A stretch of DNA of 33,611 bases from Candidatus Saccharimonadota bacterium (GTDB taxonomy: Bacteria; Patescibacteriota; Saccharimonadia; Saccharimonadales; Saccharimonadaceae): contig JAFOJO010000010.1 in NCBI GenBank assembly GCA_017421325.1, forward strand, positions 1-33,611. The letters are read 5' to 3'. Position 1 is the first letter of the stretch; each line of letters starts with the position of its first letter. The notes below the pieces were generated by a model. It saw only the letters and a list, made by a program, of their open reading frames with translations. It was not told where the DNA came from and searched no databases. This document shows positions 1 through 33,611 of the stretch, piece after piece. The translations under genes and the position numbers were made by a program.

Positions 1-137
1 AGATTTTCAAAAATCCGTTGCTCCATTGAAGCATTGGATTTTTAACGTTGTGTTTGAAAACTCAACATAAAATATAAACTGACGATGATTAATTGCACAA
101 CTAAATTGTTAAACTATTTCTAAAGACTCTTAAAATA

Positions 138-187
138 ATTACTCGCAGCTTTAGACTGATACCATCTTATCAAAAGCTACGAGTAAT
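138..187 (-). terminator. Long hairpin after the 382-aa gene
   Basis: Arms ATTACTCG (138-145) and CGAGTAAT (180-187) pair, followed inward by AGCTTT (147-152) with AAAGCT (173-178) across a single mismatch, and a small inner TGATA/TATCA stem. It lies 3' of the minus-strand gene ending at 200, where read-through would end in a weak TATTTT tract. A terminator or 3'-end stabiliser is likely. Bases 1-137 hold only a second A/T hairpin (AAAAATCC ... GGATTTTT, about 9-45) and no gene I can support. Confidence 0.5.
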
Positions 188-199
188 GTCAATACTTTT

Positions 200-1348
200 T
201 TACGACTTTTTTGAAGATTTTGACGAATTTTGGCCAAAATGGCGACGATTTGGCATGAACCACCAAATTAATAGAGCGTTACCGGCCAAAATTAGGGCAA
301 TAATCCACCACGGCATGTTTATTTCCCTGCTGCAGGCTTCGGCGGGGTAGGCGCCGGTGTCTGGAGCTTTAGGCGGAATATATGCATTGGTATAAATGAT
401 GGGGGCCGCTTTTGACTCTGAGGTAGTGCTAGCAGAGCCTTTGCCTGGCGCCCCCGAAGTATCGTTTGCAGGATCGTTAGTCGCCGGCTCGGGGTCTTCC
501 GTGGTAACATCGATAATAATAGCGGAGTCGCTAGGCTCATCTGTTGTATCTGGTGCAACAAGTACATCTGGCGTATCCGGTGTATCTGAGGTAATAATCG
601 GGTCTGGCTCTGCCATTTCAGCGCGAGGTGGAAAAAATGCCATCCACTTGTCGCCAGAAATCATTAACTTACACTCCGCACCTTCTTCGTAATCCGACGC
701 ATTAATACAATCCGAATAATCTGTATAGCCCATAGAATTAAATCCATTAGTACCAAAGATAGCATGATCTAATTTGCCAGAAGTATTTAGGAGCAAGCCT
801 GAACCCGGCACGGCGATTTCTATCTCTCGTCTGGCTGGAAAGTGGGCAGTATCCAATTCTTCAGCGATACTATCGTATACCGTGTGTAAGTCCTCTATTT
901 CCCCGCTGATAAATTGGGGGCGGTAAAAGTTATAAATTTGTCCCTCCCAATTGTCGAACCAGGCTAAATAGAAAGATTGCAAGGCAATTTTGCGATCTAT
1001 ACCCATATGCGCCAGCATGCGATCTTGGTCGAAAAAGAGAACTTTAATGGTTTCGGCCTTGGGGTTAATAGAAGTAATCCAAAATTGACCCTGAATAAGA
1101 TTATCTAGGGCGCTATATTTTTGACCCTTCTCGATCATTGTCATATTAAATTCTTCTATACATGCCTTATCACTGCCACAAAGGTCGGCTTTTTCTTGCT
1201 CCACCTGTTGATAAAAATCCAGCATTTCCTCTACCGACCACCAAGTAGTATTATCGTACCAAACTGCGGCAGAGGCTGGTTTTGGCACTGTGGCAGCCAG
1301 AGTGCCAATGGTTAAAGTTAGTATTAGTAGTGGCAATTTTTTAGCCAT
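200..1348 (-). CDS. Secreted, C-terminally membrane-anchored protein, unknown function
   Basis: This 382-residue protein starts with a classic signal peptide: MAKK, a hydrophobic stretch over residues 5-20, then an AxA-type site near residue 27. Residues about 30-240 form a soluble extracellular domain that I do not recognise; it has several Cys, two of them in CGSDKAC. Residues about 245-325 are a low-complexity linker rich in Asp, Pro, Thr and Ser. A C-terminal hydrophobic helix (WWIIALILAGNALLIWWF, about 347-364) is followed by a basic tail, so the protein should sit in the membrane with its N-terminal domain outside. The start is supported by AAAGGAG before ATG. Its promoter carries the AAGGTAGGGGG-TTGAA motif also found before the MazF-like gene and comM. 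A role at the host-contact surface is inference only. Confidence 0.8.
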   Translation of the reverse strand: MAKKLPLLILTLTIGTLAATVPKPASAAVWYDNTTWWSVEEMLDFYQQVEQEKADLCGSDKACIEEFNMTMIEKGQKYSALDNLIQGQFWITSINPKAETIKVLFFDQDRMLAHMGIDRKIALQSFYLAWFDNWEGQIYNFYRPQFISGEIEDLHTVYDSIAEELDTAHFPARREIEIAVPGSGLLLNTSGKLDHAIFGTNGFNSMGYTDYSDCINASDYEEGAECKLMISGDKWMAFFPPRAEMAEPDPIITSDTPDTPDVLVAPDTTDEPSDSAIIIDVTTEDPEPATNDPANDTSGAPGKGSASTTSESKAAPIIYTNAYIPPKAPDTGAYPAEACSREINMPWWIIALILAGNALLIWWFMPNRRHFGQNSSKSSKKS

Positions 1349-1377
1349 AAAACTCCTTTATTGATTTTAATTGGGGC

Positions 1378-1418
1378 AGTATAGGCATAAGTTGGCAAAA
1401 AATTCAACCCCCTACCTG
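1378..1418 (-). promoter_or_regulatory. AGGTAGGGGG-TTGAAT promoter of the 382-aa gene
   Basis: Read on the minus strand, AGGTAGGGGG runs directly into a -35 TTGAAT (1407-1402). TATGC follows at the position of an extended -10, with CTATAC/TATACT at 1384-1378. The 15-mer TTCAACCCCCTACCT (1403-1417, plus strand) recurs exactly at 2087-2101. Confidence 0.55.
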
Positions 1419-1557
1419 TAGATTTCTAAGTATAAGTGGGTTGGACTCTGTTAATTTTGGTTTAATGTTTTTGGTTAATTTAAGCCTAGGCGGTTTCGCG
1501 GATATGAAAAAGGCGATTTTTGGATATTCATGTTAGATGATTGGGGCGAAATGGATG

Positions 1558-1586
1558 TTGACGGAAATACATATCTTTAGTATAAT
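1558..1586 (+). promoter_or_regulatory. Strong sigma70-type promoter
   Basis: TTGACG (1558-1563), a 17-bp spacer and a perfect TATAAT (1581-1586). No open reading frame follows. The expected transcript starts near 1591-1594 and meets a terminator about 60 nt later. Confidence 0.7.
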
Positions 1587-1592
1587 TAGGGT

Positions 1593-1652
1593 AGATTTTC
1601 GGGGATACCCGCCTAACCCTAGCTACTTGAGTAGACTAGGGGTTATTTTTTT
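1593..1652 (+). ncRNA. Candidate ~60-nt small RNA convergent with the MazF-like gene
   Basis: The segment lies between a consensus promoter and an intrinsic terminator. The 5' half can fold a small CGGG-GATA-CCCG hairpin. The 3' half (1615-1644) folds AACC-CTAG-CTAC against GTAG-A-CTAG-GGGTT around a TTGA loop, followed by seven T (1646-1652). The terminator tail touches the last codons of the toxin-like gene on the opposite strand. I recognise no known RNA family. It could be an independent sRNA or an antisense regulator of the toxin mRNA 3' end. Confidence 0.5.
1615..1652 (+). terminator. Intrinsic terminator of the 60-nt RNA
   Basis: A 9-bp core stem (CTAG-CTAC/GTAG-CTAG with one bulged A) is extended by C-G and A-T pairs. 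The loop is TTGA and the T7 tract is at 1646-1652. The minus strand lacks a U-tract here, so it acts in the plus direction. Confidence 0.75.
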
Positions 1653-2054
1653 ATCTACTAACTAGCGATATAAATGCTGTAAGAACGGCTTGAAGGTCGC
1701 TTTCTGGCACGGTGCCCATTTTTCTATAAAGCCTAGATACGCTGATTGTTTCTACTTGAGCAAGAACAGCGATTTCTTGTTTGTTTTTGAATTCAAATGG
1801 AACACACCAACTGCCGGTATGAGGCTGAGAGGTAAGAGGAATACCCATAAAACTATATCTGCCGAATTTTGTTAACACTAGTACTGGTCTCGCAAACAGA
1901 TTGCCTTTGCCGTTGATTTCTACACCTACGTTTTTTCCTACCGCGCACCACCAAATATCGCCCTCGCTAACCGTGCGGGGCCGCCGTCTGGTTTTGTGTA
2001 GTTTTTCTTTTAATACTATCCACCCGCTAAAATCTTTTTGCCAAATTTATTCAT
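1651..2054 (-). pseudogene. MazF/PemK-type endoribonuclease toxin, frameshifted near the start
   Basis: A continuous frame from 2046 to 1651 (131 codons) shows the MazF/PemK pattern: EGDIWWC near the N-terminus, then FARPVLVL with the catalytic-type Arg, then IPLTSQ with the catalytic-type Thr. MazF-fold proteins cleave mRNA at short motifs. The frame has no ATG, GTG or TTG before the RPVLVL region; it opens after a TAA with an ATT codon. Eight bases upstream, ATG (2054-2052) begins MNKF in another frame that stops after 12 codons. Restoring one T in the TTT at 2045-2043 would join them as MNKFWQKDFSGW, a typical N-terminus of CPR MazF-like proteins. So this is a one-base deletion, an assembly error, or a gene using ATT. 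No antitoxin gene is visible next to it. Confidence 0.75.
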
Positions 2055-2062
2055 AATAGCGG

Positions 2063-2103
2063 AGGTTAGCATAGAGATAAGATAATTTCAACCCCCTACC
2101 TTG
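2063..2103 (-). promoter_or_regulatory. AAGGTAGGGGG-TTGAAA promoter of the MazF-like gene
   Basis: On the minus strand, AAGGTAGGGGG is followed by TTGAAA, a 17-bp spacer ending in TATGC, and TAACCT (2068-2063). The ATG of the intact frame would lie 8 nt further, so transcription should start at or next to the start codon. The architecture matches the comM promoter. Confidence 0.55.
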
Positions 2104-2143
2104 GGCTTATGGTTAAATTGATGGTGCTTAGGGCTAGATTTTA

Positions 2144-3718
2144 TCACCGGGCGAGGCAGCGGACAGACAAACCAACCATTTTTTGTAAACTTTTATCGGC
2201 TAAATTGACTCCATTCGTGTAAAGATGCAAAAAATAGGCTGAAGAATAATCAAGAGTGTTGGACCAGTAGTAACCGCCCCCGTATAGCGTTCCAGCGTTT
2301 ATGCCACCGGGTAGTACGAAATATAGAGGTTCAGAACGCAAGGCATTAAAACCATTTAATTGGTAGTTTACTGGATTAGTACCATTAGATGGTGACGTAA
2401 CTATATCGTATCCATAATCACGATAAAGTAGTCTACCAAATTCATTATATTCATTGTTTGTAGTAGAAGCATTAGGTAGTCTCCAGCCTTTAGGGCAAAT
2501 AGAGTCGGTAACCCTAGTGTTATATGCTGAAATACTAGCAGAATCATTGGATGCTATAGCAGCAGTCCAGTTATAGTAATTGCCAGCATGATAATGTTTG
2601 CAATCTCCTTCTGTATGATTTGCTGCTATACATTCAGATAGTGAATTGTATTTTATATCATTTGCTTCGGAATTAGACGTATAATAATATACATCACCTG
2701 GGTCTGCAGAATATGGATAGTTATTTTGGTTAGACCAATTAGAAACAGAAGTACCATTTATTGGTAGGTTATATCTACCATTAGTAGTGTCTGGTGTCCA
2801 GGTAGCGTTAGCGTCGAAGTTATTTGTGTCCCAGCCTAGGCCTGTATCACCATGGGTATAGGTTCTGGTGGCGTCTATCTCTAAGTCTAAGTTCTGTGTC
2901 ATCCACACGTTTCCGTCTGCCAATCTAGTTACCCAATACTTCTTTCCATCTCTTTGGTCTACAACTTGCATACTATCGCCAACATTTGAAAGGTTATTCT
3001 TTATTGCAACCACATCTTGCATAAATAGTTGGCTATTCTGGGTAGCTGGATGCGTCAGCAAATACTTCACCTGCCCCTGGTAAGTACCTGCATATTGGGA
3101 AGAACTAGCATATACGGCATAAGTAGTAGTAAAAGATGATCCCTCAGCCATATCTGTAGTACCAGATTGTCTTCCTGCTACCTTAGTCCAATATGGTGGC
3201 ACTATACCATAGACGTTATTGTAATCACTCTCTATAGTAGGTGGAGTAGGAGAAGGATCATCTGGGATATTGTTTAACTTCATAGCCCAATTAGAGATTA
3301 ATCCACTGGTCGCTAATCCTGTGTCTATACTGTATTCAGGATGTTCTGCGTTAATGAGTTTAGTATTACCTTCTTCATTATTACTATATCCTACTGCATA
3401 TACACTATAGCCGTTACCATCATTACATAATGTCTTTATAGTAGTTTGTCCTATATTCTGTATATAAGTACCACTAGTTAAACTACCATTATGCGCTATA
3501 TCTACTACACTAGACATAGTACAAGAAGAAGATAAGGTAAGAGTTAAAGTATCTGAGCCAGAGTTATTGGCGGAGGAATGGGGTAAAGATAATATTAATG
3601 CGGAAATGATAACTAGCGGAATACCAACCAAAAGAGTATTACGGAAGAAATGATAGTAAAACTCTGTGTAACTACCGGTTTCATAATCGTTTGCTTTTAT
3701 TGTGGCCCTATAGCTCAT
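2144..3718 (-). CDS. FISUMP-domain surface protein 1
   Basis: A 524-residue predicted surface protein. A basic N-terminus with SYTEFYYHFFRN precedes a single hydrophobic helix (LLVGIPLVIISALIL), so it is probably N-terminally anchored. Residues about 55-230 are a beta-rich Asn/Ser/Thr/Tyr domain with two Cys; it ends in TTTYAVYASSSQYAGTY. The C-terminal half has the signature of the Fibrobacter succinogenes major paralogous domain (TIGR02145 type): WMTQNLDLEID, CPKGWRLPNAS, YYWSN and a terminal SVRCLAR. The start is ATG 3718, not the upstream GTG 3727, because AAGGTGAT lies at a good distance before it. The 5' UTR carries a structured leader shared with the paralogue at 28581-30362. Ligand and role are unknown; contact with the host surface is inference. 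Confidence 0.85.
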   Translation of the reverse strand: MSYRATIKANDYETGSYTEFYYHFFRNTLLVGIPLVIISALILSLPHSSANNSGSDTLTLTLSSSCTMSSVVDIAHNGSLTSGTYIQNIGQTTIKTLCNDGNGYSVYAVGYSNNEEGNTKLINAEHPEYSIDTGLATSGLISNWAMKLNNIPDDPSPTPPTIESDYNNVYGIVPPYWTKVAGRQSGTTDMAEGSSFTTTYAVYASSSQYAGTYQGQVKYLLTHPATQNSQLFMQDVVAIKNNLSNVGDSMQVVDQRDGKKYWVTRLADGNVWMTQNLDLEIDATRTYTHGDTGLGWDTNNFDANATWTPDTTNGRYNLPINGTSVSNWSNQNNYPYSADPGDVYYYTSNSEANDIKYNSLSECIAANHTEGDCKHYHAGNYYNWTAAIASNDSASISAYNTRVTDSICPKGWRLPNASTTNNEYNEFGRLLYRDYGYDIVTSPSNGTNPVNYQLNGFNALRSEPLYFVLPGGINAGTLYGGGYYWSNTLDYSSAYFLHLYTNGVNLADKSLQKMVGLSVRCLAR

Positions 3719-3783
3719 ATGCATCACCTTGTTTAATTATCTTTATCTTTGTGATGCCATTTTGTGTAAACGGGGTGTATTAC

Positions 3784-3922
3784 AAAAATGGCACCGCAAG
3801 GGGTGCTATTATCCAATAATCTTACCAGAGAGGTTCAACTACTGAAGCCTTACGGCGCCATTTTGTAGCTGAAAATCTCTTTTAGAGCAAAACACTCTGG
3901 TTTCTAATTATTGAATAATAGC
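3784..3922 (-). promoter_or_regulatory. Structured leader RNA 1 (candidate attenuator with pseudoknot)
   Basis: The leader begins at the predicted start site. P1: 3907-3922 pairs with 3805-3820 (GCTATTATTCAATAAT with ATTATTGGATAATAGC, 16 bp, one G-U). P2: 3895-3901 with 3824-3830 (ACCAGAG/CTCTGGT). P3: 3865-3873 with 3834-3842 (TTCAGCTAC/GTAGTTGAA). The loop of P3 contains AAAATGGCGCCGTAAGG (3864-3848). It is complementary over 17 positions, with two G-U pairs, to CCTTGCGGTGCCATTTT (3801-3785) just 3' of P1. That same segment can instead fold GCACC/GGTGC followed by U5 (3788-3784), a terminator-like hairpin. A third alternative pairs TGCCATTTT with AAAATGGCA about 30 nt downstream. The competing folds suggest conditional termination. 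Confidence 0.65.
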
Positions 3923-3928
3923 AATTTA

Positions 3929-3958
3929 ATTATAACACGAAAAGTTTGACAGTAGCAA
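3929..3958 (-). promoter_or_regulatory. Promoter of FISUMP surface gene 1
   Basis: TTGCTA (3958-3953), an 18-bp spacer and TATAAT (3934-3929), with TGT before the -10. The predicted start at about 3922 is the first base of helix P1 of the leader. Confidence 0.6.
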
Positions 3959-3980
3959 ACAAAAATAACAGAAGTACAAC

Positions 3981-4009
3981 AAAAATTAAGCCAGATTTCT
4001 CTGGCTTAA
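3981..4009 (-). terminator. Terminator of gyrB-gyrA
   Basis: TTAAGCCAG/CTGGCTTAA arms with an AGAAAT loop, followed on the minus strand by U5 (3985-3981), 21 nt after the gyrA stop codon. Confidence 0.85.
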
Positions 4010-4029
4010 TTCCCTGTCCTTTGCTTTAA

Positions 4030-6600
4030 TTATTTTTTTGATTCTTCGGACTCTGTTTTATCTTGTTCTTCTTCGGGAAGAACAATGCCGATAGAGGCTA
4101 CAGTATCGCCTTCGCCCATCTTCATAATGCGGACACCCTGAGTGGCACGGCCAAGGGTCGGGATTTCTTTGACCGCTACGCGGATAGCCTGACCCTTGGT
4201 AGACATCATAATTACCTCTTTGGCGAGCGGGTCTAAGGTGTGGACCGCGACAATTGGGCCCGTCTTAGCGGTGACAGCAGCAACCTTGATACCTACACCA
4301 CCACGCTTGTGCGGTGGGAAGTTGGATACTAGGGTGGCCTTACCGTAGCCGTTGGCAGATACTACGATTAGCTTCTGCTTGGGGTCTGTGACCACATCCA
4401 TGCCGACGATTTCGTCCTTCGGGCGGAGACGCATACCACGCACCCCCATGGCGGCGCGACCCATAGCACGAACTTCTTTTTCGTTGAACCGGGTGGCCTG
4501 GCCAGCAGAGGTACTGATTACAATATCGTTTTCACCAGTGGTCTCTTGTACCCACTTGAGTTCATCGCCTTCGTCTAACTTGATAGCGATAAGGCCGTTA
4601 GAGCGGACGTTGAAGAAATCTTTGATAGCAGACTTTTTGATAGTGCCCTTCTTGGTGGCCATAAAGAGGTAGCCATCGGCACCAGTATCACCTTGCTTGA
4701 TGATGGCGGTGATTTTTTCCTCTGGGTGCATATTGAGCATATTGACAGCGGCGGTACCTTTGGCGGCTAGAGAAGCCTGTGGCACTTCGTAAGCTTTCAT
4801 CCGGAAGAGTCTTCCCTGGTTAGTGAAGAAGAGCAAGAAATCGTGTGAATTAGCAGTGAGAATTTGAGCAATCACATCTTCTTCTTTGGTAGTCATGCCA
4901 CGCTTACCCTTGCCACCGCGGTTTTGCTTGCGGAAATCAGTTTGTGGAACGCGCTTCATATAGTTCTCTGAGGTGAGCAGGATTACGCTTTCTTCCTCTG
5001 GGATGAGCTCTTCTTCGGAGAATTTACCAACTTCGTGATTGATAATCTTAGAGCGGCGCTCGTCGCCGTATTTGGCTTTCAGAGCGATTAGCTCTTCTTT
5101 GATTACACGTAGAATTTCGTTTTCGTCAGCTAAAATAGCCTCTAGCTTCTTGATTAGCTCGTGGAGTTGTTTGAGCTCTTCTTCAATCTTGTCGCGTTCT
5201 AGACCTTGAAGACGGCGAAGTTGCATCTGTAAGATAGCGTTGGCCTGGATTTCTGACAAACCAAAGCGAGACATAAGCTGTTTATCGGCGTCGTCGTAAG
5301 ACGAGCGGATGACTTTGATTACTTCATCAATATTGTCTAGAGCAATCTTTAAGCCTTCCAAGATATGGGCACGCTCTTTGGCCTTCTTTAGCTCAAACTC
5401 GGTGCGGCGACGCACTACCTTTTGGCGGTGCTTGATAAATTCGCCGAGGATTTCCTTGAGTCCTAGGATACGTGGTTGCACACCATCTACGAGGGCGAGC
5501 ATGTTGTAGTGGAAAGCGGTCTGGAGGCCGGTCATCTTATAGAGCTGGTTTAGGATTTTCTTCGGGAAAGCATCCTTCTTTAGCTCTACTACGATACGAA
5601 TTTTACCCCTAGCGGACTCATCACGAGCATCGGCGATATGATCTAGTTTTTTGTTCAGGACGAGTTCGCGGACTTTCTCGATAAAGCCCTCTTTACTCAT
5701 ACCGTAAGGCACTTCGGTGACTACGATGTTGTAGCGGCCGTTTTTGCGCTCTTCGATATTGGTAACGGCGCGAATAACTACGGAACCCTTACCTGTAGCA
5801 TAAGCCTGGCGCATAGGGGCGCCACCGTAGACTTCGGCGCCGGTTGGGAAATCTGGACCTTTGACGTGTTTCATGAGCTCATCTAGGGTAATGTCTGGAT
5901 TATCTATCTGGGCTACGGTGGCATCTACCAATTCACCGAGGTTATGCGGCGGGATATTAGTGGCCATACCTACGGCGATACCCATCTGACCATTCAAGAG
6001 AATGTTCGGAAGAGCTGCTGGCAATACTACTGGCTCTTTTTCGGTGCCATCGAAATTATCCCGCAGGTCTACAGTATCCTTCTCTATGTCGGCAAGGAGT
6101 TCGGTGCCAACTTTGTCCATACGTGCCTCAGTATAGCGTGAAGCCGCTGGCTCGTCTCCATCCATAGAGCCAAAGTTACCCTGCCCTTCTACTAATGTAT
6201 AGCGCATTTTCCAGGGTTGGGCGAGGTTGACCATGGCCATATATATAGATGAATCACCATGTGGATGATATTTACCCATAACCTCACCTACGATACGCGC
6301 AGATTTGACGGTGGCATGAGGAGCCTTCCAGCCGTTTTTGTTCATTGCGTATAGGATACGACGATTGACTGGCTTCAAGCCATCGCGAACATCAGGGAGG
6401 GCACGGTCGATAATGACGGACATAGAATACTTGAGGAAGTATTCTTCCATGGTGTTTTCTACACCACGCTTCTCTATACCGTCTTGGACGAGTTCACCCT
6501 CTACAGTGGTATCTTCTGGTGCTTCGGCCGCAGAGGCAGCTTCTAGGGCCTCTGGTGAGGTTTCTTCTGGGTTTTTGTTGTTTTCTTCATCTTTTGCCAT
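4030..6600 (-). CDS. gyrA: DNA gyrase subunit A
   Basis: GyrA (856 aa) forms A2B2 gyrase with GyrB and introduces negative supercoils. An acidic, Ala/Glu-rich extension of about 50 residues precedes the conserved [20 protein letters not shown]. The catalytic Tyr is Y156 (AASRYTE). The GyrA box appears as QNRGGKG (QRRGGKG in E. coli), which separates gyrase from topoisomerase IV, and six beta-pinwheel blades follow. In the quinolone region, GDSSIYM keeps the Ser83 equivalent (S117) but has Met121 where E. coli has Asp87; the codon is ATG at 6240-6238. GGAGAAAAT precedes ATG. Only 9 bp separate it from gyrB, so the two are co-transcribed. Confidence 0.97.
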
Positions 6601-6609
6601 ATTTTCTCC

Positions 6610-8595
6610 TTAGAAGTCCAAATCATCCAAATCTACGCTGGCGGCGCCGGCTTGGATAAAGTTTTTACGGAGGTCGACCTGGTCTCCCATTAGCTTTGTA
6701 AATACTGCGTCGGCTTTTTCGGCGTCATCTATATGCACCTGGACCAAGATGCGGTTTTCTGGGTCCATAGTGGTCTCCCAGAGCTGCTTGGCGTCCATTT
6801 CACCTAAACCTTTAAAGCGCTGCTGGGCGGTGTAGCCAGCTTGCTTGAAGCGCTCTTGGTTTTCGTCTATCTTGGTGCCGTTTTTACGCTTTTCTTCGAT
6901 TTTTTCAGTTAGTTTATTCTCTAGAGCGACTTCGTCGTAGAGGTAATCTATCTTGCGGGTGCTACCGGTACCCTTAATTAGGCCAAATAGAGGTGGTTTA
7001 GCTAAGTATACGTGGCCCTGCTCTATTACCTGAGGCATGTAGCGGAAGAAAAAGGTCATTAGAAGAGTAGCAATATGGAGACCGTCTACATCGGCATCGG
7101 TCATGAAGATGATTTTGTCGTAACGGAGACCGTCGATATTGAACTGGTCACCAATACCTACACCTAGGCCCTTGATTAGGGATACTAATTCTTGATTAGC
7201 GAGCATTTTATCTAGGCGAGCTCGCTCGGTATTTAATACTTTGCCTCTTAATGGCAAGATAGCCTGGATTTGCGGGTTGCGGCCCTCTTTGGCGGAACCA
7301 GCAGCAGAGTTACCCTCTACGATGAAGAGTTCACAATCTTCCCTGTTACGGCTGGAGCAATCGGCGAGCTTAGATGGAAGGTTTAGCCCTTCAAAAGCGC
7401 CTTTTCTGATAACGTTATCTCTGGCGGCGCGGGCGGCCTTGCGGGCACGGGCGGCTAGAGTGGCTTTATTGATAATCTTTTTAGCGATAGCAGGGTTTTC
7501 TTCTAGATAGTAGCCGAAATATTCGGTCATCACCTTATCTACATAGCCACGCACCTCTGGGTTACCCAGCTTGTTTTTCGTCTGGCCTTCGAACTGAGGA
7601 TCAGGGAGCTTAACCAAGATAACAGCAGTGAGGCCTTCTTTGATATCATCCCCTGTTAAATTATCTTCTTTCTCTTTAAGCAAGCCGTTTTTACGAGCAT
7701 AATCGTTGACTGTGCGGGTAAGTCCAGTACGGAAACCTACTACATGCATACCACCATCAGGGGTAAGAACGTTATTAGCAAAAGGCTTCATGGTTTCAGC
7801 ATAGGAGTCGTTATACTGGAGGGCAATTTCTACGGCGGAATCGCCAATTTGCTTGTCTACGTAGAAGATATCGTCAGAGAGTACCTCTTTGCCGTTATTG
7901 AGGCGCTTGACGTAGCTCTTGATACCACCTTCGAAATAGAAGGACTCGTGCTCGCCAGTGCGCTCATCTGATACGGTGATTAGGATACCCTTGGTGAGAT
8001 AGGCTTGATGACGGGCGTAATTAGAAACCCATTTATAATCGAAAATAGTGGTTTCTTTAAAGATAGAGGGATCAGGATAAAAAGTGATCGAGGTACCAGA
8101 TTCACGCGGGGTGCCCTTGGTAATCTGCAATTCCATAGTGGGCTTACCCACATCAAATTCAATGTGGTGGGTTTTGCCGTCTCTATAAACCTCGGCTGCC
8201 ATATGAGTAGAAAGAGCGTTCACTACCGAAGAACCTACACCGTGAAGACCAGATGAGACCTTATAGCCACCATCACCAAATTTACCACCGGCGTGAAGCA
8301 CAGTTAGAACTGTTTCTAGGGTGGATTTTTTAGTCTTCGGGTGGATATCTACAGGAATACCGCGGCCGTTGTCATCTATGCGGACGCCGCCGTCCTTTAA
8401 GATAGTAATATCAATTTTATTTGCGTAGCCTGCGATGGCTTCGTCTATAGAGTTGTCGGCGATTTCCTTAATTAGGTGGTGTAAGCCATCATAACCGGTG
8501 GAGCCGATATACATACCGGGGCGTAGCCGTACTGGCTCGAGCCCTTCTAGTACCCGAATTTCTGACGAGTCGTAATCTCCCGCTTTGTCAGCCAT
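6610..8595 (-). CDS. gyrB: DNA gyrase subunit B
   Basis: GyrB (661 aa, the short form) is the ATPase and TOPRIM subunit of gyrase. The GHKL ATPase shows EIADNSIDEA, DDNGRGIP and GLHGVGSSVVNA. QTKNKLGN marks the transducer. The TOPRIM part has IVEGNSAAGSAKEGR, LPLRGKVLN and MTDADVDGLH. The usual EGDSAGGS motif is EGNSAAGS here, so N429 sits at the position of E. coli Asp426; codon AAC at 7311-7309. The catalytic Glu and the DxD are intact, so activity is expected. It is first in the operon with gyrA. AAGAGG lies 12 nt before ATG and a TATAAT occurs near 8640-8635. Confidence 0.97.
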   Translation of the reverse strand: MADKAGDYDSSEIRVLEGLEPVRLRPGMYIGSTGYDGLHHLIKEIADNSIDEAIAGYANKIDITILKDGGVRIDDNGRGIPVDIHPKTKKSTLETVLTVLHAGGKFGDGGYKVSSGLHGVGSSVVNALSTHMAAEVYRDGKTHHIEFDVGKPTMELQITKGTPRESGTSITFYPDPSIFKETTIFDYKWVSNYARHQAYLTKGILITVSDERTGEHESFYFEGGIKSYVKRLNNGKEVLSDDIFYVDKQIGDSAVEIALQYNDSYAETMKPFANNVLTPDGGMHVVGFRTGLTRTVNDYARKNGLLKEKEDNLTGDDIKEGLTAVILVKLPDPQFEGQTKNKLGNPEVRGYVDKVMTEYFGYYLEENPAIAKKIINKATLAARARKAARAARDNVIRKGAFEGLNLPSKLADCSSRNREDCELFIVEGNSAAGSAKEGRNPQIQAILPLRGKVLNTERARLDKMLANQELVSLIKGLGVGIGDQFNIDGLRYDKIIFMTDADVDGLHIATLLMTFFFRYMPQVIEQGHVYLAKPPLFGLIKGTGSTRKIDYLYDEVALENKLTEKIEEKRKNGTKIDENQERFKQAGYTAQQRFKGLGEMDAKQLWETTMDPENRILVQVHIDDAEKADAVFTKLMGDQVDLRKNFIQAGAASVDLDDLDF

Positions 8596-8664
8596 TTTTA
8601 TAATACCTCTTCTTAATATACCCCTATATTGTACATTATAAGGAGAAAAAATTCAAGTATTCTC

Positions 8665-8710
8665 TTGGCGGGTCCTGACCTCGCAGCCCCCCAGCGAGGC
8701 CGCCCGCCAA
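8665..8710. repeat. GC-rich palindromic repeat, copy 1 (46 bp)
   Basis: Outer arms TTGGCGGG (8665-8672) and CCCGCCAA (8703-8710); inner CCTCGC (8679-8684) and GCGAGG (8694-8699). The left end GGGTCCTG and right end GGCCGCCC are shared in form with copies at 10453, 24167 and 30392. It lies between the divergent gyrB and cysteine desulfurase genes. Confidence 0.65.
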
Positions 8711-8717
8711 TGTGTGT

Positions 8718-8723
8718 TATAAT
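8718..8723 (+). promoter_or_regulatory. -10 element of the cysteine desulfurase gene
   Basis: TATAAT lies 10 nt before the ATG at 8734. The 5' UTR would be only a few bases and no Shine-Dalgarno sequence precedes the ATG. Confidence 0.5.
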
Positions 8724-8733
8724 TTGTACTAAG

Positions 8734-9873
8734 ATGATATATCTGGATTATGCAGCAACTAGCCCACTACTACCAGAGGTGAGAGAGGCGATGCACCGGG
8801 CGGAGGAGCGGTTTTTTGCGAATGCCTCGGCGTTGCATACCCCTGGACATTTGGCAATGAACGAGGTAGAGCGGGCGCGCGAACTACTGGCAAAACTGAT
8901 TGGGGCGGAGCCTGGTGAGATTATTTTTACCTCTGGGGCATCAGAGAGCAACAATGCCGTAATCCGGACTTTTGAAGGGCACCAGATTGAAACTTCACCC
9001 CTAGAGCACCATTCGATTATAGAGACGGCAAGGGTGTGCAGGGGTGATAAATTACCGAAACTCTATTCCTACATGCTAGCAAATAATGAAACTGGGGAGA
9101 TTTTGGATTTAGTGGAGGTGGTAAAGCGAGCTGATAAAAATGCTGTGGTAGACTGTCCAGAAATGTTTGAGGTAAAAAATGATTGGGGCAAGCCACTAGT
9201 AACCGTAAAAAAAAGCGGCTATGTACACTCAGATTTAACTCAGGCGCTAGGCAAAATACCTCTAGACGTAAAGGCACTAGGGGTGGACTATGCGACGTTT
9301 TCCGCACATAAGATAGGTGGGCCCGTAGGGGTGGGGGCATTGTATGTGCGGAAAGGAGTGCCGTTTAAACCCTTAATTATTGGGGGCAACCAAGAGAATA
9401 AGAGGCGGGGTGGCACCTATAATACTTTAGGAATAATAGGGTTTGGGGCGGCGGTAGAGTATGTTTTAAGAGAGAAAACCTGGGAAAAATACGGTATCAA
9501 GGTGCGTAATTTAAGAGATAGGTTGGCCGAGCGGATTTTGGCAGAAATACCGGGGAGCTCGCTAAATACTGACCTGGCCCCTGGGGCTTCCCTGCCAAAT
9601 ATTTTAAATGTGTCTTTTCGGGCGGCAGAGGGCGAATCTATTCAACTGTATCTGGATGCTGAAGGAATAGTAGTATCTACTGGCTCAGCCTGTGCGGCAG
9701 GAGATACGAAGCCATCACATGTGCTAATGGCGAAAACTGGCGATGCAGAGGTAGCGCATTCCTCGATAAGGTTTTCTTTTGGACTAGAGAATACAGAGAA
9801 AGATGTTGATAGAGTTATGGAGGTGTTACCCGGGATAATTGATAGATTACAACAGATAAGCACTATATCTTGA
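8734..9873 (+). CDS. Cysteine desulfurase (IscS/NifS class V aminotransferase)
   Basis: This PLP enzyme (379 aa) takes sulfur from cysteine as a persulfide for Fe-S cluster assembly and possibly tRNA thiolation. The ATG at 8734 gives MIYLDYAATSP, the canonical N-terminus; the open frame upstream runs through a repeat and is not coding. Visible motifs are TSGASESNNAVIR, the cofactor-stacking His in SPLEHHSI (92-93), ANNETG, the PLP Lys193 in FSAHKIGGP, and catalytic Cys320 in STGSACAAG. Residues about 135-165 (VVDCPEMFEVKND and following) look like a lineage insertion before HSDLTQALGK. The stop is TGA. It converges on the IscU gene across an AT-rich palindromic repeat, so the two partners are neighbours with separate promoters. 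Confidence 0.93.
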   Translation: MIYLDYAATSPLLPEVREAMHRAEERFFANASALHTPGHLAMNEVERARELLAKLIGAEPGEIIFTSGASESNNAVIRTFEGHQIETSPLEHHSIIETARVCRGDKLPKLYSYMLANNETGEILDLVEVVKRADKNAVVDCPEMFEVKNDWGKPLVTVKKSGYVHSDLTQALGKIPLDVKALGVDYATFSAHKIGGPVGVGALYVRKGVPFKPLIIGGNQENKRRGGTYNTLGIIGFGAAVEYVLREKTWEKYGIKVRNLRDRLAERILAEIPGSSLNTDLAPGASLPNILNVSFRAAEGESIQLYLDAEGIVVSTGSACAAGDTKPSHVLMAKTGDAEVAHSSIRFSFGLENTEKDVDRVMEVLPGIIDRLQQISTIS

Positions 9874-9877
9874 GGAG

Positions 9878-10004
9878 TTGCATAATTCATCATATATCGG
9901 AAGCTTCGCAATGTGATAATAAATTTTATCACATTGCTCCGCCCCTTCGGCGACAAAATCATAGATTTTGCTTTTATGTTCCTCGATATTGATGAATTAT
10001 GCAA
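9878..10004. repeat. AT-rich palindromic repeat, copy A (127 bp)
   Basis: Outer arms TTGCATAATTCATCA (9878-9892) and TGATGAATTATGCAA (9990-10004) pair perfectly. An inner hairpin pairs GCAATGTGATAA (9908-9919) with TTATCACATTGC (9926-9937). A third hairpin is CAAAATC/ATTTTG. Copies B and C keep each stem with different bases. It fills the gap between two convergent stop codons and could also end both transcripts. Confidence 0.8.
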
Positions 10005-10012
10005 TGACACCC

Positions 10013-10417
10013 TTATTTTTGTTTTCTGTAGTTCTCTATAGCATCCCTTAACGCATCGTGGCCGAGCACGGAGCAGTGAAATTTGTGCTTAGGTAGTTTA
10101 CCTAGGTAGTTATCGATATCTTCGGCGGAGATTTTGAGGGCTTCGTCTAAAGTTTTCCCTTTGGCGAGCTCAGAGAGAGCGGAAGTGGATGCGATGGCAG
10201 AGGCGCAGCCGTAGGTTTTCCAGCGGAGGTCGGTGATGGTGTCGGTTTTTTTATCTACCTTGATAAACATTTTCATCTGGTCACCGCAAATAGGGTTACC
10301 TACAATGCCGGTGGCGTCGCACCGGAACTTACTTTCGTCACCCATTAAGAAGTTGCGAGGGTTCAAAAAGTGATCTTTCACAATATCGGTATAAACCCAG
10401 TCTTGACCTTCGTTCAT
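10013..10417 (-). CDS. iscU: Fe-S cluster scaffold protein IscU/NifU-N
   Basis: This 134-residue scaffold receives sulfur from the cysteine desulfurase and builds [2Fe-2S] clusters. All three ligand cysteines are present: Cys44 in GNPICGD (with Asp46), Cys71 in YGCASAIASTS, and Cys115 in KFHCSVLG. No HscA/HscB, ferredoxin or IscA gene lies nearby, so the system here is a minimal two-gene one. TATAAT with a TGC extension (10433-10425) ends 7 nt before ATG, and no Shine-Dalgarno sequence fits between them. The mRNA is therefore probably leaderless. NifU-type SufU is an alternative name; the length fits either. Confidence 0.93.
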   Translation of the reverse strand: MNEGQDWVYTDIVKDHFLNPRNFLMGDESKFRCDATGIVGNPICGDQMKMFIKVDKKTDTITDLRWKTYGCASAIASTSALSELAKGKTLDEALKISAEDIDNYLGKLPKHKFHCSVLGHDALRDAIENYRKQK

Positions 10418-10424
10418 AAGCTAC

Positions 10425-10433
10425 ATTATAGCA
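10425..10433 (-). promoter_or_regulatory. Extended -10 promoter of iscU (leaderless)
   Basis: TGC-TATAAT on the minus strand, with 7 nt between the -10 and ATG 10417. Transcription would begin at or one base before the start codon. Confidence 0.6.
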
Positions 10434-10452
10434 TAGATAGCCAGTTCTATAG

Positions 10453-10581
10453 CGATGGGTTCTGCCATCATATCACACTTGCAGCCGCGTCCCTCACGCC
10501 CGTCTTTATGGGGTTCGGGCGCTAATTCTCGGCAGCAGCCTCCGAAATGCCGCTGCGTTGGGATATGTACGCCACCCATCG
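10453..10581. repeat. GC-rich palindromic repeat, copy 2 (129 bp)
   Basis: Outer arms CGATGGGT (10453-10460) and ACCCATCG (10574-10581). Inside are CGCCCG/CGGGCG and GCAGC/GCCGCTGC hairpins. Its ends (GGGTTCTGCC and GCCACCC) match the family ends GGGTYCYG and GCCRCCC. It lies between iscU and the end of the TraG-like gene and is the most diverged and longest copy. Confidence 0.5.
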
Positions 10582-10601
10582 TTAATACCACCCGCTGGTG
10601 C

Positions 10602-13304
10602 CTATCTTATCTTGAACACAGCTTCATCTGGCTGAGACTCAGGCTCTGCCTCAGGAGCGGGCAGTGGAGTTTCTGGCTCCGTAGGCGCAGTTGGCGCCGG
10701 GGCGGGGTTTTTAGCGATCCAGTCGTCTAAAAAGCCTTTTCTGGGCGTTTTTGAGGCCTTTGAAGCGGGTTTAGACACGGAGGCGGGTATTTTATCATCT
10801 ACAACCGAAACCACGTCTACGGGGCTTTTAGAGGGCTCTGGCGGCATTTCTAGATTTTTATCTTTTTCGGCAGCGCTCCAGCGGTCTTGAATTTCTTTTT
10901 CTACCTCGGCGCGAGTTTTGCCAAACTTGGTAGCAGAGTAAACTTTTAGGCTTTCCATTAACTCTTCGTTAGGTTCGCCCATTGGACCGGGGAGTTTTAT
11001 AGTAAACGGCGCCGATGGCATATCAAACATCATCACCTTAGCCACAGCGGAGAAATTCGGAGTTTTAGTGAGATCTTCAGCGGTAAAGGTAGGAGTGAAG
11101 GCCTTAACCATCAGGTCGGCATCCGTTACACCGATACGGCCACAAATGATAGTACCCACGTTACCGAGCAAGGCTTCCCTGATTTTCTCGGTGAGCTGAG
11201 TCATAAACTGGTTGGCAACGATAAGGTTAAGCCGATACTTTCTAGCCTCAGAGAGAATAGACTCAAAACTATCAGTAGCAAAGTTTTGAAACTCATCTAC
11301 ATAGAGACAGAAGTCTTGACGCTGGTCCTCAGGGATATCCTGGCGACTCATCGCGGCCTGTTGGAATTTCATCACGAAAATCATACCGAGAAGATTGGCA
11401 TTGATATCGCCGAGTCGCCCCTTAGAGAGGTTCACGAGGAAGATTTTTTTGTTATCCATAATTTCGCGGATGTTAAAGCCAGATTTCACCTGACCAAGAG
11501 TGTTTCTCATAATGGTATTAGAGATAAATGGGCCCCATTTGCTAGAAAACCAAGTGATAACTTCGCCAGCATCGTTACTCTTTTGGCTGGCTGGAAATTC
11601 CTTGGTCCAGTAATCATAAACAGCCTTATCTGTGACGTATTTGAGCTTAGACTTAACAAATTCTGGATCAGTGAAGCATTGTGGAATATCAATAAAGGTA
11701 GCACCGGCAGGATCAGCCATCAAGAGAAGAGCGGCATTTCTAAACATGTGCTGACCACGAGGGCCGAAGAAGCCTTGGTTATTGGGGTCGAATAGAGATT
11801 GTAACATGCTAATCCCCTCTTGTACGATAAAGTCCTTTTGGTCCTCGGTGGCGTACTCGAACATATTCATACCTACTGGGTGTTCTATATCAGCAGGGTC
11901 GAAATAGATAACGTCGTCTATACGCTCCTCTGGCACACGCTGCAAGATAGCCTCTACCGCGTCACCGTGAGGATCGATAAAGGCAAAACCGTGCCCATCG
12001 CACATATCCTGGAAGGCTAGGTTTTCGAGAAAGACAGATTTACCCATACCGGTTTGGCCAATTACGTACATGTGGCGGCGGCGGTCTTTCTCTTGCAGAT
12101 AGATAGCCTTATCTACGCCGCGGAACTGATTAGTCCCCAGGAAGAGACCCTCGGTAGCTAATCTAGCGGGCCCATCTACTTGCTTGGTAAGCTGACGCTC
12201 TACCTGGGAATTAGGGATAGCATTTTGATCTGGCAAATGGAAGATAGAGGCGAGCTCTACACTGTTTAAGATAGTAGAATGGTTTCTGAGCGGGAAAAAT
12301 CTAAGAGTGTAATCTACGACTAGTTTCTTAGAATCCTTAAAGGTATTAACCTTAAAGCCGTTAAGTTCCGGGGAGTTGAACTGAGAAAAGGCCGATACGA
12401 TACTACCCACGATCGCTTCTGAACGGGGTTTATTTTCAGAGCTGGCCACAATGCGAATCAGGGTTTCAAAGGCTGGAAAACGCATTTTATTAGTAATAGC
12501 GGTAATTTCGTCTTGCTTGATGTTGGTAACAGTTTCCTGTTCAGACTTTTCGTGTTCACTTGGGACTTCCCAGGGGGCGCGAATAAGATCCATAGCAAAA
12601 TCCCCAATACCAGCACCAACGGTCTTAGTTTTTTTGCCTTTTTGCATATTTTCGATATATTGTTTGCCGGCTTCTGACCAATTTTTTTGTGCAGGGCGGA
12701 ATAAAATTTGTACAGTAGCACCTTCATCCTCTTTGATGCTAGAGAGTGCATTCAGTATAGCCATCTGGGCATCGCGTTTGGTGTCTTCGTAGGTGGCGAT
12801 AGGGAGATAGTAAGCTTTATTTAGGCTAAGCTCGGCGCCAGCTACGGCACTAGCGCCACCTCCACTCCTGAAGATGTTGTCCTCGCGCTTTAATTCTATG
12901 CGTACGGTGGGATAAGCGGACTGAATAGCTTGCTTAACCGTCTCTTTAAGCACCGCTGGCACAATAGCGTAGTACTTAATAAAGCCATCTTTGGCGATAA
13001 TTTCTAGAGAGAAGTGGCGTTGGCCGTAGAGTTTAGTCTTAAGCCCCTTAGTGATAGTGGAAGAGAGAATGGAGTACATCACCTGAGCCTTGGAGATGGC
13101 TTCATTGATAACGTCGCGTTTATCCCTACCGCCACCATCTATGTCGTCGGTGGATGGGGGGAGATGAATAAGGAGTGGCACCATCTTAAGACCACGTTCG
13201 TATTTCTTGGCCTTGCGAAGCTTAGAGATATAGGTGCCGCCAAAAATTCCGACAATAATAGCAATTGCTGCGACAACTATAAGAGCTACCGCCCAGGGCT
13301 CCAT
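10602..13304 (-). CDS. TraG/VirD4-like membrane ATPase (T4SS coupling-protein family)
   Basis: This 900-residue protein has one N-terminal membrane helix (residues 5-24), a soluble domain of about 370 residues and a RecA-like motor. Walker A is GQTGMGKS (416-423). IDPHGD follows at 443-448. Walker B is LYVDEFQNF (about 667-675), then ANQFMTQL. These are hallmarks of the HerA/TraD/TraG hexameric pumps that move DNA or protein through type IV secretion channels. The last 130 residues are Pro/Ala/Glu-rich and probably disordered. CPR genomes commonly carry such an ATPase; no other T4SS or pilus gene lies in the window, so its substrate is unknown. AGGGAG precedes ATG 13304. Confidence 0.85.
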   Translation of the reverse strand: MEPWAVALIVVAAIAIIVGIFGGTYISKLRKAKKYERGLKMVPLLIHLPPSTDDIDGGGRDKRDVINEAISKAQVMYSILSSTITKGLKTKLYGQRHFSLEIIAKDGFIKYYAIVPAVLKETVKQAIQSAYPTVRIELKREDNIFRSGGGASAVAGAELSLNKAYYLPIATYEDTKRDAQMAILNALSSIKEDEGATVQILFRPAQKNWSEAGKQYIENMQKGKKTKTVGAGIGDFAMDLIRAPWEVPSEHEKSEQETVTNIKQDEITAITNKMRFPAFETLIRIVASSENKPRSEAIVGSIVSAFSQFNSPELNGFKVNTFKDSKKLVVDYTLRFFPLRNHSTILNSVELASIFHLPDQNAIPNSQVERQLTKQVDGPARLATEGLFLGTNQFRGVDKAIYLQEKDRRRHMYVIGQTGMGKSVFLENLAFQDMCDGHGFAFIDPHGDAVEAILQRVPEERIDDVIYFDPADIEHPVGMNMFEYATEDQKDFIVQEGISMLQSLFDPNNQGFFGPRGQHMFRNAALLLMADPAGATFIDIPQCFTDPEFVKSKLKYVTDKAVYDYWTKEFPASQKSNDAGEVITWFSSKWGPFISNTIMRNTLGQVKSGFNIREIMDNKKIFLVNLSKGRLGDINANLLGMIFVMKFQQAAMSRQDIPEDQRQDFCLYVDEFQNFATDSFESILSEARKYRLNLIVANQFMTQLTEKIREALLGNVGTIICGRIGVTDADLMVKAFTPTFTAEDLTKTPNFSAVAKVMMFDMPSAPFTIKLPGPMGEPNEELMESLKVYSATKFGKTRAEVEKEIQDRWSAAEKDKNLEMPPEPSKSPVDVVSVVDDKIPASVSKPASKASKTPRKGFLDDWIAKNPAPAPTAPTEPETPLPAPEAEPESQPDEAVFKIR

Positions 13305-13365
13305 TATCTTACGCTCCCTTTGCGTGGTTGACTGTTGTAATTTTTACAGAAACAGGGGTATTTCA

Positions 13366-13890
13366 TTATGCAGCCTTCTTCCAGGCCGAGTTGGGGCCAT
13401 ATGAATTTTCTAGATTAACGACAGCCATGCCGTCTTCTCCCCTGATGGCGTCCACATAGCCAGCGGCGTCATCTTCTTTATAAAGTTTTTTGTCGGCTAC
13501 TTTCTCTAACTCTTTAATGCCTTCTGCGTCCAGCCCATCGCCAGTAGTTTTAATGCTGGTACGGTTGAAACTGGCTTCGATAATTTTATCCTTATTGGGT
13601 TGGCTTTTATCGATGCCGTCACTAGCACCTGGCGGCATAGTTGGTTCGATGATTGCAAAATTCTCTTGGTTATGATGCGATTTTGGGTTTTCCAGATTAT
13701 TACCTGGAAAATTAATGATTTTATTACCAATTTCCTGAGGGTTTCTTTGCCAAGAGATGTCCGTATTGGTAAGGTCAAGATTGTTTTTTGTTTCAAAACT
13801 ATTAGCATTTACAGAGTCAGCGCCAGCATCAGCTGTAAAAAGATTTTGCACTCCTGCGCTGTCAGCTTTATCCGTATGACCATTATTCAT
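13366..13890 (-). CDS. Hypothetical Asn/Asp-rich soluble protein (174 aa)
   Basis: I recognise no family. The protein has no signal peptide or membrane helix. The first 100 residues are Asn/Asp/Ser-rich and probably disordered; residues about 110-174 look helical (DAEGIKELEKVADKKLYKEDD). It lies between the TraG-like ATPase and a small membrane protein, all on the minus strand. A TGG-TAAAAT extended -10 (13905-13897) ends 6 nt before ATG 13890, so the mRNA should be leaderless. A role with the neighbouring ATPase is possible only by position. Confidence 0.65.
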   Translation of the reverse strand: MNNGHTDKADSAGVQNLFTADAGADSVNANSFETKNNLDLTNTDISWQRNPQEIGNKIINFPGNNLENPKSHHNQENFAIIEPTMPPGASDGIDKSQPNKDKIIEASFNRTSIKTTGDGLDAEGIKELEKVADKKLYKEDDAAGYVDAIRGEDGMAVVNLENSYGPNSAWKKAA

Positions 13891-13896
13891 ATGCTT

Positions 13897-13905
13897 ATTT
13901 TACCA
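13897..13905 (-). promoter_or_regulatory. Extended -10 promoter of the 174-aa gene (leaderless)
   Basis: TGG-TAAAAT on the minus strand with 6 nt to ATG, placed in the 17-bp gap after the upstream gene's stop codon. Confidence 0.5.
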
Positions 13906-13907
13906 CA

Positions 13908-14261
13908 TTAAACACGTTTTGCGACTAAAAATTCTGCTAGAAATATGAAAAGGAAGATGAGACCAGTAGTCCAGAAGTTGATAGCGCCAAAAGAACGCGC
14001 CATCAAAAACATAATCGGGCCAAAAGCTAAAACGGCCGCATAGAGATAGTCTTTATTTTTGAAAGTGTCTTTTTTGAAAGCTAGGCGCATAAAGGCTTGC
14101 ATCAAAAGAGTAGTCACGCCAAAAGCCACGATGTAGACTGTTGTAAAAAATAACAAGACACCGAACGGCCCAATTTCCGTCGGTGATGTAAAAACTAGCA
14201 TAAGTATTAAAGCTGCGAGTCCAACTATGCTAATAACAGATATAATACGGTTATGTTTCAT
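13908..14261 (-). CDS. Small four-helix integral membrane protein, unknown
   Basis: This 117-residue protein has four hydrophobic segments, about residues 8-26, 31-56, 70-90 and 95-112, joined by short charged loops (FKKDTFKNKDY between helices 2 and 3). No conserved motif is recognisable and it has no signal peptide beyond helix 1. TATAAT (14273-14268), preceded by TGTGA, leaves exactly 6 nt before ATG 14261, which places the predicted first base of the transcript on the A of ATG. Promoter and start codon therefore support each other. The function is unknown. Confidence 0.75.
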   Translation of the reverse strand: MKHNRIISVISIVGLAALILMLVFTSPTEIGPFGVLLFFTTVYIVAFGVTTLLMQAFMRLAFKKDTFKNKDYLYAAVLAFGPIMFLMARSFGAINFWTTGLIFLFIFLAEFLVAKRV

Positions 14262-14267
14262 AAGTCG

Positions 14268-14276
14268 ATTATATCA
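14268..14276 (-). promoter_or_regulatory. Extended -10 promoter of the 117-aa gene (leaderless)
   Basis: TGA-TATAAT on the minus strand, a 6-nt gap, then ATG 14261. A weak -35 TTGGGG lies 17 bp upstream. Confidence 0.6.
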
Positions 14277-14602
14277 CAGTTCTGGTCAGCCCCCAAGTAC
14301 TTGTTCTCCGGGAGGGGCGGGGGGTTATCCGGCGTCTAAATCACAACTATTGGCCGCAACCCCTGATCCGCTTTTCCCTATTGACCGCTTCACGCTAGGT
14401 GAAGCATTGTCCTTGCCGTCGTTTTCTTTCATTCTTGTTTATGTCTTGTGCTTTTTTTGCGGAAGGTACTAATGAAAGATTTGACTGCGCGCTCTACGCT
14501 TTTTTCCTTTCCTGGCACCTAGGATTGGACTTTTGGCGGAGCTCTAGGTAATTCCTAATGGTGTAATTTATGGCTAGAAATTACCTTTTCGCCCGCCAAG
14601 GT

Positions 14603-14641
14603 TTATGGTTTATTTCTAGCTTTGAAGCGTTTTTTCTTCAT
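14603..14641 (-). CDS. Candidate 12-residue basic leader peptide
   Basis: A tiny frame, MKKKRFKARNKP then TAA, starts with ATG 14641 and has AAAAGG 7 nt upstream. It lies about 45 nt downstream of a promoter and directly before the nested hairpin 14533-14599. Half its residues are Lys or Arg. The layout resembles attenuation leader peptides, but no recognisable structural gene follows within 300 nt, so it may be chance. Confidence 0.3.
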   Translation of the reverse strand: MKKKRFKARNKP

Positions 14642-14690
14642 ATTTTGCCTTTTGTTTTTAATGTTTGTTTTAGTCTTCCCGACTGTCTTA

Positions 14691-14719
14691 ATACTAGCAT
14701 AAAATATTTAAAAAATCAA
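14691..14719 (-). promoter_or_regulatory. Minus-strand promoter into the 14.3-14.7 kb block
   Basis: TTGATT (14719-14714), a 17-bp spacer ending in TATGC, and TAGTAT (14696-14691). The predicted start is near 14684. Confidence 0.45.
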
Positions 14720-14747
14720 TAGATTTGTTCAGTATTTCTAGAGTATT

Positions 14748-14867
14748 TTTTACAACAGTCCATCTATTTCTTCCCTGTTCTATTTTTTTGTTCAAAATGT
14801 TGTGTTTTTTACAACGATTGCGTGATTTGGGTAAGAAAATTTATGTTTTTGTTGTAAGTTTTACAAC
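14748..14867. repeat. TTTTACAAC repeats before the tmRNA promoter
   Basis: TTTTTACAAC-type sites end at 14755, 14815 and 14866. The last is also the right half of a palindrome, GTTGTAA-GTT-TTACAAC (14851-14867). All lie within 150 bp upstream of the tmRNA -35, which suggests repeated binding sites for a regulator; AT-rich drift is the alternative. Confidence 0.35.
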
Positions 14868-14895
14868 GATTAGTTAGTTTTGCACGGTATGAGTG

Positions 14896-14924
14896 TTGTA
14901 GTTTTAGGATGGTTATGGTATAAT
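14896..14924 (+). promoter_or_regulatory. tmRNA promoter
   Basis: TTGTAG (14896-14901), a 17-bp spacer and TATAAT (14919-14924). The mature RNA end lies 11 nt downstream. Confidence 0.65.
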
Positions 14925-14934
14925 TTTATTAGTT

Positions 14935-15288
14935 GGGGCTGACAAAGCTTAGACGAATCGTTAACAGTCATGAGGCGTGCCGATTAAATACCGTAAGTAT
15001 TAATAAGTGTAAAAAACACGAAAACCGCGCATGTAGCTTACATGCCGGCTTATGCCTAATTTATTATAGGCTGGTTCTAGTTTGAGGCTTCGTAGAGCTA
15101 GAATTATCATACAACGAGAATAAGGCTATTTAATTAGCGAAAAATAGCACGAAAATTAGCCATGGCGGTTGTTAGTTTCGTTTTCTGCCGCTAACGATAT
15201 TTTGCCAAGACGAAACAGAAAACTATGCACGTAGAATCATGACCCTGTGACGGTGCGGACGGGGAGGCAGTATCCCCCAGCTCCACCA
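14935..15288 (+). ncRNA. ssrA: Transfer-messenger RNA (tmRNA)
   Basis: tmRNA rescues stalled ribosomes and adds a degradation tag. The ends form an alanine-tRNA-like acceptor: GGGGCTG (14935-14941) pairs with CAGCTCC before an encoded ACCA end. The 3' domain contains a T-arm-like segment and the 5' part begins GGGGCTGA as usual. The best resume frame starts at GTA 15009, after AATAAGT, and reads VKNTKTAHVAYMPAYA, then TAA at 15057-15059. The last residue is Ala, as in other tags, but the usual LAA end is replaced by AYA. The frame is my inference. Pseudoknots were not folded explicitly. The length of 354 nt is normal. Confidence 0.9.
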
Positions 15289-15550
15289 AAATTCTTGCCA
15301 AATTCGCCTATCTGGGCGATTTTTTGTTTTTGCTCGGCCAATAGCCGCGCTTCAAACAAAGAAATCGCCCATCTAGAACGAATTATGGCTAAGAATTTCG
15401 CAAATTAACTAGCTTCACTCGAAGAAACCGCCAATCTGCCGGGTTTTAATTACGAAATTGCCACAAATAACGTACTTCGCGCGAAGAAAACACCCATCTG
15501 AAGCATTTTATCTAATAAATAAAAGCGTAAAATCGCCACCTCAGTAGCTT
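15289..15550. repeat. Four degenerate ~62-bp tandem units downstream of tmRNA
   Basis: A block of the form GAAA-CGCC-ATCT recurs at 15305, 15366, 15429 and 15491, a spacing of 61, 63 and 62 bp. Units 2 and 3 start with small hairpins, CTTCACTCGAAG and CTTCGCGCGAAG. The first unit contributes the tmRNA terminator. The non-triplet spacing and stop codons argue against coding. They look like decayed tandem duplications of the tmRNA 3' flank. Confidence 0.5.
15304..15331 (+). terminator. tmRNA terminator
   Basis: TCGCC (15304-15308) pairs with GGCGA (15315-15319) and is followed by a T-rich tract, 16 nt after the CCA end. Confidence 0.75.
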
Positions 15551-15611
15551 TTGATCTCAAATGAAAAACCTAGAAATAATTGCAGTTATTGATCTTCAGC
15601 ATTACTAATCA

Positions 15612-15646
15612 AAATTTAAATCGGAATTGACTTCCGATTTAAATTT
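15612..15646. repeat. Perfect 15-bp inverted repeat
   Basis: AAATTTAAATCGGAA (15612-15626) and its exact complement (15632-15646) flank a TTGAC loop. It has no clear U-tract on the plus strand; on the minus strand TTTTGATT follows. It could be a weak terminator or an RNA stem. Confidence 0.6.
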
Positions 15647-15665
15647 CTTGCTGGTTTTCTTTTCC

Positions 15666-15697
15666 TGGAGCTTTCTTTTTCCGAAAAGAAAGCTCCA
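15666..15697. repeat. Perfect 14-bp inverted repeat with TCCG loop
   Basis: TGGAGCTTTCTTTT (15666-15679) and its exact complement (15684-15697). It lies between the 15-bp repeat and the terminator at 15706-15739. Three strong stems in 130 bp make this an unusually structured spacer. Confidence 0.6.
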
Positions 15698-15704
15698 AAC
15701 ATTA

Positions 15705-15813
15705 GAAAAAGGCCGGTAACTGCGAGGAAAACCGGCCTTCTTTGTAGAGTGTGGAGTTATTTTGGCTAAAATGTTTGTTTTGACCCTCTGAATAATTTTT
15801 TTATTCAGAAGCT
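15705..15813 (-). ncRNA. Candidate ~109-nt small RNA, minus strand
   Basis: A consensus promoter at 15820-15848 predicts a start at about 15813. The RNA begins with a hairpin (TCTGAATAA 15787-15795 with TTATTCAGA 15801-15809). It then has about 45 mostly unpaired nt and ends in an intrinsic terminator: AAGGCCGGT (15709-15717) with ACCGGCCTT (15731-15739) and a minus-strand U-tract at 15710-15706. There is no open frame of note. No RNA family is recognised. Confidence 0.55.
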
Positions 15814-15819
15814 ATCTCT

Positions 15820-15848
15820 ATAATATCGCGAAAAAATGCTAATGTCAA
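15820..15848 (-). promoter_or_regulatory. Consensus promoter of the 109-nt RNA
   Basis: TTGACA (15848-15843), a 17-bp spacer and TATTAT (15825-15820). It is the only perfect TTGACA -35 I found in the window and no protein gene lies downstream. Confidence 0.65.
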
Positions 15849-15988
15849 TATATTTTTTGAACAATTTTTTGCATTTTTCTATAAGGTTTTCCACAAGTAT
15901 TTTGGCAATATCTTTATGTTAAAAAATACATTTTTTTTTGACATAAAGTTTTGCAAACATATTTTTAGTGAAAAATAAGCATAGGCGC

Positions 15989-16029
15989 AAGGTGGGGGGG
16001 TTGAAATTTCTAATTCCCTGTGCTAGTTA
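15989..16029 (+). promoter_or_regulatory. AAGGTGGGGGGG-TTGAAA promoter of comM
   Basis: AAGGTGGGGGGG (15989-16000) abuts TTGAAA (16001-16006). A 17-bp spacer ending in TGTGC is followed by TAGTTA (16024-16029), then 7 nt to ATG 16037. The layout matches the promoters of the MazF-like gene and the 382-aa gene. Upstream, 15841-15988 is very AT-rich and holds an inverted repeat CTTTATGT/ACATAAAG (15912-15919 with 15941-15948). Confidence 0.6.
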
Positions 16030-16036
16030 GGTGGGT

Positions 16037-17548
16037 ATGATCGCAAAAATTCATTCAGCAATCCCCTATGGCTTCGGGGGCAAATTAGTAGAAGTTGAGG
16101 GGGATATGAACAGAGGCCTGCCGGCGTTCAATATCGTAGGTATGGCCAACAAAACTATCAATGAAGCAAAAGAACGGGTGCGTAGCGCAATGGTAAACTC
16201 GGACTTTTTCTTCCCCGACAAAAAAGTAACTATTAGCTTGGCACCAGCAGAGCTTTTGAAAGATGGGGCATACTTGGATTTACCAATAGCACTATCGGTG
16301 TTGGTGCTGTCTGGGCAACTTATCAAAAGCGATGTAGCCGACAAAATGTTCGTGGGTGAACTATCGCTCAATGGTGAATTAAGGCCTGTAAAAGGTATTA
16401 TAAACGTGGTAGAAGCCGCGAAAGAAGCTGGGTATAGCGAAATATACGTGCCGATAAAAAATTTGGCGCAGGCTTCGCTAGTGGAAGGTATCACTATTTA
16501 CGGCGTAGATACCTTGCAAAACCTATTCTTGGCCTTAAAAGGTCAAGCGAATCTGCCTATGGCTAGCAATATAGGTGGCGAGCACAAGAAAGCCACACAT
16601 TGCACGGGTGAGATATTGGACCATATTCGGGGCCAAAAATTAGCCAAACGAGCAATGGAAATTGCCATTGCGGGGCATCACAATATTTTAATTTCTGGGC
16701 CACCAGGGGCTGGAAAAACTTTGCTGGCCAAGGCAGCGGCGAATCTTTTACCAGATTTAACCCCGGCGGAGAAAATTGATATTACTAAAATTTACTCTAT
16801 TGCTGGGTTATCTAAAGATGAAATTATAGAGGCGAGGCCGTTTCGCAGCCCGCATCATACGGCGAGTTCTACTTCTATCATTGGTGGCGGGGCAACGGCT
16901 AGCCCTGGAGAAATATCCCTGGCACATAAGGGCATATTGTTTTTAGATGAAATACCAGAATTCCCGAGGTCGGTGTTAGAGGCTTTACGACAACCCCTGG
17001 AGGATAAAGAGATTTCTATTTCTAGAGCCAATCGTAAAACTACTTATCCGGCGGATTTTATGCTGGTAGCCACAATGAATCCTTGCCCCTGTGGCTATCT
17101 GGGCGACCCTACGCACGAGTGCAAATGCACCGAAACGCAAATTCAAAAGTATCAGAAAAAGCTCTCTGGGCCGCTATTTGATCGGATAGATATGAATATT
17201 GTGGTAGAAAAGGTGGATAACGCGGATTTACTAAAGGATTTACCAGATGAAACTGGCGAGCATAATGTTGTAAAAAATAATATAACAGAGGCAATTAAGC
17301 GGCAAAAGGCCCGGTATGGACAAGATGGAGTTTACAATAGTTCCCTATCTTCCTTTCAGGTATCAAAAATGCTACAGCTAGAGCCGGCGGCCGAGAAAAT
17401 GCTGGCTGCGGCCTCAGAAAAGCTGAATCTCTCGGCTAGGTCATATTTTAAAACTATTAAGGTGGCGCAAACTATTACAGATCTGGCTGGAGCGGATAAA
17501 ATTTCAGCCCAGCATTTAGCGGAAGCTTTGACGTATAGAAAACGCTGA
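16037..17548 (+). CDS. comM: ComM/YifB family AAA+ ATPase (Mg-chelatase-like)
   Basis: ComM (503 aa) is a hexameric helicase that promotes branch migration during natural transformation. An N-terminal Lon-S16-like domain (residues 1-170, with FNIVGMANKTINEAKERVRSA and ISLAPAELLKDG) precedes the AAA+ core. Walker A is GPPGAGKT (about 221-228), and RPFRSPHHTAS and ILFLDEIPEF (Walker B) follow. Next come MNPCPCGYLGDP with clustered Cys and LSGPLFDRIDMN. The last 90 residues are the ComM C-terminal helical domain. The start is ATG 16037, 7 nt after the -10, so the mRNA is probably leaderless; GTG 16031 is the alternative. Natural competence has been reported in Saccharibacteria, which fits. The stop is TGA. 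Confidence 0.93.
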   Translation: MIAKIHSAIPYGFGGKLVEVEGDMNRGLPAFNIVGMANKTINEAKERVRSAMVNSDFFFPDKKVTISLAPAELLKDGAYLDLPIALSVLVLSGQLIKSDVADKMFVGELSLNGELRPVKGIINVVEAAKEAGYSEIYVPIKNLAQASLVEGITIYGVDTLQNLFLALKGQANLPMASNIGGEHKKATHCTGEILDHIRGQKLAKRAMEIAIAGHHNILISGPPGAGKTLLAKAAANLLPDLTPAEKIDITKIYSIAGLSKDEIIEARPFRSPHHTASSTSIIGGGATASPGEISLAHKGILFLDEIPEFPRSVLEALRQPLEDKEISISRANRKTTYPADFMLVATMNPCPCGYLGDPTHECKCTETQIQKYQKKLSGPLFDRIDMNIVVEKVDNADLLKDLPDETGEHNVVKNNITEAIKRQKARYGQDGVYNSSLSSFQVSKMLQLEPAAEKMLAAASEKLNLSARSYFKTIKVAQTITDLAGADKISAQHLAEALTYRKR

Positions 17549-17553
17549 ATCTG

Positions 17554-17728
17554 CTACATAATTCATCATATCTCGGAAGCTGCGTGATGTGATAATAAAT
17601 TTTATCACATCACTCCGCCCCTGACGCTCGCTTCGCTTCGCTAGAGCGTCCCAAGGGGCTTACGGCGGCAAGAATCTGCCTTTGGCAGATTTTGCCTTTA
17701 TGTTCCTCGATATTGATGAATTATGCAG
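17554..17728. repeat. AT-rich palindromic repeat, copy B (175 bp)
   Basis: Outer arms CATAATTCATCA (17557-17568) and TGATGAATTATG (17714-17725). The inner hairpin is GTGATGTGATAA/TTATCACATCAC. The variable hairpin near the 3' end is AATCTGCC/GGCAGATT. About 40 extra bp in the middle include GACGCTC/GAGCGTC arms. It lies between comM and infC and may terminate comM. Confidence 0.8.
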
Positions 17729-17752
17729 TAGTGCCAAAACGCTAATTTACTC

Positions 17753-17781
17753 TTGCTTTTTCTCTAGAGGTTTGATATAAT
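17753..17781 (+). promoter_or_regulatory. infC operon promoter
   Basis: TTGCTT (17753-17758), a 17-bp spacer ending in TGA, and TATAAT (17776-17781). The predicted start is near 17788, giving a 30-nt leader with AAAGGA before the infC start region. Confidence 0.65.
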
Positions 17782-17817
17782 TGTTATCAGGTTAATTCAA
17801 GAGAAGAAAGGACTATC

Positions 17818-18336
17818 ATAAAAACTACATCACGCACGCGACTTAATTCGGAAATTCGTTATCCGGAGGTGCGCGTAATCGGTGCTAGTGGAGAGCAGCT
17901 AGGCATTATGTCTAGCAAAGAAGCCCAAATTCTGGCGAATCAACAGGGGGTGGATTTAGTGGAAATTGCCGCTAATGCCAACCCGCCGGTCGTTAAAATC
18001 ATTGACTGGGGCAAATATCAGTACCAGAAAATGAAAGAAGAGGCCAAAAATCGCAAGAAGGCTCGCGAAAAGCAATCCGAGCTAAAGCAGATGAAGATTG
18101 GTCTAAAAATTAGCGATAACGACCTTAACATCAAAGTCCGTAAAATGCGCGAGTTCCTAGACGACGGCGACCGAGTAAAAATTTTAATAATTTTCCGTGG
18201 TCGCGAGATGGCTCACAAAGAAATTGGCAACGAGCTTTTAAATAAAGTGGTTGAACTCTTAGGTGAAGGCATCGTCGTAGAGGGCAAGCCGCAAATGAAC
18301 GGACGCAACTTATCAGTCCAGGTACGGAAGAAGTAA
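17818..18336 (+). CDS. infC: Translation initiation factor IF-3, non-AUG start
   Basis: IF-3 (about 172 aa) prevents premature 50S joining and checks the start codon. The frame contains NSEIRYPEVRVIGASGEQLGIM, the usual N-domain opening, then the linker and a C-domain ending RNLSVQVRKK. The first standard start codon, GTG 17869, would cut inside this conserved stretch. Upstream in frame is ATC-ATA-AAA-ACT-ACA with AAAGGA at 17807-17812. ATA 17818 (5-nt spacing) or ATC 17815 is the likely start, giving MKTTSRTRLNSEIRYPEV. Non-AUG starts in infC are established in other bacteria (AUU in E. coli), where IF-3 represses its own weak start, so autoregulation is expected. rpmI and rplT follow as usual. 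Confidence 0.93.
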   Translation: MKTTSRTRLNSEIRYPEVRVIGASGEQLGIMSSKEAQILANQQGVDLVEIAANANPPVVKIIDWGKYQYQKMKEEAKNRKKAREKQSELKQMKIGLKISDNDLNIKVRKMREFLDDGDRVKILIIFRGREMAHKEIGNELLNKVVELLGEGIVVEGKPQMNGRNLSVQVRKK

Positions 18337-18444
18337 TTTCCTACTTCCACGGCCAGCTGATAGCACATTAGGTTTGTTGTAATTTTTAATAAAACAGATT
18401 ACTTTAGACCAAAATAATATTAAATCTAAAAAGGAAAAACTATT

Positions 18445-18639
18445 ATGCCAAAGTTAAAGACGCATAAAGGTACCGCAAAGCGGATCAAGATTACCGGTAG
18501 TGGTAAATTGGTACGTGAGCGGGCATTCGGGAATCATATTCTCGCTAAAAAATCTAAAGCCAGGAAGCGCAATATGAAAACTGCTGCTACCATCAACGGC
18601 AAAATTAACAAGAATATTAAGAAAGCGTTGGGGGTGTAA
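18445..18639 (+). CDS. rpmI: Ribosomal protein bL35
   Basis: A 64-residue basic protein with the L35 pattern ([21 protein letters not shown], then the KSKARKRN region). It is part of the 50S subunit. AAAAAGGAAAAA precedes ATG. The 108-bp gap after infC has no gene; in other bacteria this region holds L20-responsive leader structures, but I cannot identify one here. Confidence 0.97.
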
Positions 18640-18641
18640 TT

Positions 18642-18989
18642 ATGAGAGTTAAAAGAGGTGTTGCGGCACACGCAAAACACAAGAAAATTTTAAAAGCTGC
18701 TAAGGGTATGCAGCATGCACGTACGCGTAGCTACCGTCTAGGCAAGCAAGGCGTAATTAAGGCTTTGCAATACAGCTATCGTGACCGTCGCAATAAAAAG
18801 CGCGATCTACGTGCATTATGGATTACTCGTATCAACAATGCTTCTCGTGAGTTAGGTGTTTCCTACTCGCAGTTGATTGCTGGAATGAAGGCCAAGAATA
18901 TCACGCTAGACCGCAAGGTTTTGGCAGATTTAGCTGTGAATAATCCTGAGGCGTTTAAGAAAATTGTTAACACGGTAAAGGAGAAATAA
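18642..18989 (+). CDS. rplT: Ribosomal protein bL20
   Basis: A 115-residue 23S rRNA-binding assembly protein. It begins [20 protein letters not shown], and RSYRLGKQ and [17 protein letters not shown] follow, all canonical. ATG lies 2 bp after the rpmI stop, and a G-rich stretch at the end of rpmI can serve as the ribosome-binding site. L20 commonly represses the infC-rpmI-rplT operon. Confidence 0.97.
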
Positions 18990-18990
18990 G

Positions 18991-19218
18991 ATGGCAATTT
19001 GTGAAATTACCGGCAAGGGTAAGATGTACGGCCACAACGTGTCGTTCTCCCAGCGCCACACTCGGAAAGTTTTTAAGCCAAATGTTTCGAAGCGGACTTT
19101 GATTATTAACGGGCAAAAAGTAAAATGCAATGTATCTACTTCTGCTCTAAGGACGCTAAAGAAGAAAGGTTTGATTGAATCGCCAAAGGCGCGCGCCGAG
19201 AAAAAAGCGAGTAAATAA
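18991..19218 (+). CDS. rpmB: Ribosomal protein bL28
   Basis: A 75-residue 50S protein: MAICEITGKGKMYGHNVSFSQRHTRKVFKPN matches the L28 family opening, followed by GQKVKCNVSTSALRTLKKKG. The start lies one base after the rplT stop, with GGAG just upstream. Having rpmB at the end of the infC-rpmI-rplT operon is not the textbook order; in many bacteria it pairs with rpmG or stands alone. Confidence 0.95.
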   Translation: MAICEITGKGKMYGHNVSFSQRHTRKVFKPNVSKRTLIINGQKVKCNVSTSALRTLKKKGLIESPKARAEKKASK

Positions 19219-19233
19219 ATTAATATTCGTATC

Positions 19234-19261
19234 AAAAAATCGCCCTTTCGGGCGGTTTTTG
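19234..19261 (+). terminator. Terminator of the infC-rpmB operon
   Basis: AAAAAATCGCCC-TTTC-GGGCGGTTTTT. The stem and tracts on both sides let it also act on the minus strand; it lies between convergent genes. Confidence 0.85.
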
Positions 19262-19268
19262 TGTGGAC

Positions 19269-19934
19269 TTATCCTTGCCTACTAAAGGTGGTATATTTAA
19301 GGTTTTTCCTATCTTTGGCAAACTTTATCGGTCCGGAATATCCTACATCAACCCCTTCTTCAGCGGCACCACTATAGGATATAGCGTGACCTTCACCTGG
19401 GGCATCTTTATATAGGTCTATTCTGGTAAAATCGCCTTGATTATTGCGAAAACTAATAGAAAGTGGGTGCTGGATTTCTTCCCCATTCGGCGGAATTAAG
19501 GTGCCTGGTTGCTGTACGTCAAAGTCAGTTCCGTTCTCTACTCCAACTTCTTCGAGTAAATCTCCTAGATTTTCGTACCCTTGACCATAGCCATATTCCT
19601 CAGCCATAGACGTAACGTTTTTAATACTAAGTGGTTCTCCATTTTTTATCTTTCGGCTTACTTCATTCTGAGCTACGCCTATATAACTATTACCCCGTAA
19701 ATCTTCGTTCTTCATCGTTGGGCGAGTAAGTACTTCTGTGTTCTGTCGCACCCATTCTCGCCTGTGGATTAGATTATGTATGGCATTTTTGGCGCGCTCG
19801 ATGAAGCTTTGCTTTTCGCCATTTTGTTGTTCCATATTTTGCATATGTTCTTCAAAAGACGGATATTCTGTAATATCTCCGCCCTCTGACTGGCTTGGGG
19901 ACTGTTCCCCGCTTGGGAATGAATTGTGATTCAT
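19269..19934 (-). CDS. Hypothetical soluble protein (221 aa) behind a structured leader
   Basis: I recognise no family. The start is ATG 19934, where a near-perfect AAAGGAGG lies 4 nt upstream; the upstream frame is leader RNA. The first 35 residues are Ser/Gln/Glu-rich. Helical segments follow (SFIERAKNAIHNLIHRREW). From about residue 115 it alternates Gly-rich turns and strands (TLIPPNGEEIQHPLSISFRNNQGDFTRIDLY is typical of a beta fold). There is no signal peptide or membrane helix. Its leader resembles those of the two FISUMP surface genes in layout, so it may share their regulation. The function is unknown. Confidence 0.75.
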   Translation of the reverse strand: MNHNSFPSGEQSPSQSEGGDITEYPSFEEHMQNMEQQNGEKQSFIERAKNAIHNLIHRREWVRQNTEVLTRPTMKNEDLRGNSYIGVAQNEVSRKIKNGEPLSIKNVTSMAEEYGYGQGYENLGDLLEEVGVENGTDFDVQQPGTLIPPNGEEIQHPLSISFRNNQGDFTRIDLYKDAPGEGHAISYSGAAEEGVDVGYSGPIKFAKDRKNLKYTTFSRQG

Positions 19935-19973
19935 TTTACCTCCTTTTAGATTATTATTGACTCGTCGCTTAAT

Positions 19974-20105
19974 AAAAAACGACAACCGTTCTCGGCTGTC
20001 TACACCAAACAATTAATTCGATTACCGAAATTACTGTTTTTTGAACGGTTGCCGTTCACTAATTTCGGTAATTAGTAATCTTTATAATTATTTGATGTAG
20101 ACATC
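19974..20105 (-). promoter_or_regulatory. Structured leader RNA 3 (candidate attenuator)
   Basis: P1: GATGTCTACATC (20105-20094) pairs with GGTGTAGACAGC (20006-19995), 11 of 12 positions. P2: 13 perfect bp, 20060-20072 with 20021-20033 (ATTACCGAAATTA and complement). P3: TGAACGG/CCGTTCA (20058-20052 with 20048-20042). Next comes an intrinsic terminator, GACAGCCG/CGGTTGTC (20000-19993 with 19988-19981), with U6 at 19979-19974. The terminator 5' arm shares six bases (20000-19995) with P1, so P1 and terminator exclude each other. In addition CAACCGTTC of P3 (20051-20043) is complementary to GAACGGTTG of the terminator (19991-19983). Confidence 0.7.
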
Positions 20106-20108
20106 TCC

Positions 20109-20117
20109 ATTGTATCA
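20109..20117 (-). promoter_or_regulatory. Extended -10 promoter of leader 3
   Basis: TGA-TACAAT on the minus strand, followed by GGAGATGTCT. The predicted start falls on the first bases of P1. The sequence just after the -10 resembles that of leader 2 (AGAGATGTCT). Confidence 0.5.
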
Positions 20118-20136
20118 TATTTTCCCTAAAATCAAA

Positions 20137-20164
20137 AAATCGCCCGGTGGGGGCGGTTTTTTGA
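20137..20164 (-). terminator. Terminator of RNase P RNA
   Basis: On the minus strand ACCGCCC-CCA-CCGGGCGA-TTTTTT directly follows the 3' end of the RNA. The mirrored A/T tracts allow action in both directions. Confidence 0.85.
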
Positions 20165-20168
20165 TAAT

Positions 20169-20507
20169 GAGCCGTCTATAAGCCGGGTTCTGTAACCATA
20201 TATAATATATGGTTGACGACCATCTATCTTGACGTTACATTGCTATAACGTTCTAGCGGTGAGCGCACATCCTCGAGCGAAGGTGTATAGTGCTCCTTGC
20301 AACAGGTAGGGTTTGCCTCCGCGCTATATCGCTACGGCGCGCTGTGGGCTCTTACCCCACTCTTTTCACCCTTACTCCTCGCGAAGAGGGGCGGTTTTGT
20401 TTCTGTGGTACTTTCCCTATCCTTACGGACGGTCGCTGTTAGCGACTACCCTGCTCTATGTTGCCCGGACTTTCCTCTTATAAAAAGCGGTCGCCTTTCA
20501 GGCTCCC
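20169..20507 (-). ncRNA. rnpB: RNase P RNA (type A-like)
   Basis: This is the catalytic RNA that matures tRNA 5' ends. Read on the minus strand it begins GGGGAGCCTG. Conserved GAGGAAAGTCCGGGC follows, then CGTAAGGATAGGGAAAGT, ACAGAAAC, GTGGGGTAAGAGCCCAC, AGGCAAACCC, and it ends ACAGAACCCGGCTTATAGAC before GGCTC. The first and last GAGCC/GGCTC pair as P1. TATAAT at 20517-20512 lies about 5 nt before the start. The length of about 339 nt is normal. Confidence 0.95.
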
Positions 20508-20511
20508 CTGT

Positions 20512-20517
20512 ATTATA
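20512..20517 (-). promoter_or_regulatory. rnpB promoter -10
   Basis: TATAAT, preceded by TGA on the minus strand, ends 4 nt before the GGGG that opens the RNA. Confidence 0.6.
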
Positions 20518-20554
20518 TCATATATATATTTATAATAATAGAGCTGCAGACTAG

Positions 20555-20691
20555 ATTACATAATTCATCATATCTCGGAAGCTACGTGATGTGATAATAA
20601 ATTTTATCGCATCACTCCGCCCCTACGGCGACCAAACCGCCTGTGTGGCAGTTTGGCCTTTATGTTCCTCGATATTAATGAATTATGTAAT
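20555..20691. repeat. AT-rich palindromic repeat, copy C (137 bp)
   Basis: Outer arms ATTACATAATTCAT (20555-20568) and ATGAATTATGTAAT (20678-20691) are perfect. The base pairs outside CATAATTC differ from copy A (TTA/TAA against TTG/CAA) yet stay paired. The inner hairpin is GTGATGTGATAA with TTATCGCATCAC (one G-U). The variable hairpin is CCAAAC/GTTTGG. It lies upstream of rnpB and just past the 3' end of the Nudix-RNase H gene. Confidence 0.8.
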
Positions 20692-20700
20692 AGTAATATT

Positions 20701-21564
20701 TTATTTCTGCAATATCTCGTCTATCGCAGTGTTAGCTTCAGAGTCGGCAATCATATTTTTACTACGAGGAACGTGAGTGAAAGATACGGCATCAAAATTA
20801 CTGAGTTTTTGCTGGATATCATTATAGATAGGGGCGATATCTTGATTTTTAACATGGAAGATACCGTTGAGCTGGTTTACTACCATTAAGCTGTCAGATA
20901 TAAAATGGACAGATTTGTAGCCTAACTCGATAGCGCGTTCAATCCCTTTCTTCATAGCATAATATTCGGCCATACGAGATGTAGAAAAACCGATAAATTC
21001 ACCCTTGCGCTCGGTGATTTTACCGCTGCTATCGTGAATGCAATAACCAATACCAGAGGGACCAGGATTGCCACGCGAGGCACCATCTACGTTGATAGTA
21101 ATGCCGTTGGCGGTGTCACGCGGAGAAATACGATCAGAAGTGACTTTGCCATCTATAATTTCTAGCACAGATATACTGGTTTCATTGAGGCGGACGTTAG
21201 AAGTGGCGAAATCTTTGACAAATTTATAGCCGGTGTATCTATCACGCGGAGTGGGCTTAATAGGGTTAGCAATACCTAGCTCATATATAATATATAAGTT
21301 GCTAAGCTGGCTAGAGCCTTCGGGGGCAAGAAATGTAATAACATCTTTAAGATTAACAGAGCTGGCATTCAATCCAGTATATTCAGTGAGTGAGCGCGCC
21401 ATAGCTTCTTCGGGCTGTTCGCCAAATTTAATCTTGCCGGTGGGAAGCTCCCAAAAAACCGGCGAATCGCTACGGCCCCGGCTACGTTTGAAAACTAAGA
21501 CCCCGTCTTCGTTTTTAATTAATCCAACTACACGAATTCTTTGTTTCATCCCACCTCTTATCAT
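20701..21564 (-). CDS. Nudix-like domain fused to RNase HI
   Basis: A 287-residue two-domain protein. Residues about 9-140 are a Nudix fold: G43-KIKFG-E49 and R57-SLT-E61-Y-TGL match the box in outline. However, the REUxEE core reads RSLTEY, losing two metal-binding Glu, so hydrolase activity is doubtful. Residues 153-287 are RNase HI, which cuts RNA in RNA:DNA hybrids. The catalytic set is visible: D160 (NVDGASRGNPGPSG), E200 (MAEYYAM), D224 (ISDSLMVVNQL) and D274 (NMIADSEAN). ATG 21564 has AGGG 8 nt upstream; ATG 21549 is an alternative. It has a structured 130-nt leader. The fusion may direct RNase H to a nucleotide-bearing substrate; this is inference. Confidence 0.88.
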   Translation of the reverse strand: MIRGGMKQRIRVVGLIKNEDGVLVFKRSRGRSDSPVFWELPTGKIKFGEQPEEAMARSLTEYTGLNASSVNLKDVITFLAPEGSSQLSNLYIIYELGIANPIKPTPRDRYTGYKFVKDFATSNVRLNETSISVLEIIDGKVTSDRISPRDTANGITINVDGASRGNPGPSGIGYCIHDSSGKITERKGEFIGFSTSRMAEYYAMKKGIERAIELGYKSVHFISDSLMVVNQLNGIFHVKNQDIAPIYNDIQQKLSNFDAVSFTHVPRSKNMIADSEANTAIDEILQK

Positions 21565-21696
21565 AATAGCCCTGCCGACCTGTTTTCCCCGTAATATATA
21601 CAAGGTGGGTAAAATCTTATGCGTTACACCCACGGGTGTAAGCCACGAAATCCCTATAACATGATTATTCAGGAAAATCATGCTGCCGATAGGGCT
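21565..21696 (-). promoter_or_regulatory. Structured leader of the Nudix-RNase H gene
   Basis: Near the 5' end, CCCTAT/ATAGGG encloses CATGATT/AATCATG (about 21694-21648). A perfect TTACACCC-GT-GGGTGTAA hairpin follows (about 21639-21622). AGCCCT at the 5' end is also complementary to AGGGCT (about 21574-21569), which contains the ribosome-binding site. The first helix and SD sequestration therefore compete. A translational switch is possible. Confidence 0.45.
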
Positions 21697-21702
21697 ACTT
21701 TG

Positions 21703-21711
21703 ATTATATCA
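21703..21711 (-). promoter_or_regulatory. Extended -10 promoter of the Nudix-RNase H gene
   Basis: TGA-TATAAT on the minus strand (TATAAT 21708-21703), located in the gap after the M50 protease gene, with the predicted start near 21696. Confidence 0.6.
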
Positions 21712-21713
21712 CA

Positions 21714-22358
21714 TTAGGAGCCAACTATGAAGTAGAAGAAGTGCAAGATACCGTTCATGCCATTAATCATCAAATGGGAGAAAACTTCGCCGAAGAAGAA
21801 GATTAAGAGATAAACAATGATAATACCGTAGCGTTCTATACCGGCAAGGACATTGCGGAAACCATCTGGAGAGATAGCATAGAGTATGCGCGAGCCATCT
21901 AGTGGTGGAATAGGGATAAGATTAAAAATCATAAAGCCAAGGTTAATATAAATAAACTCGGTGAAAATAAATTGCCATAGTTCCCCGCCCGCGCCGTAAG
22001 CTAAGCCGGTAAAGTGACCAACTAGGAAAAAGATAAAGGCCAGAAGAAAGTTAGTAAATGGGCCGGCGAGAGCCACTAGAGCCATACCCCATTCGCGCCA
22101 TTTGAGATTATGATAATTTACCGGTACAGGCTTAGCGCCACCAAAAACTGGGGCCCCCAGTATATATAATATAACTGGCACCAAGATAGACATATATGGG
22201 TCTACGTGCTTGATGGGATTAAAGGTGAGGCGTCCAGCGTCTTTGGCGGTGCGATCACCTAGCCAGTAGGCCACAATACCGTGGGAGAGTTCGTGCAAAA
22301 TAACCGAAAAAACTACGATGACCAAAATGATAACAATATAGCCGAAGTTGAGATTCAT
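21714..22358 (-). CDS. Site-2 protease family metalloprotease (M50)
   Basis: A 214-residue, mostly hydrophobic intramembrane zinc protease. HELSH (residues 22-26, HExxH) lies in the first helix. NPIKHVDP and AGPFTNFLLAF follow. The third zinc ligand Asp154 lies in NLIPIPPLDGSRIL. This is the compact form without PDZ or CBS domains. Such proteases cut membrane-bound regulators or signal-peptide remnants. It is last in the thrS operon, 1 bp after the MBL-like gene, and reaches to within 3 bp of the next promoter. Confidence 0.9.
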   Translation of the reverse strand: MNLNFGYIVIILVIVVFSVILHELSHGIVAYWLGDRTAKDAGRLTFNPIKHVDPYMSILVPVILYILGAPVFGGAKPVPVNYHNLKWREWGMALVALAGPFTNFLLAFIFFLVGHFTGLAYGAGGELWQFIFTEFIYINLGFMIFNLIPIPPLDGSRILYAISPDGFRNVLAGIERYGIIIVYLLIFFFGEVFSHLMINGMNGILHFFYFIVGS

Positions 22359-22359
22359 T

Positions 22360-22806
22360 TTAGTTTAACATTACCACTTCTTTAGCGGTTGGTAGACTAT
22401 CTAGATTTTTAACTTTGAGTTTCTTTTCGGTGCGGGCGGTGAGCTTAAGGTCTGCTACCATACCATCTACATTGCCCATTGCAATAATTAGTTTAGGCTC
22501 AATTTCGCGAATAGCGCGCACAGATGAAGTGCAAAGGATATCGGCTACAATATCGTCTAGGTTTTCCTCAATGCCACCGATAATGCCAGTATGGACACCG
22601 CCGATTTCTACGTCGTAGATAGTTTTACCGCTTTCGGTAGCAATGCCACGAATAGTGGCGTCGCCAATTTCAAATTCACCAGGGCCGGCAATCTTGCCAA
22701 CGGCTAGGCCGGCGTCAATTACGGCATCGGCGATATTAAATTTGATGGTAGTCTTTTTGGTGATAAAGGTGATCTCGTCTGGGGATTTGCTTTCGATTTC
22801 AAACAT
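22360..22806 (-). CDS. Degenerate metallo-beta-lactamase-fold protein (UlaG-like C-terminal part)
   Basis: This 148-residue protein follows the layout of CPR MBL-fold hydrolases: a strand pair, GPGEFEIGDATIRGI, TIYDVEIGGVHTGIIGGI, then IREIEPKLIIAMGN. In active relatives these positions typically read PGEYE, a His/Asp-containing HLGD turn, and a His after IEPK. Here the metal ligands and the N-terminal HxHxDH are absent, so it is probably a non-catalytic scaffold or binding protein. AGGAGAG precedes ATG. It lies in the thrS-miaA operon between the wHTH protein and the M50 protease. The family call rests on pattern similarity only. Confidence 0.6.
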   Translation of the reverse strand: MFEIESKSPDEITFITKKTTIKFNIADAVIDAGLAVGKIAGPGEFEIGDATIRGIATESGKTIYDVEIGGVHTGIIGGIEENLDDIVADILCTSSVRAIREIEPKLIIAMGNVDGMVADLKLTARTEKKLKVKNLDSLPTAKEVVMLN

Positions 22807-22815
22807 TTTGCTCTC

Positions 22816-23421
22816 CTATGATTTAATTAATTTTTCTGGGTCAATAATTTCGGAAATTTCCATTTCAAAAATTTCCATCACGAAACGGTCGTGCACACTT
22901 TTGCGGTAGGTAAAATCATCTGGTGACATAATTACGTAGTTGAGGGGTTTGCCCTGCCTTTTTTCTATCACTTCGGCCCAGCGGGCAAGTTTTTTAGTTT
23001 TATCGTTGCCGATAATTAGAAGATCTACGCCGTCTTGGCCAGGTAAACGGTTGGTTACGACTAGGCCTTTTAGATAATTCTTAACCGGGCGACAATAATC
23101 TTCCCAAGTATTTTCTTTAATGTCTTTTTCGCGAGTTGTATCAATTTTTTTCGAAAAAATATCAATCATGGGGCGATAGTAGGGGTGTTTATTGTTAGCC
23201 GAGTAATAAACTTTGTTGTCGAAAGTCTCGTTTTTAATAATACCAATGCTTTCGAGATTTAATAATTCCCTGCGGACAGAGTTGATTTGCTCGTCTATCA
23301 CCCTGGTCATTTCTCGAACATAAAAACTTTTTTCGGGATTTTCAAAAAATAGGCGCAAGAGTTTAGCACGAGTTTTGGAACCGAATAATTTTTCTGTTGG
23401 CGTGTTAGTTTCTTTGCTCAT
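22816..23421 (-). CDS. Winged-helix regulator with nucleotidyltransferase-like C-terminal domain
   Basis: A 201-residue protein. Residues about 10-85 form a winged helix-turn-helix (KLFGSKTRAKLLRLFFENPEKSFYVREMTR, with a recognition helix in QINSVRRELLNLESIGII and a basic wing). Residues about 105-190 resemble minimal nucleotidyltransferase folds (GVDLLIIGND, YVIMSPDDFTYRK), although a clear GSxxxxxxSDxD active site is missing. ArsR-like proteins with this layout occur in archaea and CPR. The gene overlaps the end of miaA by 17 bp, so it is translationally coupled. A regulatory role in this operon is inference. Confidence 0.7.
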   Translation of the reverse strand: MSKETNTPTEKLFGSKTRAKLLRLFFENPEKSFYVREMTRVIDEQINSVRRELLNLESIGIIKNETFDNKVYYSANNKHPYYRPMIDIFSKKIDTTREKDIKENTWEDYCRPVKNYLKGLVVTNRLPGQDGVDLLIIGNDKTKKLARWAEVIEKRQGKPLNYVIMSPDDFTYRKSVHDRFVMEIFEMEISEIIDPEKLIKS

Positions 23422-24259
23422 TATGTATATATTTTAGCACATATGGATAAATTTCTTCAAGCTCCAGCCAAATTATTTGTTTATTGCGTTTAAACCACGT
23501 CATTTGGCGCTTTGCCAGATGCCAATCTTCATAAAAACTTTGTTCTTTGGCTTCGTCTAAAGTGAGTTCGTGGTTAAGATATTTCCACGCATACTCATAA
23601 ATGTTGCTTTTCATAGCGCCACTGCCCCAGCCATATTTTTTGACTAAGGCTTTGGTTTCTTTATAAAGTGCGGGGCAGAACATTTGGTTGATACGCTCAC
23701 GCAAACGAGCGCGCAATATCTCTGTTTCCCATTTGATGCCAATGAGCAGATAATTGCCTTTGACCTCTGTTCTGTCTGAACAACTTTTTTGTTCAAAGTC
23801 GCCAATTTTGGCGCCGGTGGGACCTTTGAAGTGATAATCGTAAATTAGTGCGTCGATATATAAACCAGTGCCGCCGGCAGTGATAGGAATTTTGCCACGC
23901 GCTTTGATGTCTTTGATTTTTGCCTCGGTATAGGCTTTCCAGTCTGCTACAGTAAAGCGTTCGCCTGGTTTTACTAGGTCTAAGCCGTAGTGCGGGATGC
24001 CATCCATTTCTGCCTTAGTGGGCTTAGCCGTACCAATGTCCATATCTTTATATATCGCGCGAGAGTCGGCAGAGATAATCTCGCCACCGGTAGCTTTGGC
24101 GATTTTGATAGAAACACCAGTTTTACCAGAGCCCGTAGGGCCCAGGATTACAATAGCATCGACGTCTCGACGGGTCCTGCCGGCTTTTCCTCCCCCAAAA
24201 TTTTGCTTCGCAAACATTTTGGGGGTCCCCCTCCAGCCGTCACCCGTCGATGTAGACAC
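23405..24259 (-). CDS. miaA: tRNA dimethylallyltransferase MiaA with repeat-encoded N-terminus
   Basis: MiaA attaches a dimethylallyl group to A37 of tRNAs reading UNN codons. Motifs are the P-loop GPTGSGKT (40-47), DSRAIYKDMDIGTAKP (the substrate-binding DSxQxYxxxxIGTAKP form), AGGTGLYIDAL and AKRQMTWFKRN. The start is GTG 24259, overlapping the thrS stop as TAGTG, so it is coupled. Codons 4-31 lie exactly within an 84-bp palindromic repeat (24250-24167). Without it the N-terminus would read MSTDVDAIVILGPTGSGKT, a normal MiaA start. The enzyme therefore carries 28 foreign residues, Gly- and Arg-rich. ATG 24217 inside the repeat is another possible start. At 284 aa it is otherwise slightly short. 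Confidence 0.92.
   Translation of the reverse strand: MSTSTGDGWRGTPKMFAKQNFGGGKAGRTRRDVDAIVILGPTGSGKTGVSIKIAKATGGEIISADSRAIYKDMDIGTAKPTKAEMDGIPHYGLDLVKPGERFTVADWKAYTEAKIKDIKARGKIPITAGGTGLYIDALIYDYHFKGPTGAKIGDFEQKSCSDRTEVKGNYLLIGIKWETEILRARLRERINQMFCPALYKETKALVKKYGWGSGAMKSNIYEYAWKYLNHELTLDEAKEQSFYEDWHLAKRQMTWFKRNKQIIWLELEEIYPYVLKYIHNEQRN
24167..24250. repeat. GC-rich palindromic repeat, copy 3, inserted in miaA (84 bp)
   Basis: Outer arms TCGACGGGT (24167-24175) and ACCCGTCGA (24242-24250). The inner hairpin is CCCCCAAAAT/ATTTTGGGGG around TTTG-CTTCG-CAAA. The left end GGGTCCTG and the C5/G5 core match other copies. The length is a multiple of three and the frame stays open in the miaA direction. 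Confidence 0.75.
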
Positions 24260-25998
24260 TATTTTGATCCCTTTAAAAACTCTGCCAATTTATCTAGCTC
24301 TATCTTTTCTTCCCTATCACGCAAGCGTACAGAGACCATATTACTCTCGACGTCTTTCGGGCCAACAATGATTACGCAAGGGATTTTCATACTGGTAGCG
24401 CGGCGGATTTTCTTGCCGAGCGAATCAGCAGAATTGTCTACCGTGTAGCGCAATTTATTGTGCGGGAGAGGGTCGCTTAGCTCCACCTTATCTAATACAT
24501 CGGTGATTTTACCGACATAATCCGCAACTTGGTCGTTTACCGTGAGAATGCGGACGTTTTCTGGGGCGCACCACATTGGTAGCCAACCAGCAGTATGTTC
24601 GAGATATACACTCATAAAGCGTTCAATTGAGCCAATCAAGGCACAGTGGATCATAATCGGGGTCTTTTTAGAGCCGTCAGCATCAGTGTATTCTAGGTGG
24701 AAGCGGGCTGGCATAGCGTAGTCTAGCTGCACGGTAGCGAGCTGCCATTCGCGGCCTAGGGCGTCTACCGCCATAAAGTCCATCTTGGGGCCATACATAG
24801 CGGCTTCGCCTTCGCCAATGAAATAATCCATCTCAAACTTGTCGGCCATCTCTTTAATAGCGCTCTGGGCCTTCTCCCACATTTCTGGCGTACCAATGTA
24901 ACCATCGCCGTCATCGCGGAAAGAGAGGCGAAGCTTCAACTTCATGTCAATCTTTTTGTATAAATCTTTAGCCGAAGCGATAAGTTCGCCGAAGATATCA
25001 CCGACTTGGTCTTCAGTACAGAAAACGTGCGAATCGTCTTGCGTAATGGCACGTACACGAGAAAGGCCGCCTAGCTCGCCTTTGCGCTCGTCACGGTAAA
25101 CCATAGTGGTTTCTAGGTATTTAATTGGTAAATCTTTGTAGGAACGCGGGCTGCTAGCGAAAATTTGCGAATGATGCGGGCAAGATACCGGCTTAATAGC
25201 TAGGTGGTCGCCACTTTCCTGGGAGACAAATTGTAGCATTTCGGGGAATTTTTCGTAATGGCCAGAAGTTTTGTACAAATCTACATTGGCGATATGCGGA
25301 ATGCAAACTTTTTTATAACCATTATCTAGGCGGTAGCTTTGAGTAAATTCGTTAAGCAGGTCGCGCAAAACTGTGCCACGCGGAGTAAATAGTGGCAAGC
25401 CGGAGCCAACTAAGTCGGAAAAACAGAATAAATCTAGCTCTTTGCCGAGCCTGCGGTGGTCGCGAGCTTTGGCTTCTTCTTGACGTTTTAAGTAATCTTG
25501 CAATTCTTCTTCGGTAGGAAAAGCTACGCCGTAAATGCGGGTGAGCATTTCCCTTTTCTCGTCGCCCCGCCAGTAGGCACCGGCGATACGGACAAGTTTA
25601 AAAGCGCCAAGCTTGGAAGTATTTTCTACGTGTGGGCCCTTGCAAAGATCAGTAAAAATGTTACCCAGGTCGTAGAAAGAGATTTCAGAGTCGTCTGGTA
25701 AATCTTCAATTAGCTCGATTTTATAAGTCTGATTATTTTCGTGCGCCCAATTTAAAGCTTCGTCTTTCGAAACTACGCGCTTAGTCATGGGGAGTTTACG
25801 GGCAATAATGCCGCGCATTTTCTTCTCTATTTTAGGTAAATCAGTATCAGAAATCTTAGTCTTACCAAAATCTATGTCATAATAAAAACCATTTTCGATA
25901 GCTGGACCAATGCCAAATGTTGTAGTAGGATAAAGCTCCTGTACCGCGGCGGCAAGCACGTGGCTTAGGGTGTGTCTCATTTTTTCTGCATTTTCCAT
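24259..25998 (-). CDS. thrS: Threonyl-tRNA synthetase lacking the TGS domain
   Basis: ThrRS (579 aa, against about 640 in E. coli) charges tRNA-Thr. It begins directly at the editing-domain side (MRHTLSHVLAAAVQELYP), so the ~60-residue N-terminal TGS domain is absent. The class II core is complete. CPHH holds the zinc Cys. Motif 2 is YRDERKGELGGLSRVRAITQDDSH. The third zinc His lies in HCALIGSIERF (motif 3). The anticodon-binding domain is the last ~100 residues. AAAGGATAAGG precedes ATG; TATAAT is at 26033-26028. It leads the operon thrS-miaA-wHTH-MBL-like-M50. Confidence 0.95.
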   Translation of the reverse strand: MENAEKMRHTLSHVLAAAVQELYPTTTFGIGPAIENGFYYDIDFGKTKISDTDLPKIEKKMRGIIARKLPMTKRVVSKDEALNWAHENNQTYKIELIEDLPDDSEISFYDLGNIFTDLCKGPHVENTSKLGAFKLVRIAGAYWRGDEKREMLTRIYGVAFPTEEELQDYLKRQEEAKARDHRRLGKELDLFCFSDLVGSGLPLFTPRGTVLRDLLNEFTQSYRLDNGYKKVCIPHIANVDLYKTSGHYEKFPEMLQFVSQESGDHLAIKPVSCPHHSQIFASSPRSYKDLPIKYLETTMVYRDERKGELGGLSRVRAITQDDSHVFCTEDQVGDIFGELIASAKDLYKKIDMKLKLRLSFRDDGDGYIGTPEMWEKAQSAIKEMADKFEMDYFIGEGEAAMYGPKMDFMAVDALGREWQLATVQLDYAMPARFHLEYTDADGSKKTPIMIHCALIGSIERFMSVYLEHTAGWLPMWCAPENVRILTVNDQVADYVGKITDVLDKVELSDPLPHNKLRYTVDNSADSLGKKIRRATSMKIPCVIIVGPKDVESNMVSVRLRDREEKIELDKLAEFLKGSK

Positions 25999-26027
25999 GC
26001 CTTATCCTTTCTTTAAATTACTAATCT

Positions 26028-26033
26028 ATTATA
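26028..26033 (-). promoter_or_regulatory. -10 element of the thrS operon
   Basis: TATAAT on the minus strand, about 30 bp before thrS and just after the AEC gene's stop codon at 26036. Confidence 0.5.
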
Positions 26034-26035
26034 AT

Positions 26036-26971
26036 TTATAGAGAGGAAAAATTCAATAGCAGTATCATGATAGGCAAAGTAGCTACTGATAGTATAGTAG
26101 AAATAGTAACTAGTTCAGAGGCTTCGATATTATTGCCGCCATATTTAGTGGCAAAGAGGCCAAGAGAGGTGGCGGTAGGCAAAGCTTGAATCAGTGTGCA
26201 GACACTAATAACTTCTACCGGGAATTTGAGCAAAGTTAACAAGAGAAAAGTAGCCACCGGCCCGACAATCAGCTGAATGAGAGCGGTGATGATAAGGCGC
26301 CATTTTTTGGCGATAGATTTGAAATCGGCGCGTGAAAGCATAAAACCAATACAGATAACAGACAAAGGCGTAGTGGCATTACCGACAAACCCTACAGCAT
26401 CGGTGATAAAACTTGGAAGATGGATACCCGAAAGAAATAGTACCATTCCCAAAAGCACCGCTATAATATTAGGGTTAGTGACTACGCTTTTTAAAAGTTT
26501 AACCGAAATTTTGTGCTCAAATAGCCAAATACCATAAGAAAAGAGCGCAATATTAAACGCAATAATAAATCCACAGTAAGCAATCACGCCAGTGGGGCCA
26601 AAAGTATTAGCCACAATGGGGTAGCCTAGAAAAGTGGCGTTGTTGAAAATTAAAGCAAACTGGGATTCGTAGCGCAGACCGCCCTTAAACCAATACTTGT
26701 TAAAAATTAGTTTGGAAAGAATAATCACCAGTAGCATCACTAAAATACCACCTACCAAGCCAGCAAAGAATAGATTAAGCGATGCTTCACTATATTCGGC
26801 CGGAAAGGCCACGAAGAGTGAAGCAGGCATAAATACGGTAAGTAGAAGATTGGTGAGTTCTTTATTAGTCTCGGTGCTGATGAGCTTTTTCTTACCCAAG
26901 AAAAAGCCTAGAATAATAATTAGCCCAATAGCGCCAAGCCGAGAATAAAATTCAGATAGTTCAGTCTGCAT
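26036..26971 (-). CDS. AEC (auxin efflux carrier) family transporter
   Basis: A 311-residue membrane protein with about ten hydrophobic helices in the 5+5 arrangement of the AEC/bile-acid superfamily. Signature segments are LLLTVFMPASLFVAF in the first repeat and FNNATFLGYPIV near residue 115. LIQALPTATSLGLFA occurs in the second repeat, and GFMLSRADFKSIAKKWR marks the central loop region. Bacterial members export or take up small carboxylates such as malate, or act as amino-acid carriers; the substrate cannot be told here. A TACAAT -10 with TGT extension (26986-26978) leaves 6 nt before ATG, so it is probably leaderless. Confidence 0.88.
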   Translation of the reverse strand: MQTELSEFYSRLGAIGLIIILGFFLGKKKLISTETNKELTNLLLTVFMPASLFVAFPAEYSEASLNLFFAGLVGGILVMLLVIILSKLIFNKYWFKGGLRYESQFALIFNNATFLGYPIVANTFGPTGVIAYCGFIIAFNIALFSYGIWLFEHKISVKLLKSVVTNPNIIAVLLGMVLFLSGIHLPSFITDAVGFVGNATTPLSVICIGFMLSRADFKSIAKKWRLIITALIQLIVGPVATFLLLTLLKFPVEVISVCTLIQALPTATSLGLFATKYGGNNIEASELVTISTILSVATLPIMILLLNFSSL

Positions 26972-26977
26972 AAGTTT

Positions 26978-26986
26978 ATTGTAACA
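26978..26986 (-). promoter_or_regulatory. Extended -10 promoter of the AEC gene (leaderless)
   Basis: TGT-TACAAT on the minus strand, 6 nt before ATG 26971, squeezed into the 24-bp gap after the racemase-like gene. Confidence 0.55.
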
Positions 26987-26995
26987 TACTTGGAG

Positions 26996-27661
26996 CTAAG
27001 ATTTTTTCTTGCCGGTGCCACCACGAAGCTCCAGAGCTTTACAGATTTTACGAAAAGCATTCTCAAAACCGTCATAAATTTTGAGATTGCCACCAAAACA
27101 GATGCGAAGTTCTGGCTTAAGGTCATTGAAGTGCGAACAGGCCAAAATGACATTTTTTGGATAAAGCTGCTCCCGGCTGGAAAAAGATTGGAACGTATTG
27201 TTGATTTCGCTGATCGCAAGCTCACCACTATCTATTTTGGCGGGCCAATTATCCAGAACTAGAGTTTTAGTTTTACATTTAAGGCGGAAAAGATAGTTGT
27301 GATAATTGATGGTTTTTGCGACGGCCTTAGTGGTGAGGATGAGAGTGTCGCGCTCGCTAAAATGATTTGGCTGCTCAAAATCTAATCCTAAGAATTTTTG
27401 CGTTTGATATTTGCGCTTAAAATATTTGAGGCTGGTAATAGTAATGAGATGATTAGCAAAAATAATTAAATCTACCCTGCCGATGTATGGTCTAATCGCC
27501 GCTTCAGCAAGTTTACGTGCTTCTCTGTATTTGGCATTGATTTTGTCGGCATTGCGCCAATCTATCACTCTAATAATCTTAATGACCGGCAGATTTTCTT
27601 GTAAATAATCTGCAAATAATTCCCCGCCGTAGCCACTATCAAAGACTACTACTTTTAACAT
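26996..27661 (-). CDS. Glutamate racemase-like protein missing one catalytic Cys
   Basis: A 221-residue protein of the Asp/Glu racemase fold. VVFDSGYGG (5-13) matches the MurI FDSGxGG opening and ACSHF (174-178) keeps the second catalytic Cys. The first catalytic CNTA motif reads ANHL (69-72), so that Cys is Ala. MurI supplies D-glutamate for peptidoglycan by a two-Cys mechanism; with one Cys it may be a one-sided enzyme, another racemase-fold lyase, or a pseudoenzyme. It is also shorter than MurI (about 260). The start is ATG 27661 with AAAGGAAA upstream; the longer frame lacks support. It is divergent from the FNT gene, with a palindrome between them. Confidence 0.7.
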   Translation of the reverse strand: MLKVVVFDSGYGGELFADYLQENLPVIKIIRVIDWRNADKINAKYREARKLAEAAIRPYIGRVDLIIFANHLITITSLKYFKRKYQTQKFLGLDFEQPNHFSERDTLILTTKAVAKTINYHNYLFRLKCKTKTLVLDNWPAKIDSGELAISEINNTFQSFSSREQLYPKNVILACSHFNDLKPELRICFGGNLKIYDGFENAFRKICKALELRGGTGKKKS

Positions 27662-27733
27662 TGGTTTCCTTTCTACCTCCGCTTGGGGCGATTTTAGCAT
27701 TTTTTATCTAGAATTAATTTTAAAATTTTAGAC

Positions 27734-27755
27734 TTATGCAACAAATGTTGCATAA
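27734..27755. promoter_or_regulatory. 22-bp perfect palindrome, operator candidate
   Basis: TTATGCAACA-AA-TGTTGCATAA sits in the divergent intergenic region between the racemase-like gene and the FNT gene, about 45 bp upstream of the FNT -10. A dimeric repressor or activator site fits. There is no U-tract, so a terminator is less likely. Confidence 0.5.
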
Positions 27756-27828
27756 CTTTAGTTTTTAAGATGCTTATGGTTTCATTTTAAGAAAACCTTT
27801 AGTATAATTGAGAAAAATTGGAGGTAAT

Positions 27829-28425
27829 ATGAAAAAATTTTGGCATTACATAGATTTAATGCGTTTGTCTATTGGAGCAAGTTTATTAATAGGGCTGGGG
27901 GATTTTGTGCTATTAAAAATGGGCGAGCCACTAGGGCCGTTTTTGTTTGCTTTTGGGCTGCTAGGGGTATGTGTGCTGGGGCTGAATCTTTTTACTGGTA
28001 AGTGCGGGTTTTTGGTAGAAGATGGGATAACAATCTTGGATTTAGTGTTGATTTTGCTTTTTAATCTGGTATTTGGCTATGCAATAGGAGTGATATTTAG
28101 CCTGTTTGACGCGGCAATTGTAGGGGCGGCAGAGGCAAAAGTAGCGACCTGGAGTATGAGCTTGGAATTTTTCTTAAAATCTGTAATGTGTGGAGTGATA
28201 ATGTATTTAGCGGTAGAATTATATCGAAGAGGCACGAAACTAGGGATTTTGCTAGGTGTGCCGCTATTTATCTTTTGCGGATTTCAGCACTCTATCGCGA
28301 ATGTGATCACGATGGGCGTGGCGGTGGAATTTAGCTGGACAATTTTGTTATGCGCAGCGGGCAACTTTGCAGGGGCGATTGCGGCTTGGGGGTTGTGCAG
28401 AAAAAGGGTTGAGCAAAAAAATTAA
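27829..28425 (+). CDS. Formate/nitrite transporter (FNT) family channel, short form
   Basis: A 198-residue protein with six hydrophobic helices. GLNLFTGKCGF corresponds to the FNT LFT loop motif and CGFQHSIANV to the second repeat's GFEH-x-IAN motif with the central His. FNT proteins are pentameric channels for formate, nitrite, hydrosulfide, lactate or acetate. This copy is much shorter than FocA (about 285), mostly through short termini and loops. GGAGGTAAT precedes ATG 27829 and TATAAT lies about 25 bp upstream. In a fermentative CPR cell, export of an acid end product is plausible (inference). Confidence 0.85.
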   Translation: MKKFWHYIDLMRLSIGASLLIGLGDFVLLKMGEPLGPFLFAFGLLGVCVLGLNLFTGKCGFLVEDGITILDLVLILLFNLVFGYAIGVIFSLFDAAIVGAAEAKVATWSMSLEFFLKSVMCGVIMYLAVELYRRGTKLGILLGVPLFIFCGFQHSIANVITMGVAVEFSWTILLCAAGNFAGAIAAWGLCRKRVEQKN

Positions 28426-28450
28426 ACCCTTTTGGGGTTTACTTTTTTAT
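28423..28450. terminator. Bidirectional terminator between FNT gene and tRNA-Val
   Basis: AAACCC-TTTTG-GGGTTT is followed by ACTTTTTT on the plus strand and AATTTTTTT on the minus strand. It overlaps the FNT stop codon and ends both convergent units. Confidence 0.85.
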
Positions 28451-28452
28451 TC

Positions 28453-28529
28453 TGGTGGGTTGTGAGGGGCTCGAACCCCCGACCTTCTCGGTGTAAACGA
28501 GACGCTCTAGCCAACTGAGCTAACAACCC
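28453..28529 (-). tRNA. tRNA-Val (anticodon UAC)
   Basis: The acceptor GGGTTGT (28529-28523) pairs with ACAACCC, and CCA is encoded. The D-arm is GCTC-AGTTGGCTA-GAGC. The anticodon arm TCTCG-TTTACAC-CGAGA gives TAC. The T-arm is GGGGG-TTCGAGC-CCC. An extended -10 TGA-TATAAT (28546-28538) lies 8 nt upstream. Confidence 0.95.
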
Positions 28530-28580
28530 GTGAGGGTATTATATCATAATATTATCAAAAATACTAGCCTGAATTCAGGA

Positions 28581-30362
28581 TTAGCGCGCTACGCAGCGCA
28601 CCGACCTCCCGTCATATCTGTAGCCGCTACTGGCTGGGTAGATACCACCAACACCATTAAAGACCAGGTAGTAAGCGGCGGTACCGTTGTTAACCGTACT
28701 AGACCAGTAGTAGCCGGCAATGCCGGAATTGGGCAGGGTACCGCCACTGGTAACGCCAGATCGCACAAAATAGTAGGGATTTGAACGCATTTCATTAAAG
28801 CTGGTAACTCCATTATAATAGCCTACAGAGTTATTGCTATTGGATAAAGCTGCAGTAATGCCAGAATAGAATAGCATCCTACCGAACTCATTATTGACAT
28901 TGTCTGTATGTGAGGCGTTTGGCAATCTCCAGCCTTTAGGGCATATAGAGTTAGCGGCAATGGTTCCGGCAGTACTTATATTGGTAGAGTTATTAGAAGC
29001 GATGGCGGCAGTCCAGTTGTAGTAGTTACCAGCAAAGTAACGTTCACATTCGGCTTCGGCAGGATATGCATCAGTGCAGGCTTTCAAGGAAGTGTATCTT
29101 GTGTCGTTATCGGTAGTATTAGAGGTATAGTAATAGGTGCCGCCACCTTCTGCTGAATATGGTGTAGTATGGCCAGTATTATTAGTTGGCCAAGCTGGAG
29201 AAACAGTAGGATTGTTGGTGTTGTTTGGATATGTAATATTGGTATTAGCGGTAATAGCAGTAGATACTGGATTCCAAGTCCAGACACCGTTGTTTTCAGT
29301 ATAACCATTAGTGTAGATACCGCTACCAGATGCAGTGGTGCTGATATCTGTATTCTCTGATGTTAATGCTGTCACGCCAGTACCACCTATGTCTAGATCT
29401 AGGTTGCTGGTCATCCAACATTTACCGGATCCACCGTCAGCTAGTTTAGCCACCCAGTAGAGTTTGCGGTCTCTAACATCTATAAGCTGGGTAGCAGTGT
29501 CCTTACCAGTCCTGGTGACAGAATTACAAATATCTGTAGTCATATCTTGCATAGCATAATAATAATTGCCATCTGTGCCTAAGTGAGATTTTTGTTTACC
29601 ATTCAGGGCAAAGGCAGCATCTATATCATTAATAGTACTAGGTGCATTAGTATTGGGATGAGTTAGGATGTATTTTACCTTGCCATTGTAGGTGCCAGCA
29701 GGCTGGGCACTTGATGCATAAATGTCGTAAGTAGTAGTGAAGTAAGAGCCAGTTATGTCTAAATCTGCATTTGGGTTCATATTAGTACCCGAAGCTCTAG
29801 AAGCTACCATAGTATATGTACTTGGTACTACATTATAATTGTTGTAGCCATTATTGGTAGTGGGTGGCGTACGTTCACTCTCAGACCCAGTACCAGTACC
29901 AGCAGTTAGTTTCATCCCCCAAGAAGAGATGGTACTGCCGCTACTATATACTCCAGTCTTAATGTTATAATCACTACTTAGACCATTTACTACTAAGTCT
30001 GTATTGCCATCTATATTATTACTGCTACCTATAGCATAGATATTATAGCCATTATTGTCATTACAGAATACTCCTACTTTAGTAGCGCCAATATTCTCTC
30101 TATGTAAACCACTACCTTCTAAAGTAATAGTATGTGGAGTTAATTCTATATTACTAAGCGTACAAGAAACATTAAGAGTGAGAGTGATATTATCTAACTT
30201 AGTGATATCGCTAGAGACATTACCTTCTGCAGAACTGCGAGAAGTCCCAAAACCAAGGATGAGGGCAGAGAGAACAAGAAGTGGCGTAGAGACTAGGAGG
30301 ATATTACGGAAAGCGTGATAGAAGAATTCTGTATAGCTATTTGTTTTATTTACTTTGCCCAT
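28581..30362 (-). CDS. FISUMP-domain surface protein 2
   Basis: A 593-residue paralogue of the protein at 2144-3718. The N-terminus repeats the pattern SYTEFFYHAFRN followed by a hydrophobic helix (ILLVSTPLLVLSALILGFG). The beta-rich domain ends TTTYDIYASSAQPAGTYNGK, and the C-terminal FISUMP part has CWMTSNLDLDIGG, CPKGWRLPNAS, YYWSST and a terminal SVRCVAR. It is about 70 residues longer, mainly in Thr/Asn-rich loops. The start is ATG 30362, supported by AGAGAGGT 6 nt upstream; the open frame to 30491 is leader and repeat. It shares a leader RNA with paralogue 1, so the gene and its control region were probably duplicated together. Confidence 0.85.
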   Translation of the reverse strand: MGKVNKTNSYTEFFYHAFRNILLVSTPLLVLSALILGFGTSRSSAEGNVSSDITKLDNITLTLNVSCTLSNIELTPHTITLEGSGLHRENIGATKVGVFCNDNNGYNIYAIGSSNNIDGNTDLVVNGLSSDYNIKTGVYSSGSTISSWGMKLTAGTGTGSESERTPPTTNNGYNNYNVVPSTYTMVASRASGTNMNPNADLDITGSYFTTTYDIYASSAQPAGTYNGKVKYILTHPNTNAPSTINDIDAAFALNGKQKSHLGTDGNYYYAMQDMTTDICNSVTRTGKDTATQLIDVRDRKLYWVAKLADGGSGKCWMTSNLDLDIGGTGVTALTSENTDISTTASGSGIYTNGYTENNGVWTWNPVSTAITANTNITYPNNTNNPTVSPAWPTNNTGHTTPYSAEGGGTYYYTSNTTDNDTRYTSLKACTDAYPAEAECERYFAGNYYNWTAAIASNNSTNISTAGTIAANSICPKGWRLPNASHTDNVNNEFGRMLFYSGITAALSNSNNSVGYYNGVTSFNEMRSNPYYFVRSGVTSGGTLPNSGIAGYYWSSTVNNGTAAYYLVFNGVGGIYPASSGYRYDGRSVRCVAR

Positions 30363-30391
30363 TCGATTACCTCTCTTATGATTTATTATTC

Positions 30392-30478
30392 CTAGCGGGT
30401 CCCGTCCTCGCATTTTCCCCCACCGTGCTAGGCTACCGCCTGCGCGCGTCGGGGGCCCCAAGCTCGGCCACCCGCTAG
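30392..30478. repeat. GC-rich palindromic repeat, copy 4, in the FISUMP-2 5' UTR (87 bp)
   Basis: Outer arms CTAGCGGGT (30392-30400) and ACCCGCTAG (30470-30478) with C5/G5 inner arms. It separates the leader RNA from the ribosome-binding site; the other FISUMP leader has no such element at this place, which suggests insertion. Confidence 0.7.
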
Positions 30479-30521
30479 TATTAGTGCTCATTGTGGTGCC
30501 ACTATATTAATGGGGATTAAC

Positions 30522-30667
30522 AAAAATGGCACCGCAAGGGGTGTCTTAATCCATCAACTTATACTAGTATTACCTTAGCCTAAGCGACGAAAACCTTACG
30601 GTGCCGTTTACACTTAAGCTTAAGATGATACTAAAAGTACTAGTATTTATAATTGATGAATTAAGAC
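30522..30667 (-). promoter_or_regulatory. Structured leader RNA 2 (candidate attenuator with pseudoknot)
   Basis: P1: 30651-30667 pairs with 30543-30559 (GTCTTAATTCATCAATT with AGTTGATGGATTAAGAC, 17 bp with G-U). P2: 30638-30646 with 30561-30569 (ATACTAGTA/TACTAGTAT). P3: 30613-30623 with 30575-30584 (one bulge). The loop contains GGCACCGTAAGG (30605-30594), complementary over 12 positions to CCTTGCGGTGCC (30539-30528). That segment alternatively forms CACC/GGTG followed by U5 (30526-30522), or pairs GGTGCCA with TGGCACC further downstream. P1-P3 differ in sequence from leader 1 but keep pairing. Confidence 0.65.
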
Positions 30668-30673
30668 ATCTCT

Positions 30674-30703
30674 ATTATACCACGCTAGCAGAAAAACAAG
30701 CAA
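30674..30703 (-). promoter_or_regulatory. Promoter of FISUMP surface gene 2
   Basis: TTGCTT (30703-30698), an 18-bp spacer, and TATAAT (30679-30674) preceded by TGG. The spacing and -35 match the promoter of paralogue 1. The predicted start at about 30667 is the first base of P1. Confidence 0.6.
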
Positions 30704-30759
30704 AAAAATAAGAACTATAATTCCCTATTCTGTACAGAATTATGTACAACTTATTTTTT
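30702..30759 (-). terminator. Terminator of the DUF308-GT2 operon
   Basis: AAAAAATAAG (minus strand, from 30759) pairs with CTTATTTTTT (to 30703), enclosing ATAATTC/GAATTAT; the 3' arm is the U-tract. It includes the GT2 stop codon and abuts the -35 of FISUMP gene 2. Confidence 0.6.
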
Positions 30760-32376
30760 GACGACTTTTTTGGTGACGTCGAACTTTTCCATATAGAGGC
30801 CGAGCATCAGACGAGTCTGGGCATAATAGGCGGCGATAGACTGATACAGAATAGAGGTGACTGGCATCAGGATCCATTGCACTATCATCAGAATATTGCG
30901 CCCTTTATGGTAGCGAGCGGGACGCTTAGGTAGCATACGTAAAGATACTAGCACCGTGATAAGCAGACCTAAGGAAGCGATGGTCTCTATTACGCTGACA
31001 ATATTTGGCAAATTATAACCCACCATAGCATGTGAAGAAAAATTCATCAGCATTGGTACCCAGGCGCCAAAAGTAATAAGTGGGGCCATAATGGCTAGAG
31101 TAACATGCCCGTCCAGGAGCCGCCAAAATTTAGGAAGGAGCTGCCAAAACGGCACAATACGCTGACTTTTCTTAACAAATAATTTAGAGCCGACATAGGC
31201 TACATCTGATGCGCCATAATACCAGCGACGTACTTGAATAAACTGGGCTTTGACCGTCTTCCAGAAATTATCGTCCATGACGGCATCTTGGTAAATAGGA
31301 ATGCGAATAGGCACTACCGAATAATCGCCAGAAAAGAAGAAGAGGCTACGCCAATATTGGTGACCATCTTCTACAATGGTGCGTTTGCTCCAAAAATCCA
31401 TAGCCTCTAGAGCCTGCAGAGGTTGAGAATGTGAAGCGAAGTTACGCAGAGTGTGCGGGCGCATAGTAGAAATAATATTGAAGAAAGAGTTAGAAACGGC
31501 AATTACACGGGTAGGGGCAGGAGCGTCCCAAATATTATTCATGAAGAGTGAGACTGGCTGGTAGCTGAGACGCTGGCGATTGGGGTGAGTAATAAATTCG
31601 TAAGCAACAGAGTCTAAGTATTTAGGTGCCATATGGTTATCGCTATCTAGCGAGGTAACGATAATATTTTCTACTGGTAAATGTTTTTCTGCTACATATC
31701 TTGAAACAGCCTTGCCGGCGTAAGTGAGATTGGGGCCTTTACCGACAACTTCGCCGGGGAGATTATTTGGGTGCTGCACCAAAAGAAAATCGCGAAATAC
31801 GCCTTTGTACTGTTTTTTAAGATTTTCCGCAGTGGTAGCTATCGCTTCCCCGCCCCGCTGTTCGTAGGCGAGCACGAAAATAATATGGTCGTTGGGGAAG
31901 GTGGTGTTTTTGACGGCTTCAATAGATGGGCCGATAATCTCGGGGCCTTCGTTGTAAGCGGCCATCATCACCACATGATAGACTTTGTCTGGGCTAGGAT
32001 ATTCTTTACCCATAGCAGCCATCATTTTGAGGTTTTCTACGTGTTGATCAAAATGATAGCTCTTGTTGTTGTCATCGCGGAGGCGTTCGTAAGCTTCATG
32101 GGGATGGGATAAATCTTCTACACGCTTGCGCCAGTCTACGCGTTCGGCGCGCTTGATAACCTCGTAGCCTTGCACAGTGCGATATGCCACGCCGATAGCC
32201 TTGACTAAGGTGCTAGCAATAAGAATAAAGAGATAGATAGCGCCGAGTACTGGGTCTATAAGGGAGAGTACAAACAATAATATAATGGCGCCGTAAGAAA
32301 TTGCACCCGGCAAAATCTCGAGAAAACGATATAATTTGGTGCGCTTGCCCTGGGGGATTTCAAGATTTTTACGCAT
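30751..32376 (-). CDS. Membrane glycosyltransferase, family 2 (processive-synthase-like)
   Basis: A 541-residue protein with two N-terminal helices (about 22-62), a cytosolic GT-A domain and about three or four C-terminal helices (about 415-515). MMAAYNEG (138-145), LDSDNH (243-248, DxD), VEDGHQYWRS (ED at 336-337) and QVRRWYYG (381-388) form the D-D-ED-QxxRW set of processive family 2 enzymes such as cellulose or hyaluronan synthases. It probably makes or exports a surface polysaccharide; the sugar cannot be read from sequence. Its ATG directly follows the stop of the 121-aa gene. Two small membrane proteins upstream may be partners. Confidence 0.88.
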   Translation of the reverse strand: MRKNLEIPQGKRTKLYRFLEILPGAISYGAIILLFVLSLIDPVLGAIYLFILIASTLVKAIGVAYRTVQGYEVIKRAERVDWRKRVEDLSHPHEAYERLRDDNNKSYHFDQHVENLKMMAAMGKEYPSPDKVYHVVMMAAYNEGPEIIGPSIEAVKNTTFPNDHIIFVLAYEQRGGEAIATTAENLKKQYKGVFRDFLLVQHPNNLPGEVVGKGPNLTYAGKAVSRYVAEKHLPVENIIVTSLDSDNHMAPKYLDSVAYEFITHPNRQRLSYQPVSLFMNNIWDAPAPTRVIAVSNSFFNIISTMRPHTLRNFASHSQPLQALEAMDFWSKRTIVEDGHQYWRSLFFFSGDYSVVPIRIPIYQDAVMDDNFWKTVKAQFIQVRRWYYGASDVAYVGSKLFVKKSQRIVPFWQLLPKFWRLLDGHVTLAIMAPLITFGAWVPMLMNFSSHAMVGYNLPNIVSVIETIASLGLLITVLVSLRMLPKRPARYHKGRNILMIVQWILMPVTSILYQSIAAYYAQTRLMLGLYMEKFDVTKKVVKK

Positions 32377-32742
32377 TTAGCCTTCCCCGAGTAAACGGAT
32401 TAATACGAGCGCCGTGCCGGCAATTAGGGCTGTAGTAGTAATCAGAAAAAACTTAGTCATGCCGCCGCCGCGTTTATGAAAAATACGGAGGGCGAGCAGG
32501 TTGTGAAGTATGCCAAAAATAACAGCAAGCAGCGGAAAGGCAAGCATGTCGGCCCAAGAACCGTCGCGATAGCCACCTATGTCACCGTAGCCGATTTTAA
32601 CCACTGCACTGTTGGGGTTGAGGTTGATAAGCGAAAATACCAACAACCCAATAGAAAATAGAAGATTTAAAATCATTAAAATTAAGATGCCGCGTTCGGT
32701 TTGGTAGATTTTGATAAAATCTTCTTTGAACCCTAGTTTCAT
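32377..32742 (-). CDS. Small three-helix membrane protein, unknown
   Basis: A 121-residue protein with hydrophobic segments at about 17-40, 62-86 and 98-116 and a short extracellular or cytosolic loop containing VVKIGYGDIGGYRDGSWADM. No family is recognised. Its start abuts the DUF308 gene stop and its stop abuts the GT2 start, so all three are tightly coupled. Position suggests an accessory role for the GT2 synthase. Confidence 0.75.
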   Translation of the reverse strand: MKLGFKEDFIKIYQTERGILILMILNLLFSIGLLVFSLINLNPNSAVVKIGYGDIGGYRDGSWADMLAFPLLAVIFGILHNLLALRIFHKRGGGMTKFFLITTTALIAGTALVLIRLLGEG

Positions 32743-33351
32743 TTATTTCTCTGCTTTAGTTTTACCAGTGATAATATCGGTAATTTTGCCAATGTATTGG
32801 ATAAAAACTACGTCTCCCACGATACCGACAAGGCCAGCCAATATCATGACCCAGCCAACAAGCGTGAGGATAGCACCGGTATAGAAAGTGATAAATACAC
32901 CGAGTACTAGCATCATCAGGGCAAGGATTAAAGTGTATTTCCAGGCATCGATGCTGGCGGCGTGAAGCTTGATAGAGGTACTAATACGCACGAGAGCTTC
33001 GTATATCACCCAGATGCCGATAACAATGCGGAAAACATTGGCGATTTCTTCGCCCATTAAGAGGAGGGCTAAGCCAATAAGTAGCGAGATGATGCCACTG
33101 AGCAGATTGTTATTGAAGAAATCGTTTTGACCCTTAACCACGAAATAGTTGATAACCTGGTAAGCGCCCTTGATAATAAGGAAGGCACCGATTACGTAAG
33201 CGATAATTTTAATGATAGTGTCTGGCCAAACGAGTAAGAAGATACCTAGAAGCATAGTGGCGAGCGACTCGAAAATAGCACCCCAAGCAGATTTTTTGAG
33301 GTCACCGCCAACCTGTTCGACAGGATGCTTGATAACTTCGGTTTTAGACAT
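32743..33351 (-). CDS. DUF308 / HdeD-family membrane protein
   Basis: A 202-residue protein with six hydrophobic helices in pairs, starting after a basic/polar N-terminus (MSKTEVIKHPVEQVGGDLKK). GIFLLVWPDTIIKIIAYVIGAFLIIKGAYQ and the later repeat GLALLLMGEEIANVFRIVIGIWVIYEALVRI match the DUF308 repeat pattern of HdeD-type proteins. HdeD has been linked to acid resistance in enterics, but the biochemical role is unknown. AAGGAGA precedes ATG. It is first in the operon with the small membrane protein and the GT2 enzyme; TATAAT with TGT extension is at 33384-33376. Confidence 0.8.
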   Translation of the reverse strand: MSKTEVIKHPVEQVGGDLKKSAWGAIFESLATMLLGIFLLVWPDTIIKIIAYVIGAFLIIKGAYQVINYFVVKGQNDFFNNNLLSGIISLLIGLALLLMGEEIANVFRIVIGIWVIYEALVRISTSIKLHAASIDAWKYTLILALMMLVLGVFITFYTGAILTLVGWVMILAGLVGIVGDVVFIQYIGKITDIITGKTKAEK

Positions 33352-33375
33352 AGCTAGTTTCTCCTTATTGTTTTA

Positions 33376-33384
33376 ATTATAACA
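33376..33384 (-). promoter_or_regulatory. Extended -10 promoter of the DUF308-GT2 operon
   Basis: TGT-TATAAT on the minus strand, divergent from the tRNA-Thr promoter whose -10 is only about 13 bp away. Confidence 0.55.
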
Positions 33385-33390
33385 CAAATA

Positions 33391-33399
33391 TGCTATAAT
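33391..33399 (+). promoter_or_regulatory. Extended -10 promoter of tRNA-Thr
   Basis: TGC-TATAAT. The predicted start is near 33406, the base of a perfect hairpin in the precursor leader. Confidence 0.55.
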
Positions 33400-33406
33400 T
33401 TGGGAA

Positions 33407-33457
33407 GTGCTAGTTTCTAGCACGCTTGTCGCTTTGATAAATGGCAAACGCGACAAG
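33407..33457 (+). other. Two perfect hairpins in the tRNA-Thr precursor leader
   Basis: GTGCTAG-TTT-CTAGCAC (33407-33423) and CTTGTCGC ... GCGACAAG (33425-33432 with 33450-33457) lie back to back between promoter and tRNA. There is no U-tract after the first and GGGG follows the second, so they are not ordinary terminators. Confidence 0.5.
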
Positions 33458-33461
33458 GGGT

Positions 33462-33537
33462 GCCGATGTAGCTCAGTTGGTAGAGCAGCTCATTCGTAAC
33501 GAGCAGGTCACAGGTTCGATCCCTGCCATCGGCTCCA
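33462..33537 (+). tRNA. tRNA-Thr (anticodon CGU)
   Basis: GCCGATG pairs with CATCGGC, and CCA is encoded. The D-arm is GCTC-AGTTGGTA-GAGC. The anticodon arm GCTCA-TTCGTAA-CGAGC gives CGT, with an A-C mismatch closing the loop. The T-arm is CAGG-TTCGATC-CCTG. Confidence 0.93.
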
Positions 33538-33546
33538 TAAAAATTG

Positions 33547-33573
33547 CCAGACCTTCGGGTCTGGTGATTTTTA
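33547..33573 (+). terminator. Terminator of tRNA-Thr
   Basis: CCAGACC-TTCG-GGTCTGG followed by TGATTTTTA, 9 nt after the CCA end. Confidence 0.85.
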
Positions 33574-33611
33574 TGGGTTTATAGATATGTTGTCCAGATA
33601 AACATAGGAGT

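Follow-up and report, generated by a model that had tools for sequence, protein, structure and literature searches.

A candidate family of pseudoknotted transcription attenuators preceding a 221-aa gene and envelope genes in Patescibacteria

What occupies the stretch 5′ of a 221-aa gene in a Candidatus Saccharimonadota contig, and does it link this gene to the FISUMP surface-protein genes? The question arises in a 33,611-nt stretch of DNA (contig JAFOJO010000010.1, positions 1 to 33,611), which is referred to here as the window. The gene sits downstream of rpmI-rplT-rpmB and adjoins the RNase P RNA gene (20164-20506). Its product matched no Pfam family above cut-off and no NCBIfam entry, and has no membrane segment (best hydropathy 0.12). 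A search of relatives recovered the protein in only one (G001) of 40 genomes, because its C-terminal part is not conserved. The N-terminal motif (M)PSFEEHM.. is joined to unrelated C-termini in the window (19934-19272) and at L032 (1501-2193), L033 (1454-2247; this protein also carries an 'AIFGHGT' stretch) and L220, a pattern suggestive of a shared N-terminal signal combined with interchangeable modules.

Our analysis confirmed that the stretch 5′ of the gene is a genuine folded RNA leader, hereafter leader 3. Its fold has a z-score of -8.65 relative to shuffled sequence, a value reached by none of 200 shuffles. Its parts, with the transcription start placed from the promoter, are as follows.

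20105-19974, minus strand: leader 3, 5′ of the 221-aa gene
20109..20117, minus strand: extended -10 promoter element TG-A-TACAAT, read from the sequence, with the first P1 base 5 nt downstream
20085..20103, minus strand: P1 5′ arm, 19 nt, taken as the RNA 5′ end, with a U-G wobble at bp 9
20060..20072, minus strand: P2 5′ arm, pairing with 20033-20021
20042..20058, minus strand: P3, a local hairpin TGAACGG-CAA-CCGTTCA that contains strand A
20043..20056, minus strand: strand A, AACGGCAACCGTTC, in the apical loop, with 14 bases complementary to strand B, from duplex and covariation
20021..20033, minus strand: P2 3′ arm, P2 being nested within P1
19997..20015, minus strand: P1 3′ arm, whose last four bases, GACA, also begin the terminator 5′ arm
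19993..20000, minus strand: terminator 5′ arm (t5), GACAGCCG, read from the sequence
19978..19991, minus strand: strand B, comprising three loop bases, the terminator 3′ arm, a G and the first two T, and pairing with A
19981..19988, minus strand: terminator 3′ arm, CGGTTGTC, read from the sequence
19974..19979, minus strand: U6 tract, read from the sequence
19269..19934, minus strand: the 221-aa gene downstream of leader 3, with its SD at 19939-19945

The initial annotation of this DNA had proposed P1, P2, P3, an 8-bp terminator and a U6 tract, all of which are present, although several of its measures changed. P1 comprises 19 bp (20103-20085 paired with 20015-19997), and the intrinsic terminator reads GACAGCCG-AGAA-CGGTTGTC, G, T6 (20000-19974). 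The two share four bases (GACA, 19997-20000) and not six, a count that is reached only if P1 is extended to the GG at 20107-20108, which precedes the likely start site. The internal strand complementary to the terminator is real and spans 14 nt instead of nine, forming an A·B duplex of 14 bp (20056-20043 with 19991-19978; one G-U; -21.3 kcal/mol). P1 and the terminator had been described as mutually exclusive, which holds for the four shared base pairs and fails for the rest of P1; with -47.7 kcal/mol for the full P1 and -46.9 kcal/mol for a 15-bp P1 plus terminator, the two states are nearly isoenergetic.

We then asked how far this layout extends, using a script that detects an internal A·B pairing with a terminator end, an enclosing P1 and a U-tract. 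It returned exactly three sites in the window, leader 3 and two FISUMP leaders, and none at the same threshold in 40 dinucleotide shuffles, both strands. The layout common to the three, as originally proposed, is not due to chance.

3784..3923, minus strand: FISUMP leader 1, same layout, from P1 5′ arm to U tract
30522..30670, minus strand: FISUMP leader 2, same layout, scoring 31 bits with the leader-3 model described below

The similarity first reported between the initial bases of leaders 2 and 3 proved to be identity (GATGTCT), and leader 3 shares with the FISUMP leaders a further trait, a U-G wobble within P1 (bp 8-11).

The FISUMP family has 36 matches in the 0.86-Mb genome containing the window, where its terminator word CCTTGCGGTGCCATTTTT occurs in 43 exact copies, compared with 0-1 in a reversed control. 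Across 41 readable FISUMP leaders, the P1 and P2 sequences are almost entirely different yet paired. Strand B is invariant in the 43 copies and A varies only by C/T opposite G and A/G opposite T, the pattern used to find A having permitted only B-compatible bases; 40 of the 41 leaders fit it, and the remaining one has an inserted A. An extended -10 element precedes 34 of the 41, and the 5-nt spacing to P1 also occurs in 34. In many, the terminator stem has just 4-5 bp. The detector found no leader at the FISUMP genes of G002 and G003, so the link between leader and FISUMP gene is not universal in the genus. One locus of G003 (L136) holds what appears to be a degraded leader of the FISUMP type, carrying CTTGCGGTGCCAT and, downstream of it, TGGCATCGCAG, the other FISUMP genes of that genome having no leader.

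The A word occurs a third time, as TGGCACCACAAAG, ~25-40 nt 3′ of the U tract in nearly all FISUMP leaders (window 3740-3790 and equivalents), and this copy could pair with B after read-through. We also observed a MITE-like repeat of ~130-180 bp, bounded by the inverted repeats TTGCATAATTCAT/ATGAATTATGCAA and enclosing a CGTGATGTGATAA hairpin, at window positions 9878-10004, 17551-17731 and 20555-20691 and, behind the leaders, at L055, L063, L072 and L082; it is intergenic in several places of the genome, also between FISUMP leaders and their genes. Viral contigs contained no match to leader 3 and one FISUMP-type leader, 5′ of a FISUMP-like surface protein; this contig is probably Saccharibacterial DNA.

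A 186-bp stretch covering leader 3 was found in G154 (99%), G001 (76%), G016 and G186, and partly in G021. The genomes carrying it are named Candidatus Saccharibacteria, including Ca. Nanosyncoccus alces, and this subtype occurs once per genome in those with a match. The P1 ends, the loop and the terminator are kept in these relatives, and the P2 arms of G001, G016, G186 and G021 are fully different yet still complementary. Every A·B cell of the five-leader alignment is paired (100%), and two double changes are seen. A MAFFT alignment of FISUMP and other leaders broke P1, so the two sets were not joined in one model. Two covariance models were built: R1 from leader 3 and its four relatives, and R2 from 19 order-wide leaders. 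Both alignments include leader 3 itself, and model E-values are rough.

The initial annotation had suggested scoring leader 3 with a model of leaders 1 and 2. Run in reverse, the comparison bore out this kinship in part: R1 scored FISUMP leader 2 with 31 bits (E 3e-5 in the window), whereas most other FISUMP leaders were missed, L053 being the only further one at E <= 0.01 and R2 matching none in the window's genome. Leader 3 thus represents a sister subfamily of the FISUMP leaders and not the same sequence family. R1 also picked up leaders with different A/B words in additional genomes of the genus and, in total, matched 43 of the 295 genomes and 31 of the 143 genera of the order, the genomes being mostly metagenome assemblies. 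By script, 16 of 17 loci read from R1 matches show the same layout; the 17th (L173) has P1, A and B and a broken U tract. Members detected by R2 occur in 19 of 380 genomes sampled phylum-wide, including several families outside the order. In two genomes, leaders with P1, A·B and a U-tract but different words lie directly 5′ of serine recombinase genes (L159 ~3013, plus strand; L211 ~2781, minus strand).

Covariation supports the long-range pairing independently of the terminator. In the 19-leader order-wide alignment, P1 and A·B are paired in 94.9% of cells and 11 pairs changed on both sides, eight of them in A·B. The covariation score of P1 and A·B was 0.354 versus 0.150 for shuffled alignments, and none of 500 shuffles reached it. 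The terminator stem is nearly invariant in this alignment (99.2% paired), and four A·B columns that vary in both partners (153, 154, 159 and 160) are loop bases in the terminator, indicating that A·B is no by-product of it. A·B is thus a selected pairing. In all 17 representative leaders, the cognate duplex exceeds the 99.9% point of shuffled A words; it is 12-18 bp long, ends at or inside the U tract and, in 16 of them, covers 3-6 nt of the terminator loop.

Among 55 leaders, the first 13 bp of P1 are canonical in 99.4% of cases, compared with 52 ± 2.5% for arms exchanged from one leader to another. A 5′U-3′G wobble occurs at bp 8-11 in 45 of the 55, with leader 3 having it at bp 9; the reverse-sense G-U occurs there in one leader, and a wobble within bp 1-7 is limited to a single leader. 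In 53 of the 55, P1 and P2 are separated by a bulge lying mostly on the 5′ side. In addition, the 3′ arm of P1 contains a GG that hardly varies order-wide (A3 columns 138-139; leader 3 positions 20006-20005), with U or C as 5′ partner; it could be a contact site for a protein or a pause site for the polymerase.

The words themselves are specific. In any one genome, strand A of one type fails to match strand B of another: leader 3 A scores 34 on its own B and 11.5 on FISUMP B, against a shuffled mean of 12, and the same cognate specificity holds between two leaders of G001 and of G021. As leader 3 and FISUMP words do not cross-pair, there is no evidence for shared control through these sequences.

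The genes behind the leaders point to the cell envelope. In relatives, the leader-3 subtype precedes unrelated genes, mostly for membrane or surface proteins. The proteins encoded behind it are related in their N-terminal part in G000, G154 and G001; G016 has a membrane OB-fold protein (PF12869) there, G186 a small membrane protein and G021 a long secreted one. With gene starts called by a simple rule, a membrane-like segment is encoded behind 31 of the 38 non-FISUMP leaders with a readable gene, versus 8 of 20 other window genes, and the readable FISUMP-type genes encode surface proteins with an N-terminal membrane segment. The link once drawn between the 221-aa gene and the surface-protein genes is therefore real for the leader class and loose for the gene itself: the class is tied to the envelope, and this gene, whose leader has a private A/B word, is the exception.

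How might such a leader act? The helices, the covariation of P1 and A·B and the position after the promoter are established; A and t5 compete for B, and P1 and B compete for t5. Building on this, we propose that the family probably sets, ahead of the coding region, the choice between ending and continuing the transcription of membrane and surface-protein genes. The nascent RNA would fold into P1 and P2, leaving strand A in the apical loop. Emerging B could then pair with t5 to form the intrinsic terminator, ending transcription with a short RNA of ~130 nt, or it could pair with A, which overlaps the terminator loop and may capture B before the terminator stem closes, while P1 would simultaneously occupy the first bases of t5. 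P1 together with A·B, with P2 folded back over the one-sided bulge, would be the read-through state, assuming that A·B and P1 can coexist; a signal would be expected to tip the balance. We favour this assignment by inference, because in 16 of the 17 representatives A extends into the terminator loop. As a nested helix with P1 opened, A·B averages 9.4 kcal/mol less favourable than P1/P2, so it would matter in cis only as a fold-back pseudoknot or when kinetically trapped; as a pseudoknot on P1/P2 it would be worth the -21.3 kcal/mol of the duplex alone minus a penalty of unspecified size. We put at about even the odds that leader 3 belongs to a Patescibacteria-wide group of cis-acting, 5′-terminal transcription attenuators. 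We also considered a double switch, in which A would invariably be released from a local hairpin formed with a copy of B lying upstream, and rejected it as a general feature, as it occurs only in some lineages: this hairpin is found at p < 0.05 in 27% of the non-FISUMP leaders and in none of the FISUMP ones.

The attenuator model has to contend with the observation that an A·B duplex abutting the U tract could itself terminate. The main rival reverses the roles accordingly: A·B, as a long-range stem running right up to the U tract, would be the hairpin that terminates, and the P1/P2 rod would act as antiterminator by holding A off B. The length and end point of A·B fit this arrangement, as do the 4-5-bp t5·B stems of many FISUMP leaders, which also speak against the attenuator model; yet in leader 3 and 15 of the 17 representatives the local t5·B hairpin is a good intrinsic terminator, and P1/P2 forms earlier and is more stable, such that A·B would rarely form as a terminating hairpin. 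We regard this reversal as unlikely. Pairing in trans, whereby A of terminated leaders would bind nascent B of other leaders and coordinate a gene family, would draw on the identity of B in the genome's 43 copies, with which all A strands read can pair. It is harder to reconcile with the private words of leader 3 and of the leader pairs in G001 and G021, or with a subtype that is single in each matched genome and nonetheless keeps a covarying A·B, and we consider it improbable.

We give the same low weight to a leader that serves as a 5′-end stabiliser or a site for an RNA-binding protein, with the terminator merely setting a fixed basal level. The location of P1 at the presumed 5′ end, its fixed distance from the promoter, the fixed place of its U-G wobble and the near-invariant GG of its 3′ arm all suggest that P1 itself is recognised, but the covariation of A and B, including the terminator-loop bases, would be left unexplained. 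Finally, many copies in one genome and inverted repeats could indicate a DNA-level element, such as a mobile or recombination palindrome, and not an RNA. The fixed site directly behind a promoter and ahead of a gene, the U tract on one side only, the non-random place and orientation of the P1 wobbles (45 of 55 are 5′U-3′G at bp 8-11) and upstream flanks without shared sequence make this hardly credible.

We consider it somewhat better than an even bet that these leaders constitute an undescribed Patescibacteria regulatory RNA class, present in many families of the phylum and expanded beyond 40 copies in a single 0.86-Mb genome, which controls episymbiont envelope genes via a pseudoknotted antiterminator, with an A/B word particular to each gene or gene family inside a common outer frame. 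A recent review (PMC11665869) calls the means by which Patescibacteria change between host-attached and free cells completely unknown. A phylum-wide family of cis leaders 5′ of membrane and surface genes would be a concrete, testable candidate for part of this control and would join dozens of uncharacterised membrane proteins in one regulon-like group, and its many natural variants would offer a set for studying how nascent RNA chooses between terminator and antiterminator.

At the gathering threshold, Rfam 15 returned only RNase P, tmRNA and tRNA for the window and 32 further leader loci, the weak matches to leader 3 all being far below threshold. The literature searched contained no mention of the leader; most subscription papers and preprints were outside its scope, so a description elsewhere is possible.

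Among known systems, the fluoride (crcB) and ZTP riboswitches are pseudoknotted, with a loop that pairs with a downstream strand and strand exchange with an intrinsic terminator at the aptamer base. The leaders resemble them in that loop strand A pairs with a downstream strand in competition with an intrinsic terminator, and differ in that the A/B words vary from gene to gene, P1 and P2 are hypervariable, and neither a conserved small-molecule ligand pocket nor an Rfam match was recognised. T-box leaders likewise alternate between antiterminator and terminator, and the A word can resemble the T-box UGGN-ACCG, whereas no stem I or specifier loop was seen. Membership in that class was rejected, as the Rfam search gave no T-box match and the invariant UGGN is absent, the first position of the A word being Y/G, with C or G in many members. 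In classical attenuators, of the trp type or the pT181-type with a countertranscript, exclusive RNA helices choose between terminator and read-through. The leader family has alternative helices of this kind, terminator versus read-through; it differs in that no leader peptide was recognised, and in that strand A targets the 3′ arm and loop of the terminator and not the 5′ arm.
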